Assembly (NCBI GenBank): GCA_030651135.1
Contig: JAUSCS010000006.1
Span: forward strand, 442,851-506,850
Length of the DNA: 64,000 nt
Reading direction: 5' to 3'
Source of the DNA: Candidatus Woesearchaeota archaeon
Lineage (GTDB): Archaea; Nanobdellota; Nanobdellia; Woesearchaeales; JACPBO01
Part shown: positions 1 through 64,000 of the stretch, piece by piece
Layout: each line of letters starts with the position of its first letter
Numbering within the stretch: the first letter of the stretch is position 1
Made by a program: the position numbers and the translations under genes
The notes under the pieces: generated by a model
Seen by the model: the letters and a program-made list of their open reading frames with translations, nothing else
Databases searched by the model: none
What the model was told of the DNA's origin: nothing

Positions 1-125
1 TATTAGTTGTTTTGTTTGACAAGGTAAATCTGACAAAAGGCAATAAAATAGAGGTGATTGGGAAAGTTGATGAGTACAAAAATAAAATAGAGGTTGTTGC
101 GGATTCGATAAGAATTATAAATTAA
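1..125 (+). CDS. C-terminal part of an OB-fold nucleic-acid-binding protein (cut by window edge)
   Basis: An open frame enters from the left edge (first full codon at base 3) and ends with TAA at 123-125. The 40 visible residues alternate beta-strand-like stretches and include the signature region LFDKVNLTKGNKIEVIGKVD. This resembles the last strands of a tRNA_anti-type OB fold, in which a 'KGD.VEV.GKVDEYKG' pattern is common. The start and N-terminal domains lie outside the window, so the full role (small replication or repair OB-fold protein) is not decidable. It converges on the minus-strand pair that follows. Confidence 0.6.
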   Translation, partial: LVVLFDKVNLTKGNKIEVIGKVDEYKNKIEVVADSIRIIN

Positions 126-130
126 CCTGC

Positions 131-256
131 TCAATCCCTGTTCCTGTATTTAATAAAACACGCGTTCTTCACCCAGCATGCATGGCATTGCTCTATTTTC
201 TCATAGTTTTCGCCATAGCACTTGTCACTTACATATTTGACTAATTTTGTTTTCAT
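131..256 (-). CDS. 41-aa cysteine-rich miniprotein
   Basis: An ATG lies directly after the stop of the YdjM-like gene (TAAATG, no gap), and 41 codons follow to a TGA. The peptide has four Cys arranged as DKC-(x)10-C-H-A-C-(x)5-C. It is basic, with no membrane segment, and looks like a small metal-binding knuckle. The zero-gap coupling to the upstream gene suggests co-translation. I recognise no family, and at this length a chance ORF cannot be excluded. Confidence 0.45.
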   Translation of the reverse strand: MKTKLVKYVSDKCYGENYEKIEQCHACWVKNACFIKYRNRD

Positions 257-742
257 TTAAATTCCACCCATTAATTTCAGTATAATCATCGCCGTTAAGG
301 CAGCAACCAGTATATGCTCTGTAAGTGAATTTGTATTTATAAAACCTTCGATTTTCAGCTTTGAAAAAGGGTATAAAAAGTTAATCCCCTCTTTTGTCAA
401 TGAATCGAGAAATAAGTGAGAAGCATAGCCGAGTATTATTGCATAAATTATTGCTTTATTTATGAAGCCAAAAAGCATAAACAAAAAAACAAGCAATAAA
501 ACTATAAAAAACAAGCTGTGGAACAATTTTCGATGGCTGAATACGGAATTTATAATGTTTGACAGCGGCCTTGTTCTTCTGCCGAGCTTTGATCTTGGAG
601 TATCAATATCCGGGAATATGGAGAAAAACAAGATTATGATCAAAAATATGGCATAATTGAGATAATTTAAATTAAAAAAATCCTTAAAAAATAACGAGAG
701 CAAGAATGCAAACAAAATATGGGTTATGAAGAGCATATGCAA
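257..742 (-). CDS. YdjM-like membrane-bound metal-dependent hydrolase (DUF457 type)
   Basis: This 161-residue integral membrane protein has about four hydrophobic segments. It carries the motifs of the YdjM/DUF457 family: PDID at residues 44-47, SHRKLFHS with H70 and H75, and the helix H109-x3-D113-x2-T116 followed by G119 and LYPF. The His and Asp residues are the presumed metal ligands facing the membrane surface. Its length is normal for the short archaeal members. The substrate of the family is not firmly known. A TATA-like GTTTATAAAG at 757-766 stands about 20 bases before the start. The small Cys-rich ORF is coupled behind it. Confidence 0.8.
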   Translation of the reverse strand: MHMLFITHILFAFLLSLFFKDFFNLNYLNYAIFLIIILFFSIFPDIDTPRSKLGRRTRPLSNIINSVFSHRKLFHSLFFIVLLLVFLFMLFGFINKAIIYAIILGYASHLFLDSLTKEGINFLYPFSKLKIEGFINTNSLTEHILVAALTAMIILKLMGGI

Positions 743-756
743 TATGAAATTTCAGA

Positions 757-800
757 GTTTATAAAGATGGTGAAAAAATCAAAACCCCAAACCTTTAAAT
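757..800. promoter_or_regulatory. Divergent archaeal promoters (YdjM-like gene / toxin-antitoxin pair)
   Basis: Two back-to-back TATA-like elements sit in the 742-848 gap. GTTTATAAAG at 757-766 reads leftward to the YdjM-like gene, and ACCTTTAAATAG around 790-801 reads rightward to the antitoxin gene. Both are placed at about the archaeal TATA-to-start distance. Confidence 0.45.
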
Positions 801-847
801 AGTAGCTGTGCATTTAAGGTGTATATCAAGTGTATGTGAGGTGTAAA

Positions 848-1111
848 ATGGAAAACAAGATGATCTCGGCGAGGATGCAAGTGAATGAGTATGCCAATAA
901 GGTGCTGGGTGTGATAAAAGCGAAATTCGGTCTTAAAGACAAATCTGAAGCTCTAAATAAGTTTGTTGAAATTTATGGAGAGGATGTAGTTGAAAAGGAC
1001 GTCAGCGATGAATACGCAAAGAAAGTAATGAATATTGCAGACAGGCATTTCAAAAAATATGGAAACAGAAAGATGAGCCTAAAGGAACTGGATAAGCTTT
1101 GCGAGGCATAA
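848..1111 (+). CDS. RelB-type antitoxin-like protein (DUF2683-like)
   Basis: This is an 87-residue hydrophilic helical protein directly upstream of a RelE-like toxin. The N-terminal stretch (MISARMQVNEYANKVLGVIKAKFGLKDKSEALNKF) has the look of a ribbon-helix-helix DNA-binding unit. The C-terminal half is a helix that could wrap the toxin. I start it at ATG 848 because GAGGTG stands at 838-843 just ahead; the frame extends upstream to a GTG at 830, which would add six residues. The toxin starts 4 bases after its stop, so the two form one transcription unit. The family role is autoregulation and toxin neutralisation. Confidence 0.7.
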   Translation: MENKMISARMQVNEYANKVLGVIKAKFGLKDKSEALNKFVEIYGEDVVEKDVSDEYAKKVMNIADRHFKKYGNRKMSLKELDKLCEA

Positions 1112-1115
1112 TTTC

Positions 1116-1388
1116 ATGTTTGACTTTGAACTTTCTGATGAGCTTAAATTTAAAATAAAGAAGCTGATCAAGAGGGATAAAAAGAAAGTAGACATAATAA
1201 ACAAGAAAATAAGGGAGATTGTCAGCAGCGATGAAGGTTCTGTAAATTATTATAAAAACCTAAGGCACGGTATGAAGGAATTTAAGGCAGTTCACATTGA
1301 CAGCCATTTTGTATTAACATTTAAAGTGGATATGCAAAAGAAATTCATCTTGTTTGTTGACTTTGACCATCACGACAATATTTATTGA
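1116..1388 (+). CDS. relE: RelE/YafQ-type mRNA interferase toxin
   Basis: This 90-residue basic protein has the RelE/ParE superfamily layout: two N-terminal helices rich in Lys, then a beta-sheet with the pattern YKNLRHGMKEFKAVHI, HFVLTFKVD and FILFVDFDHHDNIY. The final F-D-x-H-x-x-Y block is typical of archaeal RelE proteins, which cleave mRNA on the ribosome. The gene lies 4 bases behind the putative antitoxin. Catalytic residues in this family are variable, so activity is inferred from fold and context. The expected effect is growth arrest or locus stabilisation. Confidence 0.78.
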   Translation: MFDFELSDELKFKIKKLIKRDKKKVDIINKKIREIVSSDEGSVNYYKNLRHGMKEFKAVHIDSHFVLTFKVDMQKKFILFVDFDHHDNIY

Positions 1389-1441
1389 CAAATTATTTCT
1401 AAAACCCAAAACTATAAAAACCAAATTAAAAATAAGCGACC

Positions 1442-2647
1442 ATGCTTTTACTGGAAATAATAATCGCTGTTCTTATCGGCATCTGCTTTGGCATCATCAC
1501 TGGCATAACCCCTGGCATTCACATCAACCTTGTTGCCTTATTGCTGCTCAGCTTTGCCCCTTTCTTTTTGGGGTTTACAACTCCTTTGGTCCTTGCTGCT
1601 TTCATCATTGCTATGGCAATAACGCACACTTTCCTTGATGCGCTACCCTCGATCTACCTTGGCGCTCCAGACTCTGACATGGTCATGGCGGTTCTGCCCG
1701 GCCATAGATTATTGTTAAAAGGCCAAGGATATGAAGCTGTAAAATTAACCATAATCGGATCAATGGGCGGCCTGCTCTTAGCGATAATTTTAGTTCCAAT
1801 ACTTATTCCACTGACAAGCTTCTTTTACCCTTTTATAAGCGATTATATTGGATGGTTTCTGCTGCTCGTTGTTATTTTTATGATTTACAGGGAGAAGAAC
1901 AAGCTTATGGCATTGTTCATTTTTTTACTTAGCGGCATACTGGGAATAGTTGTTTTTTCAACGCCAAACTTAAAAGATCCCCTATTCCCGATGCTGTCCG
2001 GATTGTTTGGAATAAGCATGCTAGTAACGAGCATTTTTGAAAAAGTAAAGATTCCAAAGCAGAATATAACAAGCAAGATAAAAGTGCCTAAGCTTGAAAC
2101 AATAAAAGCATTGTTTTCAGGGACATTTTCAGGATTTTTAACAACAACATTTCCTGGATTGGGGCCTGCACAAGGAGCAATTATCTCAATGCAGCTCACT
2201 CCTAATTTAAGCGAGTATGCATATCTCATACTTGTTGGCTCGATAAACACAGTGAATATGATTCTAAGCCTTGTGACTGTCTATACATTGGATAAAGCAA
2301 GAAATGGGGCAATCATAGCTTTAAAAGAAATTATCGTCAGCTTAAGCCTGCAGGACATGATAATATTGTTTGCATGCGGCCTTGCTGCAGGAATTATTTG
2401 TTGTTTCCTTGCGATGTGGTTTGCAAGATTTTTTTCAAGCATAGTAAGCAGGGTAAATTACGGAATGCTCTGCCTGATCATTATTCTGTTTGTTTCAGCC
2501 CTTGTCTTTATCTTTACAGGCTGGCTTGGAATGCTCGTCATGATCACAGCAGCATTTATCGGCCTGATGGCTCCGATTACAGATGTTGGAAGAGCTCATG
2601 CAATGGGCTGCCTGATGCTGCCTGTGATTTTGTATTTTTTATTATAG
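1442..2647 (+). CDS. TctA-like permease (archaeal DUF112 / tripartite tricarboxylate transporter family)
   Basis: This 401-residue protein is almost entirely hydrophobic, with 10-12 predicted membrane segments. Two related Pro/Gly signatures, GITPGIHIN at residues 21-29 and FPGLGPAQGA around 236-245, mark the internal twofold repeat of the TctA/DUF112 fold. TctA works with a small membrane protein TctB and a periplasmic binding protein TctC in bacteria; neither is encoded nearby. Archaeal DUF112 proteins usually stand alone, and their substrate is unknown. No operon partner is visible; a repeat element lies 24 bases after the stop. Confidence 0.82.
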   Translation: MLLLEIIIAVLIGICFGIITGITPGIHINLVALLLLSFAPFFLGFTTPLVLAAFIIAMAITHTFLDALPSIYLGAPDSDMVMAVLPGHRLLLKGQGYEAVKLTIIGSMGGLLLAIILVPILIPLTSFFYPFISDYIGWFLLLVVIFMIYREKNKLMALFIFLLSGILGIVVFSTPNLKDPLFPMLSGLFGISMLVTSIFEKVKIPKQNITSKIKVPKLETIKALFSGTFSGFLTTTFPGLGPAQGAIISMQLTPNLSEYAYLILVGSINTVNMILSLVTVYTLDKARNGAIIALKEIIVSLSLQDMIILFACGLAAGIICCFLAMWFARFFSSIVSRVNYGMLCLIIILFVSALVFIFTGWLGMLVMITAAFIGLMAPITDVGRAHAMGCLMLPVILYFLL

Positions 2648-2671
2648 AATCAAGCAAGGATTAAACCAAAA

Positions 2672-2811
2672 ATGTCAAAAATTTCATACTAAACTGATAG
2701 CTGAAAATAACCACATTTCGGCTTGTGGAAATTTTTGAGCATGCTCAAAAACCACCTGATGACAGAAATGGAAGCAAAAATACCATGTATATGACTGGGT
2801 GGTTTTTGACA
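2672..2811 (+). mobile_element. MITE-like repeat, copy A
   Basis: This 140-bp element begins ATGTCAAAAA and ends TTTTTGACAG, giving terminal inverted repeats with one mismatch. Internally it holds AGCTGAAA, GGAAATTTTTGAGCATGCTCAAAA split around the palindrome GAGCATGCTC, then AACCACCTGATG and a final GGGTGGTTTTTGACA. The same blocks in the same order occur at 28468, 35743 (inverted) and 63799. It contains no ORF. It lies between the TctA-like gene and the L35Ae promoter. Confidence 0.75.
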
Positions 2812-2817
2812 GAAAGC

Positions 2818-2828
2818 TTTTTAAATTA
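2818..2828 (+). promoter_or_regulatory. TATA box for L35Ae gene
   Basis: TTTTTAAATTA is centred about 25 bases ahead of the ATG at 2848. The transcript is therefore probably leaderless, which is consistent with the lack of a Shine-Dalgarno motif. The box begins just 7 bases beyond repeat copy A. Confidence 0.55.
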
Positions 2829-2847
2829 ACCCTTATTTTGATATTTT

Positions 2848-3111
2848 ATGGAAGGAACAATTTCAAATTACAGGGGAAGCAGAAGGGTGAAGAAAGGCAA
2901 CCACATGATCATTGTAGTTGAAGGCATAGATAATAAAGAGAAAGCTGCTTCTTTAGTGGGCAAAAAGGTTGTGTATAAGACTGAAGGCAAAAAGGGCAAC
3001 GAGATCATTGGAAAAGTTGCTGCTGCACACGGCAACAGCGGCGCAATAAGAGCAATTTTTGAAACAGGCATGCCCGGTCAGGCAATTGGCAAAAAGGTTT
3101 TGATAGAATAA
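2848..3111 (+). CDS. rpl35ae: Large ribosomal subunit protein eL33 (L35Ae)
   Basis: This 87-residue basic protein carries the L35Ae pattern: G-x-I-x-N-Y-R-G-S-R, then MIIVVEGI, GKKVVYKT, GKVAAAHGNSGAIRAIF and the terminal G-x-A-I-G-K-K-V. It is a 50S ribosomal protein found in archaea and eukaryotes but not bacteria, so it is a strong domain marker. Length and start fit the family. It is a single-gene unit with its own TATA box and faces a minus-strand membrane gene. Confidence 0.95.
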   Translation: MEGTISNYRGSRRVKKGNHMIIVVEGIDNKEKAASLVGKKVVYKTEGKKGNEIIGKVAAAHGNSGAIRAIFETGMPGQAIGKKVLIE

Positions 3112-3113
3112 GA

Positions 3114-3260
3114 TTAATGTTTTCTGAATTTTAATACAATTAATGCAATTCTAACAAAAAACAGCATTATTGCAACCCATAAAAACAGCCAGAACAATGC
3201 TCCGATATCGTAATTAGTCTTTAATGCTCTGTAAAGCCGCCGATTATCAGCAGGAGCCCT
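3114..3260 (-). other. Open frame encoding one membrane segment, overlapping the end of the next gene
   Basis: A 48-codon open stretch with no ATG before its membrane helix overlaps the last codons of the 137-aa membrane gene in another frame and runs on to TAA at 3114-3116. It encodes RRLYRALKTNYDIG followed by a clear hydrophobic helix (ALFWLFLWVAIMLFF and onward) and a basic tail. It may be a frameshifted C-terminal extension of the 137-aa protein, a sequencing artefact or a decayed gene. Confidence 0.3.
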
Positions 3261-3634
3261 TCAAGTGTGATCAATATCTGATACGGCGTAAGGCTTGCGC
3301 CGAGGAAAGGTATTGAAAATGGAATCACATGGAATTTGTTCAATATCGGAATCAATCCTATTGCAAGCAGTATGATGCCAATGCCTATCAAAAACGGATG
3401 CAGCATGTTCATCTTCGGCTCTATAAGGCCGTCTACCACAACATAAGCTCCGCCGACTGCAACAACCCATATCAGTATTTCTGCAGGCAGGCCTGTAAGA
3501 AATGCAGGCAGTATAAATTTTAGAAGCCCTATTGCATTTAACAATGGAATTATTCCATATAATGCCAATATCGCGCCAACAACAAAGCTGATCGAGTCCC
3601 TTGGCCTTGTGAAGATCATCCCTTTTTTGTTCAT
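3221..3634 (-). CDS. Small integral membrane protein, unknown function
   Basis: This 137-residue protein has four hydrophobic segments: about 14-34, 40-66 with GGAYVVVDGLIEPK, 80-96 and 110-134. A clear AGAGGTGAT ribosome-binding site stands just before the ATG, which fixes the start. The gene follows the 299-aa gene by 26 bases on the same strand and is probably in one transcript with it. I recognise no family. The frame after its stop is covered by another open frame with a further membrane helix. Confidence 0.6.
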   Translation of the reverse strand: MNKKGMIFTRPRDSISFVVGAILALYGIIPLLNAIGLLKFILPAFLTGLPAEILIWVVAVGGAYVVVDGLIEPKMNMLHPFLIGIGIILLAIGLIPILNKFHVIPFSIPFLGASLTPYQILITLEGLLLIIGGFTEH

Positions 3635-3660
3635 AAAATCACCTCTTTATTAAATTACTT

Positions 3661-4560
3661 CTAACGAAATGCCCTTGATTCCACATATTGTGCTTCTGAT
3701 TTAAGCTCCTTAAGATCCCTTTCCTCCTCTCCTTTTACTTTTTCACTAATTTCCTTTAAAAAGTTTTGGACAAATACTGGAGGAAAACCCTCTTTATTTA
3801 GTTTGTAGAAGAGGTTTACAAACTCATCAATATCTTTGTTCGTGTAACCAATTAATGTAACCTGATCGTAAAATAAAACTTTCATTATTCTTTCTTCACT
3901 TTCGATGAAAGGTTTAAGGTCATTCATATTACGTTTTAGCTGTTCAAATTTTTTCGTAGTTGTAACTGCTTTTACAGATGCTGCCAATGCGCGTATTTTA
4001 TTGACAAATGCTTGTGCCTTTTTCGCTTGACCCCCTTCAGTTCTTAATAAACCAATAATTTCATTAAAAGCCCCGCCTGCAGAAATATTCTTCACACCAA
4101 GAAAAATCTTGCCTCCCTTTACCTCTCGTTCAATCATGTTTATTTCTTTATCAAGCAAATTAATAATATATCCATTCAGAATTTTCAACTGGTTAATTCC
4201 ATCATTTATGGATCTTTTTGATTGTTGATCAGCAGAATTTACTATGCCTTTTAATGCACTTATTACTGCATTGATCTCTAATACAAGATGATATTGCAGG
4301 ATAAACTGCCTGTGCATGCACACATACATTTTTTTTATCATTTTTTTTAACGTCTTGACCAATGGATGCTCTAATTTTATGATTTGTTTCATGCCACCTT
4401 TTGCCTCTGCTTCTAAAAACCGTTTATGAATTTGAGTTTCTTTTACATAATATCTGCGGACCGCTCTTGTTGAGCCGCGTTCAAACATAGCAATCATTTT
4501 ATCAGGCACGACTGAAGAAAGCCTTCCGAAAATCTTGTTCCCGTACACCATTTTCTTCAC
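3661..4560 (-). CDS. Uncharacterised helical protein (299 aa)
   Basis: This soluble, Lys-rich protein is predicted mostly alpha-helical. It has no signal peptide or membrane segment, a basic N-terminus (GRLSSVVPDKMIAMFERGSTRAVRRYYVKE) and an acidic/Lys-rich C-terminal helix. I see no catalytic motif. A TATA-like CTTTAAATAC lies upstream around 4645-4655 on this strand, so it has its own promoter behind the 831-aa gene. It is followed closely by a small membrane protein gene, and a link to the neighbouring 831-aa membrane protein is plausible but unproven. Confidence 0.55.
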   Translation of the reverse strand: MKKMVYGNKIFGRLSSVVPDKMIAMFERGSTRAVRRYYVKETQIHKRFLEAEAKGGMKQIIKLEHPLVKTLKKMIKKMYVCMHRQFILQYHLVLEINAVISALKGIVNSADQQSKRSINDGINQLKILNGYIINLLDKEINMIEREVKGGKIFLGVKNISAGGAFNEIIGLLRTEGGQAKKAQAFVNKIRALAASVKAVTTTKKFEQLKRNMNDLKPFIESEERIMKVLFYDQVTLIGYTNKDIDEFVNLFYKLNKEGFPPVFVQNFLKEISEKVKGEEERDLKELKSEAQYVESRAFR

Positions 4561-4663
4561 CTTTTTGGTTTTTTAGTTGATTATTTGATTATTTTTAATA
4601 AATTTTTCTGATTTTTACCTTATTTTATTATCTTGGAATAGTTAGTATTTAAAGTTTTGGTTG

Positions 4664-7159
4664 TTATTTTGTATGTTTATGCCAAGCATCTATTCTCTCA
4701 TCTAAAAAATCAGATATTATCTCTGCAATCTTAAATACTTTTTCATAAGTATATTGTTCATATCTTCTTAATTGAGCTTCATTTCCTGAACTCTGCGCTT
4801 TATAAATTGTTTTAATGGCTTCAAGATTATTTTTAAACCTTGATTCTTTTAAAATACGTTCACATTCTTTAATATTTATTTTTTGAAGTATTTTGATTTT
4901 TTCATCTACATTATCTATAAGATCCTTTAGATCTTTCAACATTTTTTTATCAGCCCATTTAACTGTTGCTTCTGCTGTTTTGCTTCTTATAGCCCTTTCC
5001 GCTTCTTTCTTAACCGCAATAGTTTTCTTTTTTGATTCTTTGATTTCTTTTTCTATTCCTTTTTTGATAACTTCAACAATATACCATTTTGTATCATGGC
5101 AGAATTCTTCTGTGTAATATTCCTTATTTCCTGGCTTTAAAGCCGCTGCTGTCAGCTGAATATGATAAATTCCTTGTGCATTTTTAGGTATTTCAAATTC
5201 TATTTGCACCATTGTCCCTTTCGCCATAGTTAATTCCATTAAGCGCTTGCTATTATCTTCCCTAACTTCTGTAAAGTCTCCTCTAACTAATCTTTTGATT
5301 TTCAGCTGCCATTGTCCAGCATCTATTTCTTTTACTTGGCGCGAAGCTCTTAATTCTCGGTAATCCAGATCTGTAACATAGTTCTCATAATTTTTGTATA
5401 AGTTCACAAAAAGACGGACACGCGCTTTACCGCCATAATTTTTTGTTTTAAATATTAAATGATCGTATTTATCACCAGCTGTTAACTTCTGTAGTGTTTG
5501 GCTATCTAACTCAACTTTAATGTTAGGAAGTTCTGTTGGTCTTGGAGGCGGTGTTCCTCTTTTCTTTAATGGAACAATTACACCTTCGACTGGTGGAGTG
5601 TTTTCATCAATTTTAATTGGAATCGATGGATGACCTCCTCTATCTGTATGTTTCCCTCTTGGCAAACCCTCTACAGATTCGTAGTCATCTGCCTCCCCAA
5701 AAACAATATAAGTGCCAAAGGGAACATTAAACTCAAATTCGCCATTTCTAGTTGGCTGCATGGGCGGCAAATTACGATCTCCTTCTTTTAAAACTGCTGC
5801 TCGTGAATTAGTCAGGGGCATAGGATTATTTATGTCTGTTACATCTACAATTTTGCCTTTTATTTTGCTTGTTTGTGTTGGAGGAAGAGGAACATCAAGA
5901 ACAACAAGTACATTTTTTTCTTCTTTAGTTCTATCATCAAGGTTTATTAAGTGATCTGGTCTGCCACGGACCTGATTCTGCCAACTACCGCCCATGTGCG
6001 TATTCCACTTTCCACCTTTCTCTGCATAAACTAATATGTTTGTCATTGGTAAACTTAAATCTTTAAACGAGAATTTTCCATTTTCAGAAACTTGCGGACG
6101 TATATTTAAAATGCGGGGCTGGTTATCTTGACCCAGCATATAAAGTTTAACTGTTGCTCCGTCTAAGCCAACTTCATGTCCTTGTTGAAATTCAGATAAA
6201 ATAACAACCATTCCTTCTATTGTTCCTTTTTCAGCACTACTGGATTCCATTTCGATATTATGCTCTATTCTTGCTTTGCCTGTAACTTGTATTGGATTTG
6301 ATCTGTAATCATTATATCCCTGTTTTGCTGCTGCAAGAACATACTGCCCAATAGGAACTGTAATAGCATAATTGCCCTTAGGATCAGCAAGGACAGCATA
6401 TCCCGCGCATTCTATTCTGGCATGCGGAATTTCGTGTTTTGTTGCTTTATCAGATACAACCCCATATATTGTTCCATACCCTTCCGGTGGTTCAGGCGGA
6501 ACTGGCGGCGGATGCGGCGGTTTTGGCTCTCCGTTTTCACCAAACTTAAATCCTCCTGTAAGCACTGTCAGGATCAAAGCGATCACAAACAGCACAGCTC
6601 CTATAGTTGTAATTGTCCTGTTTTTTGAAATAGAGCCGTACATCACAAGTATGAATGAAAGCACCCACAATAACGCTGTGAGCCCTTTAAGATTGCCGCC
6701 TTCTCCGCCCTCTCCTCCGCCAAAGCCAAAACCTTTCCCTTTCTTAAGCGCAAAAAACACCACTGCTAAAATCAATAAAGCAAGCAGAATCCATCCCCAT
6801 GATCCAACTCTGTTTGTGAAGAATCCAGATGCATAGCTTGCTCCGCCATTTCTTTGCACATAAGCAAAGATGGATAAAGTTGCAATTGCTGAAAGCGATA
6901 ATGCAAATATCTGGCCTGCAGGCCCGACATTGCCGCCGCTGCCTTTGAAAAACGGTATGTACTTTGATAAGGCAAAGAAGACGGAAAATAAGAAGATAAA
7001 AGTCACTAAAAACATTATTGTGTAGAATGCATACTGGTTTTCAACTAATCCGTAGAAGTTCTGGAAGAAATCATTAACAGTCAGGGCATTTGCAAACGGC
7101 ATTAAAAGCAGAGACAGCCCTAGTAAAATTGTCAGTTTTGCATTTATTTTAGCGTTCAT
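4664..7159 (-). CDS. Large membrane protein with carboxypeptidase-regulatory-like repeats
   Basis: This is an 831-residue protein. An N-terminal signal/anchor (residues 8-26) is followed by about five more membrane helices up to residue ~205, with Gly-rich loops. A proline-rich linker (PPHPPPVPPEPPEGYG, about 213-229) leads to two or three CarboxypepD_reg-like beta domains: GTIYGVVSDKATK...GNYAITVPIGQYVLAAAKQGY at about 230-300, a second near 313-415 and a third near 430-530. A further beta region and a charged helical C-terminus follow. Such domains are usually structural modules of surface proteins. The start overlaps the stop of a small RHH-like gene (ATGA), so both are translationally coupled. 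No family name fits the whole protein. Confidence 0.65.
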   Translation of the reverse strand: MNAKINAKLTILLGLSLLLMPFANALTVNDFFQNFYGLVENQYAFYTIMFLVTFIFLFSVFFALSKYIPFFKGSGGNVGPAGQIFALSLSAIATLSIFAYVQRNGGASYASGFFTNRVGSWGWILLALLILAVVFFALKKGKGFGFGGGEGGEGGNLKGLTALLWVLSFILVMYGSISKNRTITTIGAVLFVIALILTVLTGGFKFGENGEPKPPHPPPVPPEPPEGYGTIYGVVSDKATKHEIPHARIECAGYAVLADPKGNYAITVPIGQYVLAAAKQGYNDYRSNPIQVTGKARIEHNIEMESSSAEKGTIEGMVVILSEFQQGHEVGLDGATVKLYMLGQDNQPRILNIRPQVSENGKFSFKDLSLPMTNILVYAEKGGKWNTHMGGSWQNQVRGRPDHLINLDDRTKEEKNVLVVLDVPLPPTQTSKIKGKIVDVTDINNPMPLTNSRAAVLKEGDRNLPPMQPTRNGEFEFNVPFGTYIVFGEADDYESVEGLPRGKHTDRGGHPSIPIKIDENTPPVEGVIVPLKKRGTPPPRPTELPNIKVELDSQTLQKLTAGDKYDHLIFKTKNYGGKARVRLFVNLYKNYENYVTDLDYRELRASRQVKEIDAGQWQLKIKRLVRGDFTEVREDNSKRLMELTMAKGTMVQIEFEIPKNAQGIYHIQLTAAALKPGNKEYYTEEFCHDTKWYIVEVIKKGIEKEIKESKKKTIAVKKEAERAIRSKTAEATVKWADKKMLKDLKDLIDNVDEKIKILQKINIKECERILKESRFKNNLEAIKTIYKAQSSGNEAQLRRYEQYTYEKVFKIAEIISDFLDERIDAWHKHTK

Positions 7160-7329
7160 TTTAATTTTTTTAATAATTCCTTGTTTTTTTCTATAAACTC
7201 CTTCAATGCATTTTCAACAATCTTTGATCGTATCAGGCCAAGCTCCTCGCAGAGCAGAGAGAAATCTTCATAAGTTGCTTTATCTATCAGAAAATTATAC
7301 CTTTCTTTATTCTTCTTTTCCTTAGGCAT
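7156..7329 (-). CDS. 57-aa ribbon-helix-helix-like protein
   Basis: The ORF runs from ATG at 7329 to TGA at 7156 and overlaps the start of the 831-aa membrane protein gene by ATGA. The peptide begins with a basic MPKEKKNKERYNFLI strand, then two helices (ATYEDFSLLCEELG, SKIVENALKEFIEKNKELLKKLK). This is the size and layout of CopG/MetJ-type ribbon-helix-helix DNA-binding proteins. It could regulate the following membrane gene; that is inference from coupling. Confidence 0.6.
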   Translation of the reverse strand: MPKEKKNKERYNFLIDKATYEDFSLLCEELGLIRSKIVENALKEFIEKNKELLKKLK

Positions 7330-7466
7330 TGTGTGTATTATTATATACCTTTACTTATTTTTAAGTTTTATTATATTTTCTTACTTAATTCGGAGTATTT
7401 TAACTTAATATTAAGTATTAATACACACACAACTTTATAAAGATTTCGTTTTAAAAAACAAAAGGT

Positions 7467-7476
7467 TTAAATATTT
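7467..7476 (+). promoter_or_regulatory. TATA box for MntA-like gene
   Basis: GTTTAAATAT within 7466-7476 lies about 30 bases before ATG 7506, so the message would have little or no leader. The 7330-7466 stretch upstream is very AT-rich and holds no ORF. Confidence 0.5.
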
Positions 7477-7505
7477 GAACCAATTATTCTATTTGTTTGA
7501 TACAA

Positions 7506-8045
7506 ATGGTTCAACTAATTGAAATACTTGGAAATAAAAAACTAATAGAAATATTGTCTTTTTTTATTACAAGCCCTGCTGCTGAGATTTCCCAAACAGC
7601 TTTAATCAAAAAAACAAAAATAGCAAAGGCAACTGCTGTGAAATGGATGGATTTTTTAGTAAAAAATGATTTCTTAAATTGTAAAAAGATCGGTGTAACA
7701 AATCTTTACAGGCTAAACAATGACAATTTAATAATAAAGCAGCTTAAAGTAACCAATACTATCATTCAACTACAAGATCTAAGCAGATTAAAAGACAAAA
7801 ACATGGAAATATATCTCTATGGCTCGTCTTCCAGGGGTGAAGATATGGAAAACAGCGACATCGATTTATTGATCATCGGAGATGTAAAAAGAAATGAAAT
7901 AATCAATTTAATAGATGATTTATCAAAAAAAATCAATAAAAAGATAAATTTCAATATTTTTAAGTATATTGAATGGTCGATGATGCAGAAAAAAGACAAC
8001 GCATATTATGAAAGGGTTGAAAAAGACAAGATGAGGCTGCTATGA
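7506..8045 (+). CDS. mntA: MntA-like nucleotidyltransferase antitoxin with N-terminal winged helix
   Basis: The protein has 179 residues from the ATG (a TTG three codons upstream is an alternative). Residues 1-75 form a winged-helix-like domain (LIEILGNKKLIEILSFF...KATAVKWMDFLVKNDFL...YRL). Residues 100-175 are a minimal nucleotidyltransferase with GSSSRGE at 106-112 and D118-I-D120, the metal-binding pair. In MntA/HepT systems this enzyme AMPylates the HEPN toxin to silence it. The next gene is a HEPN protein overlapping by 4 bases (ATGA), which supports that role. The fused winged helix could provide autoregulation. It is longer than minimal MNT proteins (about 100 aa) because of that fusion. 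Confidence 0.82.
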   Translation: MVQLIEILGNKKLIEILSFFITSPAAEISQTALIKKTKIAKATAVKWMDFLVKNDFLNCKKIGVTNLYRLNNDNLIIKQLKVTNTIIQLQDLSRLKDKNMEIYLYGSSSRGEDMENSDIDLLIIGDVKRNEIINLIDDLSKKINKKINFNIFKYIEWSMMQKKDNAYYERVEKDKMRLL

Positions 8046-8464
8046 ATATAAAAGATTGCTTGGAAAAAGGGTATTTGGTAAAAACAAAGCCTGATGAAGA
8101 ATTGGGCAATAAAGAATTGAATGAATCAAAATATGACCTAAACAAGGCAGAAGAGGCATTTGAAAATGAAGACTCTAAGTGGTGTATTGTAAAATGCTAT
8201 TACAGCATGTTCCACGCTGCAAAGGCTGTTTTATTCAAACTAGGGTATGTTGAGAAAAGGCATATTGCTATTTTAATTGTTCTTGAAGAATTAAATAAAC
8301 AGGGGAAAATCGAATCAAAATTTATAACCAATTTTAAAGCTTCGATGACTGCAAGGGAAGATGCGGATTATCATTACTCTTATTCCAAAGAAATTGCAGA
8401 ATACGAACTGGATATCGCAAAAGAGTTTGTAAAAGAAATGGAAAGGATATTGGGGCTCATTTAG
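8042..8464 (+). CDS. hepT: HEPN-domain toxin (HepT-like)
   Basis: This 140-residue all-helical protein has the HEPN fold. An amphipathic helix with WCIVKCYYSMFHAAKAVL (residues 47-64) precedes the C-terminal signature R105-EDADY-H111, with tyrosines at 112 and 114. The R-x4-6-H motif is the RNase active site of HEPN toxins, and the adjacent Tyr is the residue AMPylated in HepT. Translation is coupled to the nucleotidyltransferase (ATGA overlap). The stop overlaps the stop of the converging Mth938-like gene. Some HEPN/MNT pairs are resistance-type transferases, but the intact R/H motif favours a toxin. Confidence 0.82.
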   Translation: MNIKDCLEKGYLVKTKPDEELGNKELNESKYDLNKAEEAFENEDSKWCIVKCYYSMFHAAKAVLFKLGYVEKRHIAILIVLEELNKQGKIESKFITNFKASMTAREDADYHYSYSKEIAEYELDIAKEFVKEMERILGLI

Positions 8465-8796
8465 CACGTAGAATGCATTATCGCAGCAACTTTCTTCTTG
8501 TTTTTCAGAAGATCATTATATGTTTCGCATGCCTCTTTTGTCTTCAATATGATCAGCTCGATATTCTTTTCTTTTGCCAGGTTAACAACCTCGTCTCTTA
8601 CTTTGACTAACCCTGAAAATCCTATGCCTATAACAGCAACAGCAGGCTTAGAGTCAAAGATCTCAAACATGTCCTGCTCTACAACAGCATGATGCTCAAC
8701 ATGATGCCATGGAATGATCTTATTGCCTATTATCTTGATGTCTCCGAAGCTTTTGTTGTTAATTACGATTGATCCGAATGAGCAGGATTGTATCAT
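8461..8796 (-). CDS. Mth938/AAMDC-like (DUF498) domain protein
   Basis: This 111-residue alpha/beta protein matches the Mth938/NDUFAF3 fold. The N-terminus has FGSIVINNKSFGDIKIIGNKIIPWHHVEHHAV, the centre PAVAVIGIGFSGLVKV and the end C-x-T-Y-N-x-L, all usual conserved blocks. The biochemical role of archaeal members is unknown; eukaryotic relatives help assemble complex I. It is a stand-alone gene. The stop shares bases with the converging hepT stop. Confidence 0.8.
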   Translation of the reverse strand: MIQSCSFGSIVINNKSFGDIKIIGNKIIPWHHVEHHAVVEQDMFEIFDSKPAVAVIGIGFSGLVKVRDEVVNLAKEKNIELIILKTKEACETYNDLLKNKKKVAAIMHSTC

Positions 8797-8872
8797 GATT
8801 TTGGGATAATGCGCATATATAAAAATCTATTGCATTGTAGGAATTTTGCTTGAAAAAAATACTAAACTTAAA

Positions 8873-9160
8873 TTATCTTCTTGCCTCTACATATTGAACG
8901 GTAATGGACGGATGCTCGCTTGAAGACTGATTGGAAATAATGTATAAAGAAACTTCCGTACCTCTTGGAAGACCTTGCCTATAAGGCGCTTCTAGTTTTG
9001 CAAATTCAATTGGCTTCTCTCTCCAATTAGGGTGAATATCATTTGCAAGATCTATTTTAATTGGTTCTCCGATATTTCTTTTTACTCTGGCAATTTTTTT
9101 GGTGTCAGCCCACACAAATGTATTTTTATGTTCTGACTGAACAAGTTCTGTTATGGTCAT
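8873..9160 (-). CDS. Hypothetical 95-aa protein
   Basis: This small soluble protein is rich in beta-strand-forming residues and ends in SSSEHPSITVQYVEARR. There is no signal, membrane segment or motif that I recognise. The start MTITELVQSEHKNTFVWADTKK is plausible. It stands between a Mth938-like gene and the divergent PAC2 gene. Coding status rests on ORF length and amino-acid balance only. Confidence 0.4.
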   Translation of the reverse strand: MTITELVQSEHKNTFVWADTKKIARVKRNIGEPIKIDLANDIHPNWREKPIEFAKLEAPYRQGLPRGTEVSLYIISNQSSSEHPSITVQYVEARR

Positions 9161-9252
9161 TTTAGTTGGAAATATTAATTGATTTTTAAACTTTACTGTA
9201 TCTTTTTTTAAACAATCCGTTTAGAATAAATTTAATGGACATTAAAAGAAAA

Positions 9253-9293
9253 CTTTTATATATCAATAGACTTAAATTAAACAAAAAGAGGTG
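9253..9293 (+). promoter_or_regulatory. Promoter and ribosome-binding site of PAC2 gene
   Basis: A TATA-like CTTTTATATATC spans 9253-9264, followed by GAGGTG at 9288-9293, 4 bases before ATG 9298. This is one of the few genes here with both a leader and a clear Shine-Dalgarno sequence. Confidence 0.5.
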
Positions 9294-9297
9294 AAAA

Positions 9298-10011
9298 ATG
9301 GAAGTCAAGCTGAGCAAGAAGCCAAAAAATCCAATTATTATCGAGGGTTTTCCCGGCTTTGGCTTAGTCGGCACAATTGCAACTGAATTCTTGATAGAGC
9401 ACCTTAAATGCGAGCAGATTGGAAAATATTACTTTGATGACCTGCCGGCAACAATCGCGATCCACGAAGGCAAGGTTGTCGATCCTATCGGAATATTCTA
9501 TAATAAAAAATACAATATTGCCATTATTCATTCAATATCCGCTGTTGCAGGGATGGAATGGAAAGCTGCTGATTTAATCATCGAGATTGCAAAGCAGCTG
9601 ACTGCAAAAGAATTAATCTGCCTGGAAGGAGTTGGCGGCCTTAACACTGAGCTCAGTGAGGAAAACAGGGTTTTCTTCAACTCGAACAATGCAAAAATCA
9701 AAAAGGATTTGGAAAGCACAGGAATAAAAGAACTTAAAGAGGGAATCATAATCGGCGTAACATCAGCATTGCTGCTCAAAGCTGAATTCCCGCTCGCATG
9801 CATATTCGCAGAAGCCCATACAAATCTTCCGGACAGCAGGGCATCTGCGCAGATAATAAAAGTTCTGGACAAATACCTTGGCTTGGAAGTCGATTACAAG
9901 CCATTGCTTGAGCAAGCCCATAAATTTGAGGAGAAACTAAAAGGCCTGCTGGAAAAGAGCCAGAAAGCAATGACAGATCAGGAAAAGAAGCAGCTCAGCT
10001 ATGTTGGATAA
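9298..10011 (+). CDS. PAC2-family proteasome assembly chaperone homologue
   Basis: This 237-residue protein shows the PAC2/archaeal PbaB pattern: the opening KNPIIIEGFPGFGLVGTIA, then LPATIAIHEGKVVDPIG, IHSISAVAGMEWKAADLI, LICLEGVGG and the C-terminal helix LEEKLKGLLEKSQKAM. Archaeal members form homo-oligomers that bind the C-terminal HbYX motifs of proteasome-related ATPases or alpha subunits and help assembly. The C-terminal coiled segment is the usual partner-binding tail. It is monocistronic with its own promoter and faces a minus-strand membrane gene. Confidence 0.88.
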   Translation: MEVKLSKKPKNPIIIEGFPGFGLVGTIATEFLIEHLKCEQIGKYYFDDLPATIAIHEGKVVDPIGIFYNKKYNIAIIHSISAVAGMEWKAADLIIEIAKQLTAKELICLEGVGGLNTELSEENRVFFNSNNAKIKKDLESTGIKELKEGIIIGVTSALLLKAEFPLACIFAEAHTNLPDSRASAQIIKVLDKYLGLEVDYKPLLEQAHKFEEKLKGLLEKSQKAMTDQEKKQLSYVG

Positions 10012-10020
10012 ACTTATTTC

Positions 10021-10761
10021 TTATTTAACTTTTTCCTTATTTAAATGAATAAATATCATCCCGATTACTGTCAAAACTGCTCCAATTACAACCAATATAA
10101 TAAAATCAACTGCTATGTTGCCTGAAAGCTTTGATATCACCGGAAGAAGCGCTGCGTTTTCTTTTGGCAAAAGCAAATTAGTCAAAAAGCCAATTATGAA
10201 GAATGTTGCTCCTATAGTTAAGCACCGAATTCCGATGCTTCTTACTTCTTTAAACCATTTTTCCGCAATAAGGACGGATATTACTGCAAAAACTATAGTT
10301 ACAATAAGAAAAATATTAAATAATTTCCAAAACATCGCATTTGTAGCAGCATTAAACAAAACAAGCATATTGCTCTTATCCGGCTTTACAAGGCATTCTA
10401 TTAATGAGCAGTCATATTTTTTATTGTAAAGCGAGTCAAATAATGACAATATAAGAAGATTCATCAATCCGGAAGGAGGAGTTGCATTGAGTTCTGCGCA
10501 ATTCACTGAAACATCCATTCCTGAGAATTCCCGCTCTATTGCTTCCTTGCCCCCGCATTCCTGTACCAGCTGCGCATGGGCGTCATTCAAATTAACATCT
10601 CCGATTCCCTGCTGAAGCTGCACTGTCAGAAGATCATTTATCACCGGCTTAATCGCATCCTTATTTGTCAGCTGAGCAAAGGAAACAAGAAAGATCGTTA
10701 AAAATAAAGCAATCACAAAAACAAGCTTTACAACGAATCTTGAAAACCCTTTCCATGCCAT
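10021..10761 (-). CDS. Membrane protein with Cys-containing extracytoplasmic loop, unknown
   Basis: This is a 246-residue protein. The first hydrophobic segment (about 10-30) is followed by an external loop of about 110 residues with four cysteines (QECGG, VNCAE, KYDCSLIECLV). Three membrane helices follow, around 148-170, 180-203 and 218-240. The Cys pairs suggest disulfides outside the membrane. A TATA-like ATTTATATATC stands just upstream on this strand. No family is recognised. It is a single gene between PAC2 and leuS. Confidence 0.55.
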   Translation of the reverse strand: MAWKGFSRFVVKLVFVIALFLTIFLVSFAQLTNKDAIKPVINDLLTVQLQQGIGDVNLNDAHAQLVQECGGKEAIEREFSGMDVSVNCAELNATPPSGLMNLLILSLFDSLYNKKYDCSLIECLVKPDKSNMLVLFNAATNAMFWKLFNIFLIVTIVFAVISVLIAEKWFKEVRSIGIRCLTIGATFFIIGFLTNLLLPKENAALLPVISKLSGNIAVDFIILVVIGAVLTVIGMIFIHLNKEKVK

Positions 10762-10809
10762 TCTCTATTTACAGAAATAAGAGATATATAAATCTTTGCA
10801 GAATCTGAA

Positions 10810-13455
10810 TTATAAAACAATTATTGCCGCTTTCCCCGGAGCTGCATTGTTCGCTTTCTGCTCTTTTGAATCCTCTGCTTTCACAACTTCAATCTCGCAG
10901 TTAAATTCTTTTCCAATAGCTTCCTTGTTTTTCTCCAAGGCTTCAAACTCTGTTTTCTGGTCAAGCACAATAACAGGCATCTTTCCCATGTCTTTCGCAA
11001 CAGCAGGGATTATTCTTGAAACTTCAGAGCCATGCTGCTTGAAATCCTTCATTAAAGCAGTCATCAGTTCTTTTACATCATGCGTTGTTTCCATTTCTTT
11101 TTTCAACGATTTAAAGAAATCATATTTCCATTTAGGGCTTATAATTAATGTTATTTTGCCTGGTTTTTCTTTTTTAATAAGCGTCAAAACATTCCTCGCA
11201 TCTGAAATTGTGTTCCTGACAAAGTTCTCAGAAGCATCTAAGCTTTCATCAATGTGTTTTTCATCATAAGAAGGCCATTCTGCTGTTGAAACAAACCCCT
11301 TGTTTCCAGTCATTTCCCATAATTCTTCAGCTAAATGCGGCGCAAAAGGCTGCAGCATCTTTACAAACGCTTCAGCAGCTTCTTTCGATGCACCATATTT
11401 TGCAAGGTGATCAAAAAACTCAGATAGCTTTATTATTGCTGTATTGAATTCAAGAGCATCCATATTGCCTGTAACATCCCGTATTGTTTTGTGCATCTTA
11501 TTCAATAATTCTTTTGAGCTTTGCTTTGAAAGCGTTGCTTCTGAAACAAAAGAATAAATTTTATTCACAAATCTGTACATCCCCTCTATTCCCTGATCGC
11601 TCCATTCCACTTCCTTGTCAGGAGAAGCGACAAACAGCAAAAACAATCGCGCTGTATCTATCCCATATCTCTGGGCAATTTCTTCCTGCGTTACGACATT
11701 CCCCCTGCTTTTGCTCATCACAAAGCCGCCTTTGTGCAGCATTCCCTGGTTAAACAGCCTTGGAGCAGGCTCGTCAAATTTTACCAATCCCAAATCGCGC
11801 AAGAACTTTGTAAAGAATCTGAAATAAATCAAATGCATGCATGCATGCTCTTTTCCCCCGATATACAAATCAATAGGCATCCAATAAGCTGCTTTCTTTT
11901 TATCAAAGATTTCTTTTTCATTTTTTGGATCGCAATATCTCAGGAAATACCAGCTTGAATCAACAAAAGTATCCATTGTATCTGTTTCCCTTCTTGCTTT
12001 TCCTTTGCACTTTGGGCATTTTGCATTTACAAATTCGCTGACATTTTCCAGCGGATTTCCCTTTTCGCCAAACTTGACATTTTCAGGCAGCTTTACTGGC
12101 AGCTCTTTTTCCGGAACAGGAACAATGCCGCACTTCTCGCAATAAACAATCGGGATCGGGCAGCCCCAGAATCTCTGCCTTGAAATCAGCCAGTCTCTGA
12201 GCTTGTACTGCACAGTTTTATTTCCAATGCCTTCTTTCTCTAAAAATTTATTTATCTCAGGAATAGCTTCTTTATTGTTCATATCATTGAATCTGCCTGA
12301 ATTGACAAGATATCCCTCTCCAATAAAAGCCCTTGGCATCTTATCCGCATTCAGCTCGTATTCTCTTGGATTAATTACAATCTTTATTGGAATCTTAAAT
12401 TTCTTTGCGAATTCAAAATCTCTTTGATCATGAGCAGGAACTGCCATTATCGCGCCAGTTCCGTAATCAAGCAGAACAAAATTTGCAATATAAATCGGAA
12501 TCTCGGCATTTGTCAACGGATTTATTGCATACTTTCCAATAAACATTCCTTCTTTTTCCTTGTCTTCAGCTGTTCTTGTAAATCTGTCCTCTATCACAAC
12601 CTTTTCTATGAACTTTTTGACATCTGCTTCGTACTTTGTTCCCTTTACAAGCTCCAGTACTTTTGGATGCTCAGGAGCAAAAACCATGAATGTAACTCCA
12701 TATAATGTATCGGCCCTTGTTGTGAATATCTGGATTGCCTCTTTGCTGCCTTTCAATGGAAAATCAACCAATGTTCCCTCGCTTCTTCCGATCCAGTTGC
12801 GCTGCATTGTCTTGACATCTTCGCTCCATTGCAGATTATCTATGTCTTTCAAAAGCTCTTCAGCATAATCTGTTATCTTGAAGAACCACTGCTCCAGATC
12901 CTTTACTTCAACAGCAGTATCTTCATGCCTCCAGCATTTGCCATCATGCACCTGCTCATTTGCCAGAACAGTGGCGCATTTAGGGCACCAGTTTACAACG
13001 GATTTTTTTCTGTAAACAAGGCCTTTTTCATGCATTTTGAGGAAGATCCATTGATCCCATTTGTAATATTCAGGCGTATGCGTTTCAATTTTTCTTGTCC
13101 AATCATAGCTAAGGCCAAGTTCTTTTTGCTGCATTATGAAATTTTTAATGGCATTCTCCACGAATATTTTAGGATGCGATTTTGCTTTTATTGCAGCATT
13201 CTCAGCAGGCAATCCAAAAGAATCATAGCCCATAGGATAAAGAACATTGAAGCCTTGCGCCCTTTTAAAGCGAGCAACTGCATCACCAATACAATAATTA
13301 CGGGCATGCCCCATATGCAATCCCGAACTTGACGGGTAGGGAAACATTTCTAAAATGTAGCATTTCTTTTTATTAGGGTCTTCTTTAACTTCAAATATCT
13401 TGGTATCTTCCCACTTCTTCTGCCATTTCCTGCTTATGTTATTGAAATCTGCCAT
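10810..13455 (-). CDS. leuS: Leucyl-tRNA synthetase, bacterial-type core
   Basis: This 881-residue class I synthetase charges tRNA-Leu. HMGH is at residues 47-50 and MSKSRGN near 580. A CPKC zinc-binding stretch stands near 155 and a second YCEKCG...CPKCKG pair in the central part. The editing domain lies between the Rossmann halves with the bacterial placement. The opening (RKWQKKWEDTKIF) and the block VDSSWYFLRYCDP are typical of bacterial LeuRS. By contrast, the C-terminal 100 residues (KHGSEVSR-like block, VVKAED and PGKAAI endings) read like the archaeal C-terminal extension. That mixture is seen directly; transfer or fusion is inference. It has its own TATA (GAATTTAAAGC) upstream. Confidence 0.93.
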   Translation of the reverse strand: MADFNNISRKWQKKWEDTKIFEVKEDPNKKKCYILEMFPYPSSSGLHMGHARNYCIGDAVARFKRAQGFNVLYPMGYDSFGLPAENAAIKAKSHPKIFVENAIKNFIMQQKELGLSYDWTRKIETHTPEYYKWDQWIFLKMHEKGLVYRKKSVVNWCPKCATVLANEQVHDGKCWRHEDTAVEVKDLEQWFFKITDYAEELLKDIDNLQWSEDVKTMQRNWIGRSEGTLVDFPLKGSKEAIQIFTTRADTLYGVTFMVFAPEHPKVLELVKGTKYEADVKKFIEKVVIEDRFTRTAEDKEKEGMFIGKYAINPLTNAEIPIYIANFVLLDYGTGAIMAVPAHDQRDFEFAKKFKIPIKIVINPREYELNADKMPRAFIGEGYLVNSGRFNDMNNKEAIPEINKFLEKEGIGNKTVQYKLRDWLISRQRFWGCPIPIVYCEKCGIVPVPEKELPVKLPENVKFGEKGNPLENVSEFVNAKCPKCKGKARRETDTMDTFVDSSWYFLRYCDPKNEKEIFDKKKAAYWMPIDLYIGGKEHACMHLIYFRFFTKFLRDLGLVKFDEPAPRLFNQGMLHKGGFVMSKSRGNVVTQEEIAQRYGIDTARLFLLFVASPDKEVEWSDQGIEGMYRFVNKIYSFVSEATLSKQSSKELLNKMHKTIRDVTGNMDALEFNTAIIKLSEFFDHLAKYGASKEAAEAFVKMLQPFAPHLAEELWEMTGNKGFVSTAEWPSYDEKHIDESLDASENFVRNTISDARNVLTLIKKEKPGKITLIISPKWKYDFFKSLKKEMETTHDVKELMTALMKDFKQHGSEVSRIIPAVAKDMGKMPVIVLDQKTEFEALEKNKEAIGKEFNCEIEVVKAEDSKEQKANNAAPGKAAIIVL

Positions 13456-13555
13456 ACAGGAAAGAAATAGTAATAGCTTTAAATTCTTTATGGTTTATCC
13501 AACAGCATATTTTGCGGGATTCTTCCTACCCCTATTTTTTTATGAGAACTATTCT

Positions 13556-13825
13556 TTACTTAACTCTTTTGATAAATTCTTCTCTTAAGATTTTTCCTCT
13601 TTTTGTCAAATCATATACCCTTGACCTTGTTTCATTAGGAGTTAAACACTTGGCCAAGCCTCTCTTCTCAAATTGAACTAAAACCCTGCTTGCATTAGTT
13701 AAAGTCATTTCTCCATCTTTCTTTACTTCTGTTGGTGTTTTCGGTTTATCCATTAGTTTTAGTACTGTTCTTCTCTGCTTTCCTCTTACTACCCAACTAT
13801 AATCTTTCCATAACGTATCTGCCAT
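13556..13825 (-). CDS. Small winged-helix transcriptional regulator
   Basis: This 89-residue protein has a wHTH layout: helix 1 WVVRGKQRRTVLKLMD, helix 2 PKTPTEVKK, recognition helix LTNASRVLVQFEKRGLAKC and a wing RSRVYDLTKRGKIL, then a C-terminal helix. The pattern is like archaeal MarR/ArsR-type single-domain regulators. It is divergent from the five-gene surface-protein run that starts at 13937, so it could control that run; this is inference from position. Confidence 0.72.
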   Translation of the reverse strand: MADTLWKDYSWVVRGKQRRTVLKLMDKPKTPTEVKKDGEMTLTNASRVLVQFEKRGLAKCLTPNETRSRVYDLTKRGKILREEFIKRVK

Positions 13826-13891
13826 ATTTTAAAAGAACTACTAACTAAATATTAATGATATCCTCAACAGATAGCCATCAGATAACCAAAA

Positions 13892-13930
13892 GATTTAAAA
13901 ATAAAGTCATGTATCTTACGAGAAAGGGGG
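13892..13930 (+). promoter_or_regulatory. Promoter and ribosome-binding site of the Cys-rich/lipase operon
   Basis: AGATTTAAAAATA at about 13891-13903 is TATA-like. GAAAGGGGG at 13922-13930 is a strong purine-rich ribosome-binding site 6 bases before ATG 13937. No other promoter is obvious until the last gene of the run. Confidence 0.45.
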
Positions 13931-13936
13931 CACGAT

Positions 13937-14095
13937 ATGGGAATTTTAAACCAAACTATATTTGGAACAGACTACTTTTATTTTTATAGCGACAATCCAT
14001 TTGTAGAAATTTTATTTATCTTCTTATTGCTTCTTTTCATATTCTTGGCTTATCTTTATTTCAAAAAAAGAAAGTTAAAAGGTGAGAAAAAATGA
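13937..14095 (+). CDS. 52-aa single-pass membrane protein
   Basis: The ORF runs from ATG 13937 to TGA 14095 and overlaps the next gene by ATGA. The peptide has a short polar N-terminus (MGILNQTIFGTDYFYFY), one long hydrophobic helix (about residues 22-40) and a basic tail KKRKLKGEKK. A good ribosome-binding site precedes it. It leads a run of envelope genes. No family is known to me. Confidence 0.6.
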   Translation: MGILNQTIFGTDYFYFYSDNPFVEILFIFLLLLFIFLAYLYFKKRKLKGEKK

Positions 14096-14649
14096 AAAAA
14101 CCAATATTATTTGGATTATTCATAGTTGGAATTTTAATTATTGGTGGTTGTGCTCAACAAGCAAAGCAACAACCAGTTATTTGTAACTCTCCTTATATTG
14201 AAATGGGAACTTCTTGTTGTTTGGACCAGAATAATAATGGGATTTGTGATAAAGATGAAAATTCTATAAAGAAGCAAGATGAGGTTCAATCAACCATCCT
14301 TGCTAGAGAGGGTTCCTTGAATAGTGGATGCTGTGGACCTGAAATATTAGATGTTAAAACAAAACCTTTTCGTAGCAGTACCACTGGCTCAATTATTGTA
14401 GTAGCGAGAAATAATGCACAGAATAGTATGTCTGGATTTGAGATTAGAGTCCAATGTCCAAGCCCATTTTATGTACTGATGACGTCGGGGGACATTTATG
14501 GTCCTGGTGAAACCAAAGAAAAGACTATTGCAATAACAGGGATGATGATGAACGACGTGAATGCTATATGTGACGTAACCGTACAAGATACAGAAAGTTT
14601 TAGTCAAGACACAAGAAAATTTACTATATCGATGATGGGATCGGGGTGA
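14092..14649 (+). CDS. Secreted lipoprotein-like protein with Cys motif
   Basis: This 185-residue protein has a signal peptide ending in the lipobox IIGGC at about 17-21. It continues with a polar linker, then CNSPYIEMGTSCCLDQNNNGICDKDE (quoted in parts: SPYIEMGTSCC and NNGICDKDE). This small Cys/Asp-rich motif recurs in archaeal membrane proteins and looks calcium-binding. A beta-rich domain with a CCGPE start fills the C-terminal half. It is coupled to the upstream 52-aa membrane protein (ATGA). Lipid attachment in archaea is inferred from the motif. Confidence 0.65.
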   Translation: MKKPILFGLFIVGILIIGGCAQQAKQQPVICNSPYIEMGTSCCLDQNNNGICDKDENSIKKQDEVQSTILAREGSLNSGCCGPEILDVKTKPFRSSTTGSIIVVARNNAQNSMSGFEIRVQCPSPFYVLMTSGDIYGPGETKEKTIAITGMMMNDVNAICDVTVQDTESFSQDTRKFTISMMGSG

Positions 14650-14655
14650 TTAAAT

Positions 14656-14820
14656 ATGCCAGACATTGGAGGACTTCCACCCGCAGTATTGATTGGCAGT
14701 GGTGTATACCTTATTGCGCAAAAACCCGAAACTTGGTCCAATTTCGTACTTGGACTTGTACTAATTTCAGTTGGTTGTTGTACACATATATACTATATAA
14801 TTTTTAAAAATAAAAAATAG
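14656..14820 (+). CDS. 54-aa double-pass membrane protein
   Basis: The ORF begins 6 bases after the lipoprotein stop. The peptide has two short hydrophobic segments (GLPPAVLIGSGVYLIAQ and NFVLGLVLISVGCCTHIYYI) and a Lys-rich end. It lies within a consistent plus-strand run. It may be a membrane partner of the neighbouring lipoprotein or Cys-rich protein. No family is recognised. Confidence 0.5.
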   Translation: MPDIGGLPPAVLIGSGVYLIAQKPETWSNFVLGLVLISVGCCTHIYYIIFKNKK

Positions 14821-14844
14821 TAAAAATAGAAGAGGGTCACCCAT

Positions 14845-16149
14845 ATGGAGTTTAATAATAGATTGTTGAGTTTATTGTTGTTTTTATCTTTATTATTTAT
14901 TCCAAATTTAGTTATAGCAGCAGATTTCTCCATTACTTCAGTTCAACAATTAACATCCAATCCGTATAGAGGGGATTTGGTTCAATTTAAAGGTGTTATT
15001 CAAGCAGATCCAAATAACATTTGTGAGATAGAATGTTCATATTCTGTAAGTTCGAATACAGGATATGTTTCTAACAGTGGTGATTCTCCAGCAACCAAAT
15101 TAGGCAAAGGCACACCTCAAGAATTCCCTTTTTCGGTAATGGCAGAAGGTTCTGGGCAAGTAAATACTAATCTACAAATTACTTGTGTGAGGGTTGCAAG
15201 TTGGTTTCCTCCATGTACTCCATCTACTTTGCCTACCCAAAGTAGACAAATTTCTTTTAATTTTTTATATCCCGGGGATGGAAATTGTACTTCCTTAAAA
15301 GAAAAATGTAGTTCATATTTAACTTATATAGGTACTACTGATTGTTCTTGTCTTTCATCTAAAGAATGTAGACCTGACGGTAATAGGGATCTTGATTCCA
15401 AAGGATGTCAAACATATTGCGGAAATAAAATTTATGAAGCTCAATATGAAGATTGTGATTGTGCCACAGACTTTACTTGTCCATTAATAAAGAAATGCAA
15501 ACCAGACAATGGAAGAGCTTTAGATGATGATGGTTGCGCAACTTATTGTGGCAATGGAATATGCGAAAAAGAGTCTGAAAGTTGTAGCATATGTCCTCAA
15601 GATTGTAAAAAGTGCGATTTAGCAAGTTGTTTTCAAAGTTTTGAATGTGAAGGTGGTTATTGTTTGTGGAGTGTGTGCTGGTATGCTTCCACAAGAAAAG
15701 ATGATGGTCATTGTGACAATGGAGAAAATTGTGCAAATTCCCCAAATGATTGTGCTTGTCCTTCAAGTCAAAAATGTGGTGATTCAAAGGTATGTGAAAC
15801 ATATTGCGGTAATAGTGTTTGTGAGGAAAATGAAAAGGGAATATGTAAGGCTGATTGTAAATGGTGTGGTGATGGTTCATGCAATTCTGATAAAGGCGAA
15901 AATTGTAAGACTTGTGAATCAGACTGCGGCGTTTGTGAAAATCAAAAATTAAATCAGGAAATATCAGAAAAAGCCAAAGAAGTTGTTAAAGAGGGTTTAA
16001 ATGAAGCTTCACAAAAACAAAAAATAATAACCTTTTCGGCTTTAGGTTTAATTGGTATTTTTATCATAGGTTACATTCTTTTTAAACTAATTCTTCATAA
16101 CAAATCTAAAAAGATAGAATCAAAAAAGAATCTGAAAAAGAAAAAATGA
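14845..16149 (+). CDS. Cys-rich repeat surface protein, C-terminally anchored
   Basis: This 434-residue protein has a signal peptide (about 1-26), a beta-type domain (27-150), then a cysteine-rich region (about 150-370). That region is built from repeats of the form CGNGICE/CGDGSCN followed by C-x2-C-x2-D-C. A membrane helix (about 398-420) and a Lys-rich tail end it, so the Cys domains face outside. The repeat style matches Asp/Cys modules that often bind calcium and form disulfides. Cys codons are mostly TGT, unlike the TGC-rich surface genes at 55-59 kb. It overlaps the next gene by ATGA, and the next gene carries the same repeats. Confidence 0.7.
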   Translation: MEFNNRLLSLLLFLSLLFIPNLVIAADFSITSVQQLTSNPYRGDLVQFKGVIQADPNNICEIECSYSVSSNTGYVSNSGDSPATKLGKGTPQEFPFSVMAEGSGQVNTNLQITCVRVASWFPPCTPSTLPTQSRQISFNFLYPGDGNCTSLKEKCSSYLTYIGTTDCSCLSSKECRPDGNRDLDSKGCQTYCGNKIYEAQYEDCDCATDFTCPLIKKCKPDNGRALDDDGCATYCGNGICEKESESCSICPQDCKKCDLASCFQSFECEGGYCLWSVCWYASTRKDDGHCDNGENCANSPNDCACPSSQKCGDSKVCETYCGNSVCEENEKGICKADCKWCGDGSCNSDKGENCKTCESDCGVCENQKLNQEISEKAKEVVKEGLNEASQKQKIITFSALGLIGIFIIGYILFKLILHNKSKKIESKKNLKKKK

Positions 16150-17600
16150 AATTCTCCGAAGTGGAAATTATCGTTGGAGTCATCCTCGCAATTATTGTTG
16201 TAGCATTTTTAGTTAATTTTTTTTGGATAAATCCGTCACATAAAGGTTTTTGTGGCGACGGCATATGTTCTGAAGATGAAAAAAATTCTTGCGAATTAGA
16301 CTGTAATTGGTGTGGCGATGGCTATTGTCAAGAAAATGAAGATTGTTCTTCATGTTCAGGAGATTGCGGCAATTGTAAATCAAAAGCATATTGCGGCGAT
16401 GGTCTATGCAACCCCGGTGAGTGTAAGACTGCCTGTTCGAAGGATTGCAAAATTAGTGATTGTGTAGACGGGTTTTGTGATTCAAGAATTGGTGAAAATT
16501 GTAAAACCTCGCCAACAGATTGTTCATGCCCAAAAGGACAAATTTGCAGTTTAAGTGGGCAATGCAGTGGAGGATATTGCGGTAATGGTATATGCGAAAA
16601 TAATGAAGATTGCTCTTGTTCTGATTGCCCATGTGAATCTTCTAAGAAATGTAACCCAAACAATGGAAGAGCTTTAGATAGTAATGGTTGTGCAACTTAT
16701 TGTGGTAATGGAATATGTGAAAAGGAATATAATGAGTCTAAATCGACTTGTTCATTAGATTGTGGATCAGAAGCATTTAAAGAACATGCTGTAGATCCAA
16801 ATACCAATTATCCAATAATCTTTGTACATGGGCATAGCGTTTCAAAAGAAGAAGTATCTACGTTCTCTATTAATGCATTTAAAGATTTCCAAAGTAAATT
16901 GGACTCTGAAAACTTATATATAGATAAAGCAGTAATTTTACCTAATAGCGAAATCTCGGCCTTCGATAAAGGAGAATGGGGGAGATTAGTAGAACCAATA
17001 TCAGTCAGGACTACTTATTACATTGGAAACTTAGACTCCTCTGGAACTTTTATAAGGGCTGATGAATCTGAAAGATCAATAAATGAGTATGGTCAAAGAT
17101 TAGGTCAGGTTGTTGATATTGTTCTGCATCATACAGGTAAGAATAAAGCGATTATAATTGCTCATTCCATGGGAGGTCTAGTTTCTCGTGCATATATAAA
17201 GAGTTATGGTGGTCAAAGTAAAGTTGATAAACTCATAGAAATAGGGAGCCCAAACCATGGAATCTATGGGTGGTTAATCAGTGGTTTGTGTGACAATGTA
17301 CATCCTGGGCAAGAATGTAAAGATATGCAGCATAATAGTTCATTTTTGGATAATTTAAATGCAAATGACGAAACCCCTGGGAGTATAAAATATATGACTC
17401 TTGCAGGTGATTGTTGTTCTACTAATGGAGAGAGGTGGGATGAAACAATTAGAGTTAATAGCGTAAGACTTGAAGGAGCTCAGAATATTATTATAGAGGG
17501 CAATGAAGTTCCTGGTATTTTTGACACTTTTCACGGGACACTGATATCTCCTTCAAAGGTACCGGAGGTTTATACTCATGTTAAAGAATTTATCAAATAA
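16146..17600 (+). CDS. Membrane-anchored Cys-rich repeat protein fused to a lipase-like alpha/beta hydrolase
   Basis: This is a 484-residue protein. A membrane helix at 8-28 is followed by Cys-rich repeats (about 33-205) of the same kind as in the preceding gene, then an alpha/beta hydrolase (about 215-484). The hydrolase has the oxyanion-type IIFVHGHS at about 222-229, the nucleophile elbow AHSMGG near residue 340 and GSPNHG further on. A late His in TFHGTL is a candidate for the catalytic triad. This matches PGAP1/lipase-class esterases that act on lipids or acylated surface molecules. The substrate is unknown. The hydrolase would sit outside the cell on a disulfide-rich stalk. Confidence 0.72.
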   Translation: MKFSEVEIIVGVILAIIVVAFLVNFFWINPSHKGFCGDGICSEDEKNSCELDCNWCGDGYCQENEDCSSCSGDCGNCKSKAYCGDGLCNPGECKTACSKDCKISDCVDGFCDSRIGENCKTSPTDCSCPKGQICSLSGQCSGGYCGNGICENNEDCSCSDCPCESSKKCNPNNGRALDSNGCATYCGNGICEKEYNESKSTCSLDCGSEAFKEHAVDPNTNYPIIFVHGHSVSKEEVSTFSINAFKDFQSKLDSENLYIDKAVILPNSEISAFDKGEWGRLVEPISVRTTYYIGNLDSSGTFIRADESERSINEYGQRLGQVVDIVLHHTGKNKAIIIAHSMGGLVSRAYIKSYGGQSKVDKLIEIGSPNHGIYGWLISGLCDNVHPGQECKDMQHNSSFLDNLNANDETPGSIKYMTLAGDCCSTNGERWDETIRVNSVRLEGAQNIIIEGNEVPGIFDTFHGTLISPSKVPEVYTHVKEFIK

Positions 17601-17670
17601 AAAATCAACACTATGTTGAGTGCAATGCTCATCGCTGCCGAGTTATTTTCCGACATTATAATTTTCCCAG

Positions 17671-18042
17671 CTAAAGCTCGATTTTATCATAGCTATACCC
17701 TGTTTTCAACTCGTCTTCAATAGGTTTGCCAGGATCACCATTATCAATATATTCTTTTCTCTTTCTTTTTATGCCTTTTATGCACATTATCACACCATTC
17801 TCTGTTGGGACATATGCGATTGAATGATCGTACTTTAAAATGCAGTTCTCTTCTCTTAGTCTTTCAGCAAGGTCAGAATCAACTGCATGTACTGCTATTA
17901 TGCCAGTGATCCCCGAACCATTTCTTATCAGAATATGCTCAAAACCAGGCAACACTGAAACTATTGTTCTAGCTCCGTTGTTTAAATTAATCATATCTTT
18001 GCCGTACTTTTCCAACAATTCTTTCAATGCGCCATTTTCCAT
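17671..18042 (-). CDS. Hypothetical 123-aa protein
   Basis: The start is set at ATG 18042 because AAGGAGGT lies 5 bases before it, the strongest ribosome-binding site in the window; the frame extends 21 codons further upstream. The protein begins MENGALKELLEKYGKDMI. It has beta-rich stretches (TIVSVLPGFEHILIRNG, GIIAVHAVD, VIMCIKGI) and a basic/acidic tail. There is no motif I can name and no membrane segment. It stands alone on its strand. Confidence 0.5.
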   Translation of the reverse strand: MENGALKELLEKYGKDMINLNNGARTIVSVLPGFEHILIRNGSGITGIIAVHAVDSDLAERLREENCILKYDHSIAYVPTENGVIMCIKGIKRKRKEYIDNGDPGKPIEDELKTGYSYDKIEL

Positions 18043-18250
18043 TTTTACCTCCTTCTGATTTTTATTTTTTAAAATTTTTAAAGAGAAAAACAAAACCATA
18101 AACAATGATGCAAAGCCCGAAAAACAAGCTGAGCTTTACAATAGCAATACCACTAGCACAAGAATAAAGATCGCATTCTGCATAGTGGTTTTAATGTTCA
18201 TAATGCATGGAAAGAATAGCAGATATTTAAGTTTTTCGTTAATTTAGGCA

Positions 18251-18772
18251 CTAAAAAACTTCCAAATCCTCATAAACCGGTCCTTCTCCTGTTAACGTGC
18301 TTTTTACCAGTTTGAAATTTTTGATTGTAATTTCCTTCGGCTCAATCTTTATCTTGCTGATCAGATCCATAAGCGCCTTTTTATCCTTGACAAACTTAAC
18401 CCTGCAAAGCGTAATATGGGCTATAAAATCTTTTTCTTTTTTGAAAATAGGAGCTAAAGCTTCGTCAATCTTCTGCTGCAGTTCCAGAATCTTATCATCT
18501 GGCTTAAGCCCGACCCAGACAACCCTTATATAGTTTTCATTAGGAAAAACTCCGATTTTATCAAGTTTTGTTGAAAAAGCAGTAAATTTCACACTTCTCA
18601 ATGAACTTTTTATAGAATCAGCATTTTTTTCATCAATCTCGCCGAGAAACTTCAAAGTCAGGTGATACTTTTTGGTCAAGGTGATCTTTGCATTATCGCT
18701 TACGAGTTTACTCTGTATTGCTTTGAAATAATCCTTTAATTCTTCAAGCTCAAGCGCTATGAACAATCTCAT
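18251..18772 (-). CDS. thpR: RNA 2',3'-cyclic phosphodiesterase (LigT/ThpR family)
   Basis: This 173-residue 2H-phosphoesterase has the two signature motifs HLTLKFLG at 37-44 and HITLCRVK near 117. The opening RLFIALELE and the C-terminal LVKSTLTGEGPVYE are typical of the archaeal/bacterial ThpR (LigT) branch. The enzyme opens 2',3'-cyclic phosphates on RNA ends and was first seen as a 2'-5' RNA ligase. Length is normal (about 180). It stands alone on the minus strand, with a T-rich/A-rich gap on both sides. Confidence 0.92.
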   Translation of the reverse strand: MRLFIALELEELKDYFKAIQSKLVSDNAKITLTKKYHLTLKFLGEIDEKNADSIKSSLRSVKFTAFSTKLDKIGVFPNENYIRVVWVGLKPDDKILELQQKIDEALAPIFKKEKDFIAHITLCRVKFVKDKKALMDLISKIKIEPKEITIKNFKLVKSTLTGEGPVYEDLEVF

Positions 18773-18844
18773 AGAACATCAATAAAAATAGAGATATAAA
18801 TAATTAACTAAAAAAATAAGAAAAAACAAAAATTTTACTTATTA

Positions 18845-19180
18845 CTATTCGCCGAAGTTCTCGCTGTCTTCTGTTTCTTCTTCTGTCGCTTCAGAAGCTT
18901 CTTCGCTGGCAGGCTCTTCTGCAGATACAGATCCTTCTGCCTGCGGAGTTCCTTTTCCAACAACTTCAGCAAAGCCAACTTTTCTGAGAACTTTCGTAAC
19001 TTTTATCTTGACTTCGTCGCCTGTTTTAACACCCGGCACGAACAAGACAAAGCCGTTCTTCTTGGCTATGCCGTCGCCTTTCTCGCCGACAGCTTCTATC
19101 TTTACATCCAACTCGTCGCCAACCTTAACTGGCGCAAAACTTCTTTGTGGCCTGTAGCCACCATTATCATTTCCGTACAT
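18845..19180 (-). CDS. TRAM-domain RNA-binding protein with acidic tail
   Basis: This is a 111-residue protein. A short Gly/Arg-containing N-terminus precedes a complete TRAM domain (residues ~18-75: VKVGDELDVKIEAVGEKGDG, NGFVLFVPG and VKIKVTKVL). A low-complexity Glu/Ser/Ala tail (~78-111) follows. Small archaeal TRAM proteins bind RNA and act as RNA chaperones in some species. The acidic tail is unusual compared with the roughly 70-residue single-domain forms. A TATA-rich tract (TTTATTATATTTATT at 19196-19212) stands upstream. Confidence 0.85.
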   Translation of the reverse strand: MYGNDNGGYRPQRSFAPVKVGDELDVKIEAVGEKGDGIAKKNGFVLFVPGVKTGDEVKIKVTKVLRKVGFAEVVGKGTPQAEGSVSAEEPASEEASEATEEETEDSENFGE

Positions 19181-19273
19181 ATTTTTCCACCTATATATTT
19201 ATTATATTTATTTTACACCACTGGTGTAATATACCTGTAAAATGCGCTTTTATTTATAAAGGTATGGGAAAAA

Positions 19274-20263
19274 TCACAGCTTTAACAGCCCAGCAACCTC
19301 TCCGGCAGCATATCCAAAATGCTCTAGAACAAACGCCAAAAAAACATGAAAGGTCAGGTTAATTCTGCCTTTTTTAAGGCAAAGATAAAAGCTGTACAAA
19401 AAAATAAGCGGGAAATAAAGCAAAGGAATTAAAAATAATCCATTTAAAAACCCAAAAAGACTTGCGAGCATTACAGCAATAAAACTTATCGGCAGCAAAT
19501 AAATGAGCTTGAATTCTTTCAGCCTTTTCATCAAAAAGATCCTGCCCTTTCCATAATCATACATGTTCTTCAAAAATTTCATAGGCGTGCTTCTCAGCTT
19601 GTGCCATACAAAGCTGTTCGGCAATACAGCGATCTTATACCCTCTTTTTCTTAATTTAAAATTAACATCATAGTCTTCGCACATATTCCTCAATGCTTCA
19701 TCAAAGCCGCCAACTTCTAGCAATAGTTTTTTGCTGTGCAGCACATTGCAGCAGGGCAGGCTCGGGACAAAAGTTATTTTGCTGAATGTTTTTGCCTGTG
19801 CGCTTCCCAAAGACCCTAAAAAAGAATCAAAGGCAATTCCAGCAGCAGCCATGAAGTTCGGCGCATTTTCAGGCGGAATATTTGCTCCGCCAACAGCAGC
19901 AATATTTTTTCCTTTCAGCTTTTCATAACCATCAACTAGAATTTTAAGCCAATCTTTTGGAACAGTGCAGTCTGCATCTGTAAACGCAACAAGATCATAA
20001 GCCGCATTTCTCACACCAGCATTTCTGGATGAAGCAATAAACCTTTTTGGATTATTTATCAATCTGATTTTTATTTTATTTTCATGCCTTTCGATAAAAT
20101 CCTTAACAATCTCCTTTGTTTTATCAGCCGAATTTCCATCAATAACTAAAATTTCATAATCTTTTTTATTATAATTAAGATTAACAAGAGAATTCAGGCA
20201 GTCTGCGATAGTTCTTTCCTCATTGTATGTTACAACAATTATGCTTGCTTTCAAAACAGCCAC
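19274..20263 (-). CDS. GT2 glycosyltransferase with C-terminal membrane helices
   Basis: This 329-residue protein has a GT-A fold: SIIVVTYNEERTIADCL at the start, ILVIDGNSADKT, a T-D-A-D metal site near residue 96 and an acceptor-side MCEDYDVNFKLRKRGY. About two or three membrane helices occupy 245-295. It would transfer a sugar from a nucleotide donor onto a lipid-linked glycan at the inner face. It is the last gene of a five-gene minus-strand run and overlaps the preceding membrane gene by 13 bases. Confidence 0.85.
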   Translation of the reverse strand: MAVLKASIIVVTYNEERTIADCLNSLVNLNYNKKDYEILVIDGNSADKTKEIVKDFIERHENKIKIRLINNPKRFIASSRNAGVRNAAYDLVAFTDADCTVPKDWLKILVDGYEKLKGKNIAAVGGANIPPENAPNFMAAAGIAFDSFLGSLGSAQAKTFSKITFVPSLPCCNVLHSKKLLLEVGGFDEALRNMCEDYDVNFKLRKRGYKIAVLPNSFVWHKLRSTPMKFLKNMYDYGKGRIFLMKRLKEFKLIYLLPISFIAVMLASLFGFLNGLFLIPLLYFPLIFLYSFYLCLKKGRINLTFHVFLAFVLEHFGYAAGEVAGLLKL

Positions 20264-21516
20264 CCATAAACTTGGTTGAATCTTTTAAAGACCATCTGCA
20301 GCAAATCTTCCTTCAAAATAGACGCATCCTCAGGATAAAGCGAAGCCCCGAAATAAGAGAGCAGCGCATATATGATCAAGAACGCCACGATTATCAAATA
20401 AAAGTTTTTCAGTTTTAATTTTTTCGCAAGCTTTCTGCTTCCGTCATAAAGGCCGTAAGCTGCTAATGGAATAACAAAAGGAAACAGCATAAAGGCGTAT
20501 CTTGGGGAAAACAGGCCGACAACAACAAAAATGAAGATTATTGCTGTAAATTCAATCACGAAATTTTTAAGGTAAAAACCTCTTCTTTCTTTATCCTTGT
20601 CACTGAACAATCCAAAAACAAAAGGAATCCACAAAATATGGAATGTGATGAATGTCCTGAACCCAAACATCCACAATATCGTGCTAAAATTAAACTGGTA
20701 CTGGAGAAAAAAATTGATGTAATTCGGGTATTTGCTTGCTATATGGAGGCTCAATAATTTTCTCCACAAATAAGCCGGGAGAATGGAAATAAAAAATGCA
20801 GCAAGTATTTTCAGGATTTTATTGAAAATTGTCGGTTTAATACCTCGGACTTTAGTCCGACAATTTTCAATTCCGAAAATCGCACGACAAAAATCCCAGA
20901 CTTTAATCTGCGGATTAGTGCGATTTTCGTTATTTGCTTTTTTAACAAAAGAAAAGCCATCTTTAAATAAAATGCTTAAAATAAAATAAACCGGAAGAAT
21001 ATAGTTATGGTCCTTTGCCAATATCGCCAGAGCCATAACAATCCCAATCACAGCATAATCAATAACTCTGCCTTTTTTCAAGCACCATTCTATCACAGCA
21101 ATCCCCAAAAACAAAAAGAAAAACCCAGCTGTTTCAATCAAAGGCCTTCCGCCCCATGCAATCAGCGGCAAAGAGGTTGCAAAGATTATTGCAGAGATGA
21201 ATCCTATATGTTTATTCTTGAAAAAATCCTTGAAAAAAACATAAGCAAGAATTGAGCTTAAGCAATAGAATAAGATGCTCAGCAAAGAATAAGTTATGGA
21301 CATCCCAAAGATCGGCTCGAGAGCAGCAGCAATCAAAGGGACAAGCATCCTTGATGCCCATGGCGAATCAATCACAGCATCTTTGCCCTGCATGAATCTT
21401 GTCGTGTCAAAATAATGGTCAGAATCAGCCAATGGCTGGTTGAAATATATTAAAGACCCGATAACACTCAAAACAATCAAAACAGCATAAATCAGATAAT
21501 CTTTGTTTTTGTTCAT
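20251..21516 (-). CDS. Multi-pass GT-C-like membrane protein containing an in-frame palindromic insert
   Basis: This 421-residue protein has 9-11 membrane helices. It has an early extracytoplasmic loop with acidic/His residues (DSDHYFDTTRFM) and WASRMLVPLIAAAL, as in polyprenyl-sugar-dependent GT-C transferases. The hydrophilic segment at about residues 195-235 (NENRTNPQIKVWDFCRAIFG onward) is encoded by a 108-bp double palindrome (20822-20929) and looks like an insertion between helices. The start overlaps the upstream GT2 gene by ATGA. The exact sugar donor is unknown. Confidence 0.65.
   Translation of the reverse strand: MNKNKDYLIYAVLIVLSVIGSLIYFNQPLADSDHYFDTTRFMQGKDAVIDSPWASRMLVPLIAAALEPIFGMSITYSLLSILFYCLSSILAYVFFKDFFKNKHIGFISAIIFATSLPLIAWGGRPLIETAGFFFLFLGIAVIEWCLKKGRVIDYAVIGIVMALAILAKDHNYILPVYFILSILFKDGFSFVKKANNENRTNPQIKVWDFCRAIFGIENCRTKVRGIKPTIFNKILKILAAFFISILPAYLWRKLLSLHIASKYPNYINFFLQYQFNFSTILWMFGFRTFITFHILWIPFVFGLFSDKDKERRGFYLKNFVIEFTAIIFIFVVVGLFSPRYAFMLFPFVIPLAAYGLYDGSRKLAKKLKLKNFYLIIVAFLIIYALLSYFGASLYPEDASILKEDLLQMVFKRFNQVYGWLF
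20822..20929. repeat. Double palindromic element inside a coding sequence
   Basis: There are two consecutive perfect inverted repeats. TTGAAAATTGTCGG at 20822-20835 pairs with 20857-20870 (14 bp), and CGAAAATCGCAC at 20874-20885 pairs with 20918-20929 (12 bp). The first encloses a smaller CGGAC-TTTA-GTCCG hairpin. The span is 108 bases, a multiple of three. It keeps the reading frame of the 421-aa membrane protein open. Confidence 0.75.
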
Positions 21517-22277
21517 CTTGCTGGCTTTATATCAAATTTTTTGACTGTTTTAATTCCGTATTTGTGCAGCAGATAGCCGTAAAGTGATTTCAGGATATTG
21601 AAGCCATAGCTGAAAATCTTCACATGGCTCTTCTCATCGCCGTAATAGGTTGGAATTGGCCTTTCAGCAATCCTTAGGTTTGCTACCTTAAACTGGATCA
21701 AGATATCAGTATCAAAATGAAAATCATCTGCGCAGAGACGGAATGGAATCTTTTTAAGCGCTGCGCAGCTGTAAAGCCTGAACCCGGAATGATACTCCGA
21801 TAGATTCAAGCCAAGAACCTTGTTTTCGATCCATGTCAGAACTTTATTTCCGATGAACTTCATCAAAGGCATTCCGCCTTTCAGAGGATTGCCTTTCATC
21901 CTTGAGCCGAAAACCATATCTGCTTTGCCTTTCTCCAGCGGCTCCAGCAATAAGGGAATCTTTTCAGGAGCATACTGCGCATCTCCGTGCAGCATTACAA
22001 CAATATCAAAACCTCTGTCTATTGCATACTGATATGCATATTTCTGATTCCCGCCATAGCCCTTGTTTTTTTCATTCTTAAAAATTTTCAGATTGGACAG
22101 ATTTTTTTCTTTTTTATAGCCAACCCCTATAAAATATGTGTTGTCCTGGCTTGCATCATCAACAACAAATATTTCCTTGACCTCTTTTTTTAATTTTTCA
22201 GGAATCCGGTCTATTAAAATTGGCAGCGTTTTTGCAGCATTATATGTTGGAATGAAAATTGCAATCTTCTTCGCCAT
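21513..22277 (-). CDS. GT2 dolichol-phosphate-sugar synthase-like transferase
   Basis: This 254-residue soluble GT-A enzyme has IAIFIPTYNAAKTLPILI at the start, FVVDDASQDNT, the metal site LHGDAQYAPE and FGSRMKGNPLKGGMP. The C-terminal third (YHSGFRLYSC..FDTDILIQ..ERPIPTYYGDE) is typical of the dolichol-phosphate mannosyltransferase-like group that makes polyprenyl-phosphate sugars. There are no membrane helices. It lies between DUF2304 and the GT-C-like gene, with a 4-base overlap to the latter. Confidence 0.85.
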   Translation of the reverse strand: MAKKIAIFIPTYNAAKTLPILIDRIPEKLKKEVKEIFVVDDASQDNTYFIGVGYKKEKNLSNLKIFKNEKNKGYGGNQKYAYQYAIDRGFDIVVMLHGDAQYAPEKIPLLLEPLEKGKADMVFGSRMKGNPLKGGMPLMKFIGNKVLTWIENKVLGLNLSEYHSGFRLYSCAALKKIPFRLCADDFHFDTDILIQFKVANLRIAERPIPTYYGDEKSHVKIFSYGFNILKSLYGYLLHKYGIKTVKKFDIKPAR

Positions 22278-22278
22278 T

Positions 22279-22605
22279 TTATTTTTTCTTCTTTAAAGTA
22301 ATCTCCCTTACAATCTTTGTAACTTCCTGCTCAATGTTCTCTGTTTTCACATAAATTCTGAAAATCAGGTAAAACAGCAGTATTATGCTTATATAAATTG
22401 CAACATCTGTGCCCCTTCCTATCCCCAATAGCCCTGCAAAGATCTTTGTTATATCGGGCATAAAGCCGAAGAAAATGATCACGAGCCATAAAACACCCCA
22501 AAACAGAAATTCCTTCATAGTTATTTCTTTGTCCTTAAACCTCAATATGACCCTGCTGAATGCAAACAATCCAAAAAGTATAATTAAAATTTGCACAATT
22601 TCCAT
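22279..22605 (-). CDS. DUF2304 small membrane protein
   Basis: This 108-residue protein has three membrane helices (about 4-20, 35-52, 66-86) and a Lys-rich end. The pattern ILFGLFAFSRVILRFKD followed by FLFWGVLWLVIIFFG is that of DUF2304, a family nearly always placed beside a polyprenyl-phosphate GT2 enzyme, often as its membrane partner. Here it lies between two GT2 genes (1-4 base gaps), which supports that role. Confidence 0.8.
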   Translation of the reverse strand: MEIVQILIILFGLFAFSRVILRFKDKEITMKEFLFWGVLWLVIIFFGFMPDITKIFAGLLGIGRGTDVAIYISIILLFYLIFRIYVKTENIEQEVTKIVREITLKKKK

Positions 22606-22609
22606 TTTC

Positions 22610-23296
22610 TCACCTCATGAGCTTTTTAACTACTAATTTTAATAAAATCTTGAATGCATTTAAATTGCTTTGCCCTTTTTTTAATGAGTAATCTGTATAA
22701 ATCGCCTTTATCGGCACTTCTTTAAACTTTAGCTTGCGCTTTCCAACTTCGCTGATTATCTCGGAGCTAACCTCCATTCTGCTGCCTTTTATGCTTATCT
22801 TCTCAGCTGCTTTTCTTGAAAACGCCCGTAACCCGGATTGAGAGTCTGTTGTCCATATCCCGAACATAACATATGTTATAAGATTCATGCCCCAATTACC
22901 TATTTTTCTTATAAAAGGCATTCCGTCTGACTTTATCATCAGTCTTGAGCCTATCACAACATCTGCTTTTCCATCAATTATTGGTTTTATCAATTTTTTT
23001 ATGTCAGAGGCAGCATGCTGGCCATCTGCATCAAATGTTACAACAATGTCTGCGTTCTTCATAAGCGCAGCTTTAATGCCCGTTCCAAGAGAGCCGCCAA
23101 GGCCGCGGTTAATGATGTGCTTATATACATCTGCTTTGTGACTTTTGGCAATCTTATATGTGTTGTCCTTGCTGCCATCGTCCACTACAATTATGTCTTC
23201 ATAACCATTCCTGTTGAGATCTGAGATAACATCGCCTATTTTGGCTTCTTCATTATATGCTGGAATGACAATAACCACGCCCCTGTTACGCACCAT
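22610..23296 (-). CDS. GT2 polyprenyl-phosphate glycosyltransferase-like protein
   Basis: This 228-residue soluble GT-A protein opens with VVIVIPAYNEEAKIGDVI, then IIVVDDGSKDNT, the metal site TFDADGQH and VVIGSRLM. The ending SQSGLRAFSRKAAEKI, EVPIKAIYTDYSLKKGQS is typical of small archaeal dolichol-phosphate glucose/mannose synthases. It is the first gene of the minus-strand arm, with a TATA-like GGTTTAAAAATT at 23318-23329 about 25 bases upstream. DUF2304 follows by 4 bases. Confidence 0.87.
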   Translation of the reverse strand: MVRNRGVVIVIPAYNEEAKIGDVISDLNRNGYEDIIVVDDGSKDNTYKIAKSHKADVYKHIINRGLGGSLGTGIKAALMKNADIVVTFDADGQHAASDIKKLIKPIIDGKADVVIGSRLMIKSDGMPFIRKIGNWGMNLITYVMFGIWTTDSQSGLRAFSRKAAEKISIKGSRMEVSSEIISEVGKRKLKFKEVPIKAIYTDYSLKKGQSNLNAFKILLKLVVKKLMR

Positions 23297-23317
23297 ATAC
23301 TTCGTTGAAATAGGGGG

Positions 23318-23361
23318 GTTTAAAAATTTAATGAATTTGGCTTCAGAAAACTTTAAATAAT
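23318..23361. promoter_or_regulatory. Divergent promoters of the glycan locus
   Basis: TATA-like GGTTTAAAAATT (23318-23329, reading left) and CTTTAAATAATATA (23351-23364, reading right) share the 87-base gap between the two arms. Each is near the archaeal spacing to its start, so the arms are probably expressed together. Confidence 0.5.
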
Positions 23362-23383
23362 ATATGCCTATTTTCCATTTAAA

Positions 23384-24307
23384 ATGAAGCTAAGCATGGT
23401 GATACCGGTATACAACGAGGAAAAGAGCATTTTCCCGCTTTATAACAGGCTTAGCGCTGTTTTGTCAAAGTATAAGAATTACGAGATTATCTTTGTCGAT
23501 GACGGTAGCAGAGACCGCACATTTGCAAATATACAGATCCTGCACAAAAAAGACAAGCACGTAAAAGCAATAAAATTCAAAAGGAATTTTGGCCAGACAG
23601 CAGCATTATCTGCTGGCTTTGAGCATGCAAATGGCGATATCATAGTTACAATGGATGGTGATCTTCAAAATGACCCTGAAGACATTCCAAGGCTCATTGA
23701 AAAGATAAATGAAGGCCACGATATGGTAAGCGGATGGCGCCATAAGAGAAAGGATTCATTTGCAAAAAAACTTTCATCTTCTCTGGCCAATATTGCAAGA
23801 AGAATTATGTTGAAGGACAAGATCCATGATTCCGGCTGCGCATTAAAGGCATATAAGAAGGAAAGCATTAAAGATCTCGAAATATACGGCGAAATGCACC
23901 GCTACCTCCCGGCAATTGTTGCAATGAATGGCTACAAAGTAGGCGAAATCAGGGTAAACCATCATCCAAGAAAATTCGGAAAGACAAAATACAGCACAAC
24001 AAGGATATTCAAGGGCCTGCTTGATCTTTTTTACATCAAATTCTGGTCTGATTATTCAACAAGGCCATTGCATTTTTTCGGATTTTTAGGATTATCAGAA
24101 ATTTTTATCGGGCTGCTGCTCGTCATTTACAACTTCATAAAATATAGCACTCACCTTCTTATTGGCCCGACTCTATTGCTGGCAGTGCTCCTTGTAATTA
24201 CCGGCGTGCAGTTCATAGTTTTCGGATTTTTGGCTGAAATTTTAATAAGAACATATTATGGCGCCAACAATGATAAAGGTTACAAAATTGAAAAAACACT
24301 TAAGTAA
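23384..24307 (+). CDS. GT2 glycosyltransferase, ArnC/DPM type with C-terminal membrane helices
   Basis: This is a 307-residue protein. The GT-A domain has LSMVIPVYNEEKSIFPLY, IIFVDDGSRDRT, FGQTAALSAGFEHA and the metal site MDGDLQNDPEDIP, followed by VSGWRHKRKDS. Two membrane helices (about 225-245, 258-285) end it, as in ArnC/GtrB-type enzymes that load sugars on polyprenyl phosphate. It is clearly paralogous to the GT2 at 46865. The methyltransferase frame overlaps its last 50 bases. Confidence 0.88.
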   Translation: MKLSMVIPVYNEEKSIFPLYNRLSAVLSKYKNYEIIFVDDGSRDRTFANIQILHKKDKHVKAIKFKRNFGQTAALSAGFEHANGDIIVTMDGDLQNDPEDIPRLIEKINEGHDMVSGWRHKRKDSFAKKLSSSLANIARRIMLKDKIHDSGCALKAYKKESIKDLEIYGEMHRYLPAIVAMNGYKVGEIRVNHHPRKFGKTKYSTTRIFKGLLDLFYIKFWSDYSTRPLHFFGFLGLSEIFIGLLLVIYNFIKYSTHLLIGPTLLLAVLLVITGVQFIVFGFLAEILIRTYYGANNDKGYKIEKTLK

Positions 24308-24962
24308 AGCAGGCAAAGGCAAGTCTTTCTATAAGTGGAATGAGCAGATGTTTGTCAAGCATGGCAATGAAAGCAGATTTAAGCACGCTAATCCGGTCAT
24401 AAAATACATTTCAAATCACAGAAAAAGCTCCATCCTGAACCTGCTCTCTCCAAAAAATACAGACAAGATACTTGATGCAGGATGCGGCTCAGGCATAATA
24501 TTGAGGGAAATAAAAAAAGGCAGCGTTATTGGTCTTGATTGCTCTGCTACAGCGCTAAGGCAGGCCAGGAAAAATATACAAGGCAAAAATACAGAGCTGA
24601 TAATAGCGGATGTCCAGAAACTCCCATTCAAAAAAAACAGCTTCAATAAAATAATCTGCTCCGAAGTCCTTGAGCATCTTCCTGATCCGGTAAAAGTCAT
24701 TGATGAGATAAAAAGGGTTTCCAAAAAAGAAGCAATAGTTATTTTTACAATACCAAATCAGCCTTTGTTGGACAAGATAGCGTATATTTTCAGAAAACTG
24801 AATGTAAAAAAAGGAGAGCTCGATTTGGACATGGAGTGGCACATACATAAATTTAACCTGAAGAAATTCAGGCAGCTGATAAAAAATAAATTCAAAATAA
24901 TCAAGATAAAAAGAAGCCCATTCTTATTCCCTTTAAGCTATGTTATACAATGCAGGAATTAA
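24258..24962 (+). CDS. SAM-dependent methyltransferase (class I)
   Basis: This 234-residue protein has motif I ILDAGCGSGI at 71-80, VIGLDCSATALRQAR, IIADVQKLPFKKNSFNKIICSEVLEH (parts quoted: LPFKKNSF, SEVLEHL) and the Methyltransf_11 pattern LPDPVKVIDEIKRV. In a glycan locus the likely targets are sugars or polyprenyl-linked intermediates. The start is uncertain: ATG 24258, ATG 24270 or TTG 24288 all overlap the preceding GT2 gene. Confidence 0.82.
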   Translation: MAPTMIKVTKLKKHLSKAGKGKSFYKWNEQMFVKHGNESRFKHANPVIKYISNHRKSSILNLLSPKNTDKILDAGCGSGIILREIKKGSVIGLDCSATALRQARKNIQGKNTELIIADVQKLPFKKNSFNKIICSEVLEHLPDPVKVIDEIKRVSKKEAIVIFTIPNQPLLDKIAYIFRKLNVKKGELDLDMEWHIHKFNLKKFRQLIKNKFKIIKIKRSPFLFPLSYVIQCRN

Positions 24963-24978
24963 AAAGAGCTAAATTAAA

Positions 24979-26931
24979 ATGTGCGGCATAAGCGGATTTA
25001 ATTTCGAGGACAGGGCATTAATAAAAAAAATGTGCGATGTTATAATACATCGCGGCCCAGATCAGGGCGGCATTTACACAGACAAAGGCATTTCTCTAGG
25101 CCACAGAAGGCTGAGCATAATTGACCTGAGCGAAAAGGGAACGCAGCCGATGTGTAATGAAAACAAAGACATCTGGATTGTTTTTAACGGCGAAATATAT
25201 AATTATAAGGAATTAAGGTCAGATCTCGAAAATAAATCTCATAAATTCCGCAGCGGAACAGACACTGAAACAATAGTGCACGCTTATGAAGAATACGGAG
25301 AAGATTTTGTTAAAAAGCTTAACGGCGATTTTGCATTCGCCATTTATGACAGCAGAAAAAAGAAGCTCCTGCTCGCAAGGGACAGGCTCGGAATAAAGCC
25401 ACTGTACTATTACTTGGACAGCAATAAAATAATCTTTGCTTCTGAAATAAAGGCAATACTGCAGCATAAAATAAAAAAAGAAGTGAATTTAGAGTCATTA
25501 AACAGGTTCATCACATTGAGATACATACCGCCTTCAGAAACTATTTTTAAAAATATCTATAAATTAAAGCCGGGGCACGTGCTGTCTTATGATCTGAGGA
25601 ACAAAACTTATGCTATAAACAGATACTGGAACCCAGATATTTCAAATGGCAATATTCTTCCAGCTTCTGAGAATTTTTTTATTAAAAAAATCCAGGGCTT
25701 GCTGAAGGACTGCGTGAACAGAAGATTGATGAGCGACGTTCCTCTTGGAGCTTACCTTAGCGGCGGCATTGATTCCAGCTCTGTTGTTGCAATGATGAGC
25801 ATGATCAACAAAGAAACCAATTCGAAAGAGGAAGTAAAGACATTCTCAGTTGGCTTTGGCTATGGCGAGGAAATTGATGAATTGCAGCATGCAAAACATA
25901 TAAGCGAGCATTTCGGCACAAACCACAGGGAATATACTGTAAAATCAGATCTTGTAAAGCTGCTCCCGAAAATAGTCTGGCACTCTGACGAGCCATTGGC
26001 AGATCCTGCACTCATTCCAGTCTACCTTCTTGCTCAGAATGCAAAAAAAGAAGTTACAGTTGTGCTTACAGGAGACGGTGGAGATGAGGTATTTGCAGGA
26101 TACGAGCAGTGCAAATTTTTAATGCTGATGGAAAAGATGAAAAGAATCAATCTGCTTAAAAAAACAGTGCTTCCTTTTGCTGTTAAAAATTCACCGAAAT
26201 TTTTATTAAACAAATTTTTCAAATATTCTTCTTCTTTAGGTGACGAGGGCATAAAAAGAGCAGTGAATCTTTTGAGATCTGATGACAAAGGCAGCAGCTA
26301 TCTGGACATTGTATCTATCTTCAATGAAGAAGACAAAAAAGCAGTCTTATTGGATAATGTCCATAAAAAAATAAAAAATGCGAATTTGAACAGATGGCTC
26401 GATTCAGAATATTTCAGCAATAAAAACAGCTATTTGAACCAGATTTTGGCCATGGAAATGGAAACCGTGCTGCCTGAGGACTTTTTGATGAAAGCAGACA
26501 AGATGAACATGGCCCATGCAGTTGAGGAAAGGGTGCCTTTTCTTGATCATAGATTGGTTGAGCTCTCTTTTACAATACCGCCCAAGCTCAAGCTTCATGG
26601 CTTCAATGAGAAATACATTCTGAAAAAGGCAATGTCAAACTTCATCCCTAAAAATATAATCAGCAGGCAGAAGCAGCGCTTTTACGTGCCTATTGACCTG
26701 TGGATCAGGGAAGACCTGAAATACTGGAGCGATATTCTGCTTGATAAGGAAACTATAAAAAGGCAGGGCTATTTTGATTATTCTTATATTGAGAAAATAA
26801 GGGGGAATTATTCCAAGTCAAGGCTTTATTATGCAAGGCAGCTCTGGAGCCTGCTGACTTTCCAGCTTTGGCACAAAATATTTATTGAAAATGAAACGCA
26901 CAGCGAGATTGAGCTAAACAAGCTTTACTGA
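24979..26931 (+). CDS. asnB: Glutamine-hydrolysing asparagine synthetase
   Basis: This 650-residue protein starts MCGISGF, so Cys2 is the free N-terminal nucleophile of the glutaminase domain (with RGPDQGG and NGEIYN). The synthetase half has the ATP-pyrophosphatase motif LSGGIDSSSV near residue 260 and LTGDGGDEVFAGY further on. It makes Asn from Asp with Gln and ATP. In polysaccharide loci such AsnB-like enzymes often amidate uronic acids or other sugar acids instead. The gene is tightly packed between the methyltransferase and a membrane gene (2-base gap). Confidence 0.9.
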   Translation: MCGISGFNFEDRALIKKMCDVIIHRGPDQGGIYTDKGISLGHRRLSIIDLSEKGTQPMCNENKDIWIVFNGEIYNYKELRSDLENKSHKFRSGTDTETIVHAYEEYGEDFVKKLNGDFAFAIYDSRKKKLLLARDRLGIKPLYYYLDSNKIIFASEIKAILQHKIKKEVNLESLNRFITLRYIPPSETIFKNIYKLKPGHVLSYDLRNKTYAINRYWNPDISNGNILPASENFFIKKIQGLLKDCVNRRLMSDVPLGAYLSGGIDSSSVVAMMSMINKETNSKEEVKTFSVGFGYGEEIDELQHAKHISEHFGTNHREYTVKSDLVKLLPKIVWHSDEPLADPALIPVYLLAQNAKKEVTVVLTGDGGDEVFAGYEQCKFLMLMEKMKRINLLKKTVLPFAVKNSPKFLLNKFFKYSSSLGDEGIKRAVNLLRSDDKGSSYLDIVSIFNEEDKKAVLLDNVHKKIKNANLNRWLDSEYFSNKNSYLNQILAMEMETVLPEDFLMKADKMNMAHAVEERVPFLDHRLVELSFTIPPKLKLHGFNEKYILKKAMSNFIPKNIISRQKQRFYVPIDLWIREDLKYWSDILLDKETIKRQGYFDYSYIEKIRGNYSKSRLYYARQLWSLLTFQLWHKIFIENETHSEIELNKLY

Positions 26932-26933
26932 AA

Positions 26934-28502
26934 ATGATAAAGATAAACAACAAGATAATGCTGCTGGTTGCCTTTTTAATAGTCCTTAATCTGGTCCCGA
27001 TATGGTTTTTTGCGTATCCGCCATTGCAGGATTACCCGCAGCACCTTATACAGGACAAAATCATCATGGATTACCAAAATAAGGAATTTGATTACAGCAA
27101 ATATTTTGATTTGAGATTCAGCCTTATACCGACGCTTTTTTCAATATTTTCAATCATTTCACTTTCAAAAATCTTCGGCATCTACATTGCCGGAAAAATA
27201 TTCCTTAGCATCTATGTGATTTTATTTCCATTGAGCATTTTCTATTTTTTAAGCGCTGTTGACAGGCGAAAGGCAATTCTCGGATTTTTCAGCTTTATTT
27301 TTACCTATAACTGGTTTTTCAACAAAGGGCTGGTCGATTTTGCAATAAGCCTTCCTTTCTTCTTTTTTGCATTAGGTTATTGGCTTAACAATCGGAATAA
27401 AATGACAATCAGTAAAATTCTGATTTCCACAATCCTGGTACTTCTGACATTGTTTTCGCATCTGTTCTCTTTCATAATTTTAATGATATCAGTATTTTTA
27501 GTGCAGATATTCCGCTATAAAAATAAAAAACAGGCATTCACAACATCCATCCCGTTCATACTGCCGATTATTTTGTTTGCAATATTTTGGTTTTCGAGGT
27601 CGCCAGATGTCGCCCCTATTGATGTCCTTGCTGCTTTTAACCCCTTGGTTTTGATCAAGTCTTTCTTTGGAATGTTCCTGTCTTTTTCGCCAGTTCTTGA
27701 AGCCATACTCCTGGCTGCTCCGCTGCTTTATTTTGCTTTTTTATTTCTCAGAAAAATTTTGGCCAATAAGCCTTTTTCAATCAAAAGACTGTTTGATAAA
27801 AAATACAAGAATGAGTTTTTGATTTTAGCCTTAATCTTGCTTTTGCTGTTTGTCATTTCTCCGCCCGACCTTAAGACATGGGCGCATTTCAAGATAAGAT
27901 TTGTGCCTTTCATTGTCTTGTTTTTTGTTGCTTGGCTAGAGCCGCCAACAAAGAAGCGGCTTTTCATGTTCATAACAGTTATTGCTGCTGTTTTATTGGT
28001 GATACTTACCTTTTTTAATTATTACAGCATAAACAAAGACTTTGCAGATTATTCTTCAGGCATTAATATCGTTGAAAGAAACAAGTCAATACTTCCAATA
28101 ACGGTCAAGGACCTATATGGCTACACTATGAGGCCGTACGAGCATTTCTGGGCATATTATCATATTGAAAAAGGCGGTGCAGGCCCTTATATATTTGCAG
28201 GGCATAGCACTCATTTAATATCCTACAGGGAAAACATGCCTGCTCCACAAGCGATAATAAACGCTCAGTCTTTTTATTGGCAACCAAGTTCCAGGATAAC
28301 ACCTTCTGCGCCAGGCGAGTTATATCCGCAATTGAACTTCAGCAGGGAAATTTTATCTTATTATGATTACATCTTATTGTGGGGAAAAAGCAATGATGTG
28401 GAGTCTGCTGTAATTGATTCAGGATTTTCATTATTGCATGAAAAAGGCGATCTGAAAGTATATGAAAATGTCAAAAATTTTTCACCAATCTTGGATTGGT
28501 AG
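26934..28502 (+). CDS. Multi-pass GT-C-like membrane protein; end supplied by a repeat
   Basis: This 522-residue protein has about 10 membrane helices and an external C-terminal domain. After helix 1 comes the loop YPPLQDYPQHLIQDK with Asp/His residues, a GT-C trait. The substrate is unknown. The last eleven codons and the stop (28468-28502) lie inside repeat copy B, so the native C-terminus was probably replaced by the element. It follows asnB by 2 bases. Confidence 0.65.
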   Translation: MIKINNKIMLLVAFLIVLNLVPIWFFAYPPLQDYPQHLIQDKIIMDYQNKEFDYSKYFDLRFSLIPTLFSIFSIISLSKIFGIYIAGKIFLSIYVILFPLSIFYFLSAVDRRKAILGFFSFIFTYNWFFNKGLVDFAISLPFFFFALGYWLNNRNKMTISKILISTILVLLTLFSHLFSFIILMISVFLVQIFRYKNKKQAFTTSIPFILPIILFAIFWFSRSPDVAPIDVLAAFNPLVLIKSFFGMFLSFSPVLEAILLAAPLLYFAFLFLRKILANKPFSIKRLFDKKYKNEFLILALILLLLFVISPPDLKTWAHFKIRFVPFIVLFFVAWLEPPTKKRLFMFITVIAAVLLVILTFFNYYSINKDFADYSSGINIVERNKSILPITVKDLYGYTMRPYEHFWAYYHIEKGGAGPYIFAGHSTHLISYRENMPAPQAIINAQSFYWQPSSRITPSAPGELYPQLNFSREILSYYDYILLWGKSNDVESAVIDSGFSLLHEKGDLKVYENVKNFSPILDW

Positions 28503-28616
28503 CTGAAAGCCAATCCATTTTCGGCATATGGAAAATTTTTGAGCATGCTCAAAAACCACCTGATGTGGTGAACAATAGCAATATGCCACCCATCTATGGT
28601 GAGTGGTTTTTGACAT
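28468..28616 (+). mobile_element. MITE-like repeat, copy B
   Basis: This is a 149-bp element with perfect 10-bp terminal inverted repeats ATGTCAAAAA / TTTTTGACAT. It holds the hairpin ACCAATC-TT-GGATTGGT, then AGCTGAAAGCC, the palindrome GAGCATGCTC, AACCACCTGATG, CCACCCATC and GTGGTTTTTGACA. It is the most regular of the four copies. Its left 35 bases are translated as the tail of the upstream gene. Confidence 0.8.
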
Positions 28617-28640
28617 ATCGCAAATTTAAGAAGCCGATAT

Positions 28641-28680
28641 AGCAAATGACACACATATTTATATAAAAATGTCATTTGCT
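28641..28680. repeat. 11-bp inverted repeat with AT-rich loop
   Basis: AGCAAATGACA at 28641-28651 pairs perfectly with 28670-28680. The 18-base loop (CACATATTTATATAAAAA region) contains a TATA-like tract, so it could be an operator-flanked promoter or another palindromic insert. Confidence 0.5.
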
Positions 28681-28688
28681 TATTACGA

Positions 28689-28778
28689 GCGGACAACTAT
28701 TTGTATAAATGTCAGAAATGCTTTTGCATTTCTGAGCAAATTAGAAACATTTTGTGTTTCTAATTAACTATTGTCCGC
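28689..28778. repeat. Three-stem element: outer stem with two hairpins
   Basis: GCGGACAA at 28689-28696 pairs with TTGTCCGC at 28771-28778. Between them are two hairpins: TCAGAAATGC-TTTT-GCATTTCTGA at 28712-28735 (10 bp) and TTAGAAACA-TTTTG-TGTTTCTAA at 28741-28763 (9 bp). Similar paired hairpins are nested in repeat copies C and D. Confidence 0.7.
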
Positions 28779-28789
28779 GAGTATAGAAA

Positions 28790-28824
28790 CATTTAAGTAG
28801 TCGATTTTTTTTCAAAAATAGGGG
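28790..28824 (+). promoter_or_regulatory. Promoter/ribosome-binding site of radical SAM gene
   Basis: CATTTAAGTAG at 28790-28800 is TATA-like, just past the three-stem element. AGGGGT at 28818-28824 can serve as ribosome-binding site for ATG 28835. The 28503-28834 gap holds only repeat B, the inverted repeat, the three-stem element and this promoter. Confidence 0.4.
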
Positions 28825-28834
28825 TATAATCAAA

Positions 28835-30238
28835 ATGAGAATAGCATTAGTTTTTCCGTCATACAACCTTATAAAAGAGGCTTATGGAAGCAAGAAGCAG
28901 ATAAAAAGCGGGAATCTGCCGCCGCTTGGCCTCGGCTATTTAGCTGGAGCTCTCGAGCAGAAAGGCCACACTGTCAAAATAATAGATGCTTCTGCAATGG
29001 GAATAGGATTTAACACAACAATAGGGATTCTGAAAGAATTCGGTCCGGATTTTATCGGGATAGCTGCAAACAATGCCGTTGCTAAAAATGCGCTGTTTCT
29101 CGCAGGCAAGGCAAAAGAAGAGCTGAATGTCCCGGTTATTTTGGGCGGCCCTCATCCGTCATGCTTTCCTGAGGAATGCCTCAATACTAAAGGCGTAGAT
29201 TATATTATCTTGGGTGAGGGTGAAAAAACTTTCCCTGAGCTCATAGATAAAATTTCAGCAAAAAAAGAAATAAAAGCAATACCTGGAATAGGCTATAAAG
29301 AAAGGGGCAAGGCAAAATTCACAGTGCAGACCGGGCCAATAATGGCTCTTGATGAGCTTCCGCCAATAGCATGGCATCTTTTTGATTTCAAGCTTTACAC
29401 GCCGCTTCCTAACCAATATCGAAGGCTTCCGGCTGTGAATTATATAACCTCAAGGGGATGCCCGTGGAGAAAATGCGCCTTTTGCTATCAGAGCGGCATA
29501 ATGAGCCAGGTTTATAGGCGGCATTCTCCTGAAAGAGTTATTGAAGATATCAAGCTTCTGATGCATAAATATGGAATGAAGGAGATTTCTTTTTGGGATG
29601 ATAATTTTCTGATAAATGAAAATTGGATAAAAAGGTTTTGCGATCTTCTCAAAGAAAACAAGCTGGATTTGGCATGGTCTTGTTATGGAAAAGTCAGTAC
29701 GCCGACAGAGGAAATGCTTAAGAGAGTGGCAGAAGCAGGTTGCTGGAGCGTATTTTATGGCATAGAAAGCGGCAACCAGGACTTGCTTGACGGCATAAAT
29801 AAAGGAATAACCCTGGATCAGGTGAGAAGGACAATAAAGCTGACACACAAGTATGGAATGGAAACAAGAGGCTCTTTTATGCTTGCGATTCCAGGCGAAA
29901 CTCCTGAAAAAGCTGAAAAAACAATAAAATTTGCAATAGCGCTCGATCTTGATTATGCGCAGTTTCTGCCTACTTATCCCGAATATGGAACGCCGCTTTA
30001 TGATCTCGCGATGAAAACAGGGAAGATTGTTAAGGGCTATCATGGAAGAACAAAAGCAGCCTACGTTCCAGAAGGATATAAAGACGGCAAACAAGTAGAA
30101 TATTATGTCAAAAAAGCATACAGCAAATTTTATTTCAGGCCGCATTACGTGTGGAAAGTGCTTAAGAAAATAAAGTCTTTTAATGATTTCAAAAAGTATT
30201 TTGAGGGCTTAAAGTTTATGATTGGCCTTACAAACTGA
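28835..30238 (+). CDS. B12-binding-domain radical SAM protein
   Basis: This is a 467-residue protein. The N-terminal cobalamin-binding-like Rossmann domain (about 1-130) has LPPLGLGYLAGALEQKGH, ILGGPHPS and YIILGEGEKTFPEL. The radical SAM barrel has its cluster cysteines at 209, 214 and 217 (GCPWRKCAFC), a CX4CX2C spacing instead of the usual CX3CX2C. FWDDNF and FYGIESGNQDLLDGINKG are typical of the family. B12-dependent members methylate or rearrange unactivated carbons. Here it sits among glycan genes, so sugar or lipid modification is likely. Two relatives lie at 34176 and 45396. Confidence 0.85.
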   Translation: MRIALVFPSYNLIKEAYGSKKQIKSGNLPPLGLGYLAGALEQKGHTVKIIDASAMGIGFNTTIGILKEFGPDFIGIAANNAVAKNALFLAGKAKEELNVPVILGGPHPSCFPEECLNTKGVDYIILGEGEKTFPELIDKISAKKEIKAIPGIGYKERGKAKFTVQTGPIMALDELPPIAWHLFDFKLYTPLPNQYRRLPAVNYITSRGCPWRKCAFCYQSGIMSQVYRRHSPERVIEDIKLLMHKYGMKEISFWDDNFLINENWIKRFCDLLKENKLDLAWSCYGKVSTPTEEMLKRVAEAGCWSVFYGIESGNQDLLDGINKGITLDQVRRTIKLTHKYGMETRGSFMLAIPGETPEKAEKTIKFAIALDLDYAQFLPTYPEYGTPLYDLAMKTGKIVKGYHGRTKAAYVPEGYKDGKQVEYYVKKAYSKFYFRPHYVWKVLKKIKSFNDFKKYFEGLKFMIGLTN

Positions 30239-30294
30239 TTATGCTGGATTACAAATTCGAAATACTTAAATATTGACTAAAATCAGGGTTTTAT

Positions 30295-31995
30295 ATGGTT
30301 GGGGAAGAAACAGAATTAAAAATAAACTTGGCTTTTTTCAAGAAAAATTATACTTGGGTAATTCTTGCTCTGATCCTGATACTTGGCTTTTATTTAAGGT
30401 CATACCACCTCGATTACCCTGTAATCGGATATCACAACACAAAAGAAGCTCACACATTGGCTGAAGCAAGAAGCTTCTATAATGGCGGCGATTACCTTTA
30501 TCTTAGAGGAGATTACACAATCCCTTTAGTTGATCAGCCAAAATACTCGCATGTAGATAATTTCCCGCTTTATTCGTGGATTATTGTAGCAGGATGGAAA
30601 ATATTTGGCATGGAATTGTGGGTTGCCAGGTTGGTCACAATATTTTTTGCGCTTGGCGCAGTTGTGTTCACATATCTTTTTGTAAAAAAGCTTTTCAAAA
30701 GGGAAGACATTGCTCTTTTATCAGCATTTTTTACTTCTACCTCGCCTTTGCTCGTTTTCTTTGGCAGGAATATTCAATTTGATGCGCCAGCATTGTTTTT
30801 TATGACAGCTGCAATTTATTTCTTCCTTGTCTGGAAAGAGAATCAGACAATGAAAAACATTGTGATTTTTATGGTCTTTTTTACCCTTACAGGGCTTACA
30901 AAATATCCTTTTTTGATTATCGCAGTTCCGTTGCTTTCGATATTTCCTTTTGAAATCATTAAAAACAAGAAATATTGGAAGCAGTTTGGCATAGGCGCTT
31001 TGATATTTATTGCATTCATATTGTGGTTCTTGCTCCCAAATCTTGCAAAGGCGCAGACCTCTTCTGCAGGAGTTGGAGATGAGATGATTGGCAGAGTTCT
31101 TGAAGAGCCTTTCAAAATATTTACAAGTGAATGGTGGGGAACTGTTTTCATGTTTGCTTCAAAGGATAATTTTACAAAAATAGGCGTCATAATCTCGATT
31201 ATTGGGCTGTGTATTTCAATCTGGCATATCAGAAAGCAGCAGCACAGATTTCTTGTTGCATGGGCGTTTTCATTTTTGGTTTATGGATTGCTGCTGATAA
31301 ATTTTATGACAGGCCATAATTATTATCAGATGCCATTTGTTCCTCTAGTTGCGATTTTAATATCTTCCACATTGCTCTTTTTCGCATCAATTATTCCGCA
31401 GATAAAAACAAAATACGATTATTTAAAGAAAAGCCTCAGATGGATTGCAATAATCTTGTTTTTCATCATTTTCATGTGGCCGGCTGCAAAGCAAAGCATA
31501 GCAGGCCAATTTAATACACAGTTTCCTGGCTTGGATGTTGCCGGCAATTACATAAACTCGCACAGTTCTTCGGATGAGATGATGTTTGATTCAGGCCATC
31601 AAGACACAGGAGTTGTCTGGCATGCAGACAGGAAAGCAACAGTAATATCCAATTTATCTGAATTGAAGCAGTTTGAGGAAAAGAAAAATCTAAAGTGGAT
31701 CTTCATCTACCAATGGGGCATTTCAAACATATTCCAGAAATCAGAATTCAGGGATTACATAAACTCCAATTATTCTTTAAAGCAGATCGCATTCCAGCAG
31801 ACCCAGCAGGGCAATGCGCCAATCTATTTTTTATTCAAAAAAGGCGGAACATTTGATGAATCGAAGCTGAATGAGAAGTTGAATGAGATACTGCAGGTCA
31901 GACAGGCGCAGTCAAGAACATACGAATATCTGTCTTTCGGGTTTATCAAAATGAACAGCGCCCCATATGAAATAAAGTATATTGATTTGGAATAA
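30295..31995 (+). CDS. GT39/ArnT-like polyprenyl-sugar glycosyltransferase
   Basis: This 566-residue protein has about 11 membrane helices. The first external loop carries YHNTKEAHTLAEARSFYNGG, an acidic site as in PMT/ArnT enzymes, and KYSHVDNFPLYSWIIVAGWK follows, the usual P-P-L-Y-x-W-like block. The C-terminal 130 residues are an external domain. Such enzymes use a polyprenyl-phosphate sugar outside the membrane. A TATA-like ACTTAAATATTG (30264-30275) stands about 25 bases upstream. GT4 follows by 2 bases. Confidence 0.8.
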   Translation: MVGEETELKINLAFFKKNYTWVILALILILGFYLRSYHLDYPVIGYHNTKEAHTLAEARSFYNGGDYLYLRGDYTIPLVDQPKYSHVDNFPLYSWIIVAGWKIFGMELWVARLVTIFFALGAVVFTYLFVKKLFKREDIALLSAFFTSTSPLLVFFGRNIQFDAPALFFMTAAIYFFLVWKENQTMKNIVIFMVFFTLTGLTKYPFLIIAVPLLSIFPFEIIKNKKYWKQFGIGALIFIAFILWFLLPNLAKAQTSSAGVGDEMIGRVLEEPFKIFTSEWWGTVFMFASKDNFTKIGVIISIIGLCISIWHIRKQQHRFLVAWAFSFLVYGLLLINFMTGHNYYQMPFVPLVAILISSTLLFFASIIPQIKTKYDYLKKSLRWIAIILFFIIFMWPAAKQSIAGQFNTQFPGLDVAGNYINSHSSSDEMMFDSGHQDTGVVWHADRKATVISNLSELKQFEEKKNLKWIFIYQWGISNIFQKSEFRDYINSNYSLKQIAFQQTQQGNAPIYFLFKKGGTFDESKLNEKLNEILQVRQAQSRTYEYLSFGFIKMNSAPYEIKYIDLE

Positions 31996-31997
31996 AA

Positions 31998-33206
31998 ATG
32001 CATAAAATGAAAATCTTAATGCTTGCCCAGAACTTCATCCGCTTCAGGGATGATATAATGTCGCCATTTCTTTTTAATTGGGTTTCTGAGATCAATAAAA
32101 ACAAGGATTTTGAAGTCATTGTCCTTGCTCCGCATGAGAAAGGGCTGAAGGAATATGAAGTTATTGGCGGAGTGAAAATATACAGATTCAGATACGCTTC
32201 TGATAAGTACGAGCGAATAGCATATAAGAATAATATGCATGAATTGGTTATTAAAAACACATTCAACAAGCTTATTTTTTTAAAGTTAATAAGAAATTTT
32301 TATAAAAAGATTATTGAGATTGTACAAAAAGAAAAAATAGACATAATACATGCAAACTGGTGGGTTCCGTGCGGCATAGCAGCTTATTTGGCGTTTAAGA
32401 AAACAAAAGTGCCCTATATAGTTACAACTCACGGAACAGATGTCTTTATTCTGAGGAAATTCAAATTTTTCAGTTTTTTTGCAAGGAAGATTTTCAAGAA
32501 TGCAGCCAAAGTGAATGCGGTTTCAAACTATGTTGCAAAAATTGTCACGGATTTATTAAAAATCAATAAAAACAAAATTGCTGTTTTTCCAATGCCTTTT
32601 GACAGGAATAAATTTTACCCTGTGAAAAAGGGCAGGAATAAAATAAAAACCATCTTTACAATGGGAAAGCTTGTGAAAAGGAAAGGCGTTAATTATCTGG
32701 TTGATGCATGCAGTATTTTGAAGGATAAAAAAATCGATTTCAAGCTGATTATTGTAGGGAAAGGCCCTGAAGAGGAAAGCTTAAAAGAACAGATTAAAAA
32801 TTTAAATCTTGAAAAAAATATAACAATCATTCCTTCTGTCCCGCATAAAGAGCTTGTTAAATATTACAATGATGCTGATGTTTTCGTCTTGGCTTCAATC
32901 ACAGACTGGAAAGGAGAAACAGAGGCATTCGGAGTTGTTTTTGCAGAAGCCCTTGCCTGCAAAACACCTGTTATCGGGACAAGGACGGGCGGGATTCCAG
33001 ATGTAGTGATTGACGGCAAGACAGGGATTCTTGTCGAAGAGAAAAATCCTAAGCAGCTCGCAGATGCTTTGATCAAAATATTAAAAAATGAAAAACTTGC
33101 AAAAAAGCTCGCTGAGAATGGCTATAAATATGTGCACGAGAATTTCACTGCTGAAAAGATTGCTGGCAAGACAATAAAAGTATACAATGAGGTTGTGAGC
33201 AGATGA
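31998..33206 (+). CDS. GT4-family glycosyltransferase
   Basis: This 402-residue GT-B enzyme has an N-terminal domain with MKILMLAQNFI, HANWWVPCGIAAYLA and TTHGTDVFILRK. The C-terminal domain has KLVKRKGVNYLVDAC, IIVGKGPEEESLK and the nucleotide-sugar site EAFGVVFAEALACKTPVIGT. It is cytoplasmic and retaining, and adds sugars to a lipid-linked glycan. The stop overlaps the start of the flippase-like gene by ATGA. A second ATG (MKILML) three codons in is an alternative start. Confidence 0.9.
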   Translation: MHKMKILMLAQNFIRFRDDIMSPFLFNWVSEINKNKDFEVIVLAPHEKGLKEYEVIGGVKIYRFRYASDKYERIAYKNNMHELVIKNTFNKLIFLKLIRNFYKKIIEIVQKEKIDIIHANWWVPCGIAAYLAFKKTKVPYIVTTHGTDVFILRKFKFFSFFARKIFKNAAKVNAVSNYVAKIVTDLLKINKNKIAVFPMPFDRNKFYPVKKGRNKIKTIFTMGKLVKRKGVNYLVDACSILKDKKIDFKLIIVGKGPEEESLKEQIKNLNLEKNITIIPSVPHKELVKYYNDADVFVLASITDWKGETEAFGVVFAEALACKTPVIGTRTGGIPDVVIDGKTGILVEEKNPKQLADALIKILKNEKLAKKLAENGYKYVHENFTAEKIAGKTIKVYNEVVSR

Positions 33207-34099
33207 AGAAGCTGAATATTGGCAAGATAATCGGAGTGTTAGTTTCCTTATTTATTCTGTATTTTTTAGCCAAAACACTTTATCAGAATTGGAGTCAGCT
33301 TAAATCTTACAGCATTACATTCAATTATTTTTATCTTGCATTGTCTTTCATTTTCCTCTTTGCTCATCTTTTGCTTTCGGTATATGGGTGGAAAATGATA
33401 ATGAACCTTCTTAAGGCAAAGCTTGACTTTAAATCGAGTATAAGAATATGGTTTTTATCGCAGCTCGGAAGATATGTTCCTGGAAGAATCTGGTATCTGC
33501 TCGGAAGGATGTACCTATGTGAAAAGAAGAAAATATCCAAGTACACTACATTTGTGAGCCTTATGCTGGAGTTGGCGATGCATGTATTGTCAGCATCATT
33601 CACTGCACTGATCTTCGTGCCTGCTATGATTGAGGATGGCGGCCTTATGAAATTCCTGCCAGTATTTTTAACAATCCCTGTTGGGCTGATTTTGATTCAT
33701 CCCAAGATATTCAATTTTTTTGTGAACATTGGGCTGAAGATTTTTAGAAAGAAAACAGTTGAGCTGAAGATTAAATACTCTTCGCTGCTTGGTTTGCTTG
33801 CTTTTTACATGTTTTCGTGGGTTGTGAATGGCATGGGATTTTATTTGCTCATTAAATCATTTTATGCCACGCCTCTGAGCTTGATACTTCCTTTGACAGG
33901 GGCATTTGCAGTATCGTGGATAATTGGCTTCCTGAGCCTCATAACTCCGAGCGGGCTCGGTATAAGAGAAGGAATACTGACTTTTCTGCTGGGGTTCTAT
34001 TTTCCTTTGCCAATTGCAATAATTATTTCTCTGGTTTCAAGACTGTGGATAATTTTTGGAGAACTGGTTGGAGCAGGTGTTTCGTTTAAGTTCAAGTAA
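33203..34099 (+). CDS. Flippase-like membrane protein (UPF0104 / LPG synthase TM-like)
   Basis: This 298-residue protein has about 8 membrane helices. It contains the family blocks SQLGRYVPGRIWYLLGR (residues ~93-109), FVSLMLELAMH and WIIGFLSLITPSGLGIREG (~235-253). UPF0104 proteins resemble the membrane half of MprF and are often called flippases for lipid-linked sugars. Overlap with the GT4 gene suggests one unit. A fragment of a second homologue is present at 35939-36004. Confidence 0.85.
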   Translation: MKKLNIGKIIGVLVSLFILYFLAKTLYQNWSQLKSYSITFNYFYLALSFIFLFAHLLLSVYGWKMIMNLLKAKLDFKSSIRIWFLSQLGRYVPGRIWYLLGRMYLCEKKKISKYTTFVSLMLELAMHVLSASFTALIFVPAMIEDGGLMKFLPVFLTIPVGLILIHPKIFNFFVNIGLKIFRKKTVELKIKYSSLLGLLAFYMFSWVVNGMGFYLLIKSFYATPLSLILPLTGAFAVSWIIGFLSLITPSGLGIREGILTFLLGFYFPLPIAIIISLVSRLWIIFGELVGAGVSFKFK

Positions 34100-34175
34100 T
34101 TTCTGATTCAATGAAAATGGGTTTTGAACCATGCCGCCTTGTTACAATCCTGATTTTTATTTTACAACCCACACA

Positions 34176-35642
34176 TTATTTCGTGGTTCTCTGCGTGAAT
34201 AGATTATTTATGTACTGCATTTTTCTCTTACTTTTTAGCATCTGCAATATATATCTGTGGTCAAAAACGAATGAAATCAGTCTAAAAAATGAGGCCCAAT
34301 AAGATAGGCTTAAGGTAAATCTAATGTGCTTTGGATAGAATGTCAAGGAATAAAGCTCTTCTGCAACTTTCTGGATTGGTTTCTTATACAGGGCGAATTT
34401 ATATTTCTTTTCTAATAGGTCGATTGTTTCTTTAGAAGGATACTTTAACATGGGGTTTAGGTCTTCTAAATCTAGGCTGCGCCCAAATTCTACCCCCGGG
34501 AACGGTATATAAATATTCCATAAGACCATGTTGTATTTCATTTTTTTAACGAGATCGATAGACGCTTTGATGTCTTCCATTGTTTCTCCAGGGAGATTTA
34601 TCAGCATGTTAGCAAGAACGCGCATTCTAAGTTTCCTGCATATCTCCCCTATTTCCATTATTTGCTTAACACTTGTCCCTTTATTCATAATTTTCAGCAT
34701 CTTATCAGAGCCTGATTCGATGCCAAACTCAATTTGAATGCATCCATTTTTTTTCATGAATCTAATCAATTCTTCATCCAGAAGGTTGACTCTGGTTTGG
34801 CATCCCCATAGGAACTTTATGTTTTTTTTCTTTAGGAGATTGAAGATATCATAGATGCGTTGTTTTGACACTGTGAAGGATTCGTCAGCAAAATATAATG
34901 CATCCACCTTATATTTTTTTAAAACATATTCTATATGTTCAACAACTCTTTTGGGGCCCATAAATCTTATCTTTTTTCCGAATATAGTGTGGGCAACACA
35001 AAACTTGCAGTTGTAAGGGCATCCTCTGGATGTAAAGATATTAAAACTCGATATGTATATTGGGCGAATGGCCCATACGTTTGGCCTAGAATAATATGCC
35101 ATATCTACTTTATCGTAAGCAGGGAAGGGTAAATAATCAAGGTCTTGAATCAGTTCTCTTTGGGGGGCAAACTTAATTTTTCCTGATTCCAAATAGGCTA
35201 TTCCTTTGACTTTTTTTATTTCTGTTTCTTTTCTTAGTGCCTGAACTAATTCGTAAAATGTATGTTCTCCTTCACCCAGAATCAAATAATCAAATTCTAT
35301 TTTCATGTCTATGATGTGCTGAGGGCGAAAACTTGGATGCGGGCCGCCTATAATGATTTTAGTGTTTATTGAGTTTTGCCTTATGAACCTGCATATGTTC
35401 TTGACAACACCCATTTCAGAGACTAAACAAGTAATTCCTACGAATCTGGGCTTTGCCTCTGATATTCTTCCTTGTATTTTTTTGAATGCTTTTTCTGGTT
35501 CCATGTCCTTGAAATCAAGAATTTCATTCTCCTCTCCTTTGGAAGTAAGATAAGAAGATATGCCCATCAAGCCAAGTGGCATTCTCTGGGTATATGACCT
35601 GGTGTAAGGTGAAATCAGAAATATTTCTGGTTGTTTATTCAT
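34176..35642 (-). CDS. B12-binding-domain radical SAM protein
   Basis: This is a 488-residue protein. The cobalamin-type N-domain (about 1-135) has RMPLGLMGISSYLTSKG, IIIGGPHPSFRP and YLILGEGEHTFYEL. The radical SAM cysteines are C208, C212 and C215 (GCPYNCKFC, standard CX3CX2C). YFADESF and EFGIESGSDKML follow. The gene is convergent to the flippase-like gene. It has a full promoter (TATA 35685-35694, GGGGGT ribosome site). Its isolated strand placement suggests later arrival among the plus-strand glycan genes. Confidence 0.85.
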   Translation of the reverse strand: MNKQPEIFLISPYTRSYTQRMPLGLMGISSYLTSKGEENEILDFKDMEPEKAFKKIQGRISEAKPRFVGITCLVSEMGVVKNICRFIRQNSINTKIIIGGPHPSFRPQHIIDMKIEFDYLILGEGEHTFYELVQALRKETEIKKVKGIAYLESGKIKFAPQRELIQDLDYLPFPAYDKVDMAYYSRPNVWAIRPIYISSFNIFTSRGCPYNCKFCVAHTIFGKKIRFMGPKRVVEHIEYVLKKYKVDALYFADESFTVSKQRIYDIFNLLKKKNIKFLWGCQTRVNLLDEELIRFMKKNGCIQIEFGIESGSDKMLKIMNKGTSVKQIMEIGEICRKLRMRVLANMLINLPGETMEDIKASIDLVKKMKYNMVLWNIYIPFPGVEFGRSLDLEDLNPMLKYPSKETIDLLEKKYKFALYKKPIQKVAEELYSLTFYPKHIRFTLSLSYWASFFRLISFVFDHRYILQMLKSKRKMQYINNLFTQRTTK

Positions 35643-35649
35643 CTAGTTT

Positions 35650-35694
35650 ACCCCCGTATTTCAATCACATTGAAAAGGGGCAATATTTATAAAT
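35650..35694 (-). promoter_or_regulatory. Promoter and ribosome-binding site of radical SAM gene at 34176
   Basis: ATTTATAAAT at 35685-35694 is a good TATA box. GGGGGT (complement of 35650-35655) stands 7 bases before ATG 35642. The leader between them is about 15-20 bases. Confidence 0.55.
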
Positions 35695-35742
35695 GTTCCT
35701 ATGACCGCAAAAATTAACATTTTGGGTTTTTTAATTTCTCTA

Positions 35743-35937
35743 ATGTCAAAAACCACCCATCACAGATGGGTGGCATGTTGCTGCGATCCACCGAATCAGG
35801 TGGTTAATTGGAAATGTTCACATTTCCAATTTGCTCAAAAATGCAAACATTTTTGACATTTGAGCACACCAAAATTCCACATATTGATCTGTGGTTTACA
35901 GAGTAAACCACCATTCAGAGAATGGTGGAATTTTCAG
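35743..35937 (-). mobile_element. MITE-like repeat, copy C (inverted, expanded)
   Basis: Read on the minus strand, this copy ends with AACCACCTGATTCGGTGG, CCACCCATC-TGT-GATGGGTGG and TTTTTGACAT like the others, but its outer left end is degenerate (ACTGAAAATTCC). A double hairpin is inserted at the GAGCATGCTC/AACCACC junction: ATTGGAAATG-TTCA-CATTTCCAAT at 35807-35830 and TCAAAAATG-CAAA-CATTTTTGA at 35835-35856. The left half carries two more hairpins, CCACCATTC-TCT-GAATGGTGG and TTTAC-TCT-GTAAA. It is about 195 bp long. Confidence 0.75.
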
Positions 35938-35938
35938 T

Positions 35939-36004
35939 GTTTCGAGATTGTGGATAATCGCCGGAGAGGTAGCAGGCGCATTAGTTTCTTTCAGATTCAA
36001 ATAA
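35939..36004 (+). pseudogene. 3' fragment of a second flippase-like (UPF0104) gene
   Basis: The 21 codons ending in TAA read VSRLWIIAGEVAGALVSFRFK. They align with the end of the flippase at 33203 (VSRLWIIFGELVGAGVSFKFK) with most residues identical and many silent or conservative changes. The fragment abuts the end of repeat copy C and has no upstream body, so the rest of the gene has been lost. Confidence 0.75.
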
Positions 36005-36008
36005 ATTC

Positions 36009-36164
36009 TTATTGGCCTCTTATCACTCTGACAAGCAGCACAGCGAATATTACAAACAAAACAAAAACAACAATATTGATCAATATGACAACAAGCCAGA
36101 ACTTGACTTTTGTCTGGCTTAATTTTTTCCTAATCTTATTTGAAATTTTAGTAAGAAGTTGCAT
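36009..36164 (-). CDS. 51-aa membrane protein at the end of the ATPase operon
   Basis: The ATG at 36164 lies 1 base after the atpD stop, and the peptide runs to TAA at 36009. A basic amphipathic N-terminus (MQLLTKISNKIRKKLSQTK) precedes one membrane helix (FWLVVILINIVVFVLFVIFAVLLV) and a short basic tail. The spacing says it is co-translated with the ATP synthase. Bacterial ATPase operons often include a small membrane accessory protein (AtpI); a similar role here is only a suggestion. Confidence 0.6.
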   Translation of the reverse strand: MQLLTKISNKIRKKLSQTKVKFWLVVILINIVVFVLFVIFAVLLVRVIRGQ

Positions 36165-36165
36165 T

Positions 36166-36789
36166 TTAACCAGAGAGCTTTGCCTTTATCCTTTTCAGCC
36201 TGAAAGTATTTTCGCGCTCCATCTCTTCCAGCCTTAACGCTATAAAATTTTTTGTCTTCTCCATTCTGGGTATTACCTCGAATTCAAGCGCATTCACCCT
36301 CCTCTTTGTTTTTTCTATCTCTTTCAGCAGCCTTCTCATTGTAGTTTCAACCTCTGCAGCCCTTATTACCCTTTCAGTAACTTTTTCATAGGCATCTGCA
36401 GCTTCATCTATTGAAGCGGAATTGTAAATTCCATAACCGCGCTCCATCATCTTTCTTTTCAGTTCGCCGGATTTAATGGTCGGCACCAGCACGCCCATAA
36501 TGTTTTTAGTCCCGAATTCTATATCGGGCTTGTTTGCAATAGCCATGGCAATTGACTTTATTTTAAGGTCTGATTCCAGCAGCCTGGCGATATTCATTTT
36601 ATACAATGCCTTCCTGTATTCATCAACAACATCTGACCTTAGGTTTTTGACCTTGCCCAGCACTTCAAAAAACTCAAGAATAAGTCCGTCTCTTTTTTTC
36701 TTCAGAAGATTGTACCCTGATTTCGCCAGGATAATGCTTTTCTTAAATTTGATAAGTTCAGATCTTGTTGGTTTTATTTCTATTGCCAT
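36166..36789 (-). CDS. atpD: A-type ATP synthase subunit D
   Basis: This 207-residue coiled-coil protein is the central rotor stalk that links the A3B3 head to the membrane ring. The family pattern is clear: the opening IKPTRSELIKFKKSIILAKSGYNLLKKKRD and the C-terminal VNALEFEVIPRMEKTKNFI. Length is normal (about 210). It is second to last in the operon, 60 bases after atpB. Confidence 0.95.
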   Translation of the reverse strand: MAIEIKPTRSELIKFKKSIILAKSGYNLLKKKRDGLILEFFEVLGKVKNLRSDVVDEYRKALYKMNIARLLESDLKIKSIAMAIANKPDIEFGTKNIMGVLVPTIKSGELKRKMMERGYGIYNSASIDEAADAYEKVTERVIRAAEVETTMRRLLKEIEKTKRRVNALEFEVIPRMEKTKNFIALRLEEMERENTFRLKRIKAKLSG

Positions 36790-36849
36790 TTTACGTTCTT
36801 ATTTTATTGTCTTATGAGATTTTTAACATAGCCAAACGCATCATACATT

Positions 36850-38226
36850 CTATTCTGCCTCTTTGGCTTTGTGAAATTTCTTTCTTATATCTGGGCTTAT
36901 TCTGGTTAACTCCTGCTCCGGAATCTCTGCCAGCAGCCCCCAGCCAATGTCAAGCGTCTGCTTTATCTCCCTGTCCTCTGATCTGCTTTGCGCAACAAAT
37001 TTCTTTTCAAACTCTTCTGCAAATTTAAGCAGCCTTTTGTCCCTTGCTGAAAGAGCTTCCTCGCCGACAATTGCGACCAGACCGCGCAAATCTCGCCCAG
37101 CAGCATAATTTGCATATAACTGGTCTGTGACCTGCTTGTGATCCTCCCTTGTTCTCTCTGCTCCAATGCCAAGGTTCATCAACCTCGATAATGACGGCAG
37201 AATATCTATCGGAGGATAGATTCCCTTTCTATGCAGCTCTCTGCTAAGGACAATCTGGCCTTCTGTTATGTAACCTGTTAAATCGGGAATAGGGTGCGTA
37301 ATGTCGTCGCCTACCATAGTCAGTATCGGAATCTGCGTTATGGATCCTTTTTTGCCTTTTATCATTCCTGCCCTTTCATAAATTGTTGCGAGATCAGTGT
37401 ACATATACCCAGGATAACCCCTTCTTCCAGGTATCTCTTCTCTCGCAGCTCCAATCTCCCTCAAGCTCTCGCAGTAAGATGTCATATCCGTCAATATAAC
37501 AAGTACGTGCATATCCTGCTCAAATGCAAAATATTCTGCAGCTGTCAATGCCATTCTTGGCGTTATCAGCCTTTCGACAGCAGGATCATCTGCCAGATTC
37601 ATAAAGACAACAGCTCTCTGCAATGCGCCGGTCTGCTCAAAATCTTTGATGAAATACTGCGCCTCTTCATGCGTGATGCCCATTGCGGCAAAAACAATTG
37701 CAAAGCCTTCTTTCTGGCCTACAACCTTTGCCTGCCTTGCAATCTGCAAAGCAATGTCATTGTGCGGCAGCCCAGCAGCTGAGAACAATGGCAGTTTCTG
37801 GCCTCTGACCAATGTATTTGTTCCGTCAATTGTTGAAATTCCGCTCTGGATAAAATCTCTTGGAGGTCCGCGCGCATAAGGATTGATGGCAGCTCCTATT
37901 ATTTCCGTTCTTTTGTCGGGGATTATTTCAGGCCCGTTGTCAATCGGCTTGCCTGCTCCGCTGAATATTCTTCCAAGCATGTCTTTTGAAACAGGCAGCT
38001 TTATTGTTTCTCCCAGGAATCTGACTCTGGACTCCTTGCCTATGCCCGATGTTCCCTCAAATATCTGCACAACAACAATATCATCGGATGTGTCCAGCAC
38101 CTGGCCGTTTTTTATCTCGCCTGATTCAAGCTGTATTTTTACAAGCTCGCCGTATCCAATCGGCTCTGTCTTTTCAACAAAGATCAATGGCCCGGCCACT
38201 CTGTTAATTGTTTTATATTCCTTCAT
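36850..38226 (-). CDS. atpB: A-type ATP synthase subunit B (non-catalytic)
   Basis: The protein has about 458 residues from the chosen start [15 protein letters not shown] choose ATG 38226 because GGAG lies 6 bases ahead and homologues begin there; upstream ATGs in frame would add 4 or 7 residues. It has the family blocks [73 protein letters not shown] (parts quoted) and [11 protein letters not shown], and lacks a P-loop, as expected for B. The preceding 110 bases hold a duplicated start region with a hairpin. Confidence 0.95.
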
Positions 38227-38296
38227 TTTGAACTCCATACCTTTCATTATAAGCCTTCAAAATGAAGGCTACGAACGTTAGTGAGTTTGCCTTCAT
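38213..38296 (-). CDS. 27-aa leader ORF overlapping the atpB start
   Basis: A second copy of the atpB start region (AAAAGGTGTGGTTCAAAATGAAGG, in parts) stands 70 bases upstream of the true one. It opens an ORF of 27 codons ([20 protein letters not shown] and on) that stops at TAA 38213, just inside atpB. The peptide resembles no protein. It may couple translation to atpB or act as a decoy start. Confidence 0.4.
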
Positions 38297-38302
38297 TTTG
38301 AA
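38221..38302. repeat. Duplicated start region with 14-bp hairpin between atpA and atpB
   Basis: TTCAAAATGAAGGC at 38256-38269 pairs perfectly with GCCTTCATTTTGAA at 38289-38302 (loop 19 bases). A further copy of CTTCATTTTGAA at 38221-38232 covers the atpB start itself. The left arm could therefore pair with either copy, giving two exclusive RNA structures that hide or free the atpB start. Confidence 0.65.
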
Positions 38303-38335
38303 CCACACCTTTTATTATACGCATTCATTTTTGCA

Positions 38336-40078
38336 TCACTTCAGCGAACTAAATTCATGCTCCATGTTTCTTTGTATCTCGCTTAAAAGCTTCTCGTACT
38401 GCTTTTCAAACTTGACATCTGCTATTTTGTGCTTTGATTTTATTTCTTCAAGCTTCTGTATTCTTATTCCTTTGTCCAAGGCATCATTTGACAATTTGGC
38501 ATAATTCAGGATAGACTTAAGCAGGAGATAAGTTTTATTCAGATCGCAGTAAGTATCCACTTCATGGAATGCGCTCTGCTGCAAAAACGATTCTCTTATG
38601 ATGCGCGCAACCTCTAAAGTCAGCTGCTGCCTTTCCGGCAATGCGTCTGACCCGACCAGCTGTACTATCTCCATCAGCTTTTCTTCTTCTGTTAATATGC
38701 TCATAGTTTGTTTTATCAATTCTCTCCAGTCAGATGCAACATTCTCCGCATACCATTTTTCCAGGCTATCCATGTAGAGTGAATATGATGTCAGCCAGTT
38801 TATTGACGGGAAATGCCTTCTCTGCGCAAGTTTCGAGTCTAATGCCCAAAATGTTTTTGTAACTCTCAGCGTATTCTGAGTTACCGGCTCTGAGAAATCT
38901 CCTCCTGGCGGCGAGACAGCTCCGATAATGGATATGGAGCCCTCTTTTTCTATTCCGAGAGGAACAACCCTGCCTGCTCTTTCATAAAATTGAGATAATC
39001 TGGTTGCAAGATAAGCAGGATAGCCTTCTTCGCCCGGCATCTCTTCAAGCCGGGAAGAAATCTCTCTCATGGCTTCAGCCCATCTTGAAGTGGAATCTGC
39101 CATCAATGCAACGTTATATCCCATGTCGCGGTAATATTCTGCTATTGTAACGCCTGTGTAAACAGATGCTTCCCTCGCAGCAACAGGCATATTGGATGTA
39201 TTTGCAATAAGCACAGTCCTGTTCATCAGCGGCTTGCCTGATTTTGGGTCAATAAGCTCGGGAAAATCTTTAAGCACTTCAGTCATTTCATTTCCGCGTT
39301 CCCCGCAGCCTACATAAACAATTATATCTGCATTGGACCATTTTGCCAATGTTTGCTGCGCTACTGTCTTTCCTGTTCCGAATCCGCCAGGTATTGCAGC
39401 AACTCCGCCTTTTGCTAATGGAAATAAAGCATCATAAATCCTCTGCCCAGTTATCAACGGAATTTCAGGAGGCAATTTTTTCAGCACAGGCCTTGGAACC
39501 CTTACTGGCCATTCTTGTTTAAGCTTCAGCTCTTTTCCATTGTCCATTCTTCCAACAGGCTCATCAATTGTGAACTTTCCAGAACTTATTTCTTTTATGA
39601 TTCCTTCATAGCCGTGCGGCGCCATAATCAAATGATTTATGCCTTTTTCCTCGACGAAGCCAATTACTTGCCCTGATTTTATTTTGTCACCTTGTTTTAC
39701 TGCTGCCTTGAAATCCCATTTTTTATTGTGGTCAAGCCCAGGAGCTTCCACGCCCCTTTTGATAAAATCTCCCATTTCTTTTATAAGCACAGGCAATGGC
39801 CTTTGTATTCCGTCATAAATGCTGCCGAGCAGCCCAGGCCCAAGCTCCACACTCAACGGCTTGCCTGTATTTACAACCGGCTCACCCGGCTTTAATCCAG
39901 ATGTGTCTTCATAAACCTGGATAATTGTTTTATCTTTGTCTATCTGGATTACTTCGCCCATTAATTTTTCATTTCCAACTCTGACTAAGTCATACATTTT
40001 AGCAGCCAGCCCTTTTGCAACAACAACAGGCCCGGCGATTCTGTAAATCTTGCCTTGGTTTATTTTTTCATCATTCAT
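38336..40078 (-). CDS. atpA: A-type ATP synthase subunit A (catalytic)
   Basis: The protein has about 580 residues from [19 protein letters not shown]. The frame runs 11 codons further upstream into atpF, but that would overlap, and homologues start here. The P-loop GGFGTGKTV lies near residue 234, with the arginine-finger partner region in B. The blocks [45 protein letters not shown] and [39 protein letters not shown] (named in part) are those of catalytic A subunits. There is no intein in the P-loop. Confidence 0.96.
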
Positions 40079-40079
40079 T

Positions 40080-40388
40080 TTAGCCTTCTTTCTTCCATAA
40101 GTCCACGCCAATTGATTTTTTTATCAGCCTTCTTAAATTTTCCTGTGCAGCCTCAGTTGACAAAGGCACAAAAACAGGCCTTATGCAGTCTTCAATAAAA
40201 ACCTTGTCATTGCTTTCCAGCCCATTCAATATCCTCTCGTCAATTATTACAATGCTCATTTCCTTGTCCTGCATCAAATCTCTTATCTGGCTCATCGGAT
40301 CCTTTTTTATTTCAACTGTTTTCCTGATCCCTGCTAACTGGAAGCCCCCTATAAATTCCGATGTTCCTATTGCCGCTATTTGCGCCAT
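40080..40388 (-). CDS. atpF: A-type ATP synthase subunit F
   Basis: This 102-residue Rossmann-like protein has the opening [18 protein letters not shown] (family: I-A-V-I-G-D-x-x-T-x-x-G-F-x-L-A-G) and [13 protein letters not shown] in the middle. F sits on the central stalk with D. It lies between C and A with gaps of 1 base on each side, the standard archaeal order. Confidence 0.92.
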
Positions 40389-40389
40389 T

Positions 40390-41487
40390 TTAAGCCATCA
40401 CCAGCTGGTTTTCGATAAAAGTTTCATCCATGTTTAATTGTTTTCCCTTTATTATTGTTTTCAGGTTTCTGACTTCAATCTCCTTTGCAAACATATACCC
40501 CAGGATTACATCTACTGATAGGGGATGCTGGTGCTGAAGCAGCATGGATTTTTTTAACAGGAATTTGTAAAGCCCTATTTCCAGATCAATAATCGTGCCT
40601 TTCTCATTCAAAATTTTCAGGCCATCCTTAATGATGGCGCCATACTGCTTTTTCTCCAATAATTTCAAAAGCTCATCCAGATCTTCGGCATTCAATAATT
40701 TCATCAGCTCGCTGTCTTTGTCTTTTTTTCCGGAAAAGAACAGGTATTTTTTTATGCTGTTGCTGTCCAGATTTTCCCTCTTGAGCCTCAGTATTGTCAT
40801 TATGTTCAGTATCTCTATCTCGCCTTCTATGAATTCCCTGAAAAGCTTTTCCTGCCTTGACAGCCTTTTTGTGAATTGCAGCAGCTCGTTATAATAGCTG
40901 CGGTCCAAAGCCGCTTCAATCATGGCCAAGGTATTTTCATTCTTATAGCTTTCAACTGCTTCTTTTAATTCATCGAAAGGAATCATGCCTGCATTTTTCA
41001 AAACATCTTCAATTGTTGCAAGCTTCATCAAGTTTATCAGCTGAGTGTAGCTTAATGACCCAGTCGGCAGAAGCAATGCCCCGATTTCATCCTCGCCTGC
41101 TTTCACATATTTTCCCCTTAAAATTGTTTTTATGTTGAAGATATCGTTTCTTTTCAAATAAGCATTGATCAGCAAGTCAAGCTCGTTGGGCGAAATCCTT
41201 TTTAATTTTGCAAGCGTATTTACAAGGCTCTTATTCAGGGCGTGCTCCAGCAGATCAGCTTCGGAATACTTTGCAGCCAACGCATTAATCTCGGATTTAT
41301 AATTTGTGTCCTCGAGGAATCTTGCTATTTCATCAAGCTCCATCTTCATCAATTTGTGATAATCCTCTTTCTTAAGCAGAAGAGCCCTCATTACCACAAC
41401 CCTTACATAAGTGTAGGGATAGCTGCCCAGCCTTATCTTGCCTTCCCTTTTCGGTTCCTCAAATTTAGCCAATACCTTCATTTTCAA
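40390..41487 (-). CDS. atpC: A-type ATP synthase subunit C (AC39/d homologue)
   Basis: This 365-residue all-helical protein is the funnel joining the central stalk to the membrane ring. It has the family traits SYPYTYVRVVVMRALLL at the start, LLINAYLKRNDIFNIKTILRGKY in the middle and LGYMFAKEIEVRNLKTIIKGK near the end, the repeated 'K.R/N.KTI.RGK' pattern of this subunit. Length is usual. The first four bases overlap the atpE stop. Confidence 0.93.
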   Translation of the reverse strand: MKMKVLAKFEEPKREGKIRLGSYPYTYVRVVVMRALLLKKEDYHKLMKMELDEIARFLEDTNYKSEINALAAKYSEADLLEHALNKSLVNTLAKLKRISPNELDLLINAYLKRNDIFNIKTILRGKYVKAGEDEIGALLLPTGSLSYTQLINLMKLATIEDVLKNAGMIPFDELKEAVESYKNENTLAMIEAALDRSYYNELLQFTKRLSRQEKLFREFIEGEIEILNIMTILRLKRENLDSNSIKKYLFFSGKKDKDSELMKLLNAEDLDELLKLLEKKQYGAIIKDGLKILNEKGTIIDLEIGLYKFLLKKSMLLQHQHPLSVDVILGYMFAKEIEVRNLKTIIKGKQLNMDETFIENQLVMA

Positions 41488-42029
41488 CCAAACAATATTT
41501 TTGCCACTTCCTGCATCGAATGCTCTTTTACATCTGAAAGCAAAGTTTCATAACTGTAATCAACTCTTATTGTTCCGTCCTTGTTCTCTGCAATCAAGCC
41601 GCCCAAAATATCTGCATTTTCGCATTTGAGGCCATTTAAATATTTTGCATCTTTGCTGCTGCAAAAAAACTTGGCAGCCTCTATTTCAGATTTTGCTGTT
41701 TTAAGCAGGCTCGCAATATGCTGCTCCCTTTTTTCGCTGCCCAGCCCGGACAATGCGGCTTTAGCTGCTTCAAAGACACTTTCCATAATCTCTTTTTTCT
41801 TTTCCAACATTGCTTTTCTGCATTCTGAATCTGCCATCGCCCTTATTGTCTTTTCCATTGCGCTTGCCGCTGATTTTCTGTCTTCATTAAGTTTCTTCCT
41901 GAAGAGATCTATCTTTTGCTCTATCTGATTCAGAGTTTTATCCGCTTCGCTTTTAGCTTCAGAGATAATTGCATCTGCGCTTTTGTTTGCGCTGCCTATT
42001 ATCTCCTGCTTCAGCTCTTCAAGGCCCAT
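41484..42029 (-). CDS. atpE: A-type ATP synthase subunit E (peripheral stalk)
   Basis: The protein has about 181 residues from MGLEELKQEIIG. The frame extends 7 codons upstream but would overlap atpK. A long N-terminal coiled coil (A/K/E-rich, ~1-95) leads to an alpha/beta C-terminal domain with EKREQHIASLLKTA, LGGLIAENKDGTIRVDYSYETLL (in part). E pairs with H to form the stator. It ends with ATGA overlap into atpC. Confidence 0.9.
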   Translation of the reverse strand: MGLEELKQEIIGSANKSADAIISEAKSEADKTLNQIEQKIDLFRKKLNEDRKSAASAMEKTIRAMADSECRKAMLEKKKEIMESVFEAAKAALSGLGSEKREQHIASLLKTAKSEIEAAKFFCSSKDAKYLNGLKCENADILGGLIAENKDGTIRVDYSYETLLSDVKEHSMQEVAKILFG

Positions 42030-42036
42030 CTTGGAT

Positions 42037-42264
42037 TTAGCCGCCTGCAAGGCCCAATATCAGTATTGCTATCACAAGGCCGAAAATAACTATTGTTTCA
42101 GGGATAACTGTAAGGATCAATCCCTTCCCAAACAACTCTTCTTTCTCGGCCATTGCACCTATTGCTGCTGTTCCTATTGCTTTTTCAGCCCATGCTGCTG
42201 CAAAAGCGCTGCAGCCAAGCGCAAATGCCGCGCTTATGGCAATTATTCCTACTTCTGCTACCAT
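42037..42264 (-). CDS. atpK: A-type ATP synthase subunit K (c-ring proteolipid)
   Basis: This 75-residue double-helix hairpin is a proteolipid. Helix 1 is GIIAISAAFALGCSAFAAAWAE, the polar loop is AMAEKEELFGKGL, and helix 2 is VIPETIVIFGLVIAILILG. The Glu in PET is the ion carrier. It is a single-hairpin form. A clear GGAGG ribosome-binding site precedes the start (complement of cctcc at 42271-42275), which fits the high copy number of this subunit. Confidence 0.94.
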   Translation of the reverse strand: MVAEVGIIAISAAFALGCSAFAAAWAEKAIGTAAIGAMAEKEELFGKGLILTVIPETIVIFGLVIAILILGLAGG

Positions 42265-42283
42265 TTTTAACCTCCGTGTTTTT

Positions 42284-44152
42284 TTATGATTTCAATCCGA
42301 ATGGCTTAAATTCCATTCCGCCGCCTTCGTAGAATTTTGTAAAAAATTCCACATAGTGCAGCCTCAATGAATGTAAAAATGATCCTAATAACCCGACTCC
42401 GATGTTTATTATATGCCCGATAACTAAAACTAAAATGCCCACCACTATTAAAAACCCTCCTGAATGGAAAAACCCTTCTGCCATATTATTCACAACCATT
42501 GCTAAGCCAACAGATGAAAGGCCTATTGCCATGAGCCTCAAATAAGAAAATATATTGCCGAATATGCTCGGAATTTCAACTAATCCCTTAGTTCCCTCCC
42601 CCAGGAAAAGCACAATAACAGCTATGGTCAGGAGAATATATCCTGCAAAAGGGCTGATGCTTATTATTTTCGTATAAGAAAGGGCCAATAATGCAGCTCC
42701 TGCCTCCAAAAAGAACCATCCGAATTTTTCCATGAATGCTTTTTTGAAGCCGTGCGCTTTTAGCACATTTGCAAATCCTATTGCAAGCCCGACATTTACG
42801 TGAATGATGCCGACAATGACTGCAAATGCCATCAATGGAATCAGCTCATGCTCAGGATTTCTGCTTATGAGCCTTGGCAGATGCCAGCCAAACAGCTCTT
42901 CAGCTCCGAAAAATTCTCCAAAAATTGCCCCAAAAAAGATTGTTGCTAACGAAGCAAATACCAGTATGTTGAAAAAGCCTTTTGCTTTTGGAAATTTTTT
43001 CTTAAGTAGCCAGAAAATAACCAATGTTGTCAGGCCATACCCGATATCGCCGAGCATGAAGCCGAACAATAATGGAAAGCTGAGAAAGATGAAAAATGTC
43101 GGGTCAATCTCCCTGTAATTTGGGAGAGAGTAAAGATTCATAAAAAACTCGAATGATTTCACAATCTTGGGGTTTTTAAGCTTTATCGGGATATTATCTT
43201 TTTCTCCCACAGGCATTTGCTGTATGAAGATCCTGTTTTTTGCCTTCTTGTTAAGTATTTCGGCTGTTTTGCTGAGTTTTTTTTCAGGCAGCCAGGCGCT
43301 TATGACAAACGAGCTTTCTGTTGCGCCGAATTTAAGCGGAGCTTCTGCTTTTTCAAGCTCTTCTGATAGCAGCCTTTCATGCTGCGCCAGCAATTCCTGG
43401 TTTTGTTTTTTCATATTCGCGGTTTTTTTATCTGCTGCCTTTTTTTTATTTTCCAATATTGAAATCTGAACAGCTAATTTTTTAATGTGTCCGCTCGGCT
43501 TTCCGCCAAGCCCAATCAGTTTTGAAATGTCTATGCTTTTAAATTCAAAGCTTTCCAATGCTTTTGCAGCCTTTTCTGAAAATGCCTTGTCTATGAAAAG
43601 CGCAATCAGCGCATTTTTCTCAAATTGCCTGTGCTTCAGCTCGAACTTAGCTGTAATTGCTGAAAGGTCTTTTTTAAATGGCTCGTATTTTTTCACATAG
43701 CCTATAAAATAGCTTAACGATTCAAAATTGAAGAAGGAATCAATGTCAATGTCAAGGCCTTCCAGTTCTTTGAGGGATTTCAATAGGCTGAGTTTTTCAT
43801 TGAGTTCATTATTTGCCTCTTTGATCTCATTCTGATAGCTTTCCAGCTCTTGGTCAAGCTTGAAAATGTATTTTTCCAGGTTTTTGGCACTCAAAACATC
43901 TGCGTTTTCCGTTTCTTTTTCAGCATCAGATTTTAAATCAATGCTCAGATACGAGCATATGGACCTTATCTTCACCAGAACCCTTGCAATCGTATTTGCC
44001 TTTTCCAGAGGAGATCCGATATCCAGCTCATCTAGCTTTTTATGCTCTATTATGTGGCATATCTTAAGGTCATAAAGCGCTTTAATCACAGTCTCCATTT
44101 CTGTTTTCGGGCCAAGAATGGCTATCTTTGACATCTCTGTTACTTTAAACAT
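42284..44152 (-). CDS. atpI: A-type ATP synthase subunit I (a-subunit)
   Basis: This is a 622-residue protein. The N-terminal cytoplasmic half (1-345) is a long coiled-coil stator arm. The C-terminal half has 7-8 membrane helices (PTFFIFLSFPLLFGFMLGDIGYGL, YLRLMAIGLSSVGLAMVVNNMAEG, HSLRLHYVEFFTKFYEGGG in part), with the conserved R in YLRLMAIG next to the c-ring. Start options are ATG 44152 (13-base overlap with ahaH) or the ATG six codons later. Confidence 0.95.
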   Translation of the reverse strand: MFKVTEMSKIAILGPKTEMETVIKALYDLKICHIIEHKKLDELDIGSPLEKANTIARVLVKIRSICSYLSIDLKSDAEKETENADVLSAKNLEKYIFKLDQELESYQNEIKEANNELNEKLSLLKSLKELEGLDIDIDSFFNFESLSYFIGYVKKYEPFKKDLSAITAKFELKHRQFEKNALIALFIDKAFSEKAAKALESFEFKSIDISKLIGLGGKPSGHIKKLAVQISILENKKKAADKKTANMKKQNQELLAQHERLLSEELEKAEAPLKFGATESSFVISAWLPEKKLSKTAEILNKKAKNRIFIQQMPVGEKDNIPIKLKNPKIVKSFEFFMNLYSLPNYREIDPTFFIFLSFPLLFGFMLGDIGYGLTTLVIFWLLKKKFPKAKGFFNILVFASLATIFFGAIFGEFFGAEELFGWHLPRLISRNPEHELIPLMAFAVIVGIIHVNVGLAIGFANVLKAHGFKKAFMEKFGWFFLEAGAALLALSYTKIISISPFAGYILLTIAVIVLFLGEGTKGLVEIPSIFGNIFSYLRLMAIGLSSVGLAMVVNNMAEGFFHSGGFLIVVGILVLVIGHIINIGVGLLGSFLHSLRLHYVEFFTKFYEGGGMEFKPFGLKS

Positions 44153-44466
44153 TTTATGCTTTCCTCAAATTCGCTTAATACACAATCAACAGCTTTTTGG
44201 AAGTTCTTTTCTGCCTTCTTGCCTAAAAGCTCTGCTTCTTTTCTGGCCTTTTCAACAGAATCTGCCTTTTCTTTTTCCAGCTCTTTTTTTATTTTCTCGA
44301 GCTCTGTCTTGTTCTTGCTTTCAAGCTCTGATTTTTTTTCATTGAATAATGAAGCGGATTTTTGCAATGCATCCTGCATGATCTTTTCCTTCTCCCTGCC
44401 GGCTTTTGCAATTATCTCTTTTGCCTTCTGCTCAGAGTCCCTGATCTCCTTTAAAACTTGTTCCAT
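44140..44466 (-). CDS. ahaH: A-type ATP synthase subunit H (stator coiled coil)
   Basis: This 108-residue protein is one continuous coiled coil rich in Lys, Glu and Ala, beginning MEQVLKEIRDSEQKAKEIIAKA. H pairs with E in the peripheral stalk. It opens the operon; a TATA-like GTTTATAAATAA (complement of 44493-44504) stands about 28 bases upstream. Confidence 0.88.
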   Translation of the reverse strand: MEQVLKEIRDSEQKAKEIIAKAGREKEKIMQDALQKSASLFNEKKSELESKNKTELEKIKKELEKEKADSVEKARKEAELLGKKAEKNFQKAVDCVLSEFEESIKCLK

Positions 44467-44492
44467 AACGATCTAATCTGAAGTTTTTACAG

Positions 44493-44504
44493 TTATTTAT
44501 AAAC
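44493..44504 (-). promoter_or_regulatory. TATA box of the A-ATPase operon
   Basis: On the minus strand GTTTATAAATAA lies about 28 bases ahead of the ahaH ATG, so the leader is very short. No other promoter is obvious in the tightly overlapping H-I-K-E-C-F-A series. The 44467-44613 gap also contains the promoter of the divergent VTT gene (ATATATATAG near 44578-44587). Confidence 0.5.
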
Positions 44505-44613
44505 ATTTATGTTTTTAAGTTAATTAATCGATTTCAAAATTTTCGTGAAGTAAAATTCAGTGATAGACAACCAACAAATATATATAGTCGATATTTAATG
44601 CCTTTAATTTAAC

Positions 44614-45375
44614 TTGATAAAGAAATTATACCATTACACGAAACGGCACATTAAGATTTTTTCCTCTCCTAAAAATAGAAGAAAATCTCTAATCGCATTA
44701 GCAATCATAATCTTGATTTTTTTAGCTATAACTTATTTTAGCAAATATTTTTACTATTTTTTTACTAATCCAGATCAAGTTAGGAATTTTGTAACTGGTT
44801 TTGGAGTTTGGGGTCCTATCATCTTAATTTTAATTCAGATCCTTCAAGTGTTAATTGCACCAATCCCGGGTCAAATCGCAGGATTTGTAAGTGGTTATAT
44901 CTATGGAGTTTTTTGGGGTACAACATATACCATGATGGGCACCATAATTGGCTCATTTATAGCTTTCGTGCTTGTCAGAAAATTTGGAAGGCCTTTTGTT
45001 GAAAAAGTAGTAGAAAAACAAACCCTTAAAAAGTTTGACAATATATGTAAGGATAAAGGAGCATTCGCTTTATTTTTAATATGGCTGCTTCCTGCCCTGC
45101 CTGATGATATTGTGTGTTTTATTGCGGGCCTTACAAATATCAGAATCCGGACACTTGTGATTCTTGTTTTTCTGGGTCGTTTACCTGGCTTTATTGTATT
45201 AAATATGGCCGGGAATGGTATTGCAGTCGCTAATACTGCTGCATCGGTAATAATTTTCGGTTCTCTTATGATCGTTTCTTTTATAATTTTTAAGATCCGG
45301 AATAGATTGGAAAAAGCGATGATAAAAATAATAACTAAATTCCGATCCAATAAAAGAATTAAAAAAGTTCAGTAA
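44614..45375 (+). CDS. VTT/DedA-like (TVP38/TMEM64) membrane protein
   Basis: This 253-residue protein has 6 membrane segments. The family core is present: APIPGQIAGFVSGYIYGVFWGT (residues ~90-110), VRKFGRPFVEKVV and the second half LIWLLPALPDDIVCFIAGLTN and FLGRLPGFIVLNMAGNG. VTT proteins are linked to lipid scrambling or envelope maintenance. The start codon is TTG, with no earlier ATG. The sequence is somewhat AT-richer than its neighbours. It stands alone between the ATPase and glycan operons. Confidence 0.85.
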   Translation: MIKKLYHYTKRHIKIFSSPKNRRKSLIALAIIILIFLAITYFSKYFYYFFTNPDQVRNFVTGFGVWGPIILILIQILQVLIAPIPGQIAGFVSGYIYGVFWGTTYTMMGTIIGSFIAFVLVRKFGRPFVEKVVEKQTLKKFDNICKDKGAFALFLIWLLPALPDDIVCFIAGLTNIRIRTLVILVFLGRLPGFIVLNMAGNGIAVANTAASVIIFGSLMIVSFIIFKIRNRLEKAMIKIITKFRSNKRIKKVQ

Positions 45376-45395
45376 TGCAATTTAAAATTAGTTTG

Positions 45396-46853
45396 TTAAT
45401 CTTCTCTTTCCCCCAATCCCGTGCTGAAGCTGAACACATTGCTCGCTGCGATCGTTATCCTAAAGAATTCATTCCAGCTTCTTATCCTGATCAAAGTCTT
45501 TAAAATATAGCTCGGCCTGAAATAGAATGATCTGTATGCCTTTTTGATATAGTTCTCAAGCTCATCTCCTTTTAAGCTTGTAAAGTACTGGTTGAAGAAT
45601 CCGCTTGTATGCACCTTGCTGAGATCGCAGTAGCTGCCGTCTTTAATTTCAGGATGTTTTTTTGCAACGTCAATAAATAATTCAGTTCCGGCATAAGGCG
45701 TGCAAACTCCGAAAGTAACAGTTGTCGGTGCTATTTCCCTGACAAACCTCATTGTTGTTTCTATTGTTTTCTTTGTATCGCCAGGGCAGCCAAGCATCAT
45801 ATGGGCATGCGTATCAATTCCAACTTCATGCGTCCATTTGAAGTTCTTTCTTGTCATTTCTGCGTTAATGCCTTTCTTTATATTGTTCAATATCTCCTGC
45901 ACTCCAGATTCAACTCCGAACTTGATCATGTGGCACCCTGCTTTTTTCATAAGAATCATCATTTCTTTGTCAATCAGCCCAACACGGGCATTTGCAATCC
46001 AGGTTAGATCCATTTTCCGCTTTATCATTTCCTTGCAGATTACCTCATTCCTGCTCTTGAAAGCAGTAAATGTTTCGTCTCTCAGCCAGACTTCTTTGTA
46101 GCCGAGCTTCTGAATTGCCACAAACTCTTCTATAACTTTGCCAGCGCTTCTGCACCTTACTCTAGGCCCGTAAAAATTCGGCACAGTGCAGAATGTGCAT
46201 TTTCCAGGGCATCCCCTTGAACTTGTCATTGTTGTATAAGGGACTCTTTTGACAATCGGATTAAAATAATCAATTCCTTTCGGCAATAATGTCCTGTCAG
46301 GGATTGGCAGCTCATCAAGGTTTTCAATATAGGGATATAGTTCATTCAGAATTTTTTTCTTGCCTTCCCTATAGCCAATTCCTTTTACTTTCTTCCATTT
46401 ATCGCCCTTGGCAAGACCATTTACAACATCTCTTATGATAAAATCAGGCTCTCTTCTTACAATTATGTCAATTGCATTGTTGCTTAATGCATACTGCGGC
46501 ATAAAAGTCGGATGTGAGCCGAACATGATCGTTACAATGTTTTTATTTGCTTTCTTAAGCTCAGCAAGAATCCCACAGTCCTCATTGAAACTCATTGTAG
46601 AGGTTGAAATGACAACAGCATCGCATGCTTTTGAAATTTTCTTAACATCGTTTATCGGCTTCTGCTCAGCCAATGCGTCAAGGAAAACAACATCATGGCC
46701 TTCGTTTTTCAGAACTGTTGCAATGTAAAGCAAACTCAAAGGCGGCGCCTGAGCTCCTCCGATCCTCTTTCCCCAGCACCAGCAGCCATAGATCAGGTCC
46801 CTGACTACATTTTTCGTGAATCTGCTTCCTGGATTAAGTACAAGAACTTTCAT
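45396..46853 (-). CDS. B12-binding-domain radical SAM protein
   Basis: This is a 485-residue protein. The N-terminal domain (1-150) has APPLSLLYIATVLKNEGHDVVFLDA and MFGSHPTFMP. The cluster cysteines are C215, C219 and C222 (GCPGKCTFC). WLRDETFTAF and KFGVESGVQEILNNIKKG follow. It is last in the STT3 operon, 11 bases after the GT2 gene. A role in modifying the glycan or its lipid carrier fits the context. Confidence 0.85.
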   Translation of the reverse strand: MKVLVLNPGSRFTKNVVRDLIYGCWCWGKRIGGAQAPPLSLLYIATVLKNEGHDVVFLDALAEQKPINDVKKISKACDAVVISTSTMSFNEDCGILAELKKANKNIVTIMFGSHPTFMPQYALSNNAIDIIVRREPDFIIRDVVNGLAKGDKWKKVKGIGYREGKKKILNELYPYIENLDELPIPDRTLLPKGIDYFNPIVKRVPYTTMTSSRGCPGKCTFCTVPNFYGPRVRCRSAGKVIEEFVAIQKLGYKEVWLRDETFTAFKSRNEVICKEMIKRKMDLTWIANARVGLIDKEMMILMKKAGCHMIKFGVESGVQEILNNIKKGINAEMTRKNFKWTHEVGIDTHAHMMLGCPGDTKKTIETTMRFVREIAPTTVTFGVCTPYAGTELFIDVAKKHPEIKDGSYCDLSKVHTSGFFNQYFTSLKGDELENYIKKAYRSFYFRPSYILKTLIRIRSWNEFFRITIAASNVFSFSTGLGERED

Positions 46854-46864
46854 TTTTTACTGCT

Positions 46865-47785
46865 TCACTCTAATTTTTTCTTTATCTTATATTCTTCCTT
46901 GCTCGAGCTTGAGATCAACTCTCCTATAAAGCCGAGAGAAATGAACTGAACTGCAAGCACTATGAGCAGCACAGACAGCATCAAAAGAGGCCTGTCCATG
47001 GAAACAATATTGGCATATCTGTCCCACAAAACTTTTATTGCTGCAATTATTCCCAATAAGCCAAGCAAAATTCCAACTGTTCCGAACAAATACATTGGCT
47101 TTTTCTTATATCCTGTTAAAAATTTAACAGTTATCAGGTCGTAAAATCCTTTAAACAATCTGCTCACCCCATATTTGCTTTTTCCATATTTTCTGGCATG
47201 ATGCCTTACAGCTATCTCGCCTACTTTGTAGCCATTCCAGTAAACCAAGGCAGGAATATAGCGGTGTAATTCGCCGTATATATTTAATGTTTTCGCAGCT
47301 TTTGCCTTATATACCTTAAAGCCGCAGTTAAAGTCATGTATTTTAACCCCAGTAACAGCAGCAGCCAGCGCATTAAACAGCTTTGAAAAAAATCTCTTGC
47401 CAAAAGGATCCTGCCTTTTCTGCTTCCACCCTGAAACAAGGCCGTAGCCTTTTTCCAGCTCAGCAACAAATCTTGGAATCTCAACTGGGTCGTCCTGCAT
47501 ATCGCCGTCCATTGTAATGATTATAGCTCCTTTAGCCTCTTCAAAGCCCGCAGACAATGCAGCTGCTTTTCCATAATTCTTCTGAAACTGTACAGCTTTT
47601 ACCTTTTTATCTTTTTTATTGAGCTCATTCACATAAAAAAATGTCCTGTCCCTGCTGCCGTCATCAACAAATATTATCTCATGGTCATTTTTCATATTGT
47701 TCAAAACAGCTTTAAGGCTATTGTAAAACAAAAGAACATTCTTTTCCTCATTATACAACGGGACAACAACAGATATTTTATCCAT
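46865..47785 (-). CDS. GT2 glycosyltransferase, ArnC/DPM type
   Basis: The protein has about 306 residues from [16 protein letters not shown]. The start is placed where it overlaps the epimerase stop by 8 bases; an in-frame ATG six codons upstream is less likely. It has IIFVDDGSRDRT, YGKAAALSAGFEEA, the metal site MDGDMQDDPVEIP, VSGWKQKRQDP and two C-terminal membrane helices. It is a paralogue of the enzyme at 23384, with the same domain order and closely similar blocks. Confidence 0.88.
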   Translation of the reverse strand: MDKISVVVPLYNEEKNVLLFYNSLKAVLNNMKNDHEIIFVDDGSRDRTFFYVNELNKKDKKVKAVQFQKNYGKAAALSAGFEEAKGAIIITMDGDMQDDPVEIPRFVAELEKGYGLVSGWKQKRQDPFGKRFFSKLFNALAAAVTGVKIHDFNCGFKVYKAKAAKTLNIYGELHRYIPALVYWNGYKVGEIAVRHHARKYGKSKYGVSRLFKGFYDLITVKFLTGYKKKPMYLFGTVGILLGLLGIIAAIKVLWDRYANIVSMDRPLLMLSVLLIVLAVQFISLGFIGELISSSSKEEYKIKKKLE

Positions 47786-48722
47786 TTTTATACCATTCAA
47801 CAAGCCTTTTAACGCCCTCTTCTATTTTAACCTTTGGCTTATAGCCGAGCAGCCTTTTTGCCTTTGATACATCCGCATATGTAATTGGAACATCGCCTTT
47901 CTGCTCAGGCATGAACTTTATTTTTGCTTTTTTGCCGGTATTCTTTTCTATTAAGCTTATTAAATATTTTAATTCAACAGGGTTTGAATCCCCAAGATTA
48001 ATCACTTCAAACTTAAGCTCTTTTTCAACAGCAGTCGCAATACCGTCAATAATATCACTTACAAAGGTATAATCCCTTTTTGAGCTGCCGTTTCCGTATA
48101 CCTCTATTTCTTTGCCCTGCATTATAAGGTTTGTGAATTTATAAGGCGCCATATCCGGCCTTCCGCGGGGTCCATAAACAGTAAAGAACCTCAGGCAGAC
48201 CATGTTAATGCTATGTAGTTTGCTGTAAATTCTGCAGAGCTGCTCTCCAGCGATCTTTGTGATTGCATAAGGGCTTAATGGGTTGTTGATAGGGTCATCT
48301 TCAGAAAAGGGAATCTTATCATTGCTGCCATAAACACTGGAGCTTGATGCAAATATAAACTTTTTAATATTGAATTTCTTGGCAAGCTCCAGCATTGCAA
48401 GCGTTCCATTGACATTGACATCAATATATAGAAGGGGATTTTCCATGGAAGGCCTTACACCCGCGCGCGCAGCAAGATGAACAATGACATTTATTTTATT
48501 TTTTTCAAATATTTTTTTAATTTCTTCTTTATCTCTTATGTCTGCTTTATAAATTTTGAATTTTTTGTTTTTAGCGCAATCTTCAATATTTTTCTTTTTC
48601 TTTTCAGGATCATAGAAGTCATTGAAATCATCTACTGCTATAACCTCCTTGCCTTCTTTCAGAAGCCTCTCGCACAAATGGCTGCCGATAAACCCAGCCC
48701 CGCCTGTAATAAAAATTGCCAT
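47778..48722 (-). CDS. NAD-dependent sugar epimerase, probable UDP-glucuronate 4-epimerase type
   Basis: The protein has 314 residues from [16 protein letters not shown]. The longer frame start would overlap aglB. The dinucleotide motif GGAGFIG is at 7-13, the catalytic S-S-S near 127-129 and Y152-x3-K156. [20 protein letters not shown] (in part) is the mark of the UDP-GlcA/GalA epimerase branch. It would supply a uronic-acid donor for the N-glycan. It lies between the STT3 and GT2 genes. Confidence 0.85.
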
Positions 48723-48729
48723 CTTATAA

Positions 48730-51528
48730 TTATGGTGAAGCACTTATTGTGCTGTTTACATTTGCATTATTTGTTCTGCCTTCCCAATTTACTTTCCATA
48801 CAATCATTCTGCCGCCGGTTATGCTCCTTTTATCGCTGAACAGGTCAAAATGCTTCGTACCTTGTCCTTCCAGGAAATAAAGCTTTGTAAAAATGCTTGA
48901 TGTCAGCTCTACATTGCTCATGACTGTGCTGTACGAATCTCCTGATTTTATCAAAACAACTCCGTAAGGGATGGTATTTTCATCATAGCTTCTTTCAATA
49001 TAATTTCCGCTTTCATCAATGTAGCCGAATTTTGAGGGTTTCTTGATGCCGTCATTTGTTAATATAGTGGGATCGTAATTATTTGTCAAATTGATTAAAA
49101 TGCCGTTGTCGCATCTTATAGTTTCATTCTTCACAACAGAGCAGCCGCTTGTGCCCGCATAGCTTGGCCATGGAGCAATCCACGTATTTGCAGCAACTTC
49201 ATCCTTCAATGAAAGTATTTCGTAATAAATCTGCTCCGCTCTTTCCTTTGTCAAATTGAAGTCTTTCTGCTCAGTAAAATATTTTACTGCATCTTCCTTG
49301 CTTTTTCCCCTTGCATTGATCCACATCTCAGCTCTTTTGAAATCCCAGCTTCCAAAATGGGCCCATACTCCGGATTTTCCAATCATATCATCAGATGTTA
49401 TGAAATAATCCTCTGGCGGGCTGCAATGCGTGCTTTTCAGGACATCATCTGCTTCATCATTGTTGAATTTATAAGTATCCATCAAATATGATTTTGCATC
49501 TTCTTTTTTGAGCATTATTATCCTGTAAACAACATCCACTGAAACAGAAGTATCCTGCAGCTTTTTGTCTATTTTTTCAAATGCTGTGTTTGCTCCGCAG
49601 TCAAGCATTCTCAATATTGCAATTGCCTGCTCTTCATTGTCAGTCAGCAGAACTTTGCCGATCCAATGCGCCTGCGCAGTATATTGCGAAGCTCCGTCAA
49701 ATGTCACTTGCCTTTCAGCTATTGCCTTGAAATAATGGCCGAAGTCCCACCATGAATTGATAATGGCATCAGGCATTGATTTATCCCTGATCATTGTAAG
49801 CGAATCATACCATGCATCATTCATTATCGGGAATTGCTGCCTTGAAACCCTGTTAGCAGCTTTCAGAGGGCTATCCCCTGCCTGCAGAGGGGCTATCAGC
49901 AGCAATAATAGCAAAACAGCAACTATGCTGTTCGAAACAATCTTTGGCAGATGCAGGCCTTTTGAAATCCATTTGCCTGCATACATATAGATTATGCCAA
50001 AAGCAATGCCTGCTGCAACACTGAAGACAGATATAAGCAAAAGTATGAATCTCACGCCGCTGCGGCTCGCATATATTGTGGAAAAATACCAAATTGCTAA
50101 AAGCACTGCAAACTTGACATCAACCTTTCCATTTTTATCTTTCTTAAACAGAGTAAGCGCTACCCCCAATAAGCTGATGAAAAAGAAGAATTTGCCGTCT
50201 CCGCTCATTCCGGTAGATGCCACTATGGTGCTTAAGGCAGCTGAATTCAGTTCCGCAACAGTTGTATAAACATTAGGCCATAAATCTGCTGTTGTAGCCG
50301 ACTTTATTGATGTGAAAACTATTGGATTGAAAGGTGCATTTCTGAAATTAGTGAAATCGGTAAACAAAGTTACAAAAATGCCTGATGAAACCAGAAATAT
50401 TAAAAATATAAGCAGGATGTCTTTTATGTCTGTTTTTTTGAAATATTCTGCCAGCCCGTTTTTTAATTCTTTTCTGTGGACTATTAAGTGATATGCTACA
50501 TATACTGCAAGAGCAGCAATTATAAAATCAAAGACATACCACCATCCGCCCCATGCAAAGCTATAGATGCCGATAAGCAATCCTGTAACTCCGGCAAGAA
50601 TCATTGCATTGATTCTTTTTTTTGCTTCAAAAGATTCAAGGAACACCCATAAAATAACAAGCGGGAAAACAACATTTATGACATCGTTGTCAGAGCCGAA
50701 TGTCCTGCTCAGGAAGAACGGATGTATTGCGATAATCATAGCAGCCATAAATCCTCCAAAGTCGCCGCTTATTCTTCGTGCAATGAAAAATGCCGCAATT
50801 ATCGCAAGTATTGAAAGAACAAATGGCGTATAAAATGCAGTCTGCATCAATGTTATTTTTTTATTGAACGGATGGAAAACAAATTTATACAGGAATGCTT
50901 CTATGTAAGAATATAAGTCTGGGCTTATCTGCGTGCCTACTGGTGCGTACATCAATGCATCGTATGGCTTGCCGTCAACAAGCTTGTCGCCGGGATGGCC
51001 GTTTTTCAAAATATTTCCTGCATATCTCATCCAGATGTAAGAGTCTATATCGCCTAAGTAAGTGTATCCTTTATCATCCTTAAAAGAGCTTTTAAAATAA
51101 TTTGAAACCTCAGTTATTTGGCTGTCTATCTGCTGCCGTTGGCTTTTGTCCTTTATCAGCTCTCTGAACTGCGCATCAACAAGCTCTGCTTTCTGCGCAT
51201 CAGGCAGATTAGGATACTGGGAATTTATCTGGCCTGCTATATTGCTTTTGATGTTATTCACAACTGCGCTTTTTGCCCAGTCATCAGTTGCAGGAAGGGA
51301 ATTTGGAAAGCTTCTGAAGTAGATCATAAATAATATAGGGATCAAAATCAGGAAAACAGTTTTGTATTTCAGTAAAAATTTCCAGGCAGATGCCATATTT
51401 AATGAGAATTCTTCGCTTTCCTTTGCAGTTTCGCCTTCTTTTTTCTTGAATTTCTTTAGAAAACCCTTTACCTTGCTGAAATCTATGGAAAAATCTTCAC
51501 CATCTTCGCTTTTTTTATCTTCTTCCAA
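48730..51528 (-). CDS. aglB: STT3/AglB oligosaccharyltransferase
   Basis: This 932-residue protein has a charged cytoplasmic N-terminus of about 50 residues, then about 13 membrane helices and a large external C-terminal domain. Catalytic motifs are visible: DID near 160-162, the second acidic site SDND near 279-282, TVAE near 423-426 (the TIxE/SVSE loop) and WWDFG at ~593-597, the sequon-binding variant of WWDYG. It transfers a lipid-linked glycan to Asn in N-x-S/T on secreted proteins. It heads a minus-strand operon with an epimerase, GT2 and radical SAM gene. Confidence 0.94.
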   Translation of the reverse strand: MEEDKKSEDGEDFSIDFSKVKGFLKKFKKKEGETAKESEEFSLNMASAWKFLLKYKTVFLILIPILFMIYFRSFPNSLPATDDWAKSAVVNNIKSNIAGQINSQYPNLPDAQKAELVDAQFRELIKDKSQRQQIDSQITEVSNYFKSSFKDDKGYTYLGDIDSYIWMRYAGNILKNGHPGDKLVDGKPYDALMYAPVGTQISPDLYSYIEAFLYKFVFHPFNKKITLMQTAFYTPFVLSILAIIAAFFIARRISGDFGGFMAAMIIAIHPFFLSRTFGSDNDVINVVFPLVILWVFLESFEAKKRINAMILAGVTGLLIGIYSFAWGGWWYVFDFIIAALAVYVAYHLIVHRKELKNGLAEYFKKTDIKDILLIFLIFLVSSGIFVTLFTDFTNFRNAPFNPIVFTSIKSATTADLWPNVYTTVAELNSAALSTIVASTGMSGDGKFFFFISLLGVALTLFKKDKNGKVDVKFAVLLAIWYFSTIYASRSGVRFILLLISVFSVAAGIAFGIIYMYAGKWISKGLHLPKIVSNSIVAVLLLLLLIAPLQAGDSPLKAANRVSRQQFPIMNDAWYDSLTMIRDKSMPDAIINSWWDFGHYFKAIAERQVTFDGASQYTAQAHWIGKVLLTDNEEQAIAILRMLDCGANTAFEKIDKKLQDTSVSVDVVYRIIMLKKEDAKSYLMDTYKFNNDEADDVLKSTHCSPPEDYFITSDDMIGKSGVWAHFGSWDFKRAEMWINARGKSKEDAVKYFTEQKDFNLTKERAEQIYYEILSLKDEVAANTWIAPWPSYAGTSGCSVVKNETIRCDNGILINLTNNYDPTILTNDGIKKPSKFGYIDESGNYIERSYDENTIPYGVVLIKSGDSYSTVMSNVELTSSIFTKLYFLEGQGTKHFDLFSDKRSITGGRMIVWKVNWEGRTNNANVNSTISASP

Positions 51529-51641
51529 TAAGACCCCCTCTATAACTGCGATTAAACCCGCTTCATTTATAAAGTTTATTGTTTTTGGTTTTTAATGGCG
51601 CAACATAAAATATTTAAAGATGAATGTATTATTGATGAAAT

Positions 51642-52142
51642 ATGATGGGTGAAGTAGCCAGTATTGATAAATTGGCAATTGATGATGCTAGTTTAAACGG
51701 CTTGGCAAATAATGGTTCTAAAGGCCAGTATTTTGGTGTTTTTATAAGCAAAGTTTATCCAGATGAGAATATTATAAATGTAAGGTGTAGAGGGCGGCTG
51801 TTCTCGTTGGAGAATAAACTTCTGGCATTTTTTCTGAATATTATTCCAAAATTAAAACCCTATGTAAATCCTGCTCGATTCACCACAGTCGCCGATTGTG
51901 AAAGACTTGCCAGAGAGTATGGCGTTGATATAAAAATTGTAAATGGCTGGGATTATATAAGATTTGGTGAAGATTATGCTGTACTGCATATACCGGAAAA
52001 CAAAGATGAAAAACCACGGGTTCTTTGCACTACACATTTAGGAGCAGCACGGACGCATTTATCTAAAGTTTATATCGCACTCGACATATTGCTCAGAGTG
52101 AAGTTAAAGGATAGAAAAGATTACTTGCAAAGAACCGACTGA
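51642..52142 (+). CDS. Hypothetical 166-aa protein
   Basis: This soluble alpha/beta protein has blocks such as FGVFISKVYPDENIINVRCRG and LAREYGVDIKIVNGWDYIRFGEDYAVLHIPE (in part). There is no membrane segment and no motif I can name. A TATA-like AATATTTAAAGATG (about 51609-51622) lies 20-30 bases ahead of the paired ATGATG start. It is a single gene divergent from aglB and convergent with the reductase. Confidence 0.5.
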   Translation: MMGEVASIDKLAIDDASLNGLANNGSKGQYFGVFISKVYPDENIINVRCRGRLFSLENKLLAFFLNIIPKLKPYVNPARFTTVADCERLAREYGVDIKIVNGWDYIRFGEDYAVLHIPENKDEKPRVLCTTHLGAARTHLSKVYIALDILLRVKLKDRKDYLQRTD

Positions 52143-52169
52143 TGATTCTAGGTGTAATGATCAGAACAA

Positions 52170-53255
52170 TTAAAAAATATGTTTCAAAAAATACAGCAAT
52201 CTCGGCTCTCGTATTAAAATATTAAACAAAATTTTCGAAGGATATTCCCTGTCGTGTTTTTCAATTATTTTCTTGCTTTCTTTTTTATTCAATAAGCCAA
52301 CCAGCAGATTCCAGTCATTATCCGAGAATTTTTTCATGATGTTGTGCAGTTTTAAATGCAGCCACAGGTCTTTTCCGATTCTTTTTTTGCACATTGAGCC
52401 ATAATCTTCATTCTTAATGATGCAATCTGCTAAAATCCTTGCAGCATTCAATCCGTAAACAATTCCGCCGCCCGTTGTTGCTTTGACTTGCAATGCAGCA
52501 TCTCCGAGCAAAAATATATTTTCGTTTTGGATTTTTAATTTAGGTTCGTATATTGGAATCAATCCAGACTGATAGTTCATGATTTTTTTATTATTTATTT
52601 TTAATGAATTTAAAAAATTCAAAAAAACCCGGTTGATATCATCATAAGCAGCAACTCCGATTCTTGCGGTTTCTTCATTTTCAGGAACAACCCATGCATA
52701 GCTTCCGATATAAGGGTAAAATTCAACTGCATTGTCGTTCTTTAACTTGATCCTTGCCTGTTTTCCGAATAAGAATTTTCTCTCTCCAAACAATTCGGAA
52801 GATTTTGCAACAGACGAATTCGGACCATCAGCGCCAATAAGGCAATCAGTTTCTATTTTGTCAGTTTTGTTATTTTTTAAATTTTTTATTATTACTTTAT
52901 TATTTTTATAATTAACAAATCTACTATTCAAAAAAATCTTTGCGCCTTCTTTTCTGGCCATTTCAGCAATCTGCTGGTCAAAATTTGCCCTATCAAGAAT
53001 TATGTTTTTATTTTTTAATTTTAACTCTAAAAATTTTCCATTCGGAGAAAAAACCCTTGCCCTGCTTATTTTGTTCAAAATTACGTCTTTATTCAGTTTT
53101 AAAATATTGTTTATTTCATCTGTTACAATGCCGGTGCACTGCACAGGAAGGCCTATTTTTGGATGCTCTTCAAATACGCTGGCTTCTTTTCCATTCTTTG
53201 CAAGCAGATAAGCTGCATAGCATCCTGCCGGCCCTGCTCCGATAATGCTGATCAT
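52170..53255 (-). CDS. Geranylgeranyl reductase family FAD-dependent oxidoreductase
   Basis: This 361-residue flavoprotein has the FAD motif IGAGPAGCYAAYLLAKNG at 5-22, LPVQCTGIV near 37-45, the internal CLIGADGPNS and the second FAD site LLGDAALQVKATTGGGI near 270. The Q-C-T-G patch matches digeranylgeranylglycerophospholipid reductase-type enzymes that saturate archaeal lipid chains. Similar enzymes also act on dolichol, which would fit the glycan genes. It is a single gene with its promoter in the shared 53256-53384 gap. Confidence 0.85.
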   Translation of the reverse strand: MISIIGAGPAGCYAAYLLAKNGKEASVFEEHPKIGLPVQCTGIVTDEINNILKLNKDVILNKISRARVFSPNGKFLELKLKNKNIILDRANFDQQIAEMARKEGAKIFLNSRFVNYKNNKVIIKNLKNNKTDKIETDCLIGADGPNSSVAKSSELFGERKFLFGKQARIKLKNDNAVEFYPYIGSYAWVVPENEETARIGVAAYDDINRVFLNFLNSLKINNKKIMNYQSGLIPIYEPKLKIQNENIFLLGDAALQVKATTGGGIVYGLNAARILADCIIKNEDYGSMCKKRIGKDLWLHLKLHNIMKKFSDNDWNLLVGLLNKKESKKIIEKHDREYPSKILFNILIREPRLLYFLKHIF

Positions 53256-53332
53256 ATTGCGTAAGTTATCAGTCTGCTATTTAAATGCTTAACCCTTAAA
53301 TCTTACCCATTTTAGAATGGTGACAAAACAAA

Positions 53333-53377
53333 AGGTTTAAATATTGGCTTTAATATCTCAACTAAAATAGCGGGGGT
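53333..53377 (+). promoter_or_regulatory. Promoter and ribosome-binding site of 528-aa gene
   Basis: GGTTTAAATATTGG (53333-53346) is a TATA box; GGGGGTG at 53371-53377 lies 7 bases before ATG 53385. The same TATA plus GGGGGT arrangement precedes the S-layer-like gene at 59419. Confidence 0.5.
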
Positions 53378-53384
53378 GCGTTTA

Positions 53385-54962
53385 ATGATAACTTTAACAG
53401 AAAGAGTTGCTAGTATGCATTATGGCTATGATTCACCAGAACTTAGATCTCTTTCTTTAAATTCAAGAATCTTCCCAAGAACATATAAGTTGAATATTGA
53501 TGATCTTCAAAAACCATACAACTATTTGCCAAAAGCCAACAATCCTTATGAAGAACCCAAAAAGACAGAAATTGCTGATAAAATTCAGAAATTATATGAT
53601 TTTTACAACCCGGAGATATATAACCGCACAAATGCAACAGTTTTAAATATTATCAATCAGCAAATTTTTGATAATTCTCGTAAAAGAGTTAAATGGAGTA
53701 AAACATTGGGTTTTCTCGAATCGCAAATAAAAAAATATGCAGATTCTCTTGATTCCGTCAGCTTGAATTATTTAATTAACCTTCATAATATGCTTTCTCC
53801 GCATGTGAATAAATGTATAGAAAAATACAAGAAAATAGAAGATGCAAAATCTGCGAGAGATTACCTGACAAAATCTGCCTCTGAATTAGAAAAAAGGCAC
53901 AAAGTTGTTTCTTATAATGAAGCCCATGATGATTTAGAAGAAAAAATGGAAGTTACTACGGCAACACAAAAATCATTTGTTTGTAATAGAACCGGGGGGT
54001 CGCCAAAATCAGCTTTTTTCAAGACTCTGGGTGCAATAACATTGGCTGCTTATGTAGCAGTTTCTTCCTTAGGATGGTGGAACTCTGCAAAAGAAGCAAA
54101 AGCATCTAAAAACAAAGCTGAAGGTCTTGAGACAGCACTTGCTGGAGTTTTACAAGAATATGATGGTGTTAAAAATAAAGTTTCCCAAATGGAAATAAAA
54201 GTTAATGAAATTGAAAGTAGAAATTCTCAGCTTCAGTTAGAATTAGACGATCTCGATAAAAAATACAATGAAGAAAAAGCTGCTCAAGAACAAGCAATAG
54301 AACAAAAAGCCCCAGAAACACTGCCTAAAATACCGACACAATCATCCGTTCCAAATACAAATTTTACATTCGGCCATAAAACAGAAGATGCTTTAAAACT
54401 TTATTCTCCGAAGGAGAGATATGCGCTGGAGAGAATTGCTACAGCAATGGATTACAAAGACATAGGCAAAGCAGTAAGATCGATGAAATTGGCAGAGAAA
54501 GCTGTCAAAAAATCTGGAAATCCAAATTTAATAAGCTTTTATGATGGATATTTGGAAATATTACTGCAGTCAGAGCAGGAAGTAAGAGAACAAAAGCCGA
54601 TGTCTGATGATGAAAAATATGGTCTGCTTTTCAGGACAATTCAGCCAATACAAACATCAGAAACAAAACCATTGGAAACAATGGTGACAGAAGCTAAACA
54701 AGAAGAAAAATGTAAAAAAACATTCTTACAGAAAGTAGGGGATGCTATTTGGAAATACACACCACTATCTTTAGTAAGCATTCCAGAATGGAAAAGACAC
54801 CCGATTATACAAACCATAAAAGCGGGTACAGTAGTTGGCGGGTATTATTTGCTTGAAGGTGCAGGTGATGGCGTGGCAGCCGGGGTTGCAAGTGGTGGCG
54901 GCGAAGGCGTCGGCGGTGGAGGCGGAGGAAAAGTCATTTCAACTGTTTTAAATTTGAATTAG
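53385..54962 (+). CDS. Coiled-coil membrane protein with Gly-rich tail, unknown
   Basis: The protein has about 525 residues from MITLTERVASMHYG, a start preferred over the upstream GTG because GGGGGTG is then a ribosome-binding site. A helical cytoplasmic domain (~1-205) is followed by one membrane helix (FFKTLGAITLAAYVAVSSLG, ~215-234), a coiled coil (~240-305, with ALAGVLQEYDGVKNKV), a Pro/Gln linker, a helical domain and a Gly-rich end (SGGGEGVGGGGGGK). It may anchor or organise the surface proteins encoded next. I know no family. Confidence 0.6.
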   Translation: MITLTERVASMHYGYDSPELRSLSLNSRIFPRTYKLNIDDLQKPYNYLPKANNPYEEPKKTEIADKIQKLYDFYNPEIYNRTNATVLNIINQQIFDNSRKRVKWSKTLGFLESQIKKYADSLDSVSLNYLINLHNMLSPHVNKCIEKYKKIEDAKSARDYLTKSASELEKRHKVVSYNEAHDDLEEKMEVTTATQKSFVCNRTGGSPKSAFFKTLGAITLAAYVAVSSLGWWNSAKEAKASKNKAEGLETALAGVLQEYDGVKNKVSQMEIKVNEIESRNSQLQLELDDLDKKYNEEKAAQEQAIEQKAPETLPKIPTQSSVPNTNFTFGHKTEDALKLYSPKERYALERIATAMDYKDIGKAVRSMKLAEKAVKKSGNPNLISFYDGYLEILLQSEQEVREQKPMSDDEKYGLLFRTIQPIQTSETKPLETMVTEAKQEEKCKKTFLQKVGDAIWKYTPLSLVSIPEWKRHPIIQTIKAGTVVGGYYLLEGAGDGVAAGVASGGGEGVGGGGGGKVISTVLNLN

Positions 54963-54990
54963 AGCTATATAAATAAAAAACGGGGTTAAG

Positions 54991-57900
54991 ATGGATAAAA
55001 GAAGGGTGAGTTTGTTCATTGCATTTTTATTGGTTGTTTTTTTATCAACTTCTGTAGCTGCAACAAGATACGTAAATTATAATCTTAAAGAAGGCACAAT
55101 ATCAAGCTCAGGCGTATTTACAGCGACAAGCAATCCATTAACAAACGTCAATGCAATCGGCTTTGTATGCGCAGATTCTAGCTGCAGCAGCACCAGCGGC
55201 ACTTTATGGAGCGGACAGGTGCAGAATTCCGGAACCAGCGACAGCATGCAGTTAACTTACCCGACCACACTTCAATCAACCTATGGCTATGGCATATATT
55301 ATTACAAGCCCGGCTACATAACTTGGGAAAACAAGGCAGACTGGTGGGGAACCACTAGCAGCGATCCTCAAGGCCCATACACGAGATATCTATCGAAAAA
55401 GCAGGACTGTTATTCTCCAATTGACACATTCAGCGTAACCAATGATGCCCAGGCAAACATACCTTTAGTTATTAATGTCAGCGCAAGCCTGGATGCAACA
55501 ACATACGCAGCAATCCATAATGCAGGCCCTCTGGAGTATACCCCTCCATCTCTATTAAACGATTATTATTCTGTTGCAACAAGAGTAATATTGACAATAT
55601 ATGATTCAGCAGGAAGCATAGTCAACCAACAGACGCAGGATATTCTAATCCCATTCAGCGGCTCGCAAAGAGTTCAATTCACATGGACACCCACAATATC
55701 AGGGGAGTATACCGCAACAGCTGCAACAACAGTTACAGACGCCAAATGCAGCTCATCAATAGAGCAATCCTCATCAAAAGAATTTACAGTCATTCCAGAG
55801 CAGCCAAGAAACATGTGCTACACCATATTAAATAATTTGGCAACATCTGACCAATTTCCTACAGACGGCGAAACAATAGCAATAACAGCAACAAAGATAA
55901 GTAATTATGCCGATAATAATTATGCCCTGATACCGGTTCAGGCAAATTTTGACCTGAAAATAACAAGGGTTGCAGATGGGCAGGTTGTAAAGCAGGAATC
56001 CAAGGCAATACTTGCAAACCAGAATAATTATGATCCTCTGTTGTTTTCATTCACATGGCCAATTACTTCAGGAAAAGGCAATTATAACATAACAATAAAG
56101 GGAATTGCAAGCAGTTCTTATTGCAATGGGCTTCAAAATCTTCAGGATGCAGCAAGTGAAATAATTTATGTCAATGCAAAGCCGAATGAAGCTCCAACAA
56201 TAGCAGGCCTTCCAGACGTATCTTTCAACGAGGATTCAACTCCGGTAGCAAATCTTATTGACTTATGGCAGTATGCATCTGATCCTGAAACAAGCGCCTC
56301 TCAACTTACATATGCAATAACATCACAATCAACTCCTTCCTTGGTGAATTGCTCTGTGGCAAGCAACAGATATATCAACTGCGGCAGACCAGCATCACAC
56401 AAATACGGAACATCCTCAATCACAGTCGAAGTATCAGACAGCCAGTATTCTGACAGGGACACATTTATTGCGAATGTTCTTTCAATCAATGATGCTCCAA
56501 CTATTGACTATTTAACAGCATCTCCAACTTTGCTTAAAGGAGGCAACACGGTTACATTAACTCCTGTAAATCCAAATGACCTTGAGCAGAGCCAGCTTTA
56601 TTTTTACTGCAGTGAATTAACAAACGAGCCGACAGCAACATCAAATATCTGCAATGAGGGATCAGCTTATACTTATCCGTATTCAGCAATGAAATGCACA
56701 TATGCAGCTGCAGCAGATACAGCAGCGCACAAGTCATATTGCAGGGTTTATGACGGAACATCATATTCACAGGCTTTGCAGGCAGCTTATACAACGGACA
56801 GCACCCCGCCAGTAATCAGCCCGACAACAACCGCTTTAACAAACGACAACACACCGACAATAACAATAAATGGAGATGGCACTCAGACAAGCTGCTCTGC
56901 AGCAGGAGCTTCTGTAACATGGAGCTGCACAACCTTAGCTTGCAATCCAACATCGGCAATAGCTGACGGAAATCGTACAGCTACAGTCAGCTGCCAGGAT
57001 GCACTAGCAAACACAGCATCTGCTTCTGTAGCATTCACAATAGACACAAATGCGCCAATAACAACTGACAATGCTCCTTCAACTTGGCAAAATTCAGATG
57101 TAACAGTAACATTAACTGCAACAGATGCAGGATCAGGAGTTGCAAACACATATTACTGCGCTGATCAGACAAACTTGTGCACACCAGCAACTTCAGGAAC
57201 ATCTGCAACAATAACAGCAGAAGGAACAAATTATTTAAGATATTATTCGATAGATGATGTTGGCAATACAGAAGCAATAAAATCTGCAGCTGTGATGATC
57301 GACAAAACAGAACCTGCAATAACTCCAACAACTGCTGCCCTTACAAATGACAATACTCCAACAATAACAATAAATGGAGATGGAACGCAGACAAGCTGCT
57401 CTGCAGCAGGAGCATCTGTAACATGGAGCTGCGATACATTAACTTGCAGTCCAACATCAGCAATATCTGACGGAACTTATAGCGTTGATGTAAGCTGCCA
57501 GGACATTGCAGGAAATGCAGCAAGCGGTTCTGTTGCTTTCACAATAGACACTCAAGTTCCAATTTTGTCAAACGGCCAGCCAACAGGAACAATAACAACA
57601 AATACTCCTGTTCTGAATTTCACTTCGAATGAAAATGCAGCATGCAGAGGTACAATTGATCTGGATGAAGCATACTCGGACATGGATTTTGCATTTTCAG
57701 GAACAGCAGCAATTCACACTTATTTGACAAATGTTTTATCAGATGCAATGCACGCAGTTTATGCGCGCTGCCAGGATCTTGCAGGAAACATAATGGCAAC
57801 AAGCTATTCATGGAGCTTCATTATAAATGCAACGCCTGTTGCAAATGCTAATGGCCCATATGCGGGATTTGAAGGAAGCCCTGTAGCATTCACAGGATTG

Positions 57901-59301
57901 GCATCTGGAGGAGCTCCTCCATACACATTTGAATGGGATCTGAATAATGACGGAAGCTATGAAACACCAGGCCAGAATCCAAGTTTTACGTGGGCTGATG
58001 ATTACTCAAGCACAATTGTTTTAAGAGTTACAGATGCAGAAAACCATAGCACAACAAATCAATCCAGCGTAACAATCAGCAATGTTGCTCCTACTGCAAA
58101 TGCTAATGGCCCTTACTCCTGCAATGTTTCACAGTCTATCGCATTAAGCGGAACAGCAACAGATCCGGGAACAGACACACTAACTTATGACTGGGACTTG
58201 AATGATGATGCAGCATTTGAAACAGCAGCTCAGCAGAATCCTGCATATAACTGCACAGCAAACGGCACATTCAATGTCAATTTAAGAGTTACAGATGATA
58301 ATGGCGGCATTGGATATGCAAGCGCAACAATAACTGCATCATCAACTCCGGCGCCAAACAATGCTCCAACTGCAACAGTCCTTTCGCCTAATGGCGGCGA
58401 AGTATGGAGCGGAACAAGAAGCATAGCATGGAATGCAACTGATCCGGATGGCGACGCATTAACAATAACAATTCAATACAGCTATGACAGCATACCGTGG
58501 ACAAATATTACAACAACTATTCCGAATTCAGGCATTTATGCATGGGATACAACAGCAGTCCCGGATGCAGCAACTTATCTTATTAGAATAATAGCATCAG
58601 ACAGCAGCCTGACAGGAGAAGATGTGTCAAATGCAATATTTCAGATCGACAATGTTTTTGCTCCGGACATAGAAGTTTTATATCCTAATGGCGGGGAAAC
58701 ACTAAGCGGAACTGCGAACATAAGATGGATTGCAACAGACGGCGGAGCAAATTTATCTATAGACTTGTATTACAGCCAGAACAACATAACATGGACAGCA
58801 ATAGCGATTAACCAGCCCAACACAGGACTTTATTCTTGGTATACACCTTCTGTGCTTGATGGAAATTATTTGATAAAAGCAGTGGCATCTGAAGGAAATA
58901 CATCCGATGAAGACATATCAAACACTTATTTTGCAATAGACAACATTCCTGTAGCGCCTTCTCCTGTTCCAGCAGCTCAAAAGCCCGAGGACAAGCTGTA
59001 TGTAAGCAAGATAACATTTGAAAATGATTATAGCTTGTCACCTTATGACGACCTTGCAGCAACAGTTACAATAAAGAATACGGGCGATACAAAGCTCGAG
59101 GATAATACAATAACACTTACAGTGCCTGACTTGGGCCTTAGAAAGAGAATCGGCCCATTTGATTTGAGCAAAGGCGAATCAGCAACAAGAAAGCTTTCGC
59201 TCAACTTGGAAGGCGCAGCTCCAGGAACATATTATGCCAGGATTGTTGTAAGCAATGACAAAGTGACAAGGATAAAGCATAGGGATATAGTCATACGATA
59301 A
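54991..59301 (+). CDS. Giant secreted surface protein with PKD and Ig-like repeats
   Basis: This is a 1436-residue protein. After a signal peptide (~1-24) comes a beta domain with several Cys, then Ig/cadherin-like modules. Two nearly identical modules of about 83 residues (56818 and 57318; both with NDNTPTITINGDGTQTSCSA) follow, then two PKD domains (ANANGPY, WDLNNDGSYET / WDLNDDAAFET) near 58 kb. Next come two modules starting PNGGE-x-x-SG, and a CARDB-like C-terminal domain. No membrane anchor is visible. Many N-x-S/T sites fit glycosylation by the local STT3. It may be an S-layer-associated adhesin. Confidence 0.8.
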   Translation: MDKRRVSLFIAFLLVVFLSTSVAATRYVNYNLKEGTISSSGVFTATSNPLTNVNAIGFVCADSSCSSTSGTLWSGQVQNSGTSDSMQLTYPTTLQSTYGYGIYYYKPGYITWENKADWWGTTSSDPQGPYTRYLSKKQDCYSPIDTFSVTNDAQANIPLVINVSASLDATTYAAIHNAGPLEYTPPSLLNDYYSVATRVILTIYDSAGSIVNQQTQDILIPFSGSQRVQFTWTPTISGEYTATAATTVTDAKCSSSIEQSSSKEFTVIPEQPRNMCYTILNNLATSDQFPTDGETIAITATKISNYADNNYALIPVQANFDLKITRVADGQVVKQESKAILANQNNYDPLLFSFTWPITSGKGNYNITIKGIASSSYCNGLQNLQDAASEIIYVNAKPNEAPTIAGLPDVSFNEDSTPVANLIDLWQYASDPETSASQLTYAITSQSTPSLVNCSVASNRYINCGRPASHKYGTSSITVEVSDSQYSDRDTFIANVLSINDAPTIDYLTASPTLLKGGNTVTLTPVNPNDLEQSQLYFYCSELTNEPTATSNICNEGSAYTYPYSAMKCTYAAAADTAAHKSYCRVYDGTSYSQALQAAYTTDSTPPVISPTTTALTNDNTPTITINGDGTQTSCSAAGASVTWSCTTLACNPTSAIADGNRTATVSCQDALANTASASVAFTIDTNAPITTDNAPSTWQNSDVTVTLTATDAGSGVANTYYCADQTNLCTPATSGTSATITAEGTNYLRYYSIDDVGNTEAIKSAAVMIDKTEPAITPTTAALTNDNTPTITINGDGTQTSCSAAGASVTWSCDTLTCSPTSAISDGTYSVDVSCQDIAGNAASGSVAFTIDTQVPILSNGQPTGTITTNTPVLNFTSNENAACRGTIDLDEAYSDMDFAFSGTAAIHTYLTNVLSDAMHAVYARCQDLAGNIMATSYSWSFIINATPVANANGPYAGFEGSPVAFTGLASGGAPPYTFEWDLNNDGSYETPGQNPSFTWADDYSSTIVLRVTDAENHSTTNQSSVTISNVAPTANANGPYSCNVSQSIALSGTATDPGTDTLTYDWDLNDDAAFETAAQQNPAYNCTANGTFNVNLRVTDDNGGIGYASATITASSTPAPNNAPTATVLSPNGGEVWSGTRSIAWNATDPDGDALTITIQYSYDSIPWTNITTTIPNSGIYAWDTTAVPDAATYLIRIIASDSSLTGEDVSNAIFQIDNVFAPDIEVLYPNGGETLSGTANIRWIATDGGANLSIDLYYSQNNITWTAIAINQPNTGLYSWYTPSVLDGNYLIKAVASEGNTSDEDISNTYFAIDNIPVAPSPVPAAQKPEDKLYVSKITFENDYSLSPYDDLAATVTIKNTGDTKLEDNTITLTVPDLGLRKRIGPFDLSKGESATRKLSLNLEGAAPGTYYARIVVSNDKVTRIKHRDIVIR
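56818..57567 (+). repeat. Two tandem-type copies of an 83-aa module in the surface protein gene
   Basis: Segments 56818-57058 and 57318-57558 encode the same module, from N-D-N-T-P-T-I-T-I-N-G to V-A-F-T-I-D-T. Long stretches are nearly identical at the nucleotide level (the GGAGATGG..CAGACAAGCTGC part and ACATGGAGCTGC). About 250 bases of another module separate them. Recent duplication or gene conversion is likely. Confidence 0.7.
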
Positions 59302-59334
59302 AGCGGGTATTTATTGTAACCACTCCAAAATAGA

Positions 59335-59412
59335 AAAGTTTAAATATGAGTGGTGATTACAAAGGGAAAGAGGTAAAACCTCTTTCAAATTTAGAAATTA
59401 AATCGGGGGTAA
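59335..59412 (+). promoter_or_regulatory. Strong promoter and ribosome-binding site of S-layer-like gene
   Basis: AAAGTTTAAATATGAG at about 59335-59350 is a TATA box, with a leader of some 45 bases and GGGGGTAAG at 59404-59412 before ATG 59419. A long leader with a strong ribosome site is unusual here and suggests high expression. The leader includes the near-repeat GAGGTAAAACCTCTTT, a small hairpin. Confidence 0.5.
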
Positions 59413-59418
59413 GAAAAA

Positions 59419-60687
59419 ATGAACGCAAAAATTTTAGGGATATTAGCAGTTTTTCTCGTAGGTGTTTTGGCCTTCACAGGCATAGCAGCAGCAATTCCAA
59501 CAGTAAGCGAAGTTAAGATTGATGGCAATGTTGTTCCGCCAAGCGCTGCTGAAACAATAGAAGTTGAAAGAGGCAATGATTTTAGCGTGCAGGTAAAACT
59601 GACAGCATCTGCAAATGAAAGCAATGTTGAAGTTTCTGCGTACATTGTTGGTTATGAGTATAGCGATTACGAGCGTGTTTCCGATACATCACACTTATTC
59701 GACATGACATCAGGCGATACAGTCTATAAAAAATTAACATTGAAGTTGCCTGATAATTTGGGAAAAGATTATTATGATATGAGAGTGAGTGTTGCAGGAA
59801 GAACAGGCACAGCTTTTGAGGGCTTGTACAGGCTGCATGTAAAAGATGCAAGGCACTCAATTACAATAAGAGATTTGATTTTAACCCCTTCAACTGAAGT
59901 TACAGCAGGAAGATTATTGACAGCAAAAGTAAGAGTCAAGAATGTCGGGGAAAATACTGAAACTGATGTGAATATCAAAGTTGAAATTCCGTCATTAAGC
60001 GTTTCTGGAAATGATTACATTGATGAAGTTGAAAAAGATGAATCTGAAACATCAGAGGAAATCGAGATCAGGATCCCTGAATGCGCAGCATCAGGAACTT
60101 ATACAGTAAAGGCAACAGCAGCATATGACGATGGCTATGAAAAAGTAAGCGAAGAGAAGCAGATTAAAGTATCAGCAAGCCCGTTATGCTCAACAGCATC
60201 AACAGCTGTTGAAGGCCAGACACTTGTTTCGTTCTCCATGACAGCGCAGGAAGTTGAAAGGGGAGAAAGCGTGCTTTATCCGATAACAATCACAAATGCA
60301 GGAAATGCAGCAAAGACATATGTTGTCAGCGTAGATGGCTTAACTGGATGGGCAACATCAGCAATCAAGGATTCGAATGTTGTTGTGCTGCAGTCAGGAG
60401 AAGCAAAGACAGTATATGCGCAGATCACAGCAGATGATGATGCAAAAGCAGAGGAGCATACAGCTGTTTTAAAAGTAAGCTCAGGCTCAGATGTCAAGGA
60501 AACATCTATTAAGGCAACAGTAAAAGCAGTTTCAGCAAGCGGCTTTGAAAAGCTGAAGGAAGGCCTTAAGATCGGATTGATAGCTCTTGTTGTGATACTG
60601 GTCATAATCGGCGCAATAGTGATCTTCACAAAATCGAGAAGGAAAGACGAAGGCAGTGAAGAAGAAGCAACACAGACATATTATTAA
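59419..60687 (+). CDS. Probable S-layer protein, C-terminally anchored
   Basis: This is a 422-residue protein. The signal peptide (residues 1-26) is followed by three beta-sandwich (CARDB/NEW3-like) domains, typically starting ITIRDLILTPSTEVTAGRLL and SMTAQEVERGESVLYPITI. A membrane helix (LIALVVILVIIGAIVIF, ~388-404) and a charged tail (SRRKDEGSEEE) end it. Size, acidic composition and strong expression signals suit a main S-layer subunit; that is inference. Its cysteines are few (EC in the middle, PLCS). A T-rich terminator follows. Confidence 0.72.
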   Translation: MNAKILGILAVFLVGVLAFTGIAAAIPTVSEVKIDGNVVPPSAAETIEVERGNDFSVQVKLTASANESNVEVSAYIVGYEYSDYERVSDTSHLFDMTSGDTVYKKLTLKLPDNLGKDYYDMRVSVAGRTGTAFEGLYRLHVKDARHSITIRDLILTPSTEVTAGRLLTAKVRVKNVGENTETDVNIKVEIPSLSVSGNDYIDEVEKDESETSEEIEIRIPECAASGTYTVKATAAYDDGYEKVSEEKQIKVSASPLCSTASTAVEGQTLVSFSMTAQEVERGESVLYPITITNAGNAAKTYVVSVDGLTGWATSAIKDSNVVVLQSGEAKTVYAQITADDDAKAEEHTAVLKVSSGSDVKETSIKATVKAVSASGFEKLKEGLKIGLIALVVILVIIGAIVIFTKSRRKDEGSEEEATQTYY

Positions 60688-60718
60688 TTTTTTATTTTTT
60701 ATAATTTCTTTTTTTATT
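60686..60718 (+). terminator. Oligo-T terminator after S-layer-like gene
   Basis: Three T-runs (TTTTTTATTTTTTATAATTTCTTTTTTTATTG, in parts) begin right at the stop codon. This is the archaeal intrinsic terminator form, without a stem-loop. Confidence 0.55.
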
Positions 60719-60738
60719 GTTTACTAAAATGATTGAAG

Positions 60739-62076
60739 ATGCAGAAACAAATATTGCAAAATAAGGCATTTCTTTTTTCAATAATCTTCTTATTCTTTTT
60801 ATCATTGATTTCAGCAGTAAAAGCATTGCCTGATATTTCTGCTTATTCGCAGGCCAGCCTGGATCTCTGCGCATGCAGCAATTACACAAACACAGTGTAT
60901 ATTACAAATCCGGATGTGATAACAAAAAGCATATCGATAAAGGCATCCAATTCAGCTTCAGGCTTTGTTAAGCTTCCATTGAAGCTGTTTGATCTTTACC
61001 CGGGAGAAACAAGAGCAGTAACAGAAAGAATAAGCATACCATGCGGGTTTGTCGGCGAATATGTGCTGGACACAAGAATAAAGGATGGCTTTTCAACAAA
61101 AACAGTGAGGCAGAAGATAAGGGTTCAGGATTGTTATGCAGTCAAGGTTGAAATAGAGAAAGAACATGATGAAATCTGCTATGAGCAGAAAAATTATGCA
61201 GTTAAAATAAAAAATAAGGGAACAGCAGCGCAAACAATCAATCTGTCTTTAAAGAGAGATAATGCAAAGCTTGACAAAAGCTCAATAATGCTGGACCCTG
61301 GGCAAGAAGCAACCGCAATACTTACAATCGACCCGTTTAATGCAGCAGAAAGAAGTTATACTGTTAAAGTAAAAACAAAGGTTTCTGAATCAACTATAAC
61401 TTTAAATGTAAAGGCGATTTCAAACAACGAATGCTATGAGCTTGGATTTTCTGCTCCAGACATTAAAACAGATCATTCTCAAAAAACAATAAGAGTAAAG
61501 TTTGAGAATAACGGTATTAAAGAAGGAAATTATGCGCTAAGCGCGGAGCCTGATTGGCTATTTCTTGACGAAACCAGTTTTAAGCTTGCTCCAAAGCAAG
61601 TCAAGGAAATAACCCTTGCAGCAAACCCTTTAGGCATCAGCCAGGGATTTTATGAAGGAAAAATAACTGCTGATGAGATCAATTCTGGCGAAGTGTACGA
61701 AAAGCCATTTGCAATAACAATAAAGGAAAAAGATCAGACCTGGAATAAAATCAAAGATGGCATGATTGTTTTTCGGGTTTTTATTGAAGATCATTGGCTT
61801 GGAATATTGATTGGTCTTGTTATTCTGTTTTTCTTGTATCTTTTAATCAAAAAAACAGCAACCAGAATACAAAAGGCAGTTAAAAAGCGTAGAAGAATAA
61901 AAAGAGCTGAAGAATTTAAGACAATAAGAATAAATCACAAGGAAGAAAAAACAATAAGAAAAACAGGAGATAAAAAAGTTAAAGAAGAAAAAACCATTAA
62001 AAAAGTATTTCTCACAATATTGACGATTTTGATTGTCGGGGCAATATATTTCGTTTTCTATTTTTTCAGGATTTAA
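60739..62076 (+). CDS. Secreted beta-sandwich membrane protein related to the S-layer-like protein
   Basis: The protein has about 445 residues from MQKQILQNKAFLF; a TTG two codons earlier is an alternative. A signal peptide (to ~30) precedes Ig-like domains with Cys (LDLCACSNYTNTVYITNPD, QDCYAVKV, DEICYEQKNYAV, NNECYELGF). A membrane helix (~350-370) is followed by a very basic cytoplasmic segment and a second helix at the end. Domains with 'NPD...I.S...F..L.PG...' match NPCBM/NEW3-type sandwich domains. It lies in series with the other surface genes. Confidence 0.65.
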   Translation: MQKQILQNKAFLFSIIFLFFLSLISAVKALPDISAYSQASLDLCACSNYTNTVYITNPDVITKSISIKASNSASGFVKLPLKLFDLYPGETRAVTERISIPCGFVGEYVLDTRIKDGFSTKTVRQKIRVQDCYAVKVEIEKEHDEICYEQKNYAVKIKNKGTAAQTINLSLKRDNAKLDKSSIMLDPGQEATAILTIDPFNAAERSYTVKVKTKVSESTITLNVKAISNNECYELGFSAPDIKTDHSQKTIRVKFENNGIKEGNYALSAEPDWLFLDETSFKLAPKQVKEITLAANPLGISQGFYEGKITADEINSGEVYEKPFAITIKEKDQTWNKIKDGMIVFRVFIEDHWLGILIGLVILFFLYLLIKKTATRIQKAVKKRRRIKRAEEFKTIRINHKEEKTIRKTGDKKVKEEKTIKKVFLTILTILIVGAIYFVFYFFRI

Positions 62077-63212
62077 ATAAAAAACAAAATCAGCTGATGT
62101 ATTATCCCCAAAGCAAATAAGAAAGCCAGTATCAGGCACCATCCTTTATTGATGTTTACAACATATTCTGGCTTTCTATCTCCTGCAGTTTTGGCTTTCA
62201 GGAACATCATTGAAATAAGCACGCCGTCTAATCCTCCGGCAACTGCGCCTGTTATGCCTAAAACATTTACAAAGCTCAGCATATTAAAAAAAGACAGTAT
62301 TAAAAAGGCAGCCAAAGGAACAAAGCAGCTCAACGCCCATGACAATTTTTTGCTCAGCTTATAGTCATAATTGTACATTTCCTGCAATGCCAATCCAAGC
62401 GCAATAAAGCTTGTTGCCATTGCAAAGATTGCAAACAGATTTCCCAGAATAATCATTTTCTCGCCCAATAATTTACCTAGGCCGATTGTTGCAACTTCTG
62501 TAATATTTGCGCCTGATGCGCCTACAACAACAAAAGCAAACAAAAGATAAACAAACAGGGGAATTAAGCTCCCTATTATGATTGCTTTTTTAAGGCATTT
62601 CCTGTTGTTGATGAGCTCTTCCTTCATTTCAGGAATCGCGACTGCTCCCAGGAAAGCAAACAAGATAACACCATATGGCACCATGATGTTTGTCAAATCA
62701 AATCCCGCCAGATTCTCGATCTTTACTGCTCCAAACGCAAGAATGCAGATTAACACAATTACTATAATGAATACAGCTGACATGAGAAGCTCAGATTTTT
62801 CAACAGCCTTCAATCCAACATACACAATAATTGCAACAAAAGCAAAATAAACCAGGCTCCATATTAACGGAGTTCCTCCAAATATTGCAGCGAATGCTTT
62901 TCCTTCTCCGATAAGATAGGCGATCATTGCACCGTAAATGCCAAAAACCATTGAGAATGCCATCAATGCCTTGCCCCACTTTCCAAGATACTTGTCAGCA
63001 TAGCCTGTTAATTGATGATTTCCTTTTGTCCTCAGGACAATCTCGCCTAAAAACAAATTGAGGAATAAGACTGCAATACCTATGATTAAAATGTCCAATA
63101 AGCCAACCCACAAGCCCGCCTGCTGTACAACATAAGGTATGCCAAGAACTCCTGCTCCGATAACAACTCCCACTAATGTTGCAATTGCCTCATACAGCTC
63201 TTTTTTTGGCAT
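62073..63212 (-). CDS. Amino-acid permease (aromatic amino acid / HAAAP-type)
   Basis: This 379-residue protein has 11 membrane helices. The first helix has the LeuT-fold signature VGVVIGAGVLGIPYVVQQAG (residues 14-33), then LGEIVLRTKGNHQLTGYADKYLG and AFLGAVAIPEMKEEL. This is the pattern of archaeal members of the aromatic amino-acid transporter group (TyrP/Mtr-like, also eukaryotic SLC38-like). It imports amino acids with a cation. Its stop overlaps the 447-aa surface gene's end by 4 bases (convergent). Confidence 0.85.
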   Translation of the reverse strand: MPKKELYEAIATLVGVVIGAGVLGIPYVVQQAGLWVGLLDILIIGIAVLFLNLFLGEIVLRTKGNHQLTGYADKYLGKWGKALMAFSMVFGIYGAMIAYLIGEGKAFAAIFGGTPLIWSLVYFAFVAIIVYVGLKAVEKSELLMSAVFIIVIVLICILAFGAVKIENLAGFDLTNIMVPYGVILFAFLGAVAIPEMKEELINNRKCLKKAIIIGSLIPLFVYLLFAFVVVGASGANITEVATIGLGKLLGEKMIILGNLFAIFAMATSFIALGLALQEMYNYDYKLSKKLSWALSCFVPLAAFLILSFFNMLSFVNVLGITGAVAGGLDGVLISMMFLKAKTAGDRKPEYVVNINKGWCLILAFLFALGIIHQLILFFI

Positions 63213-63254
63213 AACTGGATTTTAACTAGGAATTATATAAATTTATTGAAAAAG

Positions 63255-63419
63255 TGGGAACGCTGGGATTTGAACCCAGACCAGCCGGTGTCTTCATAGA
63301 GCACTTCTTATTCATCGGCATTCTGCCTCATCGCTCCAATTACTGGAGCCGGCGATGATAGTTCCCCCAGCGAACCCAGCAAAGCTGAGTTTCTGCTGGC
63401 CAGGTTTCACCACGCTCCC
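63255..63419 (-). tRNA. tRNA-Trp (CCA anticodon), probably with two introns
   Basis: On the minus strand the acceptor GGGAGCG pairs with CGTTCCC (then A73). The T arm is CTGGG-TTCAAAT-CCCAG. The anticodon stem is GCCGG/CCGGC with loop CT-CCA-G|A, the anticodon being at 63344-63346. A 53-base insert (63290-63342) lies between positions 37 and 38, the usual archaeal intron site. A second insert of about 38 bases (63362-63399) splits the D-loop, between AAACCTGG and CTATCATC; it folds as CTCAGC-TTT-GCTGGG with an outer CCAGC/GCTGG. Removing both leaves 74 bases with a normal cloverleaf. Exact splice sites are inferred. Confidence 0.82.
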
Positions 63420-63442
63420 TCAATATATGGATTTTTTCAAGG

Positions 63443-63452
63443 TTTTATAAAT
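63443..63452 (-). promoter_or_regulatory. TATA box of tRNA-Trp
   Basis: On the minus strand ATTTATAAAA lies about 25 bases before the first base of the tRNA at 63419, the expected archaeal spacing. Confidence 0.55.
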
Positions 63453-63486
63453 GTTATTGAAAATGCGCTATCTTGCAAAAGCAAAC

Positions 63487-63735
63487 TTATAAACCTTTTC
63501 TTTGCCAGACCAGTTTTCCCTTCTTCCTCACTTCCCTTATCCTGTGCAGCGGAATGAATGTGTCTTCTTCATTTTTATTTATTACAAAAAATTCTCCATC
63601 AAGCCTTTTGATGTTTTTGTAGGAGATTTCAATTAATCTGTTCAGAACCCTGTCGAGGTAGAAAACAGAATAATCCTCGGGATTCTCTCGTTTGTCCCAT
63701 TTGACCTTGTTTAATAGCTCTTTTATAGGAATCAT
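63487..63735 (-). CDS. UPF0248 (DUF504) family protein
   Basis: The protein has 82 residues from MIPIKELLNKVKWD. The family pattern is complete: I-P-x-x-E-L-L-N-K-x-x-W-D, the P-E-D-Y-x-x-x-Y-x-D-R middle and the terminal F-I-P-L-H-R-I-R-E-V. I place the start at ATG 63735 and not 13 codons upstream because TTTATAAATG (complement of 63757-63767) is a TATA box that would otherwise lie inside the gene. The function of the archaeal family is unknown; an RNA-related role has been suggested. It is a single gene. Confidence 0.82.
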   Translation of the reverse strand: MIPIKELLNKVKWDKRENPEDYSVFYLDRVLNRLIEISYKNIKRLDGEFFVINKNEEDTFIPLHRIREVRKKGKLVWQRKGL

Positions 63736-63798
63736 GATTGTTTTAAAATATAACTCATTTATAAATCTTATCATAGTAGAACTATTATTTTTTCTAAA

Positions 63799-63997
63799 AT
63801 GTCAAAAATTTTCCGCCAGTTAATTAAAAATCGAAGATTTTTAATTTGATCAGAAATATTTCACATTTCTGACATTTAACTGGTGGCTGAAAGCCAACTT
63901 TTTTCGCTTATGGAAAATTTTGAGCATGCTCAAGAACCACCTGATGCTGTCAATTGTAGCAACATTCCGCCCATCTTTGATGGGTGGTTCTTGACAT
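63799..63997 (+). mobile_element. MITE-like repeat, copy D (expanded)
   Basis: This is a 199-bp element with ends ATGTCAAAAA / TTCTTGACAT. It has the blocks GGCTGAAAGCC, the palindrome GAGCATGCTC, AACCACCTGATGCTG and CCCATC-TTT-GATGGG. Within its left hairpin (CCGCCAGTTAA at 63813-63823 with TTAACTGGTGG at 63876-63886) sits a double hairpin: TTAAAAATC-GAA-GATTTTTAA at 63824-63844 and TCAGAAAT..ATTTCTGA at 63850-63872. Confidence 0.78.
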
Positions 63998-64000
63998 ATA

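Follow-up and report, generated by a model that had tools for sequence, protein, structure and literature searches.

The window, by which we mean the whole stretch of 64,000 nucleotides of Candidatus Woesearchaeota DNA that was analysed, carries on its minus strand a gene for a polytopic membrane protein resembling glycosyltransferases, and a palindromic segment lies within its reading frame. The Pfam PMT_2 match to the host protein is weak, just over the cutoff. The features of the locus are as follows.

20251..21516, minus strand: host gene for a 421-aa polytopic membrane glycosyltransferase-like protein (PMT_2), its frame open through the insert.
20819..20822, plus strand: TTAT target at the left end, a single occurrence in the empty site.
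20821..20871, plus strand: left hairpin, with perfect 15-bp arms at 20821-20835 and 20857-20871.
20823..20933, plus strand: inserted element, 111 bp or 37 codons, delimited by the empty site in G001 and a covariance model match.
20839..20844, plus strand: conserved AATACC box directly 5' of the left inner hairpin, recognised in copy alignments.
20846..20859, plus strand: inner hairpin of the left module, CGGACTTTAGTCCG, with the loop TTTA (TTYA in most copies).
20872..20873, plus strand: 2-nt linker joining both hairpins, which holds nested insertions in some other copies.
20874..20929, plus strand: right hairpin, with perfect 12-bp arms at 20874-20885 and 20918-20929.
20897..20910, plus strand: inner hairpin of the right module, CAGACTTTAATCTG, a palindrome nested in the loop.
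20930..20933, plus strand: the element's own right-end TTAT.

The protein was compared with its orthologue in a same-genus relative, G001, the sole other genome of the genus in the comparison. The G001 protein has 384 aa, is 88% identical to the host protein and lacks the 37 codons, and the empty site there reads GGATTTTATT/TATTTTTTTAAC (the slash marks the junction). Since a distant outgroup homologue in G107 (33% identity) likewise has no insert, the segment in the glycosyltransferase gene is a gain and not a loss. The covariance model match for this copy (L001:1505-1619) corresponds to window positions 20819-20933; the boundaries may equivalently slide within TTAT, 20823-20933 being one placement. 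The element lies in plus orientation, left hairpin first, and the host gene is read from the opposite strand. In an AlphaFold model of the host protein (pLDDT 55), the insert forms a low-confidence stretch between helices. The source genome (G000) is reported to be 3% contaminated, and all the genomes compared are assemblies of probably uncultured organisms. An earlier, sequence-only reading had proposed an inserted element of 108 bases at this place; the insertion is borne out by the empty site and the outgroup, and the length is corrected to 111 bp. We conclude that the segment is very probably a copy of a non-autonomous mobile element inserted in frame in the glycosyltransferase gene.

Searches with blastn found six copies in the source genome, three in G001 and matches in 21 of 145 genomes of the order. 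The sequence-only reading had tied its case to homologues free of the inserted residues and to further copies elsewhere, and both exist. A covariance model built from 13 copies detected the family in 131 of 353 genomes of the order (37%), with ten candidates scored per genome, which makes the copy numbers lower bounds. In G153 there are about 35 copies, counting full, partial and composite ones, and G147 contains sets of identical copies, which indicate that the family was recently active. When 84,980 species genomes were scanned for the exact pattern, the conserved core was recovered from Woesearchaeota/Nanoarchaeota and from one contig labelled Cloacimonadota, and no match was found in the viral contigs scanned. 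The Cloacimonadota-labelled contig (L054, JAIPIH010000058.1) belongs to the metagenome series that also yielded a copy-bearing Woesearchaeota genome, and it may be mis-binned or reflect a transfer. Because the copies are related, counts are not independent and statistics on them are indicative only. In searches of the literature restricted to open-licence papers, no published description of the palindromic family was found, and the hairpin family is apparently undescribed before.

Four sites were found empty in one and filled in the other of G000 and G001, namely the glycosyltransferase gene, a site behind the 5S rRNA, L004 and L005. The 5S rRNA-side site (L007/L074) is clean at the base level: the empty form reads CCAAACTTTTTTTAT/TCTTTC (also given as TTTTTTTAT/TCTTTC) and the filled form TTTAT/TGAAAA...CGTTAT/TCTTTC (right end also given as TTTTCGTTAT/TCTTTC). 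The element is also absent from the L004 and L005 sites of G001, where the surrounding sequence has diverged somewhat. At L004 the copy is 113 bp long, not a multiple of three, and causes a frameshift close to where a membrane-protein gene begins (L004:1391-2371); an in-frame GTG within the element could serve there as a new start and give a new N-terminus. Given the empty/filled sites and the identical copies, the family is mobile at present or was until recently.

The sequence-only reading had described two perfect inverted repeats of 14 and 12 bp. Both are present and the right one has 12-bp arms as described, whereas the left arms extend to 15 bp, with the AT of the TTAT target included in the base of the stem. 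A box similar to AATACC, often AAATACC, also stands before the right-module inner hairpin in other copies; in this copy it reads AAAATCC. The insert region folds better than dinucleotide shuffles both as DNA (z = -6.5) and as coding-strand RNA (z = -6.9), and 0 of 200 shuffles were as good in either case. Across 13 aligned copies, 93.6% of the stem cells are paired and both sides have changed in 18 of 38 pairs, which 0 of 500 shuffles came close to, while controls with slid arms reached 31-50%. Among 109 distinct copies, at least 10 of 14 bp are paired in 106 left and 102 right hairpins; in shuffled sequence, the left arm usually reaches 7-9 at best. The stems of the family are therefore kept by compensatory change. 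The strand ending in TTAT has more G-T wobbles than A-C mismatches, 49:24 when distinct stems are counted (p = 0.005, with no correction for relatedness), a bias that speaks for folding of this strand in single-stranded form, whether as DNA or as RNA.

Most copies are flanked by TTAT on both sides, and about 11 copies of the G288/G285 subfamily have TTAC on both sides. Single copies have TCAT or GTAT on the left with TTAT on the right, and the combination of left CTAT and right TTAT recurs in G034 in four separate insertions. Because of the G034 copies, we take the right TTAT as part of the element and regard a 4-bp target duplication as unlikely; the same tetranucleotide on both sides of most copies leaves room for a short 3-bp duplication (TAT or TAC). 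The element is placed 3' of TTAT (TTAC in one subfamily) and terminates in the same tetranucleotide. The outer ends have only a short GAAAA-type match in common, without long or extended terminal inverted repeats, and the outermost bases differ among subfamilies (ATAAAATT, CTAAAATT and CAAAAA). At L147 (G288:C22:1194-1418), two head-to-tail copies have a common TTAC junction, as if one copy had gone into the end site of its neighbour.

A conventional MITE mobilised by a DDE transposase, having short YGAAAAY ends, a short duplication (TTAT or TAT/TAC) and merely incidental internal hairpins, would accommodate the GAAAA match and the equal end tetranucleotides of most copies, including the TTAC/TTAC subfamily. 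We consider this unlikely, since the stems co-vary whereas the outermost bases vary by subfamily, and since the left and right tetranucleotides are unequal in G034, L173, L182 and L204. In contrast to DDE-type MITEs, no long or extended inverted repeat joins the ends here; the search for a partner transposon was not exhaustive.

A Y1 transposase (PF01797) is present in 51 of 145 genomes, and the presence of Y1 and that of the element are associated across these genomes (26/52 vs 25/93, p = 0.007, uncorrected for phylogeny or assembly quality). Y1 loci were rejected as the autonomous partner because matching element ends were found at none of the 20 loci examined. The Y1 locus of G000, with one IS200-like transposase (G000:C6:161234-161614, L052), has a different end hairpin of its own, AATCCAGCTAAAGCTGGGGG. 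PF01797 was not detected in the copy-rich genomes G153 (99% complete), G288, G323 and G067, or in some others rich in copies. A search for an autonomous copy in G153 yielded only composites filled with small nested hairpins, with no gene between the halves. The moving enzyme need not be a PF01797 Y1 transposase.

Elements of the IS200/IS605 family insert 3' of a specific tetranucleotide and have end hairpins, no inverted repeats and no target duplication (PMC7290912). The empty glycosyltransferase and 5S sites show a similar insertion 3' of TTAT; unlike IS200/IS605, the element carries neither tnpA nor tnpB and its ends are absent from the Y1 loci examined. A further comparison is offered by the PATEs of Haloquadratum walsbyi, which lack terminal inverted repeats, have a palindrome near each end and show no convincing target duplication. 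PATEs are too short to hold a transposase, occur in many copies with many nested small repeats, and are mobile even though the Haloquadratum genome has few intact tnpA genes or none (PMC3119063). The family described here is likewise short and multi-copy, lacks terminal inverted repeats, has palindromes near both termini and nested repeats, and Y1 is missing from several of its copy-rich genomes. Neither the 20 Y1 loci nor G153 yielded an IS605-type transposon whose ends match, and for this reason we do not file the element as a strict IS605-derived PATE. It also differs in that its modules are covarying stems with inner hairpins, that it belongs to another archaeal phylum and that some copies lie in frame within genes.

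Each copy comprises two adjoining folded modules, one hairpin at the left end and one at the right, which together measure about 110 bp; inside each lie a box of the AATACC type and a small hairpin, CTTYAG. We propose that the element moves in the form of a folded single strand and that the enzyme cutting it would act in trans and recognise the hairpins and the TTAT site. Judged from the anatomy, movement as a single strand in the manner of IS200/IS605-derived palindrome-associated elements has, in our estimate, about an even chance of being correct.

Most copies are intergenic. A stop-free frame runs through the element with at least 30 codons on either side in 13 of the 141 copies examined, and four of these open reading frames are convincingly genes: the glycosyltransferase, a leucyl-tRNA synthetase (LeuRS) in G346, a 505-aa protein in G325 and the gene start at L004. 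Only 3 of the 141 (~2%) lie within a convincing long gene. The strongest in-gene case is the LeuRS, a 924-aa open frame in which the insert NNKNRTNLPSKDQDSNNAIFGIKNFELKSEISKTEIFN follows the conserved LSEEIYHMLG of the anticodon-binding region. This insert is missing in all three congeners (G054, G111 and G345), and its site is where alignments to most solved LeuRS structures end. In-frame incorporation, as the sequence-only reading had it for the glycosyltransferase, thus occurs in a second gene as well. The G325 protein is of unknown family and has the element in a long open frame; homologues of the 505-aa frame (L113) can be aligned as far as the last residue ahead of the element, beyond which a variable linker begins, and this is supportive of a clean insertion but not conclusive. 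A set of other candidates was set aside for want of gene support or because only an N-terminus overlapped (L150, L003, L028, L156, L161, L175, L194 and L025/L160). At the first of these (L150:1323-2129), a cyclophilin-type isomerase has a signal-peptide-like start, and a copy is found immediately upstream of that start and in frame with it.

The three copies in long genes have one element strand and one frame in common, for which a rough count gives a chance of ~0.004. This frame is the most hydrophilic of the commonly open ones (mean hydropathy -0.49 vs -0.02 to +0.28) and is not the one most often open, being open in 18 of 84 distinct elements. Of the 84 inserts, 44 have a length divisible by three, with 1 or 2 mod 3 common, and open frames are slightly more frequent in the elements than in shuffled interiors. 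Selection against disruptive inserts suffices to account for the pattern of strand, frame and hydrophilicity. Judging from the surviving cases, a copy would persist in a gene only if it is divisible by three in length and has a stop-free frame in register with that of the gene. The glycosyltransferase and LeuRS copies would then add a hydrophilic loop of about 37 residues, presumably tolerated by the protein.

The sequence-only reading had likened the segment to the palindromic elements of Rickettsia (RPEs), which are 105-146 bp long, are found in intergenic regions and in frame in conserved proteins whose function can persist (PMC2229807, PMC10969869), and are listed with 12-bp terminal inverted repeats, nearly half of the R. 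conorii copies being in ORFs. The likeness holds in that the repeat is palindromic, short (about 105-150 bp) and present in many copies, some of them in frame in genes such as those for the glycosyltransferase and LeuRS. It fails in the anatomy: two separate tandem hairpins whose ends do not pair together and a TTAT site set the element apart from RPEs as described, and bring it nearer to PATE-like elements. Nor are genes its typical home, given the small share of copies in long genes and lengths that are not uniformly multiples of three. The sequence-only reading knew of no archaeal counterpart, which is contradicted by the coding palindromic repeats in protein genes of Methanocaldococcus jannaschii (Suyama et al. 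2005) cited in PMC2229807; going by that description, they too are archaeal, palindromic, repetitive and fused into protein genes.

A Rickettsia-type coding element, maintained for an open frame suited to incorporation into proteins, would account for the three in-frame genes, their common strand and frame, the excess of open frames and the lengths divisible by three. We nevertheless find it distinctly improbable, as the excess is weak among related copies, few copies lie in long genes, the in-gene frame is seldom open, other lengths are common, and survival bias alone explains why the in-gene copies are open and hydrophilic. The best reading is an element that is PATE-like in build and occasionally tolerated in frame as RPEs are.

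The strong covariation, the one-strand excess of G-T over A-C and the copy immediately after the 5S rRNA would also suit a mobile structured RNA, such as a dispersed terminator, small RNA or regulatory leader, in which selection keeps the RNA structure. This is very unlikely: no Rfam family was matched at gathering score and permissive matches were all far below the cutoffs, the favoured structure strand is antisense to the gene in the in-gene copies, no conserved neighbour was seen, and presence or absence differs among congeners. An ancestral sequence deleted in the relative through its direct TTAT end repeats is virtually impossible, and refuted for the glycosyltransferase gene, because the outgroup homologue also lacks the segment, the LeuRS segment is missing from its congeners at a point where alignments to solved LeuRS mostly stop, and the same sequence occurs at unrelated sites.

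The PATE-like, occasionally tolerated element offers a comparable archaeal case in which mobile DNA joins protein-coding genes, including that of an essential tRNA synthetase, so that selfish DNA adds peptide-coding sequence to archaeal genes; congeners with empty sites make the effect of an insert testable. It is a common mobile family with a missing enzyme, in small DPANN-type genomes where selfish DNA has been little studied. A broader proposal, of archaeal single-strand-hairpin elements with an unrecognised non-PF01797 enzyme, growth of hairpins within hairpins and repeated donation of one hydrophilic peptide frame to essential proteins, is tentative and rather doubtful.

Smaller double-hairpin units of ~50-60 bp, with GTAC/GGACA-type joints, are nested in the loops and linker of the larger element (L017, L019, L020, L021, L023, L035, L229-L232, L236, L239-L241), and in G153 they form strings of hairpins. 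They resemble the SMR insertions nested in Haloquadratum PATEs. The other repeat family of the window (2729-2814, 28533-28618, 35719-35841 and 63899-63999) has different stems, as the sequence-only reading had held; it also looks like two adjoining hairpins, TTTTTGAGCATGCTCAAAAA and then CAAAAACCACC...GGTGGTTTTTG, and its core AGCATGCTCAAGAACCAC occurs in the distant G153 (L229, L234). At L069 (G001:C9, orthologous to the L002 site), G001 has another palindromic element, CCAGCCATGACG...CGTCATGGCTGG, with nested hairpins, and G000 has the studied element there, so that one intergenic stretch has received insertions of both palindromic elements.
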